Shown: positions 1 to 46,391 of the stretch, piece by piece | Layout: each line of letters starts with the position of its first letter | How positions within the stretch are numbered: the first letter of the stretch is position 1 | From: Megalodesulfovibrio gigas DSM 1382 = ATCC 19364 | Lineage (GTDB): Bacteria; Desulfobacterota; Desulfovibrionia; Desulfovibrionales; Desulfovibrionaceae | Length of the DNA stretch: 46,391 nt | Direction of reading: 5' to 3' | Assembly (NCBI RefSeq): GCF_000468495.1 | Contig: NC_022444.1 | Coordinates: forward strand, 370,200 to 416,590 | Made by a program: the position numbers and the translations under genes | The notes under the pieces: generated by a model | What the model saw: the letters and a program-made list of their open reading frames with translations, nothing else | Told to the model about the DNA's origin: nothing | Databases searched by the model: none

Positions 1-1
1 C

Positions 2-403
2 GACGAAGTGCGCAAGCTGGCGGAAAAGACCATGCACGCCACCAAGGAAGTGGGCAGCTACATTACTCAGATCCAGAACAGCACCCGGACCAGCATTGCC
101 GCCACCCAGGAAAACGCCAGCACCATCGGCGCCGTGGCCAGCCAGGTGCACGCTGCCGGGGATTCCCTGACCGCCATCCGCGATCTGGTGAAAGAAACCG
201 CCGCCCAGGTGCAGAGCATCGCTGCCGCCAGCGAGGAGCAATCCGCCGCCAGCGACGAGATCACCCGGTCCAGCAGCGAGATTGCCGACATCGCCACCCA
301 GGTGGTGGACGCCATGGCCGACTCGCACGCCAATGTGGAGAGCCTGGCCGACTTGGCCCGCAAACTCCAGGCGACCATGACCGACATGGGCGAGAAGCAC
401 TAG
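2..403 (+). CDS. Methyl-accepting chemotaxis protein, C-terminal part (cut by window edge)
   Basis: The frame is open from the window edge and begins in the highly conserved signalling tip ([10 protein letters not shown]), then runs through the descending helix of a chemoreceptor coiled coil to a stop at 403. The segment SIAAASEEQSAASDEITRSS is the usual methylation-helix region of Desulfovibrio receptors. Such receptors signal to CheA/CheW to steer motility. The sensor, membrane and HAMP parts lie outside the window, so the ligand cannot be judged. The sequence closely resembles the equivalent part of the receptor at 39991-42009 but is clearly a different gene. Confidence 0.93.
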   Translation, partial: DEVRKLAEKTMHATKEVGSYITQIQNSTRTSIAATQENASTIGAVASQVHAAGDSLTAIRDLVKETAAQVQSIAAASEEQSAASDEITRSSSEIADIATQVVDAMADSHANVESLADLARKLQATMTDMGEKH

Positions 404-430
404 CGCATTTTATTCTTGAGGAAGATCTTT

Positions 431-472
431 GCGAGGGGGGAAACCTTTTGGAAAAAGGTTCTCCCCTCTCGC
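431..472. terminator. Hairpin terminator after the partial chemoreceptor gene
   Basis: A long near-perfect inverted repeat (GCGAGGGGGGAAACC pairing with GGTTCTCCCCTCTCGC) lies 28 bp after the chemoreceptor stop. It is followed by CTCCCCTTCCAAAACTTT, a tail that recurs after other hairpins of this window. It is a member of the dispersed hairpin family described in the findings and probably acts as a terminator. Confidence 0.7.
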
Positions 473-513
473 GCTCTCCCCTTCCAAAACTTTACTAGTG
501 ACCTTGACTCACC

Positions 514-603
514 ATAAAAAGTCTTTTGGAAAGGAGGCCAGTCCTTGAAGGGCGGAAGAACCTTTCTTCAGAAAGGGTTTCCCCCGAGAGCTCTTTTCAA
601 GGA
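514..603 (-). repeat. Dispersed hairpin element, copy in reverse orientation
   Basis: Read on the minus strand this matches the element at 33841-33915 over most of its length: left flank TTGAAAAGAG, a CGGGGGAA start, the inner stem CTTTCTGAAGAAAGG, and a right flank ending in CTTTCCAAAAGACTTTTT. The outer arms CCTTGAA (543-549) and TTCAAGG (596-602) also pair. It lies in the 385-bp gap between the converging chemoreceptor and ftsZ genes. Confidence 0.7.
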
Positions 604-676
604 AACTTCACCGCTGAACGTGGACATCGCTTGCGGGCCGCGGCCGCCTGAACGCTGCCGGCAGGGCTCCGGCCCG

Positions 677-763
677 GGCTTGAAGGAACGGTCTGGGGGG
701 CCGCTCCTTCAAGCCGAATCGGGGGGATGGGGGTATGGAGTGCGACTGGGACCAGGGGTCCCA
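677..763. other. Two hairpins downstream of ftsZ
   Basis: GGCTTGAAGGA (677-687) pairs perfectly with TCCTTCAAGCC (705-715). TGGGACC (747-753) pairs with GGTCCCA (757-763) around a 3-nt loop. Both lie just past the ftsZ stop. Neither is followed by a T-run, so they may be 3'-end stabilisers or Rho-dependent ends rather than intrinsic terminators. I see no gene between 404 and 788. Confidence 0.45.
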
Positions 764-788
764 AGGCACGCGGTACCAGGTGGGGAGC

Positions 789-2186
789 CTAGTCCGCTTG
801 CTTCCTGATGAACGAGGGAATCTCGAATTCGTCTTCATCGAACACGAAATCATCCTCCCCCGGGGCGTGAGAGCCCATGGGTCCAAGATGGGCGTCTTCC
901 TGCCCCTTGCGATAGCGCAGGTAGGCGGGAATGGACCATTCGTCCTCCAGGCCGGCCTGCTTGCGGGCCTTGAGACCCGGCGTCATGGGCGAAAGCCCTT
1001 CGTGCGCCATGGCCGAGCCGTTGCCACCGCCCGGACCACCCGGGCCACCCGGACCGCCCTGCCCGCCGTACCCGCCACGGACCGGGGGCTGCGGGGCCGG
1101 ACGCGCCGGCGGTTTGGCGCCGCGCAAGGGTGTGACATTGCCGCCCTGCCCGCCCTCGCGAGCCTGCTGCAACTGGGCGCGGGTGAGCCCCTGCGCCATG
1201 CCCGGCATGGCCACATGCGCCATTTCCGCCGCAGTTTCGATGCCCGTGGCGATGACGGTGATGCGCATTTCTTCCGTGGAGTCCTGATCGAAGACCGTGC
1301 CGAAGAAGATACGGGCGTCTTCGTGGGCGGCTTCGGAGATGGTGGACGCCGCCTCGCTCACTTCGTCGATGGTCAAATCCGGGCCGCAGGTGATGTTCAT
1401 GAGCACGCCCTTGGCGCCTTCGATGGACACGTCCTCCAGCAGCGGGCTGGTGATGGCCTTCATGGCCGCCTCGCGGGCGCGGTTTTCGCCCCGGGCAATG
1501 CCCGTGCCCATCATGGCCAGACCCATTTCGCCCATCACGGCCTTCACGTCGGCGAAGTCCAGGTTGATGAGGCCGGGCAGCATGATGAGGTCCGAGATGC
1601 CCTTGACGGCGTAGTACAGCACTTCGTCCGCCTTCTTGAGCATTTCGATGAAGGTGGCCTTTTTGGCGGCCAGGGCCAGCAGCCGGTCGTTGGGAATGGT
1701 GATGAGGCTGTCCACGTGCTGGCGCAGTTCGGCAATGCCGCGCTCGGCGGATTCCTTGCGCTTCTTGCCTTCAAAATAGAAGGGCTTGGTCACCACGCCC
1801 ACGGTCAGGGCCCCCAGGTCCCTGGCGCACTGCGCGATGACGGGCGCGGAGCCCGTGCCGGTGCCGCCGCCCATGCCGGCGGTGACGAAGACCATGTCCG
1901 CATCGCCGATGATTTTCTTGACCTGGTCCATGGACTCCAGGGTGGCATCGCGCCCCACTTCGGGATTGGCGCCGGCCCCCAGGCCCTTGGTGAGCTTTTC
2001 CCCCAGTTGGATCTTGAACTCAGCCTTGGAACGCGCCAGGGCCTGAATGTCCGTGTTGGCCGTCACAAAGCGAACACCTTTCAAGGCCGACGCGATCATG
2101 TTGTTCACGGCGTTTCCGCCGCCGCCTCCCACGCCGATGACCTTAATTTTGGCCATCTGTTCGCCTTCAAGCTCTTGAAACTCCAT
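789..2186 (-). CDS. ftsZ: Cell division protein FtsZ
   Basis: FtsZ is the tubulin-like GTPase that polymerises into the cytoplasmic Z-ring and recruits the divisome. Visible are the N-terminal IKVIGVGGGGGNAVNNM block, the tubulin signature GGGTGTGSAP, and the C-terminal conserved peptide EIPSFIRKQAD that binds FtsA. I chose the ATG at 2186 because GGAGGG sits 4 bp upstream and the protein then starts 14 residues before IKVIGV, as in the family. It is 465 aa, longer than typical (about 380-400), because of a long glycine-rich linker (GGYGGQGGPGGPGGPGG). The linker also carries a second tail-like motif, SIPAYLRYRK, at residues 418-427. It is the last gene of the dcw cluster. Confidence 0.98.
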   Translation of the reverse strand: MEFQELEGEQMAKIKVIGVGGGGGNAVNNMIASALKGVRFVTANTDIQALARSKAEFKIQLGEKLTKGLGAGANPEVGRDATLESMDQVKKIIGDADMVFVTAGMGGGTGTGSAPVIAQCARDLGALTVGVVTKPFYFEGKKRKESAERGIAELRQHVDSLITIPNDRLLALAAKKATFIEMLKKADEVLYYAVKGISDLIMLPGLINLDFADVKAVMGEMGLAMMGTGIARGENRAREAAMKAITSPLLEDVSIEGAKGVLMNITCGPDLTIDEVSEAASTISEAAHEDARIFFGTVFDQDSTEEMRITVIATGIETAAEMAHVAMPGMAQGLTRAQLQQAREGGQGGNVTPLRGAKPPARPAPQPPVRGGYGGQGGPGGPGGPGGGNGSAMAHEGLSPMTPGLKARKQAGLEDEWSIPAYLRYRKGQEDAHLGPMGSHAPGEDDFVFDEDEFEIPSFIRKQAD

Positions 2187-2237
2187 AAGACCCTCCAAAA
2201 CATCCCCAAGCTGCACGTTGTTTCCCCAGAATTCACC

Positions 2238-3464
2238 TTATGAGATATCCGAAAACCACTTCTTCATCCGCCCCAGAATGCGGTTGAAGACGTTTGCGTC
2301 GCGGATGCGGAACTTGTGTTCCAACCCCTCTTTCTCCGCGCCGTACATCAAGAGCCCCACCGCCGTGGCGTACATGGGGCTGTTCACAACGTCTCTGAGC
2401 CCGCCCACGTGCTGGGGGTATCCCAGCCGGGTGGGCAGGTTAAAAATCTGTTCGCCCAGCTCCTGACAGCCCTCGATGAGTGCCGTGCCGCCAGTGAGCA
2501 CCACGCCCGCGCCGATCATGTTCTTGTAGCCGGAGCGGATGAGTTCCTGATCCACCAGGGAGAGGATCTCTTCCATCCGCGGCTCGCAAATCTCGGCCAG
2601 CACCCGACGGGAGAGCCGTCGGGACTCTCGCCCGCCAACGCTCATGACGTCAATGGTTTCATCCTTCTTCACCAGGTCTGCCAGGGCGCAACCATAGCGA
2701 AGTTTGATCTTCTCCGCCGCAGCCATGGGCGTGCGCAAGCCAAAGGCGATGTCGTTGGTCATGTTGGTGCCACCAAGGGCCAACACGCCGGTATGTTTGA
2801 TGGATTCGTTGGCAAAGACGGCAATGTCCGTCGTGCCGCCGCCGAGGTCCACCAGGGCCACGCCGATCTCGCGTTCTTCCGCCGTCAAAACAGACTTGGA
2901 AGACGCAAGTGATTCCAACACAATGTCCGCCACGTCAAGCCCTGATCGATGGCAACTGCGAACAATATTTTGCGCGCTGGTCACGGCGCCGGTGACGATG
3001 TGCACCCGCACCTCCAGCCGCACGCCGCTCATGCCTTGCGGATCGGCGATGCCGCGCTGGTCGTCCACAATATATTCCTGCGGCAGGATGTGGATGACTT
3101 CGCGGTCCAGGGGAATCGCCACGGCCTTGGCGGCGTCGATGGCCCGCTCCACATCCTTCTCGCCCACCTCGCCGCCCTTGACGGCAATGACGCCATGGCT
3201 GTTGAATCCCTTGATATGGCTGCCGGCGATGCCAGCATAGACCGACCTGATCTCGCAGCCGGCCATGAGCTCCGCCTCTTCCAGCGCCTTCTTGATGGAC
3301 TGGACGGTCTGCTCGATGTTCACCACCACGCCCTTGCGCAGCCCTGTGGAGGGGCTGGTGCCGATACCGACGATATCCACGCCCTCGGGCGTGGCCTCGC
3401 CCACCACAGCGCAAATCTTGGTGGTGCCGATGTCGAGACCTACGATCAGATCGGACTTGGACAT
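2238..3464 (-). CDS. ftsA: Cell division protein FtsA
   Basis: FtsA is the actin-like ATPase that ties FtsZ filaments to the cytoplasmic membrane and recruits later division proteins. The start MSKSDLIVGLDIGTTKICAV contains the phosphate-1 loop of the actin fold. DLGGGTTDIAVF is the phosphate-2 loop, and GAGVVLTGGTALIEG is the adenosine motif. The C-terminal end (FNRILGRMKKWFSDIS) looks like the amphipathic membrane-targeting helix of FtsA. The ATG at 3464 has AAGGAG 5 bp upstream, which is better than the earlier in-frame codon at 3491. Length is 408 aa, normal for the family. ftsZ follows after 51 bp. Confidence 0.97.
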   Translation of the reverse strand: MSKSDLIVGLDIGTTKICAVVGEATPEGVDIVGIGTSPSTGLRKGVVVNIEQTVQSIKKALEEAELMAGCEIRSVYAGIAGSHIKGFNSHGVIAVKGGEVGEKDVERAIDAAKAVAIPLDREVIHILPQEYIVDDQRGIADPQGMSGVRLEVRVHIVTGAVTSAQNIVRSCHRSGLDVADIVLESLASSKSVLTAEEREIGVALVDLGGGTTDIAVFANESIKHTGVLALGGTNMTNDIAFGLRTPMAAAEKIKLRYGCALADLVKKDETIDVMSVGGRESRRLSRRVLAEICEPRMEEILSLVDQELIRSGYKNMIGAGVVLTGGTALIEGCQELGEQIFNLPTRLGYPQHVGGLRDVVNSPMYATAVGLLMYGAEKEGLEHKFRIRDANVFNRILGRMKKWFSDIS

Positions 3465-3506
3465 GGCTTCTCCTTGCCTCGTGCTTCTCAATGCCTGCCG
3501 GTCCGA

Positions 3507-4436
3507 TCAGGACCTGGCGGGCTTTTTGGACGTCTGGGCGCCCTTGGTTGTGGTGGCCGGCTTGGATTCCGTGGCCGGCTTGGCCCCGACAGCCGCCTGC
3601 ATGGTGCGCTCCACCCACAGTTTTTCACCAGTCAGACGCAGGGCAGCCACCTGTTCCAACTCGCCGCGCTGGGTCAGATCATCCCACACGGCGCGCAGCC
3701 GGGCCACCTGATCCATCAGCCCCTGATGCTCCATGGCAATGGTGATGTTCGCAGCCTCCAGATGCAGTTCCACACCGCCACCCTGGGAAAGCCGCACCCA
3801 GCCCACCTCCTGCATGGTGAATGGCAGGCGCTTGGCTTCAGCCATCTGCTGCAGCCGGTTCAGAACGGCCAGCAGGGAGCTGTCCGCGTTTTCCAACCGG
3901 ATGAGCGGCAGGGAAATAAAGCCCCGCGGCTCCACCGGCGCGATGATGCGACCCTGCTCGTCCGCATAAAACAAGCCGCCTTCCTGCTGCACCCACCAGC
4001 GCGGCTCGCGCTCCACCACGCTCAGGCGGAAGGTGGACGGCAGCTCCCGGGCCACCTTGGCGGATTCCACCCATGGATTTCCCAGCAGCCTGGCGCGCAC
4101 ATCGTGCATGGCCAGATCCAGGGTGTTCATGCCCAGGTGCACGCCGCCGGCCTGCATGATTTCGGCGGAGGTCAGCCGGCGGTTGCCGCTGACTTCGATC
4201 TCCCGCAGGGTAAAATATTCATGGGATGTCGCATACCGGTACAGCAGCAAGCAGGCGCAGCTGGCGGCAATGATGAACAGCGGCCACAGCAGCAGGCTCA
4301 CGCCCCATTGCCACACCCCGGATCTGGCCCCCGGCAGTTCCAGCCGACGCGAGGAAGAGTCCCGGCGGTAGCGATTGCTCCCGGCGGCGCGCTTAATCTG
4401 CAGTTTGCTGCACGATGTGGCGTACGAAGTGCTCAT
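3507..4436 (-). CDS. ftsQ: Cell division protein FtsQ (DivIB)
   Basis: Bitopic divisome protein of 309 aa: a basic cytoplasmic N-terminus (about 45 residues), one membrane helix (about residues 46-66) and a periplasmic POTRA domain that begins at FTLREIEVSGNRRLT, followed by the FtsQ beta domain (LPSTFRLSVVEREPRWW). FtsQ links early and late division proteins, with FtsB and FtsL as partners. The C-terminal tail is a low-complexity Lys/Ala/Thr/Pro stretch. It starts 7 bp after murC ends, in the place where many related clusters carry murB. ftsA follows after 42 bp. Confidence 0.93.
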   Translation of the reverse strand: MSTSYATSCSKLQIKRAAGSNRYRRDSSSRRLELPGARSGVWQWGVSLLLWPLFIIAASCACLLLYRYATSHEYFTLREIEVSGNRRLTSAEIMQAGGVHLGMNTLDLAMHDVRARLLGNPWVESAKVARELPSTFRLSVVEREPRWWVQQEGGLFYADEQGRIIAPVEPRGFISLPLIRLENADSSLLAVLNRLQQMAEAKRLPFTMQEVGWVRLSQGGGVELHLEAANITIAMEHQGLMDQVARLRAVWDDLTQRGELEQVAALRLTGEKLWVERTMQAAVGAKPATESKPATTTKGAQTSKKPARS

Positions 4437-4443
4437 GGCGACC

Positions 4444-5829
4444 TCACGATTCCAGCCAATCCCTGCCCACAGTCCAGATGTTGCCCGCGCCCATGGTCAT
4501 GAAGACGTCCCCGGGTTGGAGCACATCCGGCAGGGCCGCCAGCACGGCGGCAAAGTCCGGACAGTAGGTGACGTCCGTATTGGAAATCTGCCGGATGCCC
4601 TGGGCCAGACTCTGCCCGCTCACGCCGGGGATGGGCGCCTCGGAGGCGGGGTAGATTTCCGTCAGCAGCAGTTTGTCCACCGTGGAGAACACTTTGCAGA
4701 AATCACCAAACAGGGCCTGGGTGCGGCTGAAGCGATGCGGCTGGAAGGCCAGCACCAGCCGCCGGCCAGGAAAGCAGCTGGCCGCCGTCTCCAGGGTGGC
4801 GCGAATCTCGGCGGGATGGTGCCCGTAATCGTCGATCACCGTCACGCCGTTCTTCTCTCCCTTGCGCTCAAAGCGCCGTCCCACGCCGCGGAAATGTTCC
4901 AGCCCGGCAAAGGCCGTGGCCAGGGGAATGCCTGCCTCCAGGGCCACGCCGATGGCGCCCAGGGCGTTGAGCACGTTGTGCCGGCCCGGCTGGTTAAGCC
5001 GCACCTCGCCCACTTCCTTGCCATCCAGCAGCACGCGGAAGCGAGAGACATCCGAGCATTCCAGCACCTCCGCCCGCAGGCGGTTGTGCAGGCCAAAGCC
5101 GTATGCCAGCACCGGCCGCTTGACCCGGCCCAGGAGCCGCTGCACGCCAGGATCGTCCCCACACACCACGTTGCGGCCGTAGAAGGGTATCTGGTTCATA
5201 AACTGGACAAAGGCCGCGTCGATGGCGTCCAAATTGGGGTAATGATCCAAGTGGTCTGCGTCAACATTGGTGACCACGGTAATGAGCGGGAACAGGCACA
5301 AAAAAGAACCGTCGCTCTCGTCGGCCTCGGCGATGAGGTATTCCCCTTCGCCAAGGCGGGCATTGGAGCCGTAGGCATTCAGGCGGCCGCCGATGATCAC
5401 CGTGGGATCGAGCCCGGCTTCTTCAAAAATGCCGGCCAGCAGGGAGGTGGTGGTGGTCTTGCCGTGGGTGCCGGCCACGGCCACGCCGGCCTTCAGGCGC
5501 ATGAGCTCGGCCAGCATCTCCGCACGCGGGATGATGGGCACGCCCAGTTCCATGGCTTCCTGCAGTTCGGGATTATCCCTGGCGATGGCGGTGGATTTGA
5601 CCACCACGTCCGCCTCGCCCACCTGACCGCGGGAATGGCCCTTGAAAATGGTGGCGCCCAGCTCCCGCAGGCGCTGGATGACGGGGCCGTCGGACAGGTC
5701 CGAGCCGGAGACGGTATACCCCAGATTCAGCAGCACCTCGGCGATGCCGCTCATGCCCGCGCCACCGATGCCCAGCATGTGCATGCGGCGCACGCGGGTG
5801 CGCATTTGATGTCCCGTGCTCGTGGTCAT
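4444..5829 (-). CDS. murC: UDP-N-acetylmuramate--L-alanine ligase MurC
   Basis: Adds L-alanine to UDP-MurNAc, the first amino acid of the peptidoglycan stem peptide, in the cytoplasm using ATP. The Rossmann-type N-terminus ([18 protein letters not shown]) recognises the UDP-sugar. [13 protein letters not shown] is the ATP P-loop of Mur ligases. [10 protein letters not shown] is the conserved MurC C-terminal-domain motif. Length is 461 aa, normal. The start ATG overlaps the murG stop by four bases (ATGA), indicating translational coupling. Confidence 0.98.
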
Positions 5830-6923
5830 GCAGTCTTCCTTGCCGGCGCTGCCAGGCGGTCCAGGACGGCGGCGATGTCTGCCGCAGCCTCGGGGCGGGC
5901 CCAGGCGCGCGCGGCCTGGCCCATGGCGGCCAGCCGTTCAGGGTTGTCGAGAAGGGCGATGATCTCGCCGGCCAGATCACGCCGGGAAAGCTCCTGCTGC
6001 TCCAGGCACAGCGCCGCGCCGGCCTGCTCCAGATGCCGGGCATTCACGGCCTGATGATTGTGCGTGGCAAAGGGGAACGGGATGCACACCGCCGGCAGTC
6101 CGGCTGCGGCCAGCTCGAACACCGTGGACGCGCCGGCCCGGCACACGGCCAGATCGGCCCAGGCATAGGCGGCGGCCATGTCGTCGATGAACGCATGGAC
6201 GCAGTCTGCCGGCCAGCCCGCGGCGATGTAGGCCGCGCGCACCCGGTCGGCGTCTCGTTCCCCGGCCTGATGCAGGATGGCCATGCCGGCGGCCTTGAAC
6301 CGCGGCAGGGCGGCAATGACGGCGTCGTTCACCGCCACGGCCCCCTGGCTGCCACCGAGGACCAACAGACGACGCTCGCCGGAATTCGCCCGCGGCAGGG
6401 CCTGCAGGGCGGCGATGTTCTGGCGCACCGGATTGCCCGTGAGGGTGGCGGTGGCAGCGGGAAACCGCTGCAATGCATCCGGAAAAGACAGCAGCACCGC
6501 CCGGGCCAGCCGGCCCAGCAGCCGGTTGCTCACGCCGGGCACGCTGTTCTGTTCGTGCAGCACCGTGGGCACGCCCAGCACGGCGGCGGCGGCCATGGCC
6601 GGGAAGGACGCATACCCGCCGAAGCCGGCCACCACCTGCGGCCGGAAAGATCGCACCAGCCGCACGGCCTGGACAAAAGCGCTCGCCAGCGCAGCCATGG
6701 CGCCCACGGCCCGCAGCCCCCGGCCGACGACCCCGCGCACCGGCAGGGCCAGAAATTCGATGCCCGCCCGCTGGCACAGCCGCCCCTCGGGGCCGCTTTT
6801 CCCGCCCACGAACAACACCCTCGCCTGCGGCCGGTTCCGGCGCAGGGCTTCGGCCACGGCCAGGGCCGGGAAAATGTGCCCGCCCGTGCCGCCGGTGGTG
6901 AGGATGAGCCGTTCCAGCGCCAT
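5826..6923 (-). CDS. murG: Undecaprenyl-PP-MurNAc-pentapeptide N-acetylglucosaminyltransferase MurG
   Basis: Peripheral inner-membrane GT28 enzyme that adds GlcNAc to lipid I to make lipid [22 protein letters not shown] is the N-terminal glycine-rich loop, [20 protein letters not shown] the lipid-facing region with [12 protein letters not shown] after it, and [20 protein letters not shown] the UDP-GlcNAc-binding motif. Length is 365 aa, normal. The ATG at 6923 overlaps the ftsW stop (TGATG). The frame stays open far upstream through ftsW, but that is a base-composition effect, because family length and the overlap both fix this start. Confidence 0.97.
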
Positions 6924-8152
6924 CAACGTCCACCTCCCAGGCTGCCCAACGGCCGGTTGCCCCGCGGCTGACGGGAGAGATTCAGCAGCAGTCCCACGCA
7001 GACCATGGATCCCAGCAGCGAGGAGCCGCCATAGCTCAAAAACGGCATGGGCACGCCCTTGGGCGGGGCGGAACCGAGCACCACGGCCATGTTCAGCACG
7101 GCGCCCAGGGTGATGATCAGCGTCACCCCATAGGCGGTCAGGCGGTCGCGCAGGTCGTCCAGGGTCATGGCGATGTGGAAGGCGCGCCAGCACAGCAGCC
7201 CCATGACCAGAAACACGGCGGTCACGCCCACGAATCCCAACTCCTCGCCCACCACGGCCATGATGAAGTCGTTGTGGGCTTCGGGCAGGAAGAACAGCTT
7301 CTGCTTGGACGCGCCCAGGCCCGCGCCGAAGGTGCCCCCAGAGCCGAACGCGTACATGGACTGCACCAGCTGGTAGCCCGTATCCCGTGCATCGGCAAAG
7401 GGATCCAGGAAGGCGGTGAAGCGTTTCCAGCGGTATGGCGAATTGACGATCAGCGTCCATCCGGCCATCCCGGCCAGGGCCACGGAACCCACCAGATACA
7501 CGAACCGCGTCCCACCCACCAGACAGATGAGGAACAGCAGCATGGTCATCATGGCGGCGCCGCCAAAGTCCGGCTGCAGGAGCATGAGTCCCGCGAAAAT
7601 GCCGGTGACCACAAAGGGCGGCACCACTCCCACGCTGAAGCGGCCCACCAGATCCTGCTTTTCCGAAAAGAACCACGCCAGATACAGCACCAGGGCGATC
7701 TTGGCCATCTCCATGGGCTGGAAGTTGAAGAATCCCAGCTTGATCCAGCGCGAGGCCCCATTGACCTGCACCCCCAGGGGCGAGGCGATGACCAGCACCA
7801 GCAGCACCGTGGTGAGCACCAGCAACGGGTATGTCATGGCGTACACCCGCTTGATGGGCACGGCGGCCAGCACGCTCATGAGCACCAGCCCGGCCACGGC
7901 GAACACACTTTGCCGCATGAAAAAGTGATACGCTCCGCCGAACTGCCGCGAAGCCATGACCCCGCTGGCGGAAAGCACCATCACCAGACCAAAAAGGGTC
8001 AGCAGCAGGGTCAGCCCCAGGAGCAGAAAATCCATGCGGCCCAACCAGTCTGCGTCCATGGCGTGCCCGCCCGTCGCAGTCCCCAGGGGGGCGCGCGGCG
8101 GTGCCGGCGGGCAGGTCTTGGCGGCCTGCATGGCGATGCGGGCGGCGCTCAT
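6923..8152 (-). CDS. ftsW: Lipid II polymerase FtsW (SEDS family)
   Basis: Polytopic SEDS-family glycosyltransferase that polymerises lipid II at the septum with its partner transpeptidase FtsI. About ten membrane helices are visible. Conserved SEDS blocks include the ASRWIKLGFFNFQPMEMAKI loop, the NSPYRWKRFTAFLDPF segment, the AHNDFIMAVVGEELGF motif, and PMPFLSYGGSS near the end. Length is 409 aa. The start ATG overlaps the murD stop by ATGA. The first 30 or so residues are a non-membrane extension before DFLLLGLTLLLTLFG. Confidence 0.96.
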   Translation of the reverse strand: MSAARIAMQAAKTCPPAPPRAPLGTATGGHAMDADWLGRMDFLLLGLTLLLTLFGLVMVLSASGVMASRQFGGAYHFFMRQSVFAVAGLVLMSVLAAVPIKRVYAMTYPLLVLTTVLLVLVIASPLGVQVNGASRWIKLGFFNFQPMEMAKIALVLYLAWFFSEKQDLVGRFSVGVVPPFVVTGIFAGLMLLQPDFGGAAMMTMLLFLICLVGGTRFVYLVGSVALAGMAGWTLIVNSPYRWKRFTAFLDPFADARDTGYQLVQSMYAFGSGGTFGAGLGASKQKLFFLPEAHNDFIMAVVGEELGFVGVTAVFLVMGLLCWRAFHIAMTLDDLRDRLTAYGVTLIITLGAVLNMAVVLGSAPPKGVPMPFLSYGGSSLLGSMVCVGLLLNLSRQPRGNRPLGSLGGGR

Positions 8153-9468
8153 GCCTGTTCCTCCTCCAGGAGCGCGGCCACGCGCATGAAGTCCTTGCCG
8201 CGCTCGGTGTAGCTCGAATAGCGGTCAAAGCTGGCGGTGGCCGGAGAAAGCAGAATGGCCTCGCCGGGCTGGGCCTCGGCGAACAGGCGTCGGGCGGCCT
8301 GTTCCAGGGTATCGTCCCAGCTCAGGGGCGCCACGCCCTGCCAGGCCTGTTCGAACACGTCCCGATTGGCCCCGAACAGCGCCACCTGTCTGACTTTTTC
8401 CCGGATCAGCGGGGTCAGTTCCGTCAGATCCCCACCCTTGAACACGCCCCCGGCCAGCAGCCGCACCGGCCGGTCCATGCTGCGGATGGCCGCGGCCATG
8501 GCGTCCGGCGTGGTGGCCTTGGAATCGTTGACAAAGAGCACACCCTTGACCTCGGCCACGGGCTGGATGCGGTGCGGCAGGGGGGCAAAGGCGTCCACTG
8601 CGGCCTGGGCCTGGGCCTTGCTCACGCCGAAGCATGAGGTCGCCAGATACGCGGCCTGCACGTTGGCCCGGTTGTGCGCGCCCAGGAGCGCCCCGGCAGA
8701 AAGCTCGGCCTGCTCATCGAACCAGCGCACCGACGCGTGCAGACCGCCCCTCGCCTCAATGAGCGGCCGCAGGGAGGCGTGCACCACGGCCACATCCGCC
8801 GCGGTCTGCTGCGCGAACAGCATGCACTTGGCCTGCAGGTATTCTTCCATATCCGCGTGATAATCAAGGTGGTTGGGCGCCAGATTCAGGAACACGCCCA
8901 CCCGGGGATGGAAGGTGGTGCAGGTTTGCAGCTGAAAGCTGGAGATCTCCAGCACCAGCACGTCTGCCGTCTCGCCCGAAAGCACGAACTCGGCCAGGGG
9001 CGTGCCGATATTTCCACCCAGAAAGACTTTTTTTCCGGCGGCTTCCAGCATTCTGGCGGCCAGGGTCACGGTGGTGGTCTTGCCCGAGGTGCCGGTCACG
9101 GCCAGGATGGGCGCCTGCACGAAGCGGGAGGCCAGCTCCATTTCCGCCAGCACCTGTGGCGGGTTTGCCTGCGGCAGGAAGGGCCGGATCTTGGCCACGG
9201 CCACGCCCGGGCTCATGATGGCCACATCCATCCCGTCAAACTGCCCGGCATGGTGCGGCCCGGCGGCGATCTCCACCCGTCCGGCCACGTCGTCCAGTCC
9301 CTGTTCCAGCATGGTCGCCACCTCACGGCAGCGGGCGTCCTGCTGATCGATGAGCCGCACGCGCGCCCCGGCAGCCAGCAGCAGCCGGGCTGCGGCCACG
9401 CCGGAACGTCCCAGGCCCACCACGGCGGCTCGGGTCTCGGCAAACAATTGGGGAATGGACGCATTCAT
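8149..9468 (-). CDS. murD: UDP-N-acetylmuramoylalanine--D-glutamate ligase MurD
   Basis: Adds D-glutamate to UDP-MurNAc-L-Ala. The N-terminal domain has AVVGLGRSGVAAARLL. The ATP P-loop is AVTGTSGKTTTVTL. The motif LNLAPNHLDYH is the metal and substrate loop shared by Mur ligases, and FVNDSKATTPDAMAAAI is typical of MurD. I placed the start at the ATG at 9468 (protein begins MNASIPQLF), 7 bp after mraY ends, because upstream in-frame codons lie inside mraY. Length is 439 aa, normal for the family. Confidence 0.96.
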   Translation of the reverse strand: MNASIPQLFAETRAAVVGLGRSGVAAARLLLAAGARVRLIDQQDARCREVATMLEQGLDDVAGRVEIAAGPHHAGQFDGMDVAIMSPGVAVAKIRPFLPQANPPQVLAEMELASRFVQAPILAVTGTSGKTTTVTLAARMLEAAGKKVFLGGNIGTPLAEFVLSGETADVLVLEISSFQLQTCTTFHPRVGVFLNLAPNHLDYHADMEEYLQAKCMLFAQQTAADVAVVHASLRPLIEARGGLHASVRWFDEQAELSAGALLGAHNRANVQAAYLATSCFGVSKAQAQAAVDAFAPLPHRIQPVAEVKGVLFVNDSKATTPDAMAAAIRSMDRPVRLLAGGVFKGGDLTELTPLIREKVRQVALFGANRDVFEQAWQGVAPLSWDDTLEQAARRLFAEAQPGEAILLSPATASFDRYSSYTERGKDFMRVAALLEEEQA

Positions 9469-9475
9469 GACGCAC

Positions 9476-10555
9476 TCACCGCAGCTTGAGGGTGGACAGG
9501 GCCGCAAAGCCCAGCAGAATGGACATGATCCAGAAGCGGATGATGATCTTGGATTCCGGGATCCCCTGCAACTCGAAGTGATGATGCAACGGCGCCATCT
9601 TGAAGATGCGTTTGCCGCCACTCACCTTGAACCATCCCACCTGCAGAATCACGGAAAGGGTCTCCACCACAAAGAGGCCGCCCACAATCAGCAGCACCAG
9701 CTCCTGCTTGGCCAGCACGGCCACGAAGCCCAGCGCCCCGCCGATGGAGAGGGACCCCACATCGCCCATGAACACCTGGGCGGGGTAGGCGTTGAACCAC
9801 AAAAAGCCCAGCCCCGCGCCGATGAGCGCACCGCAGAAGATGGTCGCCTCGCCCACGCCCGGGATGTAGGACACATACAGATAGTTAGATGCCAGCTTGT
9901 TCCCAGCCACGTACACGAACACCGCAAAGCAGACCCAGGCGACGATGGACGGGCCGATGGCCAGGCCGTCCAACCCGTCGGTAAGATTCACGCCGTTGGA
10001 GCAGCCCACCATGACGAAGATGGCGAAGGGCAGGTACAAAAGTCCCAGGTCTGGCGTGAATTCCTTGAAGAACGGCACGGTGAGGCGGGTGTCATAGGCC
10101 GGCTCGTAAATGAGGGCCGCCATGGCCAGCCCGGCGATGCCCACCTGCAGCATGAACTTGGCCCGGGCACTCAGGCCCATGTTCTTCTTTTTGCGGATCT
10201 TGGCGTAATCGTCCACAAACCCCACCACCCCGTAGCCGATGAACACCAGCAGGCACAGCCACAGGTAATGGTTGGTCAAATCGCCCCAGAGCAGCACAGA
10301 GGCGGCCACGCCGGCAATCATCAGCAGGCCGCCCATGGTGGGCGTACCGGCCTTTTCCATGTGGGCTTTGACGCCGTCTTCCTGGATGTACTGGCCGAAC
10401 TTGATGCGCTTGAGCCAGCGGATGAACAGCGGGCCGATCATGATCGTCACCACCAGCGCCGTGAGCATGGCCCAGATGGAGCGAAAGGAGATGTACCGGA
10501 ACACATAAAAGAAGCTGTATTCCGTGTGCAACGGGAAGAGCAGATGGTACAACAT
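9476..10555 (-). CDS. mraY: Phospho-N-acetylmuramoyl-pentapeptide transferase MraY
   Basis: Integral membrane enzyme that transfers phospho-MurNAc-pentapeptide to undecaprenyl phosphate, making lipid I. About ten membrane helices are evident. Signature motifs are KAGTPTMGG, the aspartate pair in [30 protein letters not shown], and the histidine-rich [12 protein letters not shown] near the C-terminus. Length is 359 aa, normal. The start overlaps the murF stop by one base (TGATG). Confidence 0.98.
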
Positions 10556-11949
10556 CAGCAGGCTCCTTCCGCTGCGTCGCGCAGTGCCGTCACATAGCGC
10601 TCCAGTCTGTTGGCGCGCGACCCTTTGAACACCACCACCACGTCGTCTCCTTGCCGTGCAAACAATTCGTTGAGGGAATGCACAAATGCTTCGGGAGCGG
10701 CGAGTTCCCGCAGGGAATCGGTCTCGCCGGCCCGGGCCAGGCCTGCAGCCACGGCCTCACGCTGTCCACCCGTCCAGAACACGGCCGCCGGAGCCAGTCC
10801 GGCCGCCTGTGCGCCAAGGGCCTCGTGCGCAGCCCGGGCGACCTCGCCCAGTTCGCGCATCTCGCCCAGCACCAACACCAGCGCGCCCTGCCCCGCCATG
10901 GCCCGGGCAGCGTCCAGCGCCGCGGTCATGGACAGGGGATTGGCGTTGTAGGAATCATCAATAAGGATCCACCGGCCGGCCCGCTGCACATGGAAACGCT
11001 GCTCCGGCAGCCCGGCCGTGGTCAGCCGTTCGGCGATCAGGTCGAGCGGTGCGCCCAGCGCATGAGCGGCGGCTGCCGCGGCAGCCAGACTCTGCGCCAG
11101 GAACGGCGCGGCAAAGGCGGTGTCCACCTCCACGGTTTCCCCGTGCAGGGACAGGACAAAGCGCCCGCCGGTTTCGGTGAGGCTGACGAATTCGCAACGA
11201 CACGCCGCGGTGGCGGATTCCGTGCTGAACCACACGGCCGGGCGACCGGTTTCGGCGATGGCCTGGCGCAACTCCGGGGAATCCGCATTGGCCACGGCCA
11301 CGCCGCCCTCACGCAGGGCGCGGACGAGCTTGCACTTTTCCCGGGCCACGGTGGGCACGTCGTGCAGGCCTTCCAGATGCGCCGCCCCGGCGTTCACGGC
11401 CACCACCAGATCCGGTTCCAGCATGGCGGCCAGGGAATCCATGTCCCCCACAAAATTGACACCGGTTTCCATGATCCAGAAGGCTTCCTCGCCCGTGGCG
11501 GCCAGCATGGAGCTGGGCAGCCCGATGTGGTTGTTGAGATTCTTGTGATTCTTGGCCACCGGCCCCAGGCCTTCCAGCAGATGGGCCAGCAACTCCTTGA
11601 CCGTGGTCTTGCCAGCCGACCCGGTGACGCCCACCACCTTGCCGCGATATTGGCAGCGGTGGGCCAGGGCCAGCCGTCCCAGGGCCGGCACCACGGCCTC
11701 CACGCGCAAAAGCGGCAGGGGGGCGTTCGGGATGTCGCGTTCCACCACGGCGGCCAACGCGCCCTTGGCGGCCACATCCGCAAGGAAATCATGGCCGTCG
11801 AAGCGCTCGCCCGGGATGCAGAAAAACAGCGTCCCGGCCGCCGCGGTGCGGCTGTCTGTGGAGATGGCGGCAGGCGTGCGGCCCTCGGCCTCGCAGACGG
11901 GCAGGGCTGCCTGCATGGCGGCGGCGATCTGGCGCAGGGTCATGCGCAT
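10555..11949 (-). CDS. murF: UDP-N-acetylmuramoyl-tripeptide--D-alanyl-D-alanine ligase MurF
   Basis: Adds the D-Ala-D-Ala dipeptide to complete the pentapeptide precursor. The N-terminal domain shows [21 protein letters not shown], split here at the usual DSR motif. The P-loop is [15 protein letters not shown], followed by [21 protein letters not shown] is the hallmark MurF motif. Length is 464 aa. A start at 11949 has GGGAG 9 bp upstream. An ATG two codons later (11943) would give a four-base ATGA overlap with murE, so the exact start is uncertain by two residues. Confidence 0.96.
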
Positions 11950-13424
11950 GGCGGCACACTCCCCAGCACGTCGCGGACCACCTGCTGATCGCTGAACGGA
12001 AATTTGGTGTCCCCGATGATCTGATAATCCTCGTGGCCTTTGCCGGCGATGATGCAGATATCTGCCTCGTCCATGCTCTCCAGCGCCGCAGCGATGGCCT
12101 CACGGCGGTCGGCCAGGCGAAGAATGCGCTTGCAGTGTGCCAGTCCGGGCATCACATCGTCCATGATGGCGTCAGGGTCTTCCCTGCGGGGATTGTCCGA
12201 CGTGAGCACGGCCACATCGGCATAGCGGCACACGGCCCGGCCCATGAGAGGACGCTTGCCGCGGTCGCGGTTGCCGCCGCAGCCAAAAACCACCAGCAGC
12301 CGGCCGCGGCGCAGCATGTCCAGGGCCTTGAGCACGTTTTCCAGGGCGTCGGGGGTGTGGGCGTAATCCACGAACACATGGCGTCCCCGGGCGTTGGGCA
12401 CCCGCTCCAGCCGGCCGCACACGCCGGCGAAGGATTCCAGGGCCTGGAGGTCGTCCACGGACAGGCCGCATTGCAGCGCCATGGCCATGGCCGCCAGCAG
12501 GTTGGAGGCGTTGTGTGCGCCCACCATGGGGCTGCGCAGAATCCAGCGCTGGCCGCGGAAAGCGCATTCCAGAGTCAGCCCGCTGATGCTGTGCTCCAGT
12601 ATGCGGCCCTGGAGCAGCCGATCCTCCGGCAACTCCACCAGCGGATGCAGGCCGAAGCCCACGCTCTGCGGCAGCCGGGTCAGCAGGCGGGCGCCGTAGG
12701 CGTCGTCGGCATTCAGGGCCACGGGCTTGTCCTGGCGGGGGGTATGGAGGAAGAGCCGGAACTTGGTCCGGGCATAGTCTTCCATGTCTGCATGATAATC
12801 CAGATGATCCTGGGTAATGTTGGTCAGCGCCGCGCCATCGAAGGCCAGGCCGGCCACGCGCTGCTGGTCCAGGGCATGGGAGGCGACCTCCATGAAGGCG
12901 ATCTCCACGCCGGCGTCCTGCATCTCCCGCAGCATGCCGTGCAGTTCCAGACAGCCCGGCGTGGTCAGGGAGGCGGCGCGATCCACGCCCGGCCAGCGGT
13001 ACGAGACCGTGCCCAGCACCCCCACGGCCTTGCCGGCAGCCTGGAACAGGTGCTCCAGCATGGCGCAGATGGAGGTCTTGCCGTTGGTGCCGGTGATGCC
13101 GATGAGGGGGAATCCCAGACGTTGCGTACCGAAGCGCACGCCGGCCAGCTCGCCCAGCATGGCGCGGGGATCGGCCGTCCGCAGGACAGGAATGGGCAGA
13201 TCATCCGGCAGTCTGGCGTCTTGCGCCGCCACCAGACACACAGCCCCGGCCGCAGCCACCTGGGCGGCAAAGGCTGCGCCGTCAACGCTGCCGCGCAGGG
13301 ACGGCAGGGCCACGAAAACGTCTCCGGCCTGCACCTTGCCCGAGTGCGACGCCAGCCCGGCACCCTGCCGCAGCAACGTCAGCACGTCGTCATGCGAAAT
13401 GGAAGAGATAGCGGCACGGTTCAC
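11940..13424 (-). CDS. murE: UDP-MurNAc-tripeptide ligase MurE, probably meso-diaminopimelate-adding
   Basis: Adds the third stem-peptide residue. The DNPRREDP motif matches the DNPR signature of meso-DAP-specific MurE, so a Gram-negative-type stem peptide is expected. The P-loop is GITGTNGKTS and the metal loop is TNITQDHLDYH. The start is a GTG at 13424 that overlaps the ftsI stop (GTGA) and has a G-rich ribosome site just upstream. No ATG fits, and the frame continues open into ftsI only by chance. The protein is 494 aa, normal for the family. Confidence 0.95.
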   Translation of the reverse strand: MNRAAISSISHDDVLTLLRQGAGLASHSGKVQAGDVFVALPSLRGSVDGAAFAAQVAAAGAVCLVAAQDARLPDDLPIPVLRTADPRAMLGELAGVRFGTQRLGFPLIGITGTNGKTSICAMLEHLFQAAGKAVGVLGTVSYRWPGVDRAASLTTPGCLELHGMLREMQDAGVEIAFMEVASHALDQQRVAGLAFDGAALTNITQDHLDYHADMEDYARTKFRLFLHTPRQDKPVALNADDAYGARLLTRLPQSVGFGLHPLVELPEDRLLQGRILEHSISGLTLECAFRGQRWILRSPMVGAHNASNLLAAMAMALQCGLSVDDLQALESFAGVCGRLERVPNARGRHVFVDYAHTPDALENVLKALDMLRRGRLLVVFGCGGNRDRGKRPLMGRAVCRYADVAVLTSDNPRREDPDAIMDDVMPGLAHCKRILRLADRREAIAAALESMDEADICIIAGKGHEDYQIIGDTKFPFSDQQVVRDVLGSVPPCA

Positions 13425-15745
13425 GATGCCCCCCCGTGTTTGCCGAGCCACAGCACGCACTTGGCGCGTGCATTTTTGTCCTTCACATCCCAGGGCGACC
13501 CGGGAGGCGGCTGCTGCCGCGACACCACCAGCCCCTGCCCCTTGATTTCCGGCAGCACGCCATACCGGGCGAACCATTCCATGGCTGTGCGCAGGGAAGC
13601 GCCGCGGAAATCCGGCACCTGCCCTTCGGCCACGGCGATGGGTTCGCGTTCCCTGGGCAGACGCGGCTCGGGAGCCGGAGGCGGGATCTCCATGGAGGCC
13701 CTGGTCACCGGCAGGCGCACGCTGGGGCCGGAGGCCGGGGCCATGGGAATCAACCCTTCGGCCAGCATCTCCAGGGGCGGTTCTTCTTCGCTGCCAGCCG
13801 CCAACAGGGAGGAGGCCTCGGGCAGCGTGCCCATGGAGGCCATGGTCTTGATGGCGATTTCCCGGAATGCCGGTGCCGACACCACGCCGCCGTAATGGCT
13901 GGTCTGGGGTTCGTCCACCACTACTGCGATGAGATATTTGGGGTTTTCCACCGGCAGCAACCCCACGAACACGGCTTCGTACTCGCCGCCGTAGCCGCCG
14001 GTGGGCCGGGCTTTCTGGGCGGTGCCGGTCTTGCCGGCCACGGTCACGCCGTCGATCTTGGCCTTGCGGCCGGTGCCGTTCTGCTCCACCACTTCCTGCA
14101 TCATGCTCAGCACATCCCAGGTGACGCTGGGATCGAACACCCGCACGCCCGGGCTGTCCTCCTGCAGCGCCGGCTCCTTGATGAGCTTGAGGGGCCGCAG
14201 CACGCCGTCATAGGCCAGACACAGATACGCCTTGGCCAACTGGGGGATGGTCACCGAAAAGCCCTGCCCGAAGGACGCGGTGACGGTGTCGATTTCCTTC
14301 CACGCCCCTGCCGGCCGCAGGATGCCCGCGGCCTCGCCCGGCAGGCCCAGGCCCACCTTCTGGCCAAAGCCCAGACGGGCGAAGTAGTCCCGGAGCTTCT
14401 GCTTGCCCACCTGCAGGCCCAGCTTGGCGGTGCAGATGTTTGAGGAGTAGCGGATGATCTCGCTCATGGACAGCTCCCCGTAGGGATGCGTGTCCCGGAT
14501 GCTGTTGCGGCCCACGCGCCAGTTGCCATGCTCGCAGAACAGGCGGTCCTGCCTGGCCACCAGCCGTTCCTGCAGGGCCACGGCCATGACCAGCGGCTTG
14601 ATGGAGGAGCCCATTTCCATGGCGTCGATGGCCATGCCGCTGCGCCAGAGCTTGGAGGGCGCATCGCGGAAGGCGTTTGGATTGAAGAAGGGGTACTCGG
14701 CCCAGGCCAGCACCTCGGCCGTAGGCACGTCGATGACGATGGCCCCGCCCCAGCGGGCCTTGCTCTCGGCCACGGCCTTGGCCAGGGCTTCCTGGGCGTG
14801 CATCTGCACGGTGGCGTCCAGGGTCAGGCGCACGTCGCCGCCTTTGCTTTCCAGCAACTGATCGGCGCCGTCGTTGCCCATGGACATGGACCTGCCCGCA
14901 GCGTCGCGCTGCCAGCTCACCGTGGCCAGCTTGCCGCGCAGCACCTCGTCGAAGCTCTGCTCCACACCGGAGAGGCCCTTGTCGTCCAGCCCCACAAAGC
15001 CCAGGAGCTGGCCGGCGAGGATGGTGCTGGGGTACTGGCGGCCGTATTCGGGTGTCAGGTACACGCCGGGGAGATTCGCCTCGCGCACGGCTGCGGCCAG
15101 GCGGTCGTCCACCTGACGGCGCACCCAGACGAACGGCTCCTTGCTGCTGAGCTTGGCATAGGCCTCCTGCCGGGAAATGCGCAGGGCCTTGGCCAGCGTC
15201 GTGGCTGCCTGCGTCGGGTTTCCCACTTCGGCGGGACGGCAATAGATGGAGGCGAACTCCACGCTTTTGGCGAGCACCAAGCCATGACGATCGAAAATCT
15301 GGCCCCGCGGACCGGCCACCTTCAGGGATGCCAGATGCTGCCGCCGCGCCATGGCCGCCAGCTTGGGGCCCTGCATGATCTGCAGTTGCCCGGCGCGCAC
15401 CCACAGCAGCGCCCACAGCACGCCGAACACGCACGCCACGATGGTGAGCTTGAGCCGGGCGGAAAGCAGGGCGCGGGACTTGCGTTCCTTGTCTTGCCGG
15501 GAGGCATGCCCGGCCGCTCCCGGAGGCCGCGGCGGCGCGCCCCGACCGGCGGAACCAGCAGGACCGGAACCAGCGGGTTTGACGGGTTTGACGGACACGA
15601 GCGCCCCGACGGCTCGCCAAAAGGCTGCCATGCCGCCGGAAACCTCCACGGCCGTGCCGCGTGCAAACGAGGACGCCCTGCTCCCAACCCGGGATGCGGA
15701 CCGCCGCTTGTTTGCCACATGTCTGTTGCGCGCCACGCCTGCCAT
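13421..15745 (-). CDS. ftsI: Septal peptidoglycan transpeptidase FtsI (PBP3-type) with C-terminal PASTA domain
   Basis: Class B penicillin-binding protein that cross-links septal peptidoglycan and works with FtsW. A cytoplasmic tail of about 95 residues rich in Ala, Gly, Pro and Arg precedes one membrane helix (about 98-117). The dimerisation domain begins near GPRGQIFDRHG. Catalytic motifs are SSIK (Ser380 nucleophile), SSN (434-436) and KTG (572-574). A PASTA-like domain occupies about residues 708-768 (VPDFRGASLRTAMEWFARYG), after a proline-rich spacer. Length is 774 aa, longer than gammaproteobacterial FtsI (about 590). ftsL lies 17 bp upstream. Confidence 0.95.
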   Translation of the reverse strand: MAGVARNRHVANKRRSASRVGSRASSFARGTAVEVSGGMAAFWRAVGALVSVKPVKPAGSGPAGSAGRGAPPRPPGAAGHASRQDKERKSRALLSARLKLTIVACVFGVLWALLWVRAGQLQIMQGPKLAAMARRQHLASLKVAGPRGQIFDRHGLVLAKSVEFASIYCRPAEVGNPTQAATTLAKALRISRQEAYAKLSSKEPFVWVRRQVDDRLAAAVREANLPGVYLTPEYGRQYPSTILAGQLLGFVGLDDKGLSGVEQSFDEVLRGKLATVSWQRDAAGRSMSMGNDGADQLLESKGGDVRLTLDATVQMHAQEALAKAVAESKARWGGAIVIDVPTAEVLAWAEYPFFNPNAFRDAPSKLWRSGMAIDAMEMGSSIKPLVMAVALQERLVARQDRLFCEHGNWRVGRNSIRDTHPYGELSMSEIIRYSSNICTAKLGLQVGKQKLRDYFARLGFGQKVGLGLPGEAAGILRPAGAWKEIDTVTASFGQGFSVTIPQLAKAYLCLAYDGVLRPLKLIKEPALQEDSPGVRVFDPSVTWDVLSMMQEVVEQNGTGRKAKIDGVTVAGKTGTAQKARPTGGYGGEYEAVFVGLLPVENPKYLIAVVVDEPQTSHYGGVVSAPAFREIAIKTMASMGTLPEASSLLAAGSEEEPPLEMLAEGLIPMAPASGPSVRLPVTRASMEIPPPAPEPRLPREREPIAVAEGQVPDFRGASLRTAMEWFARYGVLPEIKGQGLVVSRQQPPPGSPWDVKDKNARAKCVLWLGKHGGAS

Positions 15746-15762
15746 CTGCTCTGCTTCCTGTC

Positions 15763-16107
15763 TTAAGGCGCCGTTGTTGCGCCCGTTTCGCCAGCCATGA
15801 GCCCCAGATTGCGAATCTGCCCGGGCTGGGCCGGCTGCAATCCCAACGAACCGGCCATTTCCTTGAGTCGATACGGAGAAATGAGGTTCTCCCGTTCCAA
15901 CTGCAGCTTGCTCACCAGGGCGGCCTTGTTCTGAATCTCTTCTTCGATGGCCCGGTACCGGTACGCCAGATCCACCCGTTCAATGTTCAGCCATACATGC
16001 ATCACGGCAAGCACCAGGGTGGTGCCGCCCAAAAAAATCCCCCGCATGACAAAGCGGGAAAGCAGCCCCGAGATGGCGCCGGAATGTCCCTGATTCGTAT
16101 GACGCAT
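15763..16107 (-). CDS. ftsL: FtsL-like division protein
   Basis: Small bitopic protein (114 aa) between rsmH and ftsI, the usual ftsL position. It has a short basic N-terminus, one membrane helix (about residues 20-40), and a coiled-coil segment with heptad pattern (AIEEEIQNKAALVSKLQLER), then a short tail. FtsL pairs with FtsB and FtsQ to activate FtsWI. The call rests on topology, size and position, since FtsL sequences are poorly conserved. The ATG at 16107 has AGGGAG 8 bp upstream and is preferred over a GTG three codons earlier. Confidence 0.8.
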   Translation of the reverse strand: MRHTNQGHSGAISGLLSRFVMRGIFLGGTTLVLAVMHVWLNIERVDLAYRYRAIEEEIQNKAALVSKLQLERENLISPYRLKEMAGSLGLQPAQPGQIRNLGLMAGETGATTAP

Positions 16108-16143
16108 GGCATGCACTCCCTGGACCTTTGCCGAACGGCGGGT

Positions 16144-17193
16144 TCAGGCGGATTGTCCGCCTTCGGATCGGGACAACCGTTCGGCAGCCCGCAGCTTGGC
16201 GCTTCTGGCCCGGCTGTTGGCTGCCTGTTCGACCTCGCCGGGGATGATCGGCTTTTTGGTCAGCACTTTCACGGCCGGCGTCTTGCCGCACCGGCACCAG
16301 GGCGGGGTGCGGCCGCAATCGCAACCGGCGGCCTGCTCCCGGAAAGCCAGCTTCACCAGACGGTCTTCCAGGGAATGAAAACTGATCACCGCCACGTGCC
16401 CGCCCACCTTCAGGCGGGGTACGATGCGCTGCAGAAAGGCGCTCAGCTCTTCCAGTTCGCGATTCACCGCCATGCGCAGCCCCTGAAAGGTGCGGGTGGC
16501 GGGATGGTTGCGCGCCATGCGCCGGCGCTGCGGCGGGTAGGCCAACGACACCGCCTCGGCCAGATCTGCCGTGGTTTCAAAGGGCGCCCTGACACGACGG
16601 CTCGCAATGGCCCGGGCGATCTTGCCGGCCAGGGGCTCTTCCCCCAGATCCCGGATGATCTCCTTGAGGACCTCCGCACTGGCGTGATTCACCAGCTCCA
16701 GGGCCGAGGGGTCGTCCGCGTGCTGGTTCATGCGCATGTCCAGGGGGCCATCATGCAGAAAACTGAAGCCGCGGGCGGGGTTGTCCAACTGCAGGGAAGA
16801 AACGCCCACATCCAGCAGCGCGCCGTCCAGTTCGGTCCAGCCTGCCGCGTCCAGGGCGTCTTCAAATTCGCTGAAGGGTGAATGCACCAGCCGCACGGCA
16901 TCGCCGAACTCGGCCAGCCGCTCCCGGGCCAGGGCCAGGGCCTGCGGATCACGATCCAGGCCCAGCAGCTCGGCCCGGCCGCCCTGTTTCCGCACGGCAT
17001 CCAGCACGGCCCAGGCGTGTCCGCCCAGCCCCACGGTGCCATCCAGGTATCGGCCGCCCGGCTTGGGATCCAGCAGCTCCAGCACCTCCTGCACCAGCAC
17101 GGAAACGTGCCGAGGCGGCGACTGCACTGCCATTCCCCCCTGCTCGTCGACGATCTGCCCTGAATCTGTCTGCATGGTCGCGTTGTCCGTCAT
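16144..17193 (-). CDS. rsmH: 16S rRNA (cytosine-1402-N4)-methyltransferase RsmH (MraW)
   Basis: SAM-dependent methyltransferase that modifies C1402 in the decoding centre of 16S rRNA. Motifs are HVSVLVQEVLELL, YLDGTVGLGGHAWAVL (SAM loop), LLGLDRDPQAL, GALLDVGVSSLQLD and the C-terminal VISFHSLEDRLVK. Length is 349 aa. The first 26 residues precede the conserved core and an internal ATG at 17175 or 17133 could be used instead. A cysteine cluster (CDCGRTPPWCRCG, residues about 305-317) is present near the end, as in many RsmH proteins. mraZ ends 9 bp upstream. Confidence 0.96.
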   Translation of the reverse strand: MTDNATMQTDSGQIVDEQGGMAVQSPPRHVSVLVQEVLELLDPKPGGRYLDGTVGLGGHAWAVLDAVRKQGGRAELLGLDRDPQALALARERLAEFGDAVRLVHSPFSEFEDALDAAGWTELDGALLDVGVSSLQLDNPARGFSFLHDGPLDMRMNQHADDPSALELVNHASAEVLKEIIRDLGEEPLAGKIARAIASRRVRAPFETTADLAEAVSLAYPPQRRRMARNHPATRTFQGLRMAVNRELEELSAFLQRIVPRLKVGGHVAVISFHSLEDRLVKLAFREQAAGCDCGRTPPWCRCGKTPAVKVLTKKPIIPGEVEQAANSRARSAKLRAAERLSRSEGGQSA

Positions 17194-17202
17194 CGCCCTG
17201 CC

Positions 17203-17676
17203 CTACAGTGGCAAATCTACCCCGCGGTCCACCAATTCGGCGGCCACATCGCTGAAATCCTGTTCCAGTGTCCGCGCCAACAGTTCCGGACTCCAGATTT
17301 CAAACTTTTCCAACTGCCCCACCAGCTCCACGTCCTTGTGAATCCCGGCATAGACCATGTGCGCATCAGAAAGCCGCACCCTGCCCTGCGCATCCAGTGT
17401 CAGTTCTTCGGCGCTGCCAATGATCAACCGGCGAAAATCCCGCAGCTTCCGGGAGGCGTTCTGCACGGAGGCCAGGGAGGCCTCAAACACCTGCCAGTCA
17501 GCCATGGGAAATCCGGCCAGACACCCGTCGTAGCATGTGAGCATGAACGTATTGCCGTCGCCGCCCCGTCCGGGCCGCGAGGCCAGCACCTCTCGAAACG
17601 CGCTCGGCAGCATAAGCCGATGCTTGGGATCGAGACTGCGCTTCAAACGCCCGCGGAACAGGAGCTGGGACTGCAT
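17203..17676 (-). CDS. mraZ: Transcriptional regulator MraZ
   Basis: First gene of the dcw cluster. MraZ proteins have two AbrB-like halves and form a ring that binds short direct repeats in their own promoter, repressing the operon in Escherichia coli. Both halves are visible: SLDPKHRLMLPSAFREVL and LDAQGRVRLSD, each with the DxxxR core. I chose the ATG at 17676 (MQSQLLFRG), which has a G-rich ribosome site directly upstream and gives 157 aa, normal for the family. A candidate operator lies 52-76 bp upstream. Confidence 0.95.
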   Translation of the reverse strand: MQSQLLFRGRLKRSLDPKHRLMLPSAFREVLASRPGRGGDGNTFMLTCYDGCLAGFPMADWQVFEASLASVQNASRKLRDFRRLIIGSAEELTLDAQGRVRLSDAHMVYAGIHKDVELVGQLEKFEIWSPELLARTLEQDFSDVAAELVDRGVDLPL

Positions 17677-17727
17677 GGCCTCCCCCCCGCGGGCCGCCAC
17701 CAAAAACCGGGCTGGCGAACCGGGACT

Positions 17728-17782
17728 TACCACTTTTTACCACAATTTCCCACCTCATCGCCGGAATTCTAGGAACTGTCAA
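17728..17782 (-). promoter_or_regulatory. Candidate mraZ promoter with MraZ operator
   Basis: On the minus strand three pentamers, TGGGA, TGGTA and TGGTA, start exactly 10 bp apart (17752, 17742, 17732) with 5-bp spacers. MraZ is known to bind TGGG-type repeats with this spacing. A TTGACA box (17777-17782) lies upstream. With a 17-bp spacer the -10 would be GATGAG, which is weak, and the repeats would overlap the start of transcription, fitting autorepression. Confidence 0.7.
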
Positions 17783-18082
17783 GGAGCACTGCAGCTATTC
17801 CTCTAGACCATCTCTATAAGAACTTTAACAAAAAGTAAATCGGATTCTGGAAAAATCTCCAACCCCCTTGAACTGTTGCATTGGAGGCTTGCACAGTCTG
17901 GGCATTCATGCCAGAGTTGAACGATACCATCTTGCTGGACAGCAGGTGCAGTTGCGGCGTTGCCGTTGCACGCCGAAAGAACGCCCCTGGGCCAGGACGA
18001 CAGGTGTTTTGTCACGGCGGTGCATACCGCCTCAACACTGCAACAGTGGGGGGGGAGTGTCCCCTTACGGGAGCGAACGTGC
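17783..18082. other. Remaining divergent intergenic region, no gene seen
   Basis: This is the rest of the 406-bp gap between mraZ and the HD-GYP gene. Two small hairpins, GGCGGT/ACCGCC (18016-18031) and CACTG/CAGTG (18035-18047), lie just before the HD-GYP ribosome site. The plus-strand frame is open back to 17960, but nothing upstream of 18083 resembles protein. I could not identify a confident promoter or a riboswitch. Confidence 0.5.
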
Positions 18083-19081
18083 ATGGCTGCAGTGAAAAGC
18101 CCCATTCCGGACAACGTCACTGAAGAGTACTACCAGATCAGCCAAGAGATATTGGTCAGCTTTCCAAAGTACAGGCCGCCCCTCGACTTTTTCAGATTCC
18201 GAGAGAGCATTGCCACCCTGGAGCCCTTCTCCCGCAAGGGGCAGCGCTTGAGCAACCAGCAGGTGGAAGAGTTGGCGGCACTGTGCGAGCAAGGCGTGCT
18301 GTTTGTGGCCCGGTCCGACCACCCCATCTACTCCACGCACATCTGCAAGCAGCTTGATCTGGTTCTGGTGGACGCCAACCTGCGCGAGGCCGAGATTGCA
18401 GACATCTTCATCAAGGCCTTCAACATGCGGCTGGAGGCGTTTTTCGACCAGCCCGTGCAAATGGTGTTCGACGCGTTGTATCGCGATATCATGGTGCTCA
18501 CGGAGTATCTTGCCCAGGACGTGCACCGCATCCGCGCCCTCATGCGCCGGCTGCAGACCAAGCACTCCCTGGTGACGCATTCCGTGAACTGCGGGGTGGC
18601 GGGGTTGTGGCTGCTCCTCATGTGGCGCAAGGGCGACGTCAAGCGCCGCGAGCTCGATCGCAGCGCCATGGCCGCCTTCCTGCACGACATGGGCATGTGC
18701 AAGATTCCGTCCTTCATCACCACCAAAGCCCTGCCCCTCACCCAGGAAGAACGCGGCAAAATAAACACCCACCCCGGGGCGGGCCTCAAGCTCGCGGAAA
18801 AGCTGGGACTGGCCTACGATGAAATGAAACAGGCCATTGTTGAGCACCACGAACGGCTGGACGGCTCCGGCTATCCCCGGCGGATTTCCGAGGGCGACAT
18901 CAGCAACTTCGGCAAGCTCATGGCGGTGGCGGACAGTTTTTGCGCCATGATCACCGACAGGCCCTACGCCACAGCCATGCCACCCAAGGATGCTGCCAAG
19001 GCCCTGTTGGATGATGGCGACCGCTACGACTCACGATTTGCCAGGCTGCTGCACACGGCCTTCGTGTCCAGCGAATTGTAA
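18083..19081 (+). CDS. HD-GYP domain protein, putative cyclic-di-GMP phosphodiesterase
   Basis: 332-aa cytoplasmic protein. The C-terminal half is an HD-GYP domain: His166, the HD pair 201-202 (FLHDMGMCKIP), His230 (INTHPGAG), HH 255-256 and the GYP motif (ERLDGSGYP, to residue 265), then ADSFCAMITDRPY. HD-GYP enzymes hydrolyse c-di-GMP. All expected metal-ligand positions look present, so it is probably active. The N-terminal 150 residues contain no domain I recognise and no membrane helix. There is no receiver domain. The ATG at 18083 has GGGAG upstream. It diverges from mraZ. Confidence 0.88.
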   Translation: MAAVKSPIPDNVTEEYYQISQEILVSFPKYRPPLDFFRFRESIATLEPFSRKGQRLSNQQVEELAALCEQGVLFVARSDHPIYSTHICKQLDLVLVDANLREAEIADIFIKAFNMRLEAFFDQPVQMVFDALYRDIMVLTEYLAQDVHRIRALMRRLQTKHSLVTHSVNCGVAGLWLLLMWRKGDVKRRELDRSAMAAFLHDMGMCKIPSFITTKALPLTQEERGKINTHPGAGLKLAEKLGLAYDEMKQAIVEHHERLDGSGYPRRISEGDISNFGKLMAVADSFCAMITDRPYATAMPPKDAAKALLDDGDRYDSRFARLLHTAFVSSEL

Positions 19082-19110
19082 CACCACCTCTCGGGATGTT
19101 GGACGAGAAG

Positions 19111-19155
19111 CGCAAGAGAGGGGAGCACCTTTTTAACAAGGCCTCCCCTCTCGCT
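19111..19155. terminator. Convergent terminator between the HD-GYP and cobT genes
   Basis: GAGAGGGGAG (19116-19125) pairs perfectly with CTCCCCTCTC (19143-19152), with an inner CCTT/AAGG stem. On the plus strand it is followed by CGAATCTTTTTC. It lies between two converging genes and belongs to the same hairpin family as the copies at 431 and 33958. Confidence 0.75.
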
Positions 19156-19192
19156 CGAATCTTTTTCAATGGAGCCCGGTGGCGAAACCGCC

Positions 19193-20275
19193 CTACCCCG
19201 ACGCGCCGCTGACCCCTGCGCTTTCGAAGGTGGCCATCTCATTGATGACGGCCGCGGCGGCCCGCAGCACCTGGCAGCACAGCACAGCCCCCGTGCCTTC
19301 GCCCAGGCGCATGCCCAGGTGCAGCAGCGGCGCGCCGCCAATGCATTGCATGATGGCCTGGTGCCCCGGCTCTGCCGAGGCATGGGCAAAGATGGCGTAT
19401 TCCCGCACCAGGGGCTGAAAGGCCTGAGCCGCCACATACGCCGCCGTGGCGATGAAGCCGTCCACCACCACCAGCATGCCGCTGGCCGCGCCGCCAAGCA
19501 CCAGCCCGGCCATGCCGGCAATCTCCAGCCCGCCCAGCGCCGCAAGAATCCCCAGGGGCTCCCCGGCACGCAACACGTCCGCATGGCAGGCCAGGGCCTG
19601 GCGCACCACATCGATTTTCTTTTCGATGCCATAGGCGCTCAGACCGGTGCCCGGCCCGACCACGCCAGCCGGGTCCAGCCCCAGGAACGCGGCGAACAGG
19701 GCCGAGGCGGCAGTGGTGTTGCCGATGCCCATTTCCCCCAGGCACAGGGTGCGCACGCCTGCGGCGGCGGCCTCCTGCGCCAGTTCGATCCCAACTTCCA
19801 GGGCGCGCTGGCACTGGGCGCGGGTCATGGCCGGACCATCCAGGAAATTTGCGGTGCCCGGGGCCACCTTGCGCTGAACGAGGGTGGGATGCGGCGGGAA
19901 TTCGCCGCCGGCGCATCCAATGTCCACCACCTGCAGCGCGACACCCGCCGAACGGCACAGAACATTCACGCCCGCGCCGCCATTGACGAAATTCTGCACC
20001 ATCTGCCGGGTGACAGCCTGGGGAAAAAGGGACACGCCCGGCCCGTCCGGCCCGGCGACACCGTGATCCCCCGCCATGACGAGGCACCGCACCGGGTCCA
20101 CCTGCACAGGCAGCACGCCGCCTTGCAGCCGGAAGAGCAAGGCGGCCATTTCTTCCAGCCGACCCAGGCTTCCCTGCGGCTTGGTGAGGCTGTCCAATCG
20201 GGCCTGGGCCAAGGGACGCAGGGACGGGTCCGGCACGGTCACGCCGGCTACGGCCTGCTGCAGCAAATCACTCAT
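19193..20275 (-). CDS. cobT: Nicotinate-nucleotide--dimethylbenzimidazole phosphoribosyltransferase CobT
   Basis: Makes alpha-ribazole phosphate, activating the lower base for the nucleotide loop of cobalamin. Family blocks are clear: LTKPQGSLGRLEE, MAGDHGVAGPDG, GEMGIGNTTAASAL, GPGTGLSAYGIEKK, and near the C-terminus the ATFESAGVSG segment holding the likely catalytic glutamate. Length is about 360 aa, normal. It starts a few bases after the peroxiredoxin gene. The ATG at 20275 is given, but a TTG at 20281 has a better-spaced AGGA, so the start may be two codons earlier. Confidence 0.95.
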   Translation of the reverse strand: MSDLLQQAVAGVTVPDPSLRPLAQARLDSLTKPQGSLGRLEEMAALLFRLQGGVLPVQVDPVRCLVMAGDHGVAGPDGPGVSLFPQAVTRQMVQNFVNGGAGVNVLCRSAGVALQVVDIGCAGGEFPPHPTLVQRKVAPGTANFLDGPAMTRAQCQRALEVGIELAQEAAAAGVRTLCLGEMGIGNTTAASALFAAFLGLDPAGVVGPGTGLSAYGIEKKIDVVRQALACHADVLRAGEPLGILAALGGLEIAGMAGLVLGGAASGMLVVVDGFIATAAYVAAQAFQPLVREYAIFAHASAEPGHQAIMQCIGGAPLLHLGMRLGEGTGAVLCCQVLRAAAAVINEMATFESAGVSGASG

Positions 20276-20282
20276 GGGCAAT

Positions 20283-20864
20283 TCATTCCTTTAACGATTC
20301 CATGGCATTCACCAGATCCTGCAGATCTGGCCGCAAGTTGATGTCGTGCACGTCGATGTAGCGGATGATGCCCTTGGTGTCGATAAGGAAAATGGCGCGT
20401 TCGCTGGTGCCGTTGCTGCGCAACACCCCGTACTTCCTGGCCACCTCGCCGTGGGGCCAGAAGTCCGACAGCACCGGGAACCACAGGTTGGGCATTTGGC
20501 GTGTCCAGGCATGCAGGGTGGGCACGTTGTCCACGGTGATGCCCAGCAGGATGGTGTTGTGGGCGGCGAAGATGTTCTCCGTCATGCAGTAGCCGGGCCA
20601 CTGATCGGAACACACCGGGGTCCAGGCTGCCGGCACGAAGGAGAGCATGACGTTCTTGCGGCCGCGGTACTGGGAAAGCGTCACCGTCTCGCCGGAGATG
20701 GCCGGCAGGGTAAAATCCGGGGCCTCGTCGCCCGGTTTGAGATGCGTCTGACTGTCCACCGGGGCGAGCGTGCCGGTCTCAAACAACAGGGAGGCGTCCG
20801 TCTCCGCCTGCAGGGGTGCAGCCGTCAACATGATGCAGAGTGTCAGGAACAGGCAGACGCGCAT
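20283..20864 (-). CDS. Exported peroxiredoxin (AhpC/TSA family)
   Basis: 193 aa with a cleavable signal peptide (LFLTLCIMLTAAPLQA), so it acts in the periplasm. The thioredoxin fold carries the peroxiredoxin active site PAAWTPVC, with Thr82 and peroxidatic Cys85. A second cysteine, Cys93, lies eight residues later and could resolve the sulfenic acid. Peroxiredoxins reduce hydroperoxides. The gene sits between a thioredoxin-like gene (10 bp upstream) and cobT. The ATG has AAGGAG 6 bp upstream. The natural reductant is unknown, and the neighbouring CPHC protein is a candidate. Confidence 0.88.
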   Translation of the reverse strand: MRVCLFLTLCIMLTAAPLQAETDASLLFETGTLAPVDSQTHLKPGDEAPDFTLPAISGETVTLSQYRGRKNVMLSFVPAAWTPVCSDQWPGYCMTENIFAAHNTILLGITVDNVPTLHAWTRQMPNLWFPVLSDFWPHGEVARKYGVLRSNGTSERAIFLIDTKGIIRYIDVHDINLRPDLQDLVNAMESLKE

Positions 20865-20874
20865 GGGCGACTCC

Positions 20875-21477
20875 TTATTTGGCGGCAGCCACGCCGGTTT
20901 TCTTGAGCAACAGGGTCAGGAACGCCTGAGGATCTTCAAATGCGCCTTCGTGCAGAAACAACACCTTCCATGCGTCGCCTTCGCGCTGGGCCAGCAGATA
21001 ATGAGGAGTGCCAACCCGGCCGGTGGCCTCGCAAATGGAGAATTCCTTGTCCGGGACCAGGGGGAAGGGGATGGCGTACTGCTCCCTGAACACGCCGACC
21101 TCAAAGGCCGAATTGCCCACGCCCAGCCCCAGCAGGGTGATCTGCTTGTCCAGCCCGCGCCGGACCATCAATTCGTACATGGCCTTGATGTGCGGGGCCT
21201 CACGCTGGCAATGCGGGCAATACATCGAATAGAGTTGCAGCAGCAGGAACGGGGTACGGATGTCCGTCAGGGCAAAGGGCTTGCCCTCGGGCAGGCCCAG
21301 GATCGCGGCGTCCCTGGCGGTAAGGGGGCCGGCGAGGGTGATGGCCGGCAGGGCCTGTCCCTCGGCCGTCTTGCCCTCAACGGCCGGAGGCGCTGCAGCC
21401 TCGGCCGCAACAGGGCCATACAGCCCCAGGCACAGGGCACACAGCAGGACAACACGAATGGCAACGGCAAACGGCAT
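20875..21477 (-). CDS. Exported thioredoxin-like (TlpA/DsbE-type) protein
   Basis: 200 aa with an N-terminal signal peptide (residues about 1-26). A thioredoxin fold is indicated by the strand before the active site SMYCPHCQREAPHIKAMY (Cys87, Cys90) and a cis-proline region (RVGTPHYLL). The CPHC site and the size suggest a periplasmic thiol-disulfide oxidoreductase. A reductase role for the adjacent peroxiredoxin is plausible from the arrangement but is inference. GAGGAAG precedes the ATG and the universal stress gene ends 9 bp upstream. Confidence 0.8.
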   Translation of the reverse strand: MPFAVAIRVVLLCALCLGLYGPVAAEAAAPPAVEGKTAEGQALPAITLAGPLTARDAAILGLPEGKPFALTDIRTPFLLLQLYSMYCPHCQREAPHIKAMYELMVRRGLDKQITLLGLGVGNSAFEVGVFREQYAIPFPLVPDKEFSICEATGRVGTPHYLLAQREGDAWKVLFLHEGAFEDPQAFLTLLLKKTGVAAAK

Positions 21478-21486
21478 GTTACTTCC

Positions 21487-21948
21487 TCACGGATGCTGGG
21501 CGGTTTCGTCGTAGGGACGCACGGTGAGCACGGGGACGGGAGAATTCTTGGCGATCTTCTCCGCCACCGAGCCGAAGACCATGCGCTTGAGGCCGGCATA
21601 GCCATGGGTGCCCATGACGATGAGATCGACCTTGGCTTCCTTGGCCACAGCCAGAATGACTTCCGCCGGATACCCCGTCTCGACCCGCAGGATCGCGTCC
21701 GTCTCGGGCAGCAGCTCCGCCTTCAGGGCGTGCATGTTCTTCACGGCGCCCTCATGCACGGCATTGGCAAAGCGGGCGATATTCTCCATGCCCACCTCCA
21801 CCGCCGTGAACCGAAGCATGGGGCGGGACACATGCAGCAGCACCAGCCGGGCCTGCAGGGCCGTGGCCAGGTCCTTGGCGTAGGCCACCACGCGCGGCGT
21901 GGCCGGGGAGAAATCGACGGGGCAGAGAATGGTGCCGAATCTGGCCAT
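21487..21948 (-). CDS. Universal stress protein (UspA family)
   Basis: 153-aa single-domain cytoplasmic Usp protein. The N-terminal strand ILCPVDFSPAT and the ATP-binding pattern GTHGYAGLKRMVFGSVAE (G-2x-G-9x-G-S type) are complete, so nucleotide binding is likely. The ATG at 21948 has AAGGAG 8 bp upstream. The longer open frame upstream lacks protein character. It is the first gene of a tight four-gene unit with the thioredoxin-like, peroxiredoxin and CobT genes, which suggests induction under oxidative or envelope stress. Confidence 0.9.
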   Translation of the reverse strand: MARFGTILCPVDFSPATPRVVAYAKDLATALQARLVLLHVSRPMLRFTAVEVGMENIARFANAVHEGAVKNMHALKAELLPETDAILRVETGYPAEVILAVAKEAKVDLIVMGTHGYAGLKRMVFGSVAEKIAKNSPVPVLTVRPYDETAQHP

Positions 21949-22080
21949 GCGGGGGCTCCTTCCGGGCTGGCGGTTGCTGCGGCAGGGGAGGTGCCGGCGG
22001 CGCGAGGGGTGGGCATGGAACACACTGTGTCTGGCAGTGTAGCCCAGGGGTTGCGCGACTGGGAAGATTTTTGTGGCGGG

Positions 22081-22143
22081 CTGAAAAAAAATTGGGCGGT
22101 TTGAAAAAAAGTTGTTGACGAGTGAGGCCATCGTGCGTAGACA
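22081..22143 (+). promoter_or_regulatory. Candidate promoter of the tRNA operon
   Basis: TTGACG (22115-22120) and TAGACA (22138-22143) are spaced by 17 bp. Two A-tracts, each in the context TGAAAAAAA, lie about 20 bp apart just upstream, placing them on the same helix face, as in UP-element-like stable-RNA promoters. Transcription would begin about 45 bp before tRNA-Val. Confidence 0.55.
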
Positions 22144-22195
22144 CATTTCTCCACACGGGGCGCATCGATTCACTCCGACAGAACGATGTGCGCGT

Positions 22196-22271
22196 GGGCG
22201 GATAGCTCAGCTGGAAGAGCATCGGCCTTACAAGCCGAGGGTCACAGGTTCGAGCCCTGTTCCGCCTACCA
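22196..22271 (+). tRNA. tRNA-Val (anticodon TAC)
   Basis: A full cloverleaf is visible: acceptor stem GGGCGGA/TCCGCCT, D-loop AGCTCAGCTGGAAGAGC, anticodon loop CTTACAA with anticodon TAC, and T-arm CAGGTTCGAGCCCTG. CCA is encoded at the 3' end. The first acceptor pair is G-U. Confidence 0.97.
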
Positions 22272-22284
22272 AGTGTGACAACGC

Positions 22285-22361
22285 GGAGCCGTAGTTAAGT
22301 TGGTTATAACGCCGGCCTGTCACGTCGGAGGGCGCGAGTTCAAGTCTCGTCGGCTCCGCCA
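22285..22361 (+). tRNA. tRNA-Asp (anticodon GTC)
   Basis: Acceptor stem GGAGCCG/CGGCTCC, D-loop with TTAAGTTGGTTATAACG, anticodon loop CTGTCAC with anticodon GTC, T-arm GCGAGTTCAAGTCTCGT, discriminator G and encoded CCA. It follows tRNA-Val by 13 bp and is probably cotranscribed. Confidence 0.97.
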
Positions 22362-22370
22362 GAACGTACC

Positions 22371-22432
22371 AAGCAGCTTGGCTGCTTGTGATGACCCCCG
22401 AAGGGCTTGCCCCTTCGGGGGTTTATCTGTTC
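22371..22432 (+). terminator. Terminator of the tRNA operon
   Basis: A small hairpin AAGCAGC/GCTGCTT (22371-22387) is followed by a strong stem, CCCCCGAAGGG (22395-22405) with CCCTTCGGGGG (22411-22421), and then TTTATCTGTT. It lies 34 bp after tRNA-Asp. Confidence 0.85.
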
Positions 22433-22491
22433 TGCGCCAGTGTATTGTTGCTCGGGCTATTGCGGCGTCGAGGCAACGCCGGGGCGTCAGC

Positions 22492-22534
22492 AAAAAAATA
22501 CCGGGCGCTGAACCCGCATCAGTTCACCGCCCGG
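22492..22534 (-). terminator. Intrinsic terminator of the thiD operon
   Basis: On the minus strand the stem CCGGGCG/CGCCCGG with an inner GAAC/GTTC pair is followed by TATTTTTTT. It lies about 60 bp after the thiD stop and ends the long minus-strand unit that starts at rplU. Confidence 0.9.
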
Positions 22535-22596
22535 CATCGAAAGAAGTCTTTGGAGAGGTATCCCTCTCGCACCGACCTTTTCGCGGATAATTTTCT

Positions 22597-23463
22597 CTAC
22601 TCCCCGGCGCAGACGCAGGGGGCCATATGATCCGGCGGGCCGACACCCAGCCCCGGCGCAAAGGCCGTCTCCAGGCAACGATGCAGGTAGCGTTGCGCGC
22701 AGACCACGGCGTCTTCCAGCCCCAACCCCTGGCCCAGCCCGGCGGTAATGGCGGCGGAGAGCGTGCAGCCGGTGCCATGGGTGTGCTCGGTCTCCACGCG
22801 GGGCATGGGCAGGGCCACAGGAGCCTGGCCGGGCAGGCCCAGCCAGTCCGTAAGCCGGCCGCCCACGTCGGCGGTCTTGTCGAAGTGTCCACCCTTGAGC
22901 AGCACCGCGCCCGCGCCCAGGGCCAGCAGCCGGCGGATGGCCTCGGCCACGTCGGCCGGGGAGGCGATGGCCATGCCCGTGAGCCGTTCGGCTTCAGGGC
23001 GATTGGGCGTCACCAGGGCGGCCAGAGGCAGCACGCGCGCCGTCAGGGCCTCCACGGCGTCATCCTGCAGCAGGGCATGTCCGCTCTGGCTCATGCACAC
23101 GGGATCCACCACCAGGGGGAAGGCGGTGCCGGCCAGACGATCGGCCACTGCCTCGATGATGGCTGCGGAAAAGAGCATGCCCGTCTTGGCGGCGGCGATG
23201 GGGAACCCGGTCAGCACGGCGTCCAGCTGGGCGGCGACGAATTCGGGCGGCGGGGCATGAATGCCCGTCACCCCCAGGCCGTTCTGGGCCGTCAGGGCGG
23301 TGATGACTGTGGCGCCAAAGCCGCCCAGGACGGAAAAGGTCTTGAGATCAGCCTGAATGCCCGCGCCGCCGCCGGAATCGGACCCGGCGATGGTCAACAG
23401 ACAGGGCCGGCTAGCGGGGTGCGCTCCCCTGGGGGGCTGGGACGGCTGCGGTGTCTGATTCAT
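22597..23463 (-). CDS. thiD: Hydroxymethylpyrimidine/phosphomethylpyrimidine kinase ThiD
   Basis: Phosphorylates HMP and HMP-P in thiamine synthesis. The ribokinase-fold motifs are plain: LTIAGSDSGGGAGIQADLK, VDPVCMSQSG, LVTPNRPEAERLTG, LLKGGHFD, and the anion-hole motif HTHGTGCTLSAAI. Length is 288 aa, slightly long because of a 20-residue proline-rich N-terminus. The ATG at 23463 overlaps the end of the upstream gene by 53 bp in another frame. No closer ATG or GTG exists before the conserved core, so the overlap seems real. The protein ends with CVCAGE. Confidence 0.94.
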   Translation of the reverse strand: MNQTPQPSQPPRGAHPASRPCLLTIAGSDSGGGAGIQADLKTFSVLGGFGATVITALTAQNGLGVTGIHAPPPEFVAAQLDAVLTGFPIAAAKTGMLFSAAIIEAVADRLAGTAFPLVVDPVCMSQSGHALLQDDAVEALTARVLPLAALVTPNRPEAERLTGMAIASPADVAEAIRRLLALGAGAVLLKGGHFDKTADVGGRLTDWLGLPGQAPVALPMPRVETEHTHGTGCTLSAAITAGLGQGLGLEDAVVCAQRYLHRCLETAFAPGLGVGPPDHMAPCVCAGE

Positions 23464-24457
23464 CGAACACGCACTCCTTTTCGATGTTCTCCGGCTCCAC
23501 CTGCACCTCGCGGATGCCCTTGAGGCTCATGCCGGACTGGGCCATGACGTACAACGCCGCCAGCACCGTGGGCACGAAGAACATGAATCGCAGCACCAGG
23601 GCGATGGCCAGGGCGGTTTCCCGCTCCACCTTGAACAGGGACATGGCGAAGACGAACGCCCCCTCGAACACCCCGACCCCGCCCGGCGAGGACGGCGCGG
23701 CAAAGCCGATGGACGCCACCACGAAGACGGTGAGGGTCTGCGCGAAGGTCAGATCCAGCTCACCCATGAGCCAGATGGCGGAAAAATACACCACGGCAAA
23801 GCCGGCCCACACGATCAGGCTGTAGCCGGTCAGGGCGGCAAAAAACTGAGGGCTCACGCGACACTGCAACTGATGCATCACATCGTGGAACAGGTGCTTG
23901 ACCTTTTCCCCGGGCAGCATCTTGGCCACCAGGGCAGACAGGCCTGGCTTCCAGCGGAAGAGGATCACCGTGGCCCAGATGCCGCCCACCACCATGCCCA
24001 ACGGCGCCACCACGATGTTCTTGCCCAGCAGCACCGCCGCCACCAGTCCCATGAGCAGCAGGATGTTGAGGTCGAAGAACCGTTCCCAGAAGATCATCCC
24101 CAGGCCCTTGCCCAGGGTGAGGCCGGTCTTCTTGCGCAGGTAGTAGGCCTTGGCCACCTCGCCCAGTTTGGCCGGCAGGATGTTGTTCACCCCCAGGCAA
24201 AACACGCTGGCCTTGAGGGACACCAGCAGCGAGGCCTGCCAATGCGTCAGGTAGCTGATGCGCAGGGCCACGGGCAGGTACTGCGCCACGGACAACACCC
24301 CCGTGACCAGCAAGCCAAGCCAGCCGAACTGCTGCACCGCCAGCCAGAACTTGTCCCACTCCAGGCCCCAAAAGGCGTACACAAGACAGCCGCCCACCAG
24401 GGCGAAACGGAAGGCCGTACCAAGATGCTTCATCAGATGCGAAGAGCTGCTAGCCAT
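23411..24457 (-). CDS. Membrane protein of the UPF0104 / lysylphosphatidylglycerol synthase transmembrane-region family
   Basis: 348 aa with about eight membrane helices. Family-type segments include NNILPAKLGEVAKAYYLRKK, which follows the usual pattern of a conserved polar loop with Arg/Lys, and AAPSSPGGVGVFEGAFV, the second signature. The family covers flippase-like or transfer domains of MprF/AglD type, and most stand-alone members have no proven substrate. A soluble tail of about 35 residues ends the protein and overlaps thiD. The ribosome site is weak, and the ATG at 24433 is an alternative start. Confidence 0.8.
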   Translation of the reverse strand: MASSSSHLMKHLGTAFRFALVGGCLVYAFWGLEWDKFWLAVQQFGWLGLLVTGVLSVAQYLPVALRISYLTHWQASLLVSLKASVFCLGVNNILPAKLGEVAKAYYLRKKTGLTLGKGLGMIFWERFFDLNILLLMGLVAAVLLGKNIVVAPLGMVVGGIWATVILFRWKPGLSALVAKMLPGEKVKHLFHDVMHQLQCRVSPQFFAALTGYSLIVWAGFAVVYFSAIWLMGELDLTFAQTLTVFVVASIGFAAPSSPGGVGVFEGAFVFAMSLFKVERETALAIALVLRFMFFVPTVLAALYVMAQSGMSLKGIREVQVEPENIEKECVFDESDTAAVPAPQGSAPR

Positions 24458-24515
24458 GGAATATTCAGGGGGGTTCGTGCGATTGCAAGGCCGGGACGGC
24501 CCTCCACTACCTGCT

Positions 24516-25685
24516 TCACAGGGCTGCGTCCAGCAACATGTTGTTGCGATGGACCGCCTCTTCGTACAGGCCGGGGCCGAGCACGGCTTCGATGTCTGCC
24601 AGCTTTTTGCCCATGATCTTGCGCAGATCCTGGGCCCGGTAGTTCACCAGTCCCACGCCCAGGCAGCGGCCGTCCAGACCGCAGATGCGCACCAGCGCCC
24701 CGCGGCCGAAGCTGCCTTCCACCCCGCGAATGCCAATGGGCAAGAGACTCTTGCCATTGGTGGTCAGGGCATTGGCCGCACCGTTGTCCACCGTCAGGGT
24801 GCCCACGGGCACGGCATTGTAGGCCAGGCGATACTTGCGCTGGGGAATGCTTTTGTCGTGGGGTACGATGAAGGTGCCCAGGGCCTCGCCATCCATGGCC
24901 CGCACCAGCGCGCCGGAGATGCGGCCGGAGACGATGAGCGTGGGCGCGCCCAGCTGGGCCGCGCGCCGGGCCGCGCGCAGCTTGGAATACATGCCGCCGG
25001 TGCCCACGGCGGTCTTGCCGGAGCACATGGCTTCAAGATTCAGGGCATCGATGTCGTCGATGTGATCCAGCCGGCGGGCGTCGGGATCGTCGGCAGGGTT
25101 GGCGGTGTACACGCCATCGGCGGAGGTGAGGTTCACCAGCAGGTCGCCTTCCACCACATTGAGCAGCAGGGCGGCCAGGGTGTCGTTGTCGCCGAATTCC
25201 AGCTCTTCCACCACCACGGTGTCGTTCTCGTTCACCACGGGCACGGCGCCCCAGTTGAAGAGCACGCCGAAGGTGTTGCGGGCATTGAGAAAGCGGCGGG
25301 GGCTGCGCAGGTCGTCCCGGGTGAGGAGCAGTTGCGCGGTGACGATGCCGCGCCGGGCGAAGGCCTGATCGTAGGCGTGCATGAGCCGGCTTTGCCCCAC
25401 GGCAGACGCGGCCTGACGATCCGGCATGCCCTTGATGACGCGGCACTTTTCCGAGGTGCAGATCACGCCGCGCCCTGCGGCCACTGCCCCGGAGGAGACC
25501 AGCGCCACCTGCAGCCCGCGGGCCATGAGCTGGGAAATCTGGTCGGCCAGCTGCTCGATGACGGCATCGTCAATGCCCGTCTTGCCGGTGAGCACTGCGC
25601 TGCCCACCTTGACCACCACCCGTCGCGCCTTGGCCAGCCACTGGCGACGCACCGCCAGTTGGGCATCATCCTGCGTCGTTGTCAT
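24516..25685 (-). CDS. proB: Glutamate 5-kinase ProB
   Basis: First enzyme of proline synthesis, phosphorylating glutamate. The amino-acid-kinase domain shows VVVKVGSAVLTG, VSSGAVAAGRGV, VVNENDTVVVEELEFGDND and GTGGMYSKLRAARRA. A C-terminal PUA domain follows from about residue 290 (VGTLTVDNGAANAL onward). Length is 389 aa, normal for the two-domain form. AGGGA lies 8 bp before the ATG, and obgE ends 14 bp upstream. The rpmA-obgE-proB order is common in proteobacteria and related groups. Confidence 0.97.
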   Translation of the reverse strand: MTTTQDDAQLAVRRQWLAKARRVVVKVGSAVLTGKTGIDDAVIEQLADQISQLMARGLQVALVSSGAVAAGRGVICTSEKCRVIKGMPDRQAASAVGQSRLMHAYDQAFARRGIVTAQLLLTRDDLRSPRRFLNARNTFGVLFNWGAVPVVNENDTVVVEELEFGDNDTLAALLLNVVEGDLLVNLTSADGVYTANPADDPDARRLDHIDDIDALNLEAMCSGKTAVGTGGMYSKLRAARRAAQLGAPTLIVSGRISGALVRAMDGEALGTFIVPHDKSIPQRKYRLAYNAVPVGTLTVDNGAANALTTNGKSLLPIGIRGVEGSFGRGALVRICGLDGRCLGVGLVNYRAQDLRKIMGKKLADIEAVLGPGLYEEAVHRNNMLLDAAL

Positions 25686-25699
25686 GGCGTGATCCCTGC

Positions 25700-27085
25700 T
25701 TACGGCCGGCGTGCCTGACCGTCCTGACTGGCCTGACTGGTCTGGCAGTCGCCCTTGACGTGGGCGAGCATGTCCCAGATGGCCGCCAGCAGTTGCTCCA
25801 CCCCGCGTTTTTCCAGGGCGGAGATGAAATAGACGCGCATGCCGTCCGCCTGGGCCCGGGCCTTGAGGGTCTGGATCTGTTCGGGCGTCAGCAGGTCGAT
25901 TTTATTGAGGACGCGCAGCTGCGGTTTTTCCAGCAAGGCGGGATCAAAGGCAGCCATCTCCTCATCCACCAGCCGGAAGCCGGACCAGGGATCAATCTGC
26001 TCCTGCTCCTCGTCCTCGGCCGGGTCATAGACGCGCTGGTCCACGTCCTCGGCGGAGAGGATATGCACCAGGCAGCGCGTGCGTTCCACATGCTTGAGGA
26101 AGCGCACGCCCAGGCCCTGGCCAAGGTGCGCGCCTTCGATGAGGCCGGGGATGTCGGCCATGACGAAGCGCTCGCCCAGGTCTGCGCCAGGACCTTCCAT
26201 CACCACGCCCAGGTTGGGCGTGAGGGTGGTAAAGGGATAGTTGGCGATCTTGGGACGCGCCTGGGATACGGCGGCAATGAACGTGGACTTGCCGGCATTG
26301 GGCAGGCCCACCAGCCCCACATCGGCCAAAATTTTCAGCTCCAGCCGCAGCTTGCGCTCCTGGCCGGATTCGCCGGGCTGGGCAAAACGAGGTGCGCGCA
26401 TGGTGGAGGACTTGAAATGGACGTTGCCCTTGCCGCCACGGCCGCCCTTGACTGCCAGCCAGCGCTTGCCGGGAGTGTCCAGATCGGCCACCAGCACACC
26501 ACGGACGCCCTCGGGGTTGGCGTTGATGGCGTCGTCCTCGCCTGCGGCATCGTCGTCGCAATCGTCCTCGCAACTGGCGATGCAGCCCTCGTCATCCATG
26601 GGGACAGGATCGCTGCCGATGTCTTCGCTGTCGTCGTCATCGGGCTCGTCGCCGGTGTAGCCGTCCAGGGCGAGCATTTCCTCGATGTCCAGGGGCTCGT
26701 TGGCGCGCCAGTTGAGCTGGGGCGGCGCCAGGAAGCCGTCCTCGGAAGGGGCCTTGGGCGTGTCTTCCACCTCGGCCTTTGGCAGGGGCAGCTCATAAAT
26801 GAGGGTGCCCACGGGCACCTTGATGATGAGATCCCGGCCCGCACGGCCATAGCGCTGCTGGCCCATGCCGTACTGGCCGTTCTCGGCGCCGTAGCGACGC
26901 TTGAGACGGAAGTCGTACAGGGTCAGCAAATCTGCGGTAGCTTCGAACCAGATATCGCCACCGTGGCCGCCGTCGCCGCCATCGGGGCCGCCGCGGGGGA
27001 TGAACTTCTCGCGGCGAAAGGAGACGCTCCCGCGCCCACCGTTGCCGGAGCGCACGGTGATGACAGCTTCGTCAACGAACTTCAT
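25700..27085 (-). CDS. obgE: Ribosome-associated GTPase ObgE/CgtA with an acidic insertion
   Basis: Conserved GTPase acting in 50S maturation and stress response. The glycine-rich Obg domain is clear (VRSGNGGRGSVSFRREKFIP, GGDGGHGGDIWF, KGGRGGKGNVHF). The G domain has GLPNAGKST (G1), the PFTT switch, DIPGLIEGA (G3), NKID (G4) and SAL (G5). Length is 461 aa against about 340-390 usually. The extra length is mostly an insertion of about 99 residues (99-197) between VPVGTLIYE and LVADLDTPGKRW, full of Asp and Glu and carrying CIASCEDDC. A smaller acidic stretch follows the G3 region. It lies between rpmA and proB. Confidence 0.96.
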   Translation of the reverse strand: MKFVDEAVITVRSGNGGRGSVSFRREKFIPRGGPDGGDGGHGGDIWFEATADLLTLYDFRLKRRYGAENGQYGMGQQRYGRAGRDLIIKVPVGTLIYELPLPKAEVEDTPKAPSEDGFLAPPQLNWRANEPLDIEEMLALDGYTGDEPDDDDSEDIGSDPVPMDDEGCIASCEDDCDDDAAGEDDAINANPEGVRGVLVADLDTPGKRWLAVKGGRGGKGNVHFKSSTMRAPRFAQPGESGQERKLRLELKILADVGLVGLPNAGKSTFIAAVSQARPKIANYPFTTLTPNLGVVMEGPGADLGERFVMADIPGLIEGAHLGQGLGVRFLKHVERTRCLVHILSAEDVDQRVYDPAEDEEQEQIDPWSGFRLVDEEMAAFDPALLEKPQLRVLNKIDLLTPEQIQTLKARAQADGMRVYFISALEKRGVEQLLAAIWDMLAHVKGDCQTSQASQDGQARRP

Positions 27086-27125
27086 GGAGAGGCCTCGGGC
27101 ACGCGCCAGAAAAACACGATGACAA

Positions 27126-27160
27126 AGAGGGCGAAAGACGCAAGGCGCCCTTCACCCTCT
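27126..27160. terminator. Hairpin between rpmA and obgE
   Basis: AGAGGG (27126-27131) pairs with CCCTCT (27155-27160), with further inner pairs. In the transcribed direction it is followed by TTTGTC. It may be a weak terminator or processing site that lets the ribosomal protein genes be expressed more than obgE. Confidence 0.45.
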
Positions 27161-27185
27161 TCCAAAAGCATGGAAACGCGCAGGC

Positions 27186-27473
27186 CTAGGCCTCTGCAGC
27201 AGCAGGGGCTTCCGCCGGCAGCACGTGCACGCGCGTTTTGACCTTGCGGTTGCGCAGGTACTTTTCGAACTTCACCACGCCGTCGGCAAGGGCGAAGAGC
27301 GTGTAGTCGCTGCCCACACCGACATTCTTGCCGGCATGGAATGTGGAGCCAACCTGGCGGACGAGGATGTTGCCCGCCCGCACCACCTGGCCGCCGAAGC
27401 GCTTGACGCCGCGCCGTTGACCCTGTGAGTCGCGGCCGTTTCTGGAACTGCCGCCTGCTTTTTTATGTGCCAT
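27186..27473 (-). CDS. rpmA: 50S ribosomal protein L27
   Basis: 95 aa, beginning [20 protein letters not shown], the unmistakable L27 N-terminus that reaches the peptidyl-transferase centre. It lacks the cleavable N-terminal extension found in Firmicutes. The C-terminal tail is alanine and glutamate rich ([11 protein letters not shown]). AAGGAG precedes the ATG. rplU ends 12 bp upstream. Confidence 0.99.
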
Positions 27474-27485
27474 GGGTGCTTCTCC

Positions 27486-27791
27486 TTAGGCGATGGACGT
27501 GACCCTGAGGGTGGTGTAGCTCTGGCGATGCCCTTGCTTCTTGCGGGAATCGTTGCGACGCCACTTCTTGAAGACCACGACTTTCTTGTCGCGGTAGTGC
27601 TCCACCACTTCGCAGGAGACGGTCACGCCGTCCACATAGGGATCGCCAACTTTGGTCTCATCCCCGGACAACATGAGCACCTTGTCCAGCTTCACTTCCT
27701 GGCCGGGTTCGGCCGCCAAAAGATCCACATCAACAAGGGTGCCTTCCTGCACCTTGTACTGCTTGCCACTGCATTCAATAATTGCGAACAT
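27486..27791 (-). CDS. rplU: 50S ribosomal protein L21
   Basis: 101 aa: MFAIIECSGKQYKVQEG at the start and KKWRRNDSRKKQGHRQSYT near the end are diagnostic of L21. The ATG at 27791 has GGAGGA 4 bp upstream. The in-frame codon five residues earlier is not needed. First gene of the rplU-rpmA-obgE-proB run, with its own candidate promoter just upstream inside the esterase-like gene. Confidence 0.99.
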   Translation of the reverse strand: MFAIIECSGKQYKVQEGTLVDVDLLAAEPGQEVKLDKVLMLSGDETKVGDPYVDGVTVSCEVVEHYRDKKVVVFKKWRRNDSRKKQGHRQSYTTLRVTSIA

Positions 27792-27817
27792 GATTTCCTC
27801 CGGCATGGGAAACAGGC

Positions 27818-27846
27818 GTATTACCTCATGCCTGGCATGGCGTCAA
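27818..27846 (-). promoter_or_regulatory. Candidate sigma-70-type promoter of rplU
   Basis: On the minus strand TTGACG (27841-27846) and TAATAC (27818-27823) are separated by exactly 17 bp. The -10 box overlaps the TAA stop of the upstream esterase-like gene, so this gene's last codons form the promoter spacer. The expected leader of rplU is only about 20 nt. Confidence 0.75.
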
Positions 27847-28780
27847 TGGAATTCTTCTTGCCGGTGTCCCATTTTTTCGTCAGCCCGAAATACTCAAGAA
27901 TCTTGAAGCCTACAGGATATCCGGCATACGGGTCCCCGCCCCGGCCTGCGGTGGCGGAAAGGGAAAGCAGCGTCACATCGGCCCCGGCGGCGCAGTGCTC
28001 GAAGCGTTCCCAGATGGCGTCGCCCTGGGTGAAGCGGGTGTACTGGGTTGCACAGCGGTTGCTGCGCGCCCAGAACATGGCGCTGCGGATGGCGGAGTTC
28101 ATGGTCCGCAGGCCTTCGCCCAGGGGTTCCGGGGCCTGCCCGCCGAAGTATGGATGACGACGATCCTCCATGCCGTGCACATGCAGCACCGGCAACGCCT
28201 TGGCCGGGACGCAGCCCGGCGCATCCAGCGACGCCCCCACCACGGCCACGCCGGCCAGCAGGTCCGCGTGTTCGCAGGCCATGCGGTAGGCCATCATGCC
28301 GCCGGCCCCCTTGCCGGCCAGGTAGATGCGGGCCGGATCCACCCCGAATTTTCCCGGCAACACCCTGATGAGGCTCACCAGCCAGGCTGCATCCGGCGTC
28401 TGTGTGGCCTGGGCCTCGCCGCAGCAGCTCCCGGCGTTCCAGGCCAGGGCCCCGGCCGGCCCGCTGCCCTGGGGAATCGCCAGCAGCACGCCGGCATCCC
28501 GGGCGGCAGCCTCCAGGCCCAGGCTCCGGGCGGCCTGCTGGGGCGAGGAGCCGGCATCGTGCAGAAAAATCAGCGCCGCGCGCTCCCGGGCCAGCTTCGG
28601 CGGCGGCTCGAAGAGCACGGGCCGCGCCGGCAGGGAGACGTCATCAGAAAGCTGGGTGACCTGGGCCTGCGATTGCGCAGGGGCGGCCGCGCCCCGCCCG
28701 GTGCGCGCCTTGCCGGACTTGCAGCCGGGGCACGCCGCGAGCAGGCAGAGGGCCAATATCATGAACAAGCTGTAACGCAT
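27821..28780 (-). CDS. PHB-depolymerase/LpqC-like alpha/beta-hydrolase, catalytic residues missing
   Basis: 319 aa, exported: N-terminal hydrophobic segment with a lipobox-like LLAAC. The fold resembles the poly(3-hydroxybutyrate) depolymerase/feruloyl esterase group (LIFLHDAGSSPQQAARS, AWNAGSCCGEA, GGMMAYRMACE, LPVLHVHGMEDRRHPYFGG). In that group the nucleophile elbow reads GxSxGG, while here it reads GKGAGG with Gly158 in the serine place. The C-terminal histidine region (usually GGGHxWPG) reads TAGRGGDPYAG with no histidine. The protein is therefore probably not an esterase and may bind a ligand. It ends inside the rplU promoter. Confidence 0.72.
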   Translation of the reverse strand: MRYSLFMILALCLLAACPGCKSGKARTGRGAAAPAQSQAQVTQLSDDVSLPARPVLFEPPPKLARERAALIFLHDAGSSPQQAARSLGLEAAARDAGVLLAIPQGSGPAGALAWNAGSCCGEAQATQTPDAAWLVSLIRVLPGKFGVDPARIYLAGKGAGGMMAYRMACEHADLLAGVAVVGASLDAPGCVPAKALPVLHVHGMEDRRHPYFGGQAPEPLGEGLRTMNSAIRSAMFWARSNRCATQYTRFTQGDAIWERFEHCAAGADVTLLSLSATAGRGGDPYAGYPVGFKILEYFGLTKKWDTGKKNSIDAMPGMR

Positions 28781-28850
28781 GCATTTTCTCCTTGGACAGA
28801 TTGCCTTCTGCCAGATCCATTTGATACAGTGCTTGAGCTCTCAGCGTCCA

Positions 28851-28888
28851 GCGATCAATCTCCTTCGCCGGGATTGATCGCGTTTTTT
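28851..28888 (+). terminator. Intrinsic terminator in the leader of the TPR gene
   Basis: GCGATCAATC (28851-28860) pairs perfectly with GATTGATCGC (28872-28881) across an 11-nt loop, followed directly by GTTTTTT. The ribosome site GGAGGA begins two bases after the T-run and the ATG is at 28902. No plus-strand gene lies upstream, so it would act on the TPR transcript itself as an attenuator. As a symmetric stem it could also serve the opposite strand. Confidence 0.75.
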
Positions 28889-28901
28889 CCGGAGGAACCC
28901 C

Positions 28902-29927
28902 ATGCCTGCCCGCGTCCCGTGTTGTTCAAAATGCCACTGCTCCATCCTGCTGTTCGCCGCCATGCTCCTTGCCTGCGCCCCTGGTGCGGCCCGTGCGCAG
29001 GCTGCCGGGCCCTCGTCCCTGAGCACCAAGGACCCCCTGCTCTCCAGCGCCACCCGTGCCCAGACCGCCGAGGAAAAGGTGATGACCGGCATCGAATCCG
29101 CCCGCCGTGGCGCGCATGAAGTGGCCGTGCGGTACTTTACGGAGGCCCTCCAGTCCGGTGGCCTTTCCCGGTACGACCAGGGCATGGCCCTCAAGGCCCG
29201 CGCCCTGGCTTGGTTCGACCGCGGCATGATGGAGGAATCTCTCAAGGACTTCACCGCCGCCGCCGCCATCCTGCCCTCGGATCCGGATGTCTTCCACAAT
29301 CGCGCCAACATCTACCTGAAGATGGGCCGTAATGCCGAGGCCCAGGCCGACCTGAACAACGCCCAGGATCTGTACTTCGACCGCGGCTCCCTGTGGCTGG
29401 AAAAGGACGATCTGGACAAGGCCATCTCCGATTTCGGCAAGGCCATCCTCCTGGACGCCAAGGATGCCGACGCCTATCTGCATCGTGGTATTGCTTTGAA
29501 AATAAAGGGAGATTTGGACAAAGCCATCCAGGACTACACCAAGTCCATCGACCTGCAGCCCGACGCCACGGCCTATTCCAACCGCGGCAACGCCTGGCTG
29601 AAAAAGGGCGACCTCATCCGGGCCAAGGCCGACTACGACAAGGCCGAGAGCCTGGACCCCAGCTATCCCCATACCTATTTCAACCGTTCCCAGCTGTTCC
29701 TGCAGCAAGGCGACCTGCAAAGCGCCCTGCAGGACATCAACAAGGCCCTCGCCATCAATACGCAGGACGCCCAGGCCTACGCCGCCCGGGGCGACATCTA
29801 TCTTCGCCTGGGCAATGCCGGCCAGGCCGAGCAGGAATTCAAGAAAGCCCAGGCCATCGACCCGCAGGTGATCCTCCCGCAATCCTCGACTGGCGGACCA
29901 CCCCCCACACTGGGAGCCATCCAATGA
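28902..29927 (+). CDS. Exported tetratricopeptide-repeat protein
   Basis: 341 aa with a signal peptide ending near GAARAQA. The rest is a run of about seven TPR units, for example GDLDKAIQDYTKSIDLQPDA and GDLIRAKADYDKAESLDPSY. One unit near AQADLNNAQDLYFDRGSLW lacks about six residues between helices, so that repeat is shortened. TPR arrays bind partner proteins, and a periplasmic scaffold is likely. The ATG has GGAGGA upstream. Its stop overlaps the next gene by ATGA, so the two proteins are probably made together. Confidence 0.85.
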   Translation: MPARVPCCSKCHCSILLFAAMLLACAPGAARAQAAGPSSLSTKDPLLSSATRAQTAEEKVMTGIESARRGAHEVAVRYFTEALQSGGLSRYDQGMALKARALAWFDRGMMEESLKDFTAAAAILPSDPDVFHNRANIYLKMGRNAEAQADLNNAQDLYFDRGSLWLEKDDLDKAISDFGKAILLDAKDADAYLHRGIALKIKGDLDKAIQDYTKSIDLQPDATAYSNRGNAWLKKGDLIRAKADYDKAESLDPSYPHTYFNRSQLFLQQGDLQSALQDINKALAINTQDAQAYAARGDIYLRLGNAGQAEQEFKKAQAIDPQVILPQSSTGGPPPTLGAIQ

Positions 29928-30484
29928 CGCACGCCACCCCTTCCCCCCGCGCTGCACTCGCCGTACGGCGGCCCCTTGCCGCGATGTGCCTGGGGCTGTG
30001 CCTGGGACTGTGCCTGGCAGCCCTCCCCGGCCCGGCCCATGCCCAGACACCGCCGCAGGCCCAGGCCCTGTTTGCCAAGGATCTCGCCGCCCCCGGAGAC
30101 ATTGCCGCCGCCCACGCCGTTGCCGCGGACGATGGCGGCCTCCGGCTGCAGGCCGTGGCCCCCACCACGCTGCACCTGGCCACCCTTGACGATCCGGACG
30201 TGGAAGCCGCCATGGTCACCTTCTCGGCCCGGCTGCGCACGCAGGACCTCAAGGGGCAGGCCTATCTGGAAATGCTGTGCCGGTTTCCGGGCAAGGGAGA
30301 ATTCTTTTCCCGGGGGCTGAACATGCCCCTTTCCGGCACCACCGGCTGGACGAGCCAGACCATTCCGTTCTATCTCAATGCCGGGGAGAATCCCGACCGC
30401 ATTCTGCTGAATCTGGTGGTCACCGGCCCGGGTCTGGTCTGGATCGACGGTCTCGCCGTGCACGCCACGCCCTGGGCCCCCTGA
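29924..30484 (+). CDS. Exported protein of unknown function, coupled to the TPR gene
   Basis: 186 aa. The signal peptide is MCLGLCLGLCLAALPGPAHA after a basic N-terminal stretch. The mature part has a beta-rich look with YLEMLCRFPGKGEFFSRGLN, a GTTGWTSQTIPFYLNAGENP segment and LVWIDGLAVHATPW at the end. This pattern suggests a jelly-roll, carbohydrate-binding-like fold, but that is only an impression. The start overlaps the TPR stop by four bases. No ribosome site is evident, consistent with translational coupling. Confidence 0.7.
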   Translation: MTHATPSPRAALAVRRPLAAMCLGLCLGLCLAALPGPAHAQTPPQAQALFAKDLAAPGDIAAAHAVAADDGGLRLQAVAPTTLHLATLDDPDVEAAMVTFSARLRTQDLKGQAYLEMLCRFPGKGEFFSRGLNMPLSGTTGWTSQTIPFYLNAGENPDRILLNLVVTGPGLVWIDGLAVHATPWAP

Positions 30485-30502
30485 TCCAAGGCCCGGTGGT
30501 CC

Positions 30503-30531
30503 TTGCCTTCGGGCGCGCGGTTCCTTACACT
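30503..30531 (+). promoter_or_regulatory. Candidate promoter of the SWIM-motif gene
   Basis: TTGCCT (30503-30508) and TACACT (30526-30531) with a 17-bp spacer lie about 45 bp before the GTG start at 30576. Each box matches four of six consensus positions. Confidence 0.45.
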
Positions 30532-30575
30532 GTGCCCACGCGCCCCACGCGTCACCGCCGACCAAGGACCAGCCC

Positions 30576-32009
30576 GTGCCCCCTGCAGACGACGCGCCGT
30601 TTTCGTCAGACTCCTTTCTTGTGGACAGCTTCACCGGCGACAATGCCGTGTATGAAGTGGATCCCCAGGCCTGGACCTGCACCTGCGAAGAATGGCTCGT
30701 CACCCGGGCTGCCTTCAAGCCCCACGACGTCCGCCGGCTGTGCCCGCATCTGCTGCACGTGTTCCGCGTCCAGCCAGACCTGCTGCCGGACGGGTTCAAG
30801 GAGCGCGACCGGCGCATCGTGGAACGGCTGGAACCCCTGCGCCTGGGCTACCCCATCTGCCGGCGCATCGTCTCCCTGCCCTTGCCCGCCCTGGTCCACC
30901 AAAGCGGCCCGGACAGCGCGGACATCTTTTTCCCGCGGGACCGCTCCATCCCCTGGGCCAGCGTGCTGTGTGCGGAAGGCTTCTTCCATTATCATCCGGG
31001 GGAAGACCGCTGGGCCAACCGTCGCGCCCCGGCGGATCCCGCCCATTGTCAGATCCTGGAACTACGCATCCACAAGGCGCTGAGCCAGGAAGGCGGCCCT
31101 GCCGGCCAAGGCTATCCGCTGCCGCCAGAAGCCACGGGCTGGGCCGCACCAGCACATCATCAGCACGAAGACGCCCGGACCTTCCCACTCGGGGAGATGC
31201 CGAATTCCATGTCGGATTCGCTGCCGGAGGCAATCTCTGACCCCATGCTGGACGCGCCATTGGCCATGCCCTCCATCCCGCAGGCCCCTCCCATCCCGCA
31301 GGCCCCAGGCGGGCAGCCCGGAACGCAAGACTACCCCGGCCCTTTTGCCGCGCCGCCCGGCGAACCGCCCCCGCCTCTCCCCCGGCCTGCGCACGATCCC
31401 GTCGCCAGCCCGGGCAAGGACCGGCCTGCCAGTCCGCCTGTCAACCGCGACCCCCTGCGCCTGGGCACGGGCTCGCCGCAACGCTCCATCCCGGCGAAGG
31501 GCCGCCATGTCGTCCGCAGCACCGCCCCGACGCGTCGAGTTGCGCTTACGCTATTGATCATGCTCACCATCAGCGCCGTGGGGGCCTTCTTTTTTGTGAT
31601 GCACGCGCCCGAGCTTTCCCTGCACGCCATAACCCGCTCCCTCACCAAACTGCTCGAAGGCGATGCACCGCCCCCGCCCACGCCCGGGCGCACCAGCGCC
31701 GCGGACCCGCCGCCCGCCGCCGGCCTGCAGACTGTCCCCGGCGGCCACTGGCCGGCCAAGGAACAGGCCCGGGACATCCTCAAGCTCATCGAGGCCAACC
31801 CCAGCCAGGGCCGCTACACCATCACCAAGAAATTGCCAGACAGCGTGGTGCTCTTCGGCGTGGATCTGGATGTGCAGTCCATCTACCATGTTGAACGCTA
31901 CACCAATGGCACCGAGGACCGGCAAAGCTGGCTGGGCCACACCATGTTCCGCCTGGAGAGTGCGTCTCAGGGCGGCTCCCTGGCAGACGTGCCCGCCGGC
32001 CAGCGCTGA
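30576..32009 (+). CDS. Membrane protein with N-terminal SWIM-like zinc motif
   Basis: 477 aa, starting at a GTG with AAGGA 7 bp upstream. Residues 35-58 show C-T-C-x18-C-P-H, the pattern of a SWIM zinc finger, in a hydrophilic domain of about 175 residues. A proline-rich region follows (about 180-320, with PSIPQAPPIPQAPGG). One membrane helix spans about 322-342 after an Arg-rich stretch, so the SWIM part should be cytoplasmic and the last 135 residues extracytoplasmic. SWIM domains bind DNA or proteins. The combination suggests signal transfer across the membrane, but no function is known to me. Confidence 0.7.
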   Translation: MPPADDAPFSSDSFLVDSFTGDNAVYEVDPQAWTCTCEEWLVTRAAFKPHDVRRLCPHLLHVFRVQPDLLPDGFKERDRRIVERLEPLRLGYPICRRIVSLPLPALVHQSGPDSADIFFPRDRSIPWASVLCAEGFFHYHPGEDRWANRRAPADPAHCQILELRIHKALSQEGGPAGQGYPLPPEATGWAAPAHHQHEDARTFPLGEMPNSMSDSLPEAISDPMLDAPLAMPSIPQAPPIPQAPGGQPGTQDYPGPFAAPPGEPPPPLPRPAHDPVASPGKDRPASPPVNRDPLRLGTGSPQRSIPAKGRHVVRSTAPTRRVALTLLIMLTISAVGAFFFVMHAPELSLHAITRSLTKLLEGDAPPPPTPGRTSAADPPPAAGLQTVPGGHWPAKEQARDILKLIEANPSQGRYTITKKLPDSVVLFGVDLDVQSIYHVERYTNGTEDRQSWLGHTMFRLESASQGGSLADVPAGQR

Positions 32010-32142
32010 TCCCTGATTGCCGCCGCCTGCTCCGTATTTCCGACAAATAAATCTCTGTTTCCCAAGGTGCGCCCCTTGTCTTCACCCCAAGGCAGGCGTA
32101 ACTTCGGAACGTTTTTTGTCACGTTAACAGAGAGCACACATC

Positions 32143-33828
32143 ATGGCGGACGATGCCACAAGTGGGAAACGCGAACCCTTTCTCCCAAAAATTGTAGACG
32201 TATTCAGGCAAGGATATTCAGCGAAGCACGCCGTGCAGGACGTGTTCGCCGGCCTCACCGTGGGGGTGGTGGCCCTGCCCCTGGCCATGGCCTTCGCCAT
32301 TGCCTCGGGGACCACGCCGGAGCGGGGGCTGTTCACAGCCATCGTGGCCGGTTTTCTCATTTCCGCCCTGGGCGGCAGCCGGTACCAGATCGGCGGCCCC
32401 ACGGGGGCCTTTGTGGTCATCGTGTATTCCATCATCGACCGTCACGGCTACGACGGGTTGGTGCTGTGCACGCTGATGGCCGGGGTGTTGATGCTGCTGT
32501 TCGGGGCGTTCCGCATGGGATCGCTCATCAAATACATTCCCTATCCAGTCACCACGGGCTTTACCGCCGGCATCGCCGTGCTGATCTTTTCCTCGCAGAT
32601 GAAGGATTTCCTCGGCCTGCCCATGGAGACCGTGCCGCCGGATTTCCTGGACAAATGGGCAGAATACTTCGGGCATGTGCAGGGCATCAATCCCGCCACC
32701 CTCACTGTTTCCGGCGTGGGGCTGATCACCATCCTCCTTATCCGGCGCTTCATCCCGCGCGTGCCGGCGCCGGTGGTGAGCGTGTTTCTGGCAACCCTGG
32801 TGGCGTATGTGTTCAGCCTGCCGGTGGAGACCATCGGCAGCCGCTTTGGCGGCGTGCCGGACGCCCTGCCCAGCCTGACCTTTCCCATGGTCACCCTGGA
32901 GCGCGTCCGCGAACTGATCCCGGATGCCCTCACCGTGGCCCTGCTGGGGGGCATTGAGTCGTTGCTCTCCTGCGTGGTGGCTGATGGCATGACCGGGGAC
33001 CGTCACCAGTCCAACACCGAACTCATGGCCCAGGGCGTGGCCAACATCGCCTCCCCCCTGTTCGGCGGGCTTCCGGCCACCGGGGCAATCGCCCGCACGG
33101 TGACCAACATCCGCGCCGGGGCGTTTTCCCCCGTGGCCGGGATGCTGCATGCCGTGGTGCTGGCGGCGTTCATCCTCTTTCTGGCGCCGGTGGCGTCCTT
33201 CATCCCCCTGGCATCCCTGGCGGCAGTGCTGGTGGTGGTTGCCTGGGACATGAGCGAATACCACAAGGTGCTGCGCCTGCTGCGGGCCCCCAAGTCTGAC
33301 ATGCTGGTGATGCTGCTGACCCTGCTGCTCACCGTGCTCATCGACCTGACCGTGGCCGTGAACGTGGGCGTGGTGCTGGCGGCGCTGCTGTTCATGCGGC
33401 GCATGAGCGAAACCACGGAAATCGAGGACTGGGGACACAACTGCTGCACCTGGAAGCCCGACCTGCCGCGCTCGGAATTCCTGGAGCTGCCCCATAATCT
33501 TATGGTGTACGAGATCGACGGTCCCTTCTTCTTTGGCGTGGCGGACCGCTTCAAAAGCGTGCTGCATACCCTGGACACCAAGCCCAAGGTCATCGTCCTG
33601 CGCATGGGCAGGGTGCCGGCCATCGATGCCACGGCCGACAACGCCCTGGAAGTGTTCGCCAAGCGTTGCCAGAAGGACGGCACCCGGCTCATCCTGGCCG
33701 GCGTGCGGCCCCGGGCCCTGGCCAACCTCAAGAAAATGGGCACCCTCAAGGCCATCGGCGAAGAGAACATCTTCGACAACTTCGGCGAGGCCCTGGACCG
33801 CGCCCGCCGCGTGGTGGCGTTCGAGTAG
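32143..33828 (+). CDS. SulP-family anion permease with STAS domain
   Basis: 561 aa. The membrane part (about residues 30-430) has the SulP signature near the N-terminus (DVFAGLTVGVVALPLAMAFA), GSRYQIGGPTGAFVV, the conserved loop around IESLLSCVVADGMTGDRHQSN, and the LPATGAIARTVTNIRAGA block. A C-terminal STAS domain covers about 455-555 (FFGVADRFKSVLHTL, VLRMGRVPAIDATA). Family members transport sulfate, bicarbonate or other anions. The motifs do not settle which. In a sulfate reducer sulfate uptake is attractive but unproven. The ribosome site is weak (AGAGAG). Confidence 0.92.
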   Translation: MADDATSGKREPFLPKIVDVFRQGYSAKHAVQDVFAGLTVGVVALPLAMAFAIASGTTPERGLFTAIVAGFLISALGGSRYQIGGPTGAFVVIVYSIIDRHGYDGLVLCTLMAGVLMLLFGAFRMGSLIKYIPYPVTTGFTAGIAVLIFSSQMKDFLGLPMETVPPDFLDKWAEYFGHVQGINPATLTVSGVGLITILLIRRFIPRVPAPVVSVFLATLVAYVFSLPVETIGSRFGGVPDALPSLTFPMVTLERVRELIPDALTVALLGGIESLLSCVVADGMTGDRHQSNTELMAQGVANIASPLFGGLPATGAIARTVTNIRAGAFSPVAGMLHAVVLAAFILFLAPVASFIPLASLAAVLVVVAWDMSEYHKVLRLLRAPKSDMLVMLLTLLLTVLIDLTVAVNVGVVLAALLFMRRMSETTEIEDWGHNCCTWKPDLPRSEFLELPHNLMVYEIDGPFFFGVADRFKSVLHTLDTKPKVIVLRMGRVPAIDATADNALEVFAKRCQKDGTRLILAGVRPRALANLKKMGTLKAIGEENIFDNFGEALDRARRVVAFE

Positions 33829-33840
33829 AACAATGTACCG

Positions 33841-33915
33841 TTGAAAAGAGTTGTCGGGGGAACACCTTTCTGAAGAAAGGTTCTTCCCCCGAACCCCCTT
33901 TCCAAAGACTTTTTC
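33841..33915 (+). repeat. Dispersed hairpin element, best copy
   Basis: The core hairpin pairs CGGGGGAA (33855-33862) with TTCCCCCG (33884-33891) and CCTTTCT with AGAAAGG. Flanks are TTGAAAAGAG on the left and CCCCCTTTCCAAAGACTTTTT on the right, broken here at the usual place. It lies 13 bp after the sulP stop and ends in a T-run, so it can terminate sulP. Its first part is repeated at the right end of the window and, reversed, at 514-603. Confidence 0.8.
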
Positions 33916-33921
33916 TTTTGA

Positions 33922-33948
33922 TTCCAGGATACTATTACAATCCTGGAA
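33922..33948. other. Short inverted repeat between two hairpins
   Basis: TTCCAGGA (33922-33929) and TCCTGGAA (33941-33948) form a perfect 8-bp palindrome with an 11-bp spacer. It lies between two terminator-like hairpins in the convergent gap after sulP. It could be a further stem or a protein-binding site. Confidence 0.35.
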
Positions 33949-33957
33949 GGAAACGCA

Positions 33958-33996
33958 CGAGAGGGGAGAACCTGTTTCAAAAGGTTTCCCCTCTCG
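33958..33996. terminator. Convergent terminator for the cytochrome operon
   Basis: CGAGAGGGGA pairs with TCCCCTCTCG and AACCT with AGGTT, 29 bp beyond the stop of the minus-strand cytochrome b gene. Member of the dispersed hairpin family, followed on the plus strand by GTCCCTTTTCAAAA. Confidence 0.65.
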
Positions 33997-34024
33997 CAAA
34001 GTCCCTTTTCAAAATCACCCTGCG

Positions 34025-34633
34025 CTAACAGTGCTCTTTTTCGCCTTCCTCCCAGCCGGTGCACATGGCCTTCACATGCGCGAAGACGCTATGCCCGGTG
34101 GTGGTCATGTACACATGCACGACGAGGAACTGCAGCACCAGGAACGCGCCCACGGTGTGCAGGGCTGCGGCCGTGCCCAGCTGCATGACGATGCCCAGGG
34201 CGTCCCAGTCGTTGTAGAAGTAATAGAGGAAGCCGGTGAGCATCTGGAACGGCAACAGTGCCGACACAATGCCCAGATACGTGAGCCGCTGCAGGGGATT
34301 GTGCTTGACGTCCGGCTGCTTGCGCACGGGATGCGGCTCGCCCTTGAAGATGCCCCACATGTAATGCCGCATCACGGCCATGAGCTTTTTGGCTGTGGGG
34401 GTGTATTGCTTCCATTCCCCGGTGGTGGCCAGCCAGAAGATGCCGAAGCAGAAGAGCACAAACCAGCCCAGTCCGCACCAGATATGCAGTTCATGCGCCA
34501 GCTTGTAGCCAAAAAGCGCATAGGTGCCGTGCAGCTCGAAGCCTGTGAGCAGCAGCGTGATGACCAGGGCTGCCTGCAGCCAGTGGTTGATGCGCTCGAA
34601 CCGCGTATAGCAGTAGAATCGCGTGGCGCTCAT
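34025..34633 (-). CDS. Cytochrome b561-type membrane subunit of the octahaem reductase operon
   Basis: 202 aa with four or five membrane helices. The N-terminus YTRFERINHWLQAALVITLLLTG, split at INHW, is typical of the bacterial cytochrome b561/formate-dehydrogenase-gamma family. Histidines that could bind two b haems are seen at INHW, KLAHELHIW, AALHTVGAF and VVHVYMTT. Such subunits oxidise menaquinol and pass electrons to periplasmic partners. It starts 2 bp after the octahaem cytochrome gene, so they are translationally linked and probably form one complex. Confidence 0.85.
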   Translation of the reverse strand: MSATRFYCYTRFERINHWLQAALVITLLLTGFELHGTYALFGYKLAHELHIWCGLGWFVLFCFGIFWLATTGEWKQYTPTAKKLMAVMRHYMWGIFKGEPHPVRKQPDVKHNPLQRLTYLGIVSALLPFQMLTGFLYYFYNDWDALGIVMQLGTAAALHTVGAFLVLQFLVVHVYMTTTGHSVFAHVKAMCTGWEEGEKEHC

Positions 34634-34635
34634 GG

Positions 34636-36273
34636 TCAGCTCCTTTTCTTGGATGCGATGACACGGGCCAGACCGTGCATGAACACGCCGGCCAGGGACA
34701 GAATCACCAGACCCCAGCCGAGCTGGTCGATGACGGAGACGCTGTCGCGCCCGGGCATGTAGAACCCGGCCAACTGCTGCAGGCGGCTGTTCTCGCGTGT
34801 GTGGCAGGATTCGCAGGCCAGGCTCTGTTCCTTGGGCGCCACCATGTGCGTGGTCTGGAACACGTAGCTCGTCTCCACAAAGCCGTACTCGCCGGAATAT
34901 TCCTGCTTGATGTAGTCCATGCCCGCGGCAATGGCCTTGGCCCAGTCGTAGCTCTTCCAGTATGCGGCGTCGTCCTTGCCGAAGAGATGCGGAATGACGA
35001 AGCGCTTCAACTTGGTGTCATAGGGCTGCTTGCCGGTGTGCATCTTGAACGGGTAGATGCGGGAATTGACGTCTTCCCGAGCCCCCACGGGCGAATTGAT
35101 GGCCACGCGGGTGTCGGGATTGATGGTGTCGTCGATGGTCAGGTATTCCATGGTCCCGTTGAACCATGCGTAAACCGGCACCACATTTTTCTGCCAGTCG
35201 AAGTCGCCCTTCTTGGAGTCGTAAGACGAGACTCCGAATTCATTCTTGGTCTTGAACGGCTTGCCGTCCTTCATCTTGCCGGCGGTGGACCAGTCCCAGC
35301 TCATCTTGGTGGCCAGTTCCCGGGCAAAGGCGGGGATGTGGCACGTCTGGCAGGCCACCTTGTCGGTGTGGTCATTGGCCTTCACACCCGGCTTGTGCGG
35401 GGTGCTGGTGTGGCAGGATTCGCAGGTAATGCGCGAGACGGTATCGTCCTCCACCAGACTCTTGCGATGGGTGGCGGCTGGTGTCTTGTAGCAGCGGCCG
35501 GCGATGCGGTGCGCCTCGGTGGTATGGCAGCGCGCGCAGGTGAAGTTGGCGCCGTCCTTGGCCATGTGCACATCCAGGGTGCGCGGCGGATTGACCATGG
35601 AGGAATCCAGATCCCCATGCTTCACGGCGTCGCCACCGCCACCATAAAAGTGACAGTTGCCGCAGTTGGTGCGGTCCGGCCGGCCCACGCCCTGGGCCAC
35701 CTTGTTCCAGTCCGGCGGCAGATAGGTGGTGTTGTCCTCGGGAAAGACCGTGGGCTCGGAGACGGGATTGCCGGCCATGGTGGGGAACTTCTTATAGGTG
35801 CCGGTGCGGTCATGGCAGACCAGACAGTCAATCTTGTTGGCGTCGGAGAAGTCGAACGTCTTGTCCTTGAAGCCGTAGCCGATGTGGCAGGAGGTGCAGC
35901 GCGGCTCGTTCGAGGGCACGGCCACGCAGAAGTTGTTCAGCGTTTTTCCATACTTGCCCATGGTGCCCGTCTCGTCATGCGGGCACTTCCAGGTCCAGTG
36001 GATGGTCTTGTGGATCTGGCTGGCCGCCTCGGTGTGGCAGGAAAGGCAGGCCTTGGTCACCTCTGGTCCGGACGTGAAGTTCCCTTGCAAGGCCGGGAAC
36101 TTGGAATGATCCGCCGTAATCCACCGCGTTTCCTTGGGGGCATGGGCCAGGGGCTGCGGCGCCGGCTGGGACGCCAGACTGACGGCCGCGATGGCGGTCA
36201 GCAGCATTACGGCCCCCAACAGGGCCAGGGCCGGTCCGGCCCGCCAGTGAATGGATGTGCTGCGAATTCGCAT
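34636..36273 (-). CDS. Octahaem c-type cytochrome, tetrathionate reductase (Otr) family
   Basis: 545 aa, exported through a signal or anchor segment (about 12-35). Eight CXXCH haem sites occur at residues 76, 126, 150, 204, 246, 284, 308 and 487. The length, the long haem-free stretch 313-486 and the late eighth haem fit the octahaem tetrathionate reductase type known from Shewanella, which also reduces nitrite and hydroxylamine in vitro. A C-terminal membrane helix (about 515-537) anchors the protein. GGGAGGAG precedes the ATG. Operon partners supply quinol oxidation. The natural acceptor (tetrathionate, nitrite or other) cannot be read from sequence. Confidence 0.88.
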   Translation of the reverse strand: MRIRSTSIHWRAGPALALLGAVMLLTAIAAVSLASQPAPQPLAHAPKETRWITADHSKFPALQGNFTSGPEVTKACLSCHTEAASQIHKTIHWTWKCPHDETGTMGKYGKTLNNFCVAVPSNEPRCTSCHIGYGFKDKTFDFSDANKIDCLVCHDRTGTYKKFPTMAGNPVSEPTVFPEDNTTYLPPDWNKVAQGVGRPDRTNCGNCHFYGGGGDAVKHGDLDSSMVNPPRTLDVHMAKDGANFTCARCHTTEAHRIAGRCYKTPAATHRKSLVEDDTVSRITCESCHTSTPHKPGVKANDHTDKVACQTCHIPAFARELATKMSWDWSTAGKMKDGKPFKTKNEFGVSSYDSKKGDFDWQKNVVPVYAWFNGTMEYLTIDDTINPDTRVAINSPVGAREDVNSRIYPFKMHTGKQPYDTKLKRFVIPHLFGKDDAAYWKSYDWAKAIAAGMDYIKQEYSGEYGFVETSYVFQTTHMVAPKEQSLACESCHTRENSRLQQLAGFYMPGRDSVSVIDQLGWGLVILSLAGVFMHGLARVIASKKRS

Positions 36274-36294
36274 GGATCTCCTCCCTTCCTCAGG

Positions 36295-36768
36295 CTATGG
36301 TGCAAGGCGGCCCGCGCTGCGCCGCCGGATGATCCAGCTTGCCAAAGCCAGCCCGCCCCAGGCCATGGCCAGGACCAGATGCCCGATATCCACCGCCATG
36401 CCCGTGCCCTTGGATACGCCGCCCGTGGGCAGGTTCTTCCAGACACGGATGAAGCCCGTGAGCACGAGCCCGGCAATGGCTGCAAGCTGAGCCCAGTGCA
36501 GCCGCGTCATGCGGAGATGGCTGATGCGGCCGAGGCGACGGGACGCCAGGGCCTCGCCGGCGCGCAGGGCCACCAGGGCCAGGAACACCGCCGCGGCAAG
36601 GTAGTGGATGATGTGCGTGACGTAAAAATCCGCCGTCCAGGCCAGGCCGGGGATGTCCGCAATGTAATAGCGCTTGAAGATGGGCATCTGCCCCAGGCCG
36701 GAAATGGCCAGGGCCAGCACCGCCAGGGCAAAGAGCCGACGTTCGATCCATGGACGAGGCTTATTCAT
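36295..36768 (-). CDS. Small four-helix membrane protein, likely cytochrome b
   Basis: 157 aa with four membrane helices at about residues 10-27, 47-70, 88-110 and 126-146. Histidines within or near helices (THIIHYLAAA, RLHWAQLAA, VDIGHLVLAM) are placed to ligate haem b. The gene overlaps the end of the ferredoxin gene by 8 bp and precedes the octahaem cytochrome by 21 bp. With the ferredoxin it could form a quinol-oxidising module. I do not recognise a named family with certainty. Confidence 0.7.
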   Translation of the reverse strand: MNKPRPWIERRLFALAVLALAISGLGQMPIFKRYYIADIPGLAWTADFYVTHIIHYLAAAVFLALVALRAGEALASRRLGRISHLRMTRLHWAQLAAIAGLVLTGFIRVWKNLPTGGVSKGTGMAVDIGHLVLAMAWGGLALASWIIRRRSAGRLAP

Positions 36769-37732
36769 GGTCCGCCCCCCGCTTCATCCGGCTGACCGTC
36801 CGCAGGGCCGCCCCGGCCAGACCGGCCAGGGGCGCCGCCACCAGGGCCGCTGCCAGCAGGGTCTGATTCTCAAACGGGTCCTCCACCGCCGCCAGATGCG
36901 GCCGCCCCGGCCCCTTGGCCCGGGAAGCCTCCAGCGTCTCGAAGGGTACGGGAGAGACGTAGATGGTGTTGGTGCCGCCGTTCTCGTCAAGGCCGTACAC
37001 AAAGCCGTGCATTTCCGCCGCCAGGGCCTTGGCCTTGGCCACGATCTCCTCGCGCGGGCCGATCTGCTGGACCTCGAAGGGACAGGCCTCGATGCAGGCC
37101 GGCAGCTGCCCTGCATCCAGCCGGGCGGCACAGCGGTCGCACTTGTACATGACGCCGTTGCCGGCAAAGCGAGGCAACAAATCCAGGTACAGGCCCACGC
37201 CGGTTTGCCGTTGTGGGATGGACCAGGGGCAGACATCCCGGCACTTGGCCCCGCCCAGGCAGGTGACTGGATCGATTTCCACCACGCCGCGGTCGTCCTT
37301 GCTGCAGGAGCCCCAGGGGCAGAGATTGGCGCAGGGCGGATTCTGGCAGTGCATGCAGCGCCGCGGCATGTGCAGCTCGAAGGGCTGGCCGTCGCGCTGC
37401 CCCTCGAAGTGATCGATGTACAGCCAGGTGTACGGGGTGAGGCGGTCGTCCACCTCGCGCTTGTCAGACCAGTCCTCGACCTTCACACGCTTGGGCAGCA
37501 TGGGCGGGAACGGCTTCTTGGGCTCGGGAAATCTGGCGGCGTTGGCATCCTTGCAGGCCTGGGCACAGGCGCCGCAGCCCACGCATTTGGACAGATCCAG
37601 CAAGGTGGCCAGCTCCCCGGAGTGCGGCGAGGCGGCCCGGGCCGGTGCAGCAGGCAAGGCAGCCGTGGCCCCGGCCACGCCCAGGAGCCCCAGGCCCCCC
37701 AGAAATTGGCGACGAGAAAGGGGTGTTGTCAT
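36761..37732 (-). CDS. Tat-exported four-cluster ferredoxin-type subunit (HybA/DmsB-like)
   Basis: About 323 aa. The N-terminus has a twin-arginine signal, SRRQFLGGLGLLG. Four cysteine groups follow: CVGCGACAQAC, CMHCQNPPCANLC, CLGGAKCRDVC and CDRC with CIEAC, enough for four [4Fe-4S] clusters as in DmsB/HybA electron-transfer subunits. A C-terminal membrane helix (LLAAALVAAPLAGLAGAAL) would tether it on the periplasmic side, as in HybA. The ATG at 37732 has AAGGA 9 bp upstream; an ATG two codons earlier is too close to it. First gene of the minus-strand respiratory operon. Confidence 0.88.
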   Translation of the reverse strand: MTTPLSRRQFLGGLGLLGVAGATAALPAAPARAASPHSGELATLLDLSKCVGCGACAQACKDANAARFPEPKKPFPPMLPKRVKVEDWSDKREVDDRLTPYTWLYIDHFEGQRDGQPFELHMPRRCMHCQNPPCANLCPWGSCSKDDRGVVEIDPVTCLGGAKCRDVCPWSIPQRQTGVGLYLDLLPRFAGNGVMYKCDRCAARLDAGQLPACIEACPFEVQQIGPREEIVAKAKALAAEMHGFVYGLDENGGTNTIYVSPVPFETLEASRAKGPGRPHLAAVEDPFENQTLLAAALVAAPLAGLAGAALRTVSRMKRGADHE

Positions 37733-37784
37733 GAACATGCATCCTTGTATTCCACCGCGCTGATGCGGGATTTTGGTACAATGT

Positions 37785-37801
37785 AAGCATTATCCATGCC
37801 G
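37785..37801 (-). promoter_or_regulatory. Candidate sigma-54 promoter of the octahaem operon
   Basis: On the minus strand CGGCATGGATAATGCTT has GG and GC exactly 10 bp apart, matching the -24/-12 pattern (TGGCAC, 5 bp, TTGCT) with two changes. It lies about 50 bp before the ferredoxin start. It overlaps the dyad CCATGC/GCATGG (37794-37814). A sigma-54 activator gene diverges from it. Confidence 0.55.
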
Positions 37802-37891
37802 GATACAAGCATGGCGGGGAATAAATCTGCAACGTGCTGATTCCACTGGTCGGCATGCCCGCGGCCCTTGCGCTTTCCGGAGGTGATGTCT

Positions 37892-39394
37892 ATGCTGATG
37901 TCTAATCACATCGACACATGTCGAAACACCTTCTGCACCTGGCTTGAGGCATCCATGTTCAAAACCCCTCAGCTTTCCGCCGTCTGCAACACGCTGCAGG
38001 AAGGGCTGGTGCTCATCGGGGCGGATGGTCGCATCCAGGCCGTGAATCCGGCCATGGAAAAACTGACCGGCTATACCGCGGGCGAGCTCATCGGCCAGCC
38101 CTGCACCATCCTGCAGTGCGACGTGTGCGAGAAATCCCGCCGTGAGGGCCGCGACCACTGGTGCCGGCTGTTCGACACCCGCCAGGAGCACCGCCGCCGG
38201 TGCCGGATCCTGCGCAAGGACGGGGCGTCCGTGCCCGTGCTCAAGAACGCCTCGCTGGTGATGGAGGGGGAGCAGGTGCTGGTGGCCGTGGAGACCCTGA
38301 CCGACCTGACCGAGCTGGATCTGCGCGACCGCAAAATAGAAGAGCTGACCCGCCGCGTGGAGGAAGCGCCAGGGTTTCATGGGCTGGTGGGCATGAGCGC
38401 GCCCATGCGCAGGCTGTTCAAGTCCATTGAGCGTGCCGCCGGCAGCGACGCGCCGGTGCTCATCCTGGGCGAGTCCGGCACGGGCAAGGAGCTGGTGGCC
38501 CATGCCCTGCATGCCCTGGGCGCGCGGCGCGACGGGCCGTTTATCCAGCTCAACTGCGCGGCGCTCAACGAATCCCTGCTGGAAAGCGAGCTGTTCGGCC
38601 ATGTGAAGGGCGCCTTCACCGGCGCGGTGCGGCATCGGCAGGGCCGGTTCGAGGCTGCCCACGGCGGGGATCTGTTCCTGGACGAGATCGGCGACATCCC
38701 CGTGCCCATGCAGGTCAAGCTCCTGCGCGTGCTGGAGACCAAGGAAGTGGAACGCGTGGGGGACAACCGCCCCATGCCCGTGGACGTGCGATTCATCTCC
38801 GCCACCAACCGCAACATCCCGGCCCTGGTGGCGGAAGGCACCTATCGGGAAGATTTTTATTATCGCATCAATGTCCTGCCCCTGCACGTCCCGCCCCTGC
38901 GGGATCGGCTGGAGGACATTCCCCTGCTGGCCGAGCATTTTCTGCACACCATCGCCGCCCGCAGCGGCCGCTGCGCCTTCAGTCTGGACCGCCCTGCCCT
39001 GGAGGCCCTGCTGCGGCACCCGTGGCCCGGCAATGTGCGCGAGCTCAAAAGCGCCCTGGAATTCGCCGCCATCCACGCCGAGGCCGAAACCGACGGCCGC
39101 ATCGAGGTCTGCCACCTGCCTGCCACGGTGCAGGGGCAGGCCCTGTGCCCGCCGCCCCAGACTGCCGCCACCCGGCACGCCGACGACGGGCTGAGCGCCG
39201 ACGAACACGCGGAAAAAAACGCCCTCATCGCCGCACTGCAGGAAGCCGGCGGCAACAAGAACGCCGCGGCGCGCCTGCTGGGCGTGCACCGGGGCACCAT
39301 TTTGAACAGAATGCGCAAATATGGCGTTGATGTGCAAAAATCCGTGGCAGCCAACGCGGCGAATAATTCGACAAATATGGTGAAATCACGATAG
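37892..39394 (+). CDS. Sigma-54-dependent activator with cysteine-rich PAS sensor domain
   Basis: 500 aa. A PAS domain covers about residues 28-140 and holds Cys71, Cys76, Cys79, Cys91 and Cys104 (from CTILQCDVC onward). The AAA+ domain has Walker A GESGTGKE, the sigma-54 loop GAFTGA, Walker B GGDLFLDEIG and the arginine-rich C-terminal part. A Fis-type helix-turn-helix ends it (NKNAAARLLGVHRGTILNRM). The start at 37892 has GGAGGTG 6 bp upstream. Desulfovibrio OrpR is a known sigma-54 activator that senses redox through an Fe-S cluster in its PAS domain, and this protein may work likewise. It diverges from the octahaem operon. Confidence 0.9.
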   Translation: MLMSNHIDTCRNTFCTWLEASMFKTPQLSAVCNTLQEGLVLIGADGRIQAVNPAMEKLTGYTAGELIGQPCTILQCDVCEKSRREGRDHWCRLFDTRQEHRRRCRILRKDGASVPVLKNASLVMEGEQVLVAVETLTDLTELDLRDRKIEELTRRVEEAPGFHGLVGMSAPMRRLFKSIERAAGSDAPVLILGESGTGKELVAHALHALGARRDGPFIQLNCAALNESLLESELFGHVKGAFTGAVRHRQGRFEAAHGGDLFLDEIGDIPVPMQVKLLRVLETKEVERVGDNRPMPVDVRFISATNRNIPALVAEGTYREDFYYRINVLPLHVPPLRDRLEDIPLLAEHFLHTIAARSGRCAFSLDRPALEALLRHPWPGNVRELKSALEFAAIHAEAETDGRIEVCHLPATVQGQALCPPPQTAATRHADDGLSADEHAEKNALIAALQEAGGNKNAAARLLGVHRGTILNRMRKYGVDVQKSVAANAANNSTNMVKSR

Positions 39395-39419
39395 AAATCA
39401 ACATCCCCCTCGTTTATAT

Positions 39420-39486
39420 TTGACACTGCACGGCCGAGTTGTGTAGTTCCCGACGACGGGCAGCCATGCAGGAAAAATCCTGCATG
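39420..39486 (+). promoter_or_regulatory. Candidate promoter and leader hairpin of the tetrahaem cytochrome gene
   Basis: TTGACA (39420-39425) lies in the 111-bp gap, with a poor -10 (TGTAGT) 16 bp later. CATGCAGGA (39465-39473) pairs perfectly with TCCTGCATG (39478-39486) around an AAAA loop, 19 bp before the ATG. The hairpin may mark an operator or mRNA structure near the ribosome site GGGGGAG. Confidence 0.4.
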
Positions 39487-39505
39487 AACAGGGGGAGTAA
39501 AACCA

Positions 39506-39979
39506 ATGCACATTTTCCATGGCGTATGGATGCCGGCAATCGTGCTGGCATCCGTGCTTTGTTGCATTCCCGAAGCGTTACGCGCCGGCGAGGGGCTGGT
39601 GTATGTGGGCTCCAAGGCGTGCGCGGACTGCCATGCCGAGCAGTATGAACGCTTCGAGGCGCATTCCAAAAAACCGCACTCCTGGAGAAGCGTGGAAATC
39701 ATGCGCTCCAACCTCAAGCCGGCGGAGCTGCAGGAGTGTTACGACTGCCACACCACCGGCCACGGCAAGCCGGGCGGGTTCGTCAGCTACGAAAAGACCC
39801 CGCATCTGGCCGAGGTGGGCTGCGAAACCTGCCACGGCCCTGGCAGTGCGCATGCCGAAGCCGGTGACACCAGCCTCATCACCCGTCGCCCGGCCATCGA
39901 GACCTGCAAGACCTGCCACAACGAGACGCGGGTGCAGGACTTCAACTTCAAGCCGCTGCTCTTCAGCGGCGCCCATTAA
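39506..39979 (+). CDS. Periplasmic tetrahaem cytochrome c (c554-like)
   Basis: 157 aa with a signal peptide ([20 protein letters not shown]). Four CXXCH sites are at residues 39, 78, 106 and 134. The spacing and the segments [18 protein letters not shown] and [13 protein letters not shown] resemble the cytochrome c554 group of small electron carriers. Extra histidines ([16 protein letters not shown]) could be distal ligands. The next gene, a haem-binding chemoreceptor, starts 11 bp downstream, so the cytochrome may feed electrons to, or share a signal with, that sensor. Confidence 0.88.
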
Positions 39980-39990
39980 AGGAGCGGCCT

Positions 39991-42009
39991 ATGCTCGCAC
40001 GCATTCGCTCCTCCCTGGCCCTCCGGCTGGCCCTGCTGGTGGCGGGCCTGTGTTTTGCCGTCTTTGTCGTCCTGGCCTGGATGGGCAACGCCAGCCAGCG
40101 CGACAACATGCTGCATCAGCTTGCGGAATCCATGGATGACGAGGCCGAGCTGCTGTATCTGTCCATCGAAAAGCCCATGATCGTGGGCGACGATGCATCC
40201 ACCCGCAAGGAATTCGCGACCCTGGGCCGCAAATTCACGGAAACCTCGCTCTATCTGACAGACTTCACCGGCAACATCACCTACTCCACCACTTCCTCTG
40301 ATGTCCGCCGCGACTTTGCCCAGGCGGTCAACGTGCCGGCAATCCAGGCCATGCTGCAAAAAGGCCTGGCCCAGCCCATCCGGGAGGGGTCTTTGGTGCA
40401 AACAGACGGCCGCAGCCTGTTTGTAGAAGTCTTTTCCGTGGAGAATCAGCCGTCCTGCCACCATTGTCATGGTGCATCGGAACCCATCCTGGGCTGCATG
40501 GTCATCATGAAGAATGTGGACCCGGCCATGGCAGCCATCGCAAACCAGACCTTCAACTCCGCCCTGTACTCCCTGGCCGGGGGCGTGCTGCTGGTGGGGA
40601 CCCTGCTGGCCTTTTTGCGCCGCGTGGTGCTCCGTCCCATCACCCGTTTGGCCGCCGCCTCCGATGCCGTGGCCGCCGGCAACTATGCCAGCCACTTCAT
40701 CCTGCCCGGTTCCGACGAGCTGGCCGCCCTCTCCCGCAACCTGGAAGCCATGCTCCAGGAAATCAAGACCCGGCTCGGCTTTGCCCAGGGCGTGCTCAAG
40801 GGCGTCACGTATCCGTGCGTGCTGGTGGATCCCGACAACACCATCCTCTACTGCAATCAGGAGCTGCTCTCCCTGTTCCAGAAACGCGGCCGGCCAGAGG
40901 ACTACCTGCAGACCAACGCCTCGGTATTTTTCTATGACGACGCCTCCCGGGACACCACCGCCCTGCTGGCCGTCAGGCAGAACCAGCGTCAGGCCCGGGA
41001 GCTCACCTTCCGACTGCCGTCGGGCGAACTGACCGTGAACATCAGCGCCACGCCCATCACCGATCTGGACGGCAAGCCCCTGGGCGGCTTCGCGCTGTAT
41101 TTCGACCTCACGGCCATCCGCGCCCAGGAGGCTAGAATCGCCAGCCAGAACGTGCAAATGCAGGAAATCGCCGCCCAGGCCCGCATCATCATGGATCGTC
41201 TGGTTGCCTCGTCCGAGGAACTGGCCAGCCAGGTGGAGGAGACGGCCCAGGGCGCCCACGACCAGCACCAGCGCACCCGACAGACGGCCGCCGCCATGGA
41301 AGAAATGAACGCCACCGTGCTGGAGGTGGCCGGCAGCGCCAGCAACGCCGCCCAGTTGACCGAAGACATGCGGCAGGAGGCTGGCCAGGGCGAAGCCGTG
41401 GTGGATGAAACCGTGGCCGCCATCGGCAGCGTGGCCCAGGAAACCCAGAGCCTGCAGCGGGCCATGGAAGAGCTGGACAAGCAGGCCGAGGGCATCGGCG
41501 CCATCATGCAGGTCATCCAGGACATCGCGGACCAGACCAACCTGCTGGCCCTGAATGCCGCCATCGAGGCTGCCAGGGCAGGCGATGCAGGCAGGGGCTT
41601 TGCCGTGGTGGCCGACGAGGTGCGCAAGCTGGCGGAAAAGACCATGACCGCCACCAAGGACGTGGCGCAATCCGTCTCTTCCATCCAGGCGGGGGTACGC
41701 AAAAACTCCCAGGCCGTGCACGTGGCGGCTTCGTCCGTGGACAAGGCCACCAATCAGGCCCGCCACTCCCGGGACGCCCTGGAACGCATCGTCACGCTGG
41801 CGGGGCAGGCCTCGGATCAGGTGCGCAGCATCGCCGCAGCCAGCGAGCAGCAGAGCGCGGCCAGCGAGGAAATCACCCGTGCCGTGGAGGCCATCCACGG
41901 AATTGCCAACGAAAACTCCCTGGCCATGGCCGAGGCCTCCAAGGCCCTGAACATCCTGGCCGGCCTGGCTTCGGAACTGGAAACGCTGGTCCAGCAGCTC
42001 AATACATAA
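39991..42009 (+). CDS. Haem-binding methyl-accepting chemotaxis protein (DcrA-like)
   Basis: 672 aa. Membrane helix 1 (about 9-30), a periplasmic sensor domain (31-190) with a c-type haem site CHHCH at 156-160, membrane helix 2 (about 191-210), HAMP (about 208-260), a PAS-like domain (about 265-375) and a full chemoreceptor signalling domain with the [18 protein letters not shown] hairpin tip. Desulfovibrio vulgaris DcrA is a chemoreceptor with periplasmic c haem reported to sense oxygen or redox potential, and this protein has the same plan. AAAGGAG is 6 bp before the ATG. Closely linked to the tetrahaem cytochrome gene. Confidence 0.92.
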
Positions 42010-42036
42010 GGCGAATATCGTTGGAGCAAGCGCGTT

Positions 42037-42082
42037 GCGCGAGGGGAAAACCTTTCGGCAAGAAAGGTTTTCCCCTGGGCGC
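42037..42082. terminator. Convergent terminator after the haem chemoreceptor gene
   Basis: GCGCGAGGGGAAAACCTTTC (42037-42056) pairs with GAAAGGTTTTCCCC and a GGGCGC end, giving a long stem with a 5-nt loop. It lies between converging genes and belongs to the dispersed hairpin family. Confidence 0.75.
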
Positions 42083-42102
42083 ATGGTTCAAAAGCAAACG
42101 CC

Positions 42103-42498
42103 CTATCGGACCATGCCGTAGGAAATGAAGCTGATGACCGCGCCTTGCGGATCGCGAATGACGGCAAAGCGCCCCACCTCTGGAATATTGCGCGGCTCGA
42201 TGATGGCCTGAGCCCCCAGGGCCTTGGCTTTGTCCACTGTCACGTCCACATCGTCCACGGTGATGTAGCAGCCCCAGTTAGGCGGCGCGCCAAGTTCCAG
42301 AGCCTCGGGCGGCATGTCCATGATGCCGCCGATCACCCGCTCGCCCACCTTGACGATGGCATACTGGCACCCACAGGACGGGTAGTCCTCGAAGGTCCAC
42401 CCCAGAAGCTCCCCGTAAAACGCCCTCGCCCGCGCAGGATCGGTGGTCATGAGTTCGCTCCAGTTAATCATGCCATGCGAGACGTCCTGAAGGGTCAT
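42103..42498 (-). CDS. VOC-superfamily (glyoxalase/bleomycin-resistance-like) protein
   Basis: 131 aa forming two beta-alpha-beta-beta-beta repeats: INWSELMTTDPARARAFYGELLGW in the first half and WGCYITVDDVDVTVDKAKAL with RFAVIRDPQGAVISF in the second. Typical of small dioxygenase/glyoxalase-fold proteins of the YP_/27-kDa-antigen type. Substrate is unknown. The ATG at 42498 has AGGAG 9 bp upstream. The longer open frame starts in intergenic sequence. It stands alone between convergent and divergent neighbours. Confidence 0.85.
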   Translation of the reverse strand: MTLQDVSHGMINWSELMTTDPARARAFYGELLGWTFEDYPSCGCQYAIVKVGERVIGGIMDMPPEALELGAPPNWGCYITVDDVDVTVDKAKALGAQAIIEPRNIPEVGRFAVIRDPQGAVISFISYGMVR

Positions 42499-42637
42499 TC
42501 CACTTTTCTCCTGTGATTGCGGTATGTTTAAAACAAGTTTGGCAAGGGGCTCGTTACAAAAAATTGTGTAGAATTTATCTTGCAGCCTTGGCAAGGTAAA
42601 ACATTTGTTTCAACGATCGGTTCTCCCCTTGCGCCTC

Positions 42638-42666
42638 TTGACCGGGACCTTAATTGACCACATACT
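42638..42666 (+). promoter_or_regulatory. Candidate promoter of the GT2 glycosyltransferase gene
   Basis: TTGACC (42638-42643) and CATACT (42661-42666) are 17 bp apart. A start of transcription near 42674 would exclude the TTG at 42654 and supports the ATG at 42714. The nonamer TTGGCAAGG occurs twice upstream (42539 and 42588). Confidence 0.55.
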
Positions 42667-42713
42667 CGCGCCGCATTGCAACCACCACCCCCTCACCGAG
42701 GTTTAAGAAAGCT

Positions 42714-44210
42714 ATGGAACTCCTGGTCGTTATCTACATCGTCTGTGCGACCATCCTGACCATCTACGGCATCAACTGCCACGTGATGACGCACTTGTTT
42801 CAGCGTCGCGTGGCTGAATCGCGCAAGCGCGATGCCGCCGATCTGGAGGCCTTCTACGGCTCCCAGGGCCTGACTGTGGCCAACTCCGCCTGCGCCCGGC
42901 TGCCTCGTGTGACCACGCAGATTCCCATTTACAACGAAGCCAACGTCATCGCCCGGTGCATCGACGCCTGCGCGGCCATGGAATACCCTGCCGGCATGCA
43001 TGAAATCCAGGTTCTGGACGACTCCACCGACGAAACCCGCGACATCGTGGCTGCCAAGGTGGCCGAATGGCGCGCCAAGGGTGTGGACATCGTGCAGGTG
43101 CACCGCCCCGACCGCAAGGGCTTCAAGGCCGGCGCCCTGCGCTACGCCCAGGAATTCTGCAAGGGCGACTACATCGCCATCTTTGACGCAGACTTCGTGC
43201 CGCCCAAGGACTTCCTGCTGCGCTCCATCCCCTATTTTGTGGATCATCCCGAAATCGGCTTTGTCCAGGGCCGCTGGGACCACCTGAACCGCGACGAGAG
43301 CCTCATCACCCAGCTGCAGGCCGTGGGCATCGACGGGCACTTCATGATCGAGCAGAGCGCCCGCAACTACAATGGCCTGTACCTGAACTTCAACGGCACT
43401 GCCGGCGTGTTCAGCAAGAAAGCCATCTACGATGCCGGCAACTGGCAGGATGACACCCTGACCGAAGACATGGACCTGTCCTACCGCATCCAGCTCGTGG
43501 GCTACGACTGCCGCTTCCTCATCGATCTGGCCGTGCCTGCGGAAATCCCGGCCGACATGGCCGCCTTCAAGGCGCAGCAGTTTCGCTGGGCCAAGGGCTC
43601 CATCCAGACGGCCATCAAGCTCATGCCCCAGGTGATGATGCACAAGGGCTCCTTCTTCAAGAAGTTCCAGGCCTTCATGCACATGAGCCACTACGGCGTG
43701 CACCCCATCATGCTGTTCCTGGCCATTCTGGCCATGCCCGTGATGGCCATCGGCAATATCGGCTTTGAAGGCATGCCCTTCCTGGTCTTCATCACCCTGC
43801 TGCTGCTCTCCTGCTCCGGCCCCAACCGGCTGTACATGACGGCGCAGCGCGCCCTGGGCCATTCCTTCTGGAAGACCCTGGCGCTCATCCCGGCCATGGT
43901 GCTCTTCGGCTGCGGTCTGGCTGTGAACAACACCAAGGCCGTCATTGAAGCCGTGATGGGCAAGCAGAGCGCCTTTGTGCGCACGCCCAAGGCCGGCGTG
44001 AACGGCGGCGTCAAGCAGTACAAGGCCTCCCGCTCCAAGCAGCACATGTGGGAACTGCTGGCCGGCTCCTGGTGCATGATCGGCGTGGTGTGCTACTTTG
44101 CCGACGGCCACTATGCGGTGGGCCCCTTCCTGCTCATCTATGCCCTGGGCTTCCTGGGTGTGGGCGCCATGACCGTGGGGAACGCCTTCAAGTGGCTGCG
44201 CAACAAGTAG
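42714..44210 (+). CDS. Membrane GT2 glycosyltransferase (cellulose-synthase/glucomannan-synthase-like)
   Basis: 498 aa. One N-terminal membrane helix (LLVVIYIVCATILTIYG), a cytoplasmic GT-A domain and about four C-terminal helices. The processive GT2 motifs are complete: DDSTDET (UDP-binding Asp), DADF (metal-binding DxD type), TEDMDLSYR (catalytic ED) and QQFRWAKG (QxxRW). This layout is that of CslA/BcsA-related enzymes that make beta-glycans or glycolipids. Product unknown. No PilZ domain or other cellulose-synthesis genes are nearby. Ribosome site near the ATG is weak (AAGAAAG). It precedes another glycosyltransferase gene. Confidence 0.88.
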   Translation: MELLVVIYIVCATILTIYGINCHVMTHLFQRRVAESRKRDAADLEAFYGSQGLTVANSACARLPRVTTQIPIYNEANVIARCIDACAAMEYPAGMHEIQVLDDSTDETRDIVAAKVAEWRAKGVDIVQVHRPDRKGFKAGALRYAQEFCKGDYIAIFDADFVPPKDFLLRSIPYFVDHPEIGFVQGRWDHLNRDESLITQLQAVGIDGHFMIEQSARNYNGLYLNFNGTAGVFSKKAIYDAGNWQDDTLTEDMDLSYRIQLVGYDCRFLIDLAVPAEIPADMAAFKAQQFRWAKGSIQTAIKLMPQVMMHKGSFFKKFQAFMHMSHYGVHPIMLFLAILAMPVMAIGNIGFEGMPFLVFITLLLLSCSGPNRLYMTAQRALGHSFWKTLALIPAMVLFGCGLAVNNTKAVIEAVMGKQSAFVRTPKAGVNGGVKQYKASRSKQHMWELLAGSWCMIGVVCYFADGHYAVGPFLLIYALGFLGVGAMTVGNAFKWLRNK

Positions 44211-46309
44211 GCCCGCCGCGTTGCCTGCCGGCCCCCCTGCTGGGCTGCGCCGCCTGTCTGGCGGTCATGACCCAGCTGGGAGGCATCGGCCGCAACGCCC
44301 CGGCCATGGCGGCCCTCTGGCTCGCCGGCTTCGCGCTCCTGATCGTCTTTTACACGGGGACCGTCCGCAAGGATGGTCCCCGTTTGTTTTGGCCCATCCT
44401 CACCCTGGGCCTGCTGCTGCGCGGCCTCTTTTTTCTGCAGCTCGACGTCTCCAACGACGTCTATCGCTATGTCTGGGAAGGCTGGCTGCAGCTGCAGGGC
44501 ATCAATCCCTTTGCCTGGACGCCGGACGCCCCTGCCCTGGAGCCCCTGCGCGGCGGGCCCATGGCCTCCATCTGGCCGCACATCAACCATAAAGACTACG
44601 CCGCCGTCTATCCGCCCCTGGCCCAGCTGGTGTTCCGCCTGGCCGCGGCCTGCGCTCCCACGGTCCTCGCTGCCAAGACTGCGGTGCTGGCCTTCGAGCT
44701 GCTGACCCTGGCCTGCGTGGCCCGGCTGGTGCGGATCCGCGACCTGCCCGACGCCGCCCTGGCCCTCTACGCGCTCAACCCGCTGGTGCTGCTCTATTTT
44801 TCCGGCGAAGGACACCTGGACGCCATCATGGCCGGCTGCACGGCCGTGGCCCTGTTGTGCTTTCAGAAGAACCGGCCCGACTGGGACCGCCTGGGCTTTT
44901 GCTTCCTGGGTCTGGCCGGCATGGCCAAGTTCCTGGCCTTTGCGCTGCTGCCATGTTTTGTCACGCGCCGCAACGTCCGCGGGCTTTGGTGGGCCGCCCT
45001 GCCCCTTGTGCTCTGGCTACCGTTTGTGGATGCCGGCCCGGCCCTGCTGGAGTCCGTCCTGCAGTTCGGCCGGGAGATGCACTTCAACGATGTCCTGTGC
45101 AGTCTGCTGCGGCCGGTCTTCGGCGCGGCCACGCCCCTGGCTGCGGGCCTGGGCCTGCTTGTGACCCTGGCCGGCATCTGGCTCTCCGTGCAGGAACGGC
45201 TGCGCGCCGCGTTCCTGAGCAGTCTGGCGGTGCTGGTCTGGCTGCCCACCCTGCACCCCTGGTATCTGCTGCTGCCGGCCATGCTGCTGCCCCTGTTCCC
45301 CTCCCGGACGGTCCTGGCCCTCATGGGTGTGCAGGTCTGGACCTTTGCCGTGTACCACGTGGAATACCAGACGGGCATGTTTGCGGAAATCACCTGGCTG
45401 CGGGATCTGGCCCACCTCCCCGTGCTGGCCCTGCTGGTGCGGGGGCTCTGGCGAAGCGATGCCCTTTTGCCGCGGCGCTATCCGCCGCCGGCATCCCTGA
45501 GCGTCATCATTCCCGTGCTCAACGAGGCCGAGCGCCTGCGCCACTGTCTGGGCTCCCTGCGTCGGGCCGTGACCACGCTGCAGCACGCCCTGCCGCATCA
45601 GCGCCCCGTGGCGGTGGAAATCCTCGTGGCCGACGGCGGTTCCTACGACGACAGCCTGGACGTGGCCCGGGAGACGCGCTGTCTGGTGATCCATGCCCCG
45701 CGCGGCCGGGGCCGGCAGATCGCCGCGGCGGCCGACGTGGCCAGCGGCGACGTGCTCCTCATTCTGCATGCGGACGTGACCATCCATCCCGATGCCCTGG
45801 TGCGACTGGTGCACCTCCTGGACACCCGGCCCGAGGTCGTGCATGGCGCCCTGGGCATGGGCTTCGAATCCCGGCAGGACGAGTGGTGGGTCATCGCCAT
45901 GCTCAACGCCCTGCGGGCCCGCTGCACAGACATCTGTTTCGGGGATCAGGCCCAGTGGATCCGCCGCGAGCCCCTGCGGCAACTGGGTGGCTTTCCTGCA
46001 CAATGGCTCATGGAGGATGTGGAACTCTCCCTGCAGGCCAAGGAGCTTGGCCCGGCGCACGTCCAGCCCTGGCGGCAGGCCGGCGTCACGGCCTCCACCC
46101 GCGGCTGGCAGCGCAAGGGGCTGGGGCAGGGCTTGCGCGATGTGCTGTGGCTCTTCTTCCGCTACCTCGTCGAGCGCCGGCTGGGCATCGTGCAGGAGCA
46201 GGATCCCGAGGCGCGGCGCTACTACGAACGCTACTACGGCCGCGCCGCCCGGGAAGCCTGGGAAATCGAAGACGAATTTGAGATCGAGATCGAACGCTCC
46301 GTCTGGTGA
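44192..46309 (+). CDS. Fused glycosyltransferase: GT-C mannosyltransferase-like membrane domain plus GT2 domain
   Basis: About 705 aa. Residues 1-430 hold about ten to twelve membrane helices with the GT-C-like loop NDVYRYVWEG and the AVYPPLAQLVF motif found in GT87/mannosyltransferase-like proteins. From about residue 435 a soluble GT2 domain begins (SLSVIIPVLNEAERL, VADGGSYDDS, ILHADVTIHPDAL, FGDQAQWIRR, WLMEDVELS), resembling the small rSAM/selenodomain-associated transferase 2 family. The start is uncertain: the GTG at 44192 overlaps the previous gene by 19 bp and keeps the first helix, whereas the ATG at 44267 would cut into it. Possibly acts in glycolipid or surface-glycan assembly. Confidence 0.8.
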   Translation: MAAQQVGPPRCLPAPLLGCAACLAVMTQLGGIGRNAPAMAALWLAGFALLIVFYTGTVRKDGPRLFWPILTLGLLLRGLFFLQLDVSNDVYRYVWEGWLQLQGINPFAWTPDAPALEPLRGGPMASIWPHINHKDYAAVYPPLAQLVFRLAAACAPTVLAAKTAVLAFELLTLACVARLVRIRDLPDAALALYALNPLVLLYFSGEGHLDAIMAGCTAVALLCFQKNRPDWDRLGFCFLGLAGMAKFLAFALLPCFVTRRNVRGLWWAALPLVLWLPFVDAGPALLESVLQFGREMHFNDVLCSLLRPVFGAATPLAAGLGLLVTLAGIWLSVQERLRAAFLSSLAVLVWLPTLHPWYLLLPAMLLPLFPSRTVLALMGVQVWTFAVYHVEYQTGMFAEITWLRDLAHLPVLALLVRGLWRSDALLPRRYPPPASLSVIIPVLNEAERLRHCLGSLRRAVTTLQHALPHQRPVAVEILVADGGSYDDSLDVARETRCLVIHAPRGRGRQIAAAADVASGDVLLILHADVTIHPDALVRLVHLLDTRPEVVHGALGMGFESRQDEWWVIAMLNALRARCTDICFGDQAQWIRREPLRQLGGFPAQWLMEDVELSLQAKELGPAHVQPWRQAGVTASTRGWQRKGLGQGLRDVLWLFFRYLVERRLGIVQEQDPEARRYYERYYGRAAREAWEIEDEFEIEIERSVW

Positions 46310-46341
46310 CGGCAGGCGCGAGGTGCAGCCCCCTAGAGCAC

Positions 46342-46391
46342 GTTTTTTTGAAAAAAACTCTCGGGGGAACACCTTTCTGAAGAAAGGTTCT
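46342..46391 (+). repeat. Dispersed hairpin element, cut by window edge
   Basis: GTTTTTTTGAAAAAAAC (46342-46358) is followed by CTCTC and then a 30-bp stretch identical to 33855-33884, the left half of the hairpin core. It lies 32 bp after the glycosyltransferase stop and is presumably its terminator. The right arm is outside the window. Confidence 0.7.

Follow-up and report, generated by a model that had tools for sequence, protein, structure and literature searches.

A gene for a tetrahaem c-type cytochrome and a gene for a haem-containing chemoreceptor lie side by side in Megalodesulfovibrio gigas DSM 1382, and the pairing of cytochrome and haem sensor genes goes far beyond chance. Functional linkage of cytochrome and receptor is nearly certain. 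We regard the cytochrome, with some reserve, as the probable dedicated redox partner of the receptor, which would set the state of the receptor haem by electron transfer. All coordinates refer to the window, the whole stretch of 46,391 nucleotides that was analysed. The features of the locus were as follows.

39506..39979, + strand, tetrahaem c-type cytochrome gene of the c554 family, probably exported (open reading frame of 157 aa, ATG start)
39506..39586, + strand, putative export signal, the N-terminal hydrophobic segment of the cytochrome (sequence, by eye)
39620..39634, + strand, cytochrome haem site 1, CADCH, residues 39-43 (C, C, and H kept in 109/109 main-group homologues)
39737..39751, + strand, cytochrome haem site 2, CYDCH, residues 78-82 (109/109)
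39821..39835, + strand, cytochrome haem site 3, CETCH, residues 106-110 (109/109)
39851..39853, + strand, cytochrome His116, invariant, candidate distal haem ligand (109/109)
39905..39919, + strand, cytochrome haem site 4, CKTCH, residues 134-138 (109/109)
39974..39976, + strand, cytochrome His157, C-terminal, near-invariant, candidate distal haem ligand (108/109)
39980..39984, + strand, AGGAG, ribosome-binding site of the receptor gene, directly 3' of the cytochrome stop (sequence)
39991..42009, + strand, haem-containing methyl-accepting chemoreceptor gene (open reading frame of 672 aa; MCPsignal E 1.1e-43, HAMP E 1.2e-10, PAS_9 E 4.2e-8)
40093..40545, + strand, periplasmic sensor domain, a single Cache fold with an inserted c-haem site (predicted model, profile, and fold searches)
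40177..40179, + strand, receptor Met63, candidate sixth haem ligand (conservation and profile alignment)
40456..40470, + strand, covalent haem site CHHCH, receptor residues 156-160 (sequence)
40612..40767, + strand, receptor HAMP domain, residues 208-259 (Pfam)
40816..41112, + strand, receptor cytoplasmic PAS domain, residues 276-374 (Pfam)
41359..41901, + strand, receptor MCP signalling domain, MCPsignal residues 457-637 (Pfam)
42042..42076, + strand, 15-bp hairpin 3' of the receptor stop, where the unit may end (fold energy)

The two genes are on the same strand with the cytochrome upstream, and 11 bp separate the cytochrome stop from the receptor ATG (39991), suggesting that they are cotranscribed. 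The initial annotation had described an exported tetrahaem cytochrome gene at this distance before the receptor, and a c-haem site in the periplasmic part of the receptor. Both reading frames and the haem site, which lies upstream of HAMP, were confirmed. Export of the cytochrome is likely from its N-terminal hydrophobic segment, for which helices at residues 8-19 and 21-26 were predicted. The region 42010-42090 folds at -40.4 kcal/mol (z -4.86). Its hairpin has no T tail, and the terminator scan does not list it.

The cytochrome contains four CxxCH motifs, starting at residues 39, 78, 106, and 134. It passed the Pfam model Cytochrome_C554 (PF13435) with an E value of 1.3e-21 and 77.8 bits against a gathering cut-off of 20.8, and phmmer matched it to cytochrome c554 (PDB 1bvb, E 2.1e-9). 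Its predicted structure (pLDDT 83) also had 1bvb as the best Foldseek match (E 4.9e-3), with no match at or below 0.001. VIA-align superposed the model on 1ft6 with Z 9.2 and rmsd 3.9 over 126 aligned residues. Judged by its sequence matches, the cytochrome is a tetrahaem protein of the c554 family. It fell below the cut-offs of the CycA cytochrome c-554 equivalog (NCBIfam NF043010, 48 vs 400 bits) and of tetrahaem cytochrome c3 (Pfam PF02085, 16.8 bits vs a gathering score of 22.9). CycA of Nitrosomonas europaea (PDB 1bvb, 1ft5, 1ft6) shares the four haems and matches in sequence and fold. The window cytochrome differs in that it is shorter, is not a CycA equivalog, and is paired with a receptor, whereas CycA is paired with hydroxylamine oxidoreductase. 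For its four haems, the cytochrome has, beyond the histidines of the CxxCH motifs, only H116 and H157 that are near-invariant among the 109 main-group proteins. Position 58 was His in just 63/109, K56 was kept in 107/109, and M66 in 94/109.

The receptor has one CHHCH motif, located between two hydrophobic segments recognized by eye and N-terminal to HAMP. In a broad set of 110 sensors, N152, C156, C159, H160, and G168 were invariant (110/110), and residue 158 was H in 102 and K in 8. Met63 was kept in 42/42 sensors of group A1 and in 101/110 of the broad set. A profile of the sensor domain found PDB 3b42 (E 2.4e-6) and 3b47 (E 1.3e-4) with hmmsearch; single-sequence phmmer with the same domain found neither. 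The predicted model of the domain had a pLDDT of 96.2. Its first Foldseek match was 3b42_B at E 6.4e-6, but with an rmsd of 14.3. The best VIA match was WalK (Z 14.3, rmsd 2.5, 132 aligned), and chemoreceptor Cache domains were matched as well. The sensor domain is modelled as a single Cache domain, with GSU0935 and GSU0582 of Geobacter sulfurreducens (3b42 and 3b47) as its relatives.

Profile and fold searches place GSU0935 and GSU0582 in the family of this domain, and both likewise have MCP output. Sequence identity is low: Foldseek aligned the domain to 3b42 at 18-19%. A further difference is that CxHCH is the rule here and that the sensor gene is joined by one for a tetrahaem cytochrome, the Geobacter side having been compared at the level of the domain. 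According to PMC8396549, both Geobacter sensors undergo a redox-linked change of haem ligand, with potentials of -251 and -156 mV. In a low-scoring segment of the profile alignment, Met63 was aligned with chain position 26 of 3b42. The haem His of 3b42 is chain position 110, numbered as His144 in that paper, which makes the aligned Met residue 60, the published ligand of GSU0935.

The receptor matched neither Pfam model for haem Cache domains (PF21563, PF11845) above the cut-off. The sensors of four relatives (L218, L221, L225, and L242) passed PF21563 in a Pfam search, and the haem motifs of two others, L235 and L236, read CLHCH and CTHCH. The sCache_heme or Tll0287-like family (PF11845), described in a 2026 preprint (PMC12889525), and the class 40H sensor (PF21563) resemble the receptor domain: they too are single Cache domains into which a CxxCH is inserted, and they occur in fusion with MCPs and histidine kinases. 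They differ in what the preprint associates with them: in its account a fusion to a cytochrome-c-like domain is reported only in Flavobacteria, and the words "operon" and "multiheme" are absent from its main text.

The initial annotation had also raised the question of whether dcrA homologues elsewhere have an adjacent cytochrome gene. For sensors of the kind found here, the pairing was kept across the order and the phylum, and this check did not refute its reading. We used 99 genomes, the window's own and 98 relatives. A sensor gene lay within 2.6 kb on the same strand in 71 of the 78 cytochrome homologues. By genome, 60 of the 99 had both genes, none had the cytochrome only, one had the sensor only (truncated), and 38 had neither. 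Two cytochrome rows at E 4.2e-6 (G050 and G089) and eight sensor rows at E 4.9e-8 to 2.7e-5 were excluded before these counts; if they are restored, G089 counts as weakly cytochrome-only, and G085 and G093 as weakly sensor-only. Six unpaired cytochromes were located away from contig ends (G016, G021, G038, G051, G061, and G088), and four of these genomes (G021, G038, G051, and G088) also have a sensor that is unpaired. When loci were fetched by the sensor alone, a cytochrome was on the same strand in 69 of the best 80 of 208. In a count of gene order over 69 loci, the cytochrome came first in 68 and the receptor in one (L052); the receptor is also first in L103. A sensor search of plasmids gave no match.

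In a phylum-wide draw of 297 genomes, all 36 strong cytochrome matches (E <= 1e-45) had a sensor within 1.5 kb. These 36 are all rows of the tier; the next match is at 3.1e-30, and the cut was set after this gap was noticed. A looser tier (E <= 1e-24, 45/53) was left unused because its rows are incomplete, those omitted being mostly frames of 400-500 aa. Outside the family, the sensor adjoined the cytochrome in 30/30 cases and was always downstream. The sensors of these 30 pairs comprised 25 MCPs, three hybrid histidine kinases, and two unclassified proteins. As hybrid kinases are also among the paired sensors, the cytochrome is tied to the sensor domain rather than to chemotaxis alone. Chance adjacency is refuted by these counts (71/78 and 36/36 adjoining, besides the loci fetched by sensor), and we give it practically no weight.

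Sensors without a cytochrome also occur. In the 99 genomes, 18 of 89 sensors were solo, namely 10 histidine kinases (called by sequence motif, not Pfam), six MCPs, and two truncated proteins. None of the ten histidine kinases within the order was paired. In the phylum draw, 10 of 44 strong sensors had no adjoining cytochrome, two of them (L252 and L254) near a contig end with the upstream gene out of view. In the genus of Desulfovibrio sp. A2, each of the eight genomes had one cytochrome-paired and one solo sensor. A swap test was performed with 14 genomes that have two pairs each, drawing on 69 of the 71 pairs. True partners gave the best cytochrome-sensor distance correlation of 16,384 swaps (r 0.667; median of swaps 0.555), an outcome that close linkage alone would also give.

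These results are consistent with the two genes forming one sensory module. Both proteins would carry covalently attached haem in the periplasm. There the cytochrome probably docks on the Cache domain of the receptor and exchanges electrons with its haem. Through the cytochrome, the receptor haem would be connected with the electron pool of the periplasm, or with an oxidant that encounters the cytochrome first. A change in the oxidation state of the haem could make or break its bond to Met63, and HAMP and PAS would relay the change to the kinase of the chemotaxis system. That the cytochrome passes electrons to the receptor haem is a reasonable supposition, because the sensor is of the GSU0935/GSU0582 kind, with its published redox-linked ligand change, and because the Met is so widely conserved in the broad set.

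Alternatively, what the cytochrome handles might be the signal molecule rather than electrons for the receptor. If one or two of its haems had an open or weakly held sixth position, NO, O2, nitrite, or hydroxylamine could be bound or reduced there, which would deliver, remove, or reset the ligand of the receptor haem. We consider this unlikely, though it deserves attention. Two extra histidines for four haems would fit such open positions, given the variable H58, but Lys or Met could supply the missing ligands, and K56 and M66 are kept. The nearest solved structure is that of cytochrome c554, in which one haem is five-coordinate and which can reduce NO; yet the Nitrosomonas protein is itself an electron carrier, and we know of no enzyme activity in the family of the window cytochrome. 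According to PMC12889525, the properties of a fused sensor of the broad sCache_heme family are those of a sensor for NO rather than for O2, with tight binding of NO and no stable O2 complex. This makes an electron-independent gas signal possible, so that electron flow, which the initial annotation had set against free oxygen, is not the sole alternative to it.

Co-regulation could also account for the linkage. Both proteins would then serve an oxygen or redox stress response without ever touching, with the cytochrome as a general periplasmic carrier. Small gaps and shared transcription are enough for linkage, and the four genomes named above hold a cytochrome and a sensor that are both unpaired. 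A general carrier would, however, be expected without the sensor too, yet none of the 60 genomes with the cytochrome lacks a sensor, every strong phylum match adjoins one, and the other neighbour genes of the window do not stay with the pair within the stretches fetched. We hold this explanation to be distinctly improbable. Least of all among the explanations that assign the cytochrome a role do we expect it to aid only the biogenesis or protection of the haem of a direct O2/NO sensor of the DcrA kind. In its favour, DcrA is described as a sensor of O2 or redox state (PMC8396549), and the solo sensors do exist without a cytochrome. Against it, these solo sensors should need a haem-attachment helper too, and c-type haem attachment runs on the general Ccm machinery.

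DcrA of Desulfovibrio vulgaris Hildenborough was reported by Fu, Wall and Voordouw in 1994 and by Yoshioka in 2005 (as cited in PMC3460858). By description, it resembles the receptor studied here, both being chemoreceptors that carry a c-type haem in the periplasm and a PAS domain in the cytoplasm; it differs in being described alone, the account in PMC8396549 mentioning no cytochrome partner. The title of Fu et al. 1994 poses oxygen and redox sensing as an either-or (PMC3460858), and the review account still gives both (PMC8396549). The partner cytochrome offers a concrete handle on which of the two DcrA-type receptors sense, as its deletion or titration would separate electron input from gas input. 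The literature searched, with most subscription papers, including those on DcrA, outside its scope, contained no mention of a cytochrome-receptor pairing. The Esn system of Geobacter was considered as a parallel and set aside, as its receptor is described without a periplasmic domain (PMC5585712).

Returning to the cytochrome as redox partner, a broader form of this reading has in our estimate about an even chance, if slightly short of it. The pair may be a swappable "wired sensor" module, in which the cytochrome acts as the input wire to a haem-Cache receptor, and the cell steers (chemoreceptor) or signals (kinase) by the oxidation state of a periplasmic carrier and not by a free ligand. Across the phylum, the same two-part input would serve varied outputs, and the divergent CxKCH branch of the sensor would have its own divergent cytochrome branch. 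If the wiring is true, this would be a two-protein sensor whose cytochrome directly informs a transmembrane receptor of the state of the respiratory chain at its periplasmic end.

Other genes near the locus were considered as parts of the module and rejected. The octahaem reductase cluster lies on the minus strand at 34-37.7 kb and comprises a member of the octahaem tetrathionate-reductase family, an FeS protein, and a cytochrome b. Its pairing was not kept: in a search that covered at most about 7 kb to either side, and often less, the octahaem and FeS genes were near the cytochrome in 2/78 loci, those of the window genome and a same-genus genome. A gene fusion of cytochrome and sensor was suspected from three long cytochrome frames (L079, L048, and L220), whose extra residues resemble an out-of-frame translation of upstream DNA and thus give no evidence of a fusion. 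The sigma-54 activator gene (37868-39394) had a high-identity match (88%) only in the same-genus genome. Matches of 39-45% near the cytochrome loci of five other genomes are as expected for a large family.

The cytochrome and receptor genes lie within positions 370200–416590 of a 3,693,899-base contig. The initial annotation had described both genes and the CHHCH haem site, and its coordinates were borne out: both open reading frames and the motif were found as given.

Features of the window
34025–37738, minus strand: cluster with an octahaem tetrathionate-reductase-family cytochrome (TIGR04315, 636.8 bits versus 375)
37868–39394: PAS sigma-54 activator gene, divergent from the minus-strand octahaem cluster
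39506–39979, plus strand: cytochrome gene, 157-aa open reading frame with four CxxCH motifs and a hydrophobic segment at the N terminus
39991–42009, plus strand: receptor gene, 672-aa open reading frame with a single CHHCH at 40456–40470
42042–42076: 15-bp hairpin with no T tail, between the receptor stop and a convergent glyoxalase-like gene

The receptor gene starts 11 bases beyond the cytochrome stop, and AGGAG lies inside this 11-base gap. A weak promoter-like match, from consensus comparison only, was located at 39392–39420. Pfam assigned Cytochrome_C554 to the cytochrome and HAMP, PAS, and MCPsignal to the receptor.

The search set comprised 99 genomes: that of the window plus 98 from its genus, family, and order. 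The cytochrome search gave 78 matches (E up to 1.4e-22; two weak ones at 4.2e-6 were left out), and the surroundings of all 78 were fetched. Profile A3, built from 42 periplasmic domain sequences, gave 89 sensors, with eight weak matches left out. Genes on the same strand and no more than 2.6 kb apart were counted as pairs; 71 of the 78 cytochromes had a sensor partner and 71 of the 89 sensors had a cytochrome partner. Both were present in 60 genomes, the cytochrome only in none, the sensor only in one (G022, where it is truncated at a contig end), and neither in 38. Among the seven unpaired cytochromes, one lies at a contig end (G001) and two are plain exceptions (G016 and G061). Genomes G021, G038, G051, and G088 each have one unpaired cytochrome plus an unpaired sensor, as if a pair had been split. 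The cytochrome gene precedes the sensor gene in all of the 71 pairs except L052 and L103, and 37 of the 62 measured gaps were 10–17 bases, counted from the last matched codon.

A public-genome scan with the sensor profile was read at its best 80 of 208 loci, mostly Desulfovibrionales by title. A same-strand cytochrome was present within the fetched stretch in 69 of these 80. In the genus that includes Desulfovibrio sp. A2 (G038) and N. liaohensis, all eight genomes carry one adjacent pair, together with a sensor and a cytochrome that each stand alone; the paired sensor is split in two in G103 and incomplete in G102. Either the paired or the solo receptor of this genus may be the DcrA orthologue.

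For the phylum, 297 genomes were drawn evenly, the window's own among them, and sensor profile A3 and cytochrome profile A2 were run separately. Cytochrome scores separated into an upper and a lower group, none lying between E 4.6e-46 and 3.1e-30. All 36 upper-group cytochromes had a same-strand sensor within 1.5 kb, including all 30 outside the window genome's family, where the sensor was always downstream. An upper-group cytochrome occurred in 34 genomes, and all 34 had a sensor at E ≤ 1e-10. Conversely, 34 of the 44 sensors at E ≤ 1e-20 were paired with a cytochrome. The surroundings of the ten unpaired sensors (L201, L247–L254, and L265) contained no same-strand frame with at least two CxxCH motifs; in L252 and L254 the contig end is too near for an upstream gene to show. 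The initial annotation had named conservation in related genomes as a check on the pairing, and the pairing was indeed kept, by 71/78 cytochromes in the 99 genomes and by 36/36 upper-group matches in the 297.

The lower score group also holds pairs, in which a CxKCH sensor accompanies a divergent cytochrome (eight read, L237–L244). In this branch, sensor and cytochrome have diverged together. These cytochromes have no C-terminal Gly-Ala-His. Most remaining lower-group matches, in many genomes of the phylum, are frames of 400–500 aa with c554-like domains, possibly UshA-like proteins, as hinted by an NCBIfam NF041198 match of the window cytochrome.

Among paired sensors of the 99 genomes, 70 of 71 were MCPs and the other (L085) was cut by a contig end. 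The 30 out-of-family pairs (L207–L236) comprised 25 MCPs, three hybrid histidine kinases, each carrying two receiver domains (L218, L228, and L229; Pfam), and two with no assigned output (L225 stops early and L232 is incomplete). The eight CxKCH pairs included histidine kinases by Pfam (L237 and L242) and by motif (L238–L241), with L243 and L244 unassigned. These outputs indicated that the cytochrome tracks the sensor domain regardless of output. Against a simple sensor-domain rule, however, no kinase sensor within the order (99 genomes) had an adjoining cytochrome; the 18 unpaired sensors were ten histidine kinases, six MCPs, and two truncated proteins. CxHCH Cache histidine kinases (motif) with no adjoining cytochrome gene were seen at L128 (= L201), L167 (= L190), L175 (= L192), L193, L196–L199, L202, and L204. 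In four genomes (L035, L042, L046, and L075), a second, haem-less MCP of about 780–800 aa comes directly behind the pair on the same strand, about 2.2–2.6 kb past the cytochrome.

The sensor domain was modeled with high confidence by AlphaFold2 from 42 aligned sensors (pLDDT 96.2). The top Foldseek match was 3b42_B, GSU0935 of Geobacter sulfurreducens (E 6.4e-6, with a poor rmsd of 14.3), and 3b47 (GSU0582) was also among the matches. The 3b42 structure is described as a swapped dimer in PMC8396549. In VIA-align, Cache-type sensor domains led, e.g. WalK (Z 14.3, rmsd 2.5, 132 aligned). The sensor profile matched 3b42 (E 2.4e-6) and 3b47 (E 1.3e-4) by sequence; the window sensor as a single query matched neither. 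In 110 broadly read sensors, N152, C156, C159, H160, and G168 were invariant, position 158 was His in 102 and Lys in eight, and Met63 was Met in 101. A weak segment (4.3 bits) of the profile alignment to 3b42 placed Met63 at chain position 26 and the haem His at 110. With chain His 110 taken as His144, the Met aligned in this 4.3-bit segment is residue 60, the reported ligand of GSU0935. The same paper reports that this Met binds the reduced haem and is released upon oxidation, and gives potentials of -156 mV for GSU0582 and -251 mV for GSU0935 (PMC8396549). A 2026 preprint reclassifies the domain as a haem-bearing Cache domain, reports tight NO binding and no stable O2 complex for a fused example, and attributes redox functions to the versions that stand alone (PMC12889525).

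The nearest solved relative of the cytochrome was cytochrome c554 of Nitrosomonas europaea (phmmer, 1bvb, E 2.1e-9), and fold comparison agreed. The model (pLDDT 83) aligned with 1ft6 (Z 9.2, rmsd 3.9, 126 aligned); Foldseek gave 1bvb at E 4.9e-3 and no match at 0.001 or below. Identity as the CycA equivalog (48 bits versus 400 required) or as cytochrome c3 (Pfam) was ruled out. The four CxxCH sites were invariant in 109 main-group homologues. The only further conserved histidines were H116 (109/109) and the C-terminal H157 (108/109), H58 being His in 63/109, indicating that two of the four haems have no conserved distal His. These two may be ligated by Lys or Met, or be open; K56 (107/109) and M66 (94/109) were also conserved.

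The cytochrome–receptor pairing is conserved. In these searches every genome with a high-score cytochrome also had a haem receptor for the same compartment, and a working partnership best explains this. We consider electron exchange the leading mechanism, somewhat more probable than its rivals combined: the cytochrome and the receptor would touch, and electrons would pass between the cytochrome and the receptor haem. Second, and rather unlikely, is that an open haem of the cytochrome handles the ligand; this reading stays alive because two of the haems could be open. Co-regulation without contact ranks third and is more doubtful still. Cytochrome and sensor distance matrices were correlated (r 0.667, 69 pairs), and among all 16,384 partner swaps in 14 two-pair genomes the true pairing ranked first (swap median 0.555). 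Thus, the partners have not been reshuffled; this says nothing on contact, and close linkage alone would suffice.

The receptor kind (DcrA and GSU0935), the cytochrome family, and the newly described haem-Cache domains are already known. The literature searched, outside which most subscription papers lie, contained in its accessible parts no mention of a haem receptor paired with a c554-type cytochrome, which is no proof of absence.

The minus-strand cluster (34025–37738) also encodes a 4Fe-4S protein, a thiosulfate-reductase-like b-type cytochrome below cut-off, and a small protein that weakly matches b561. Among the 78 fetched cytochrome loci, octahaem and FeS genes occurred only in the window genome and a same-genus genome. 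The region 42654–46309 contains a membrane-type glycosyltransferase (Pfam), and a long frame that, by eye, resembles a fusion of a membrane glycosyltransferase with another glycosyltransferase.
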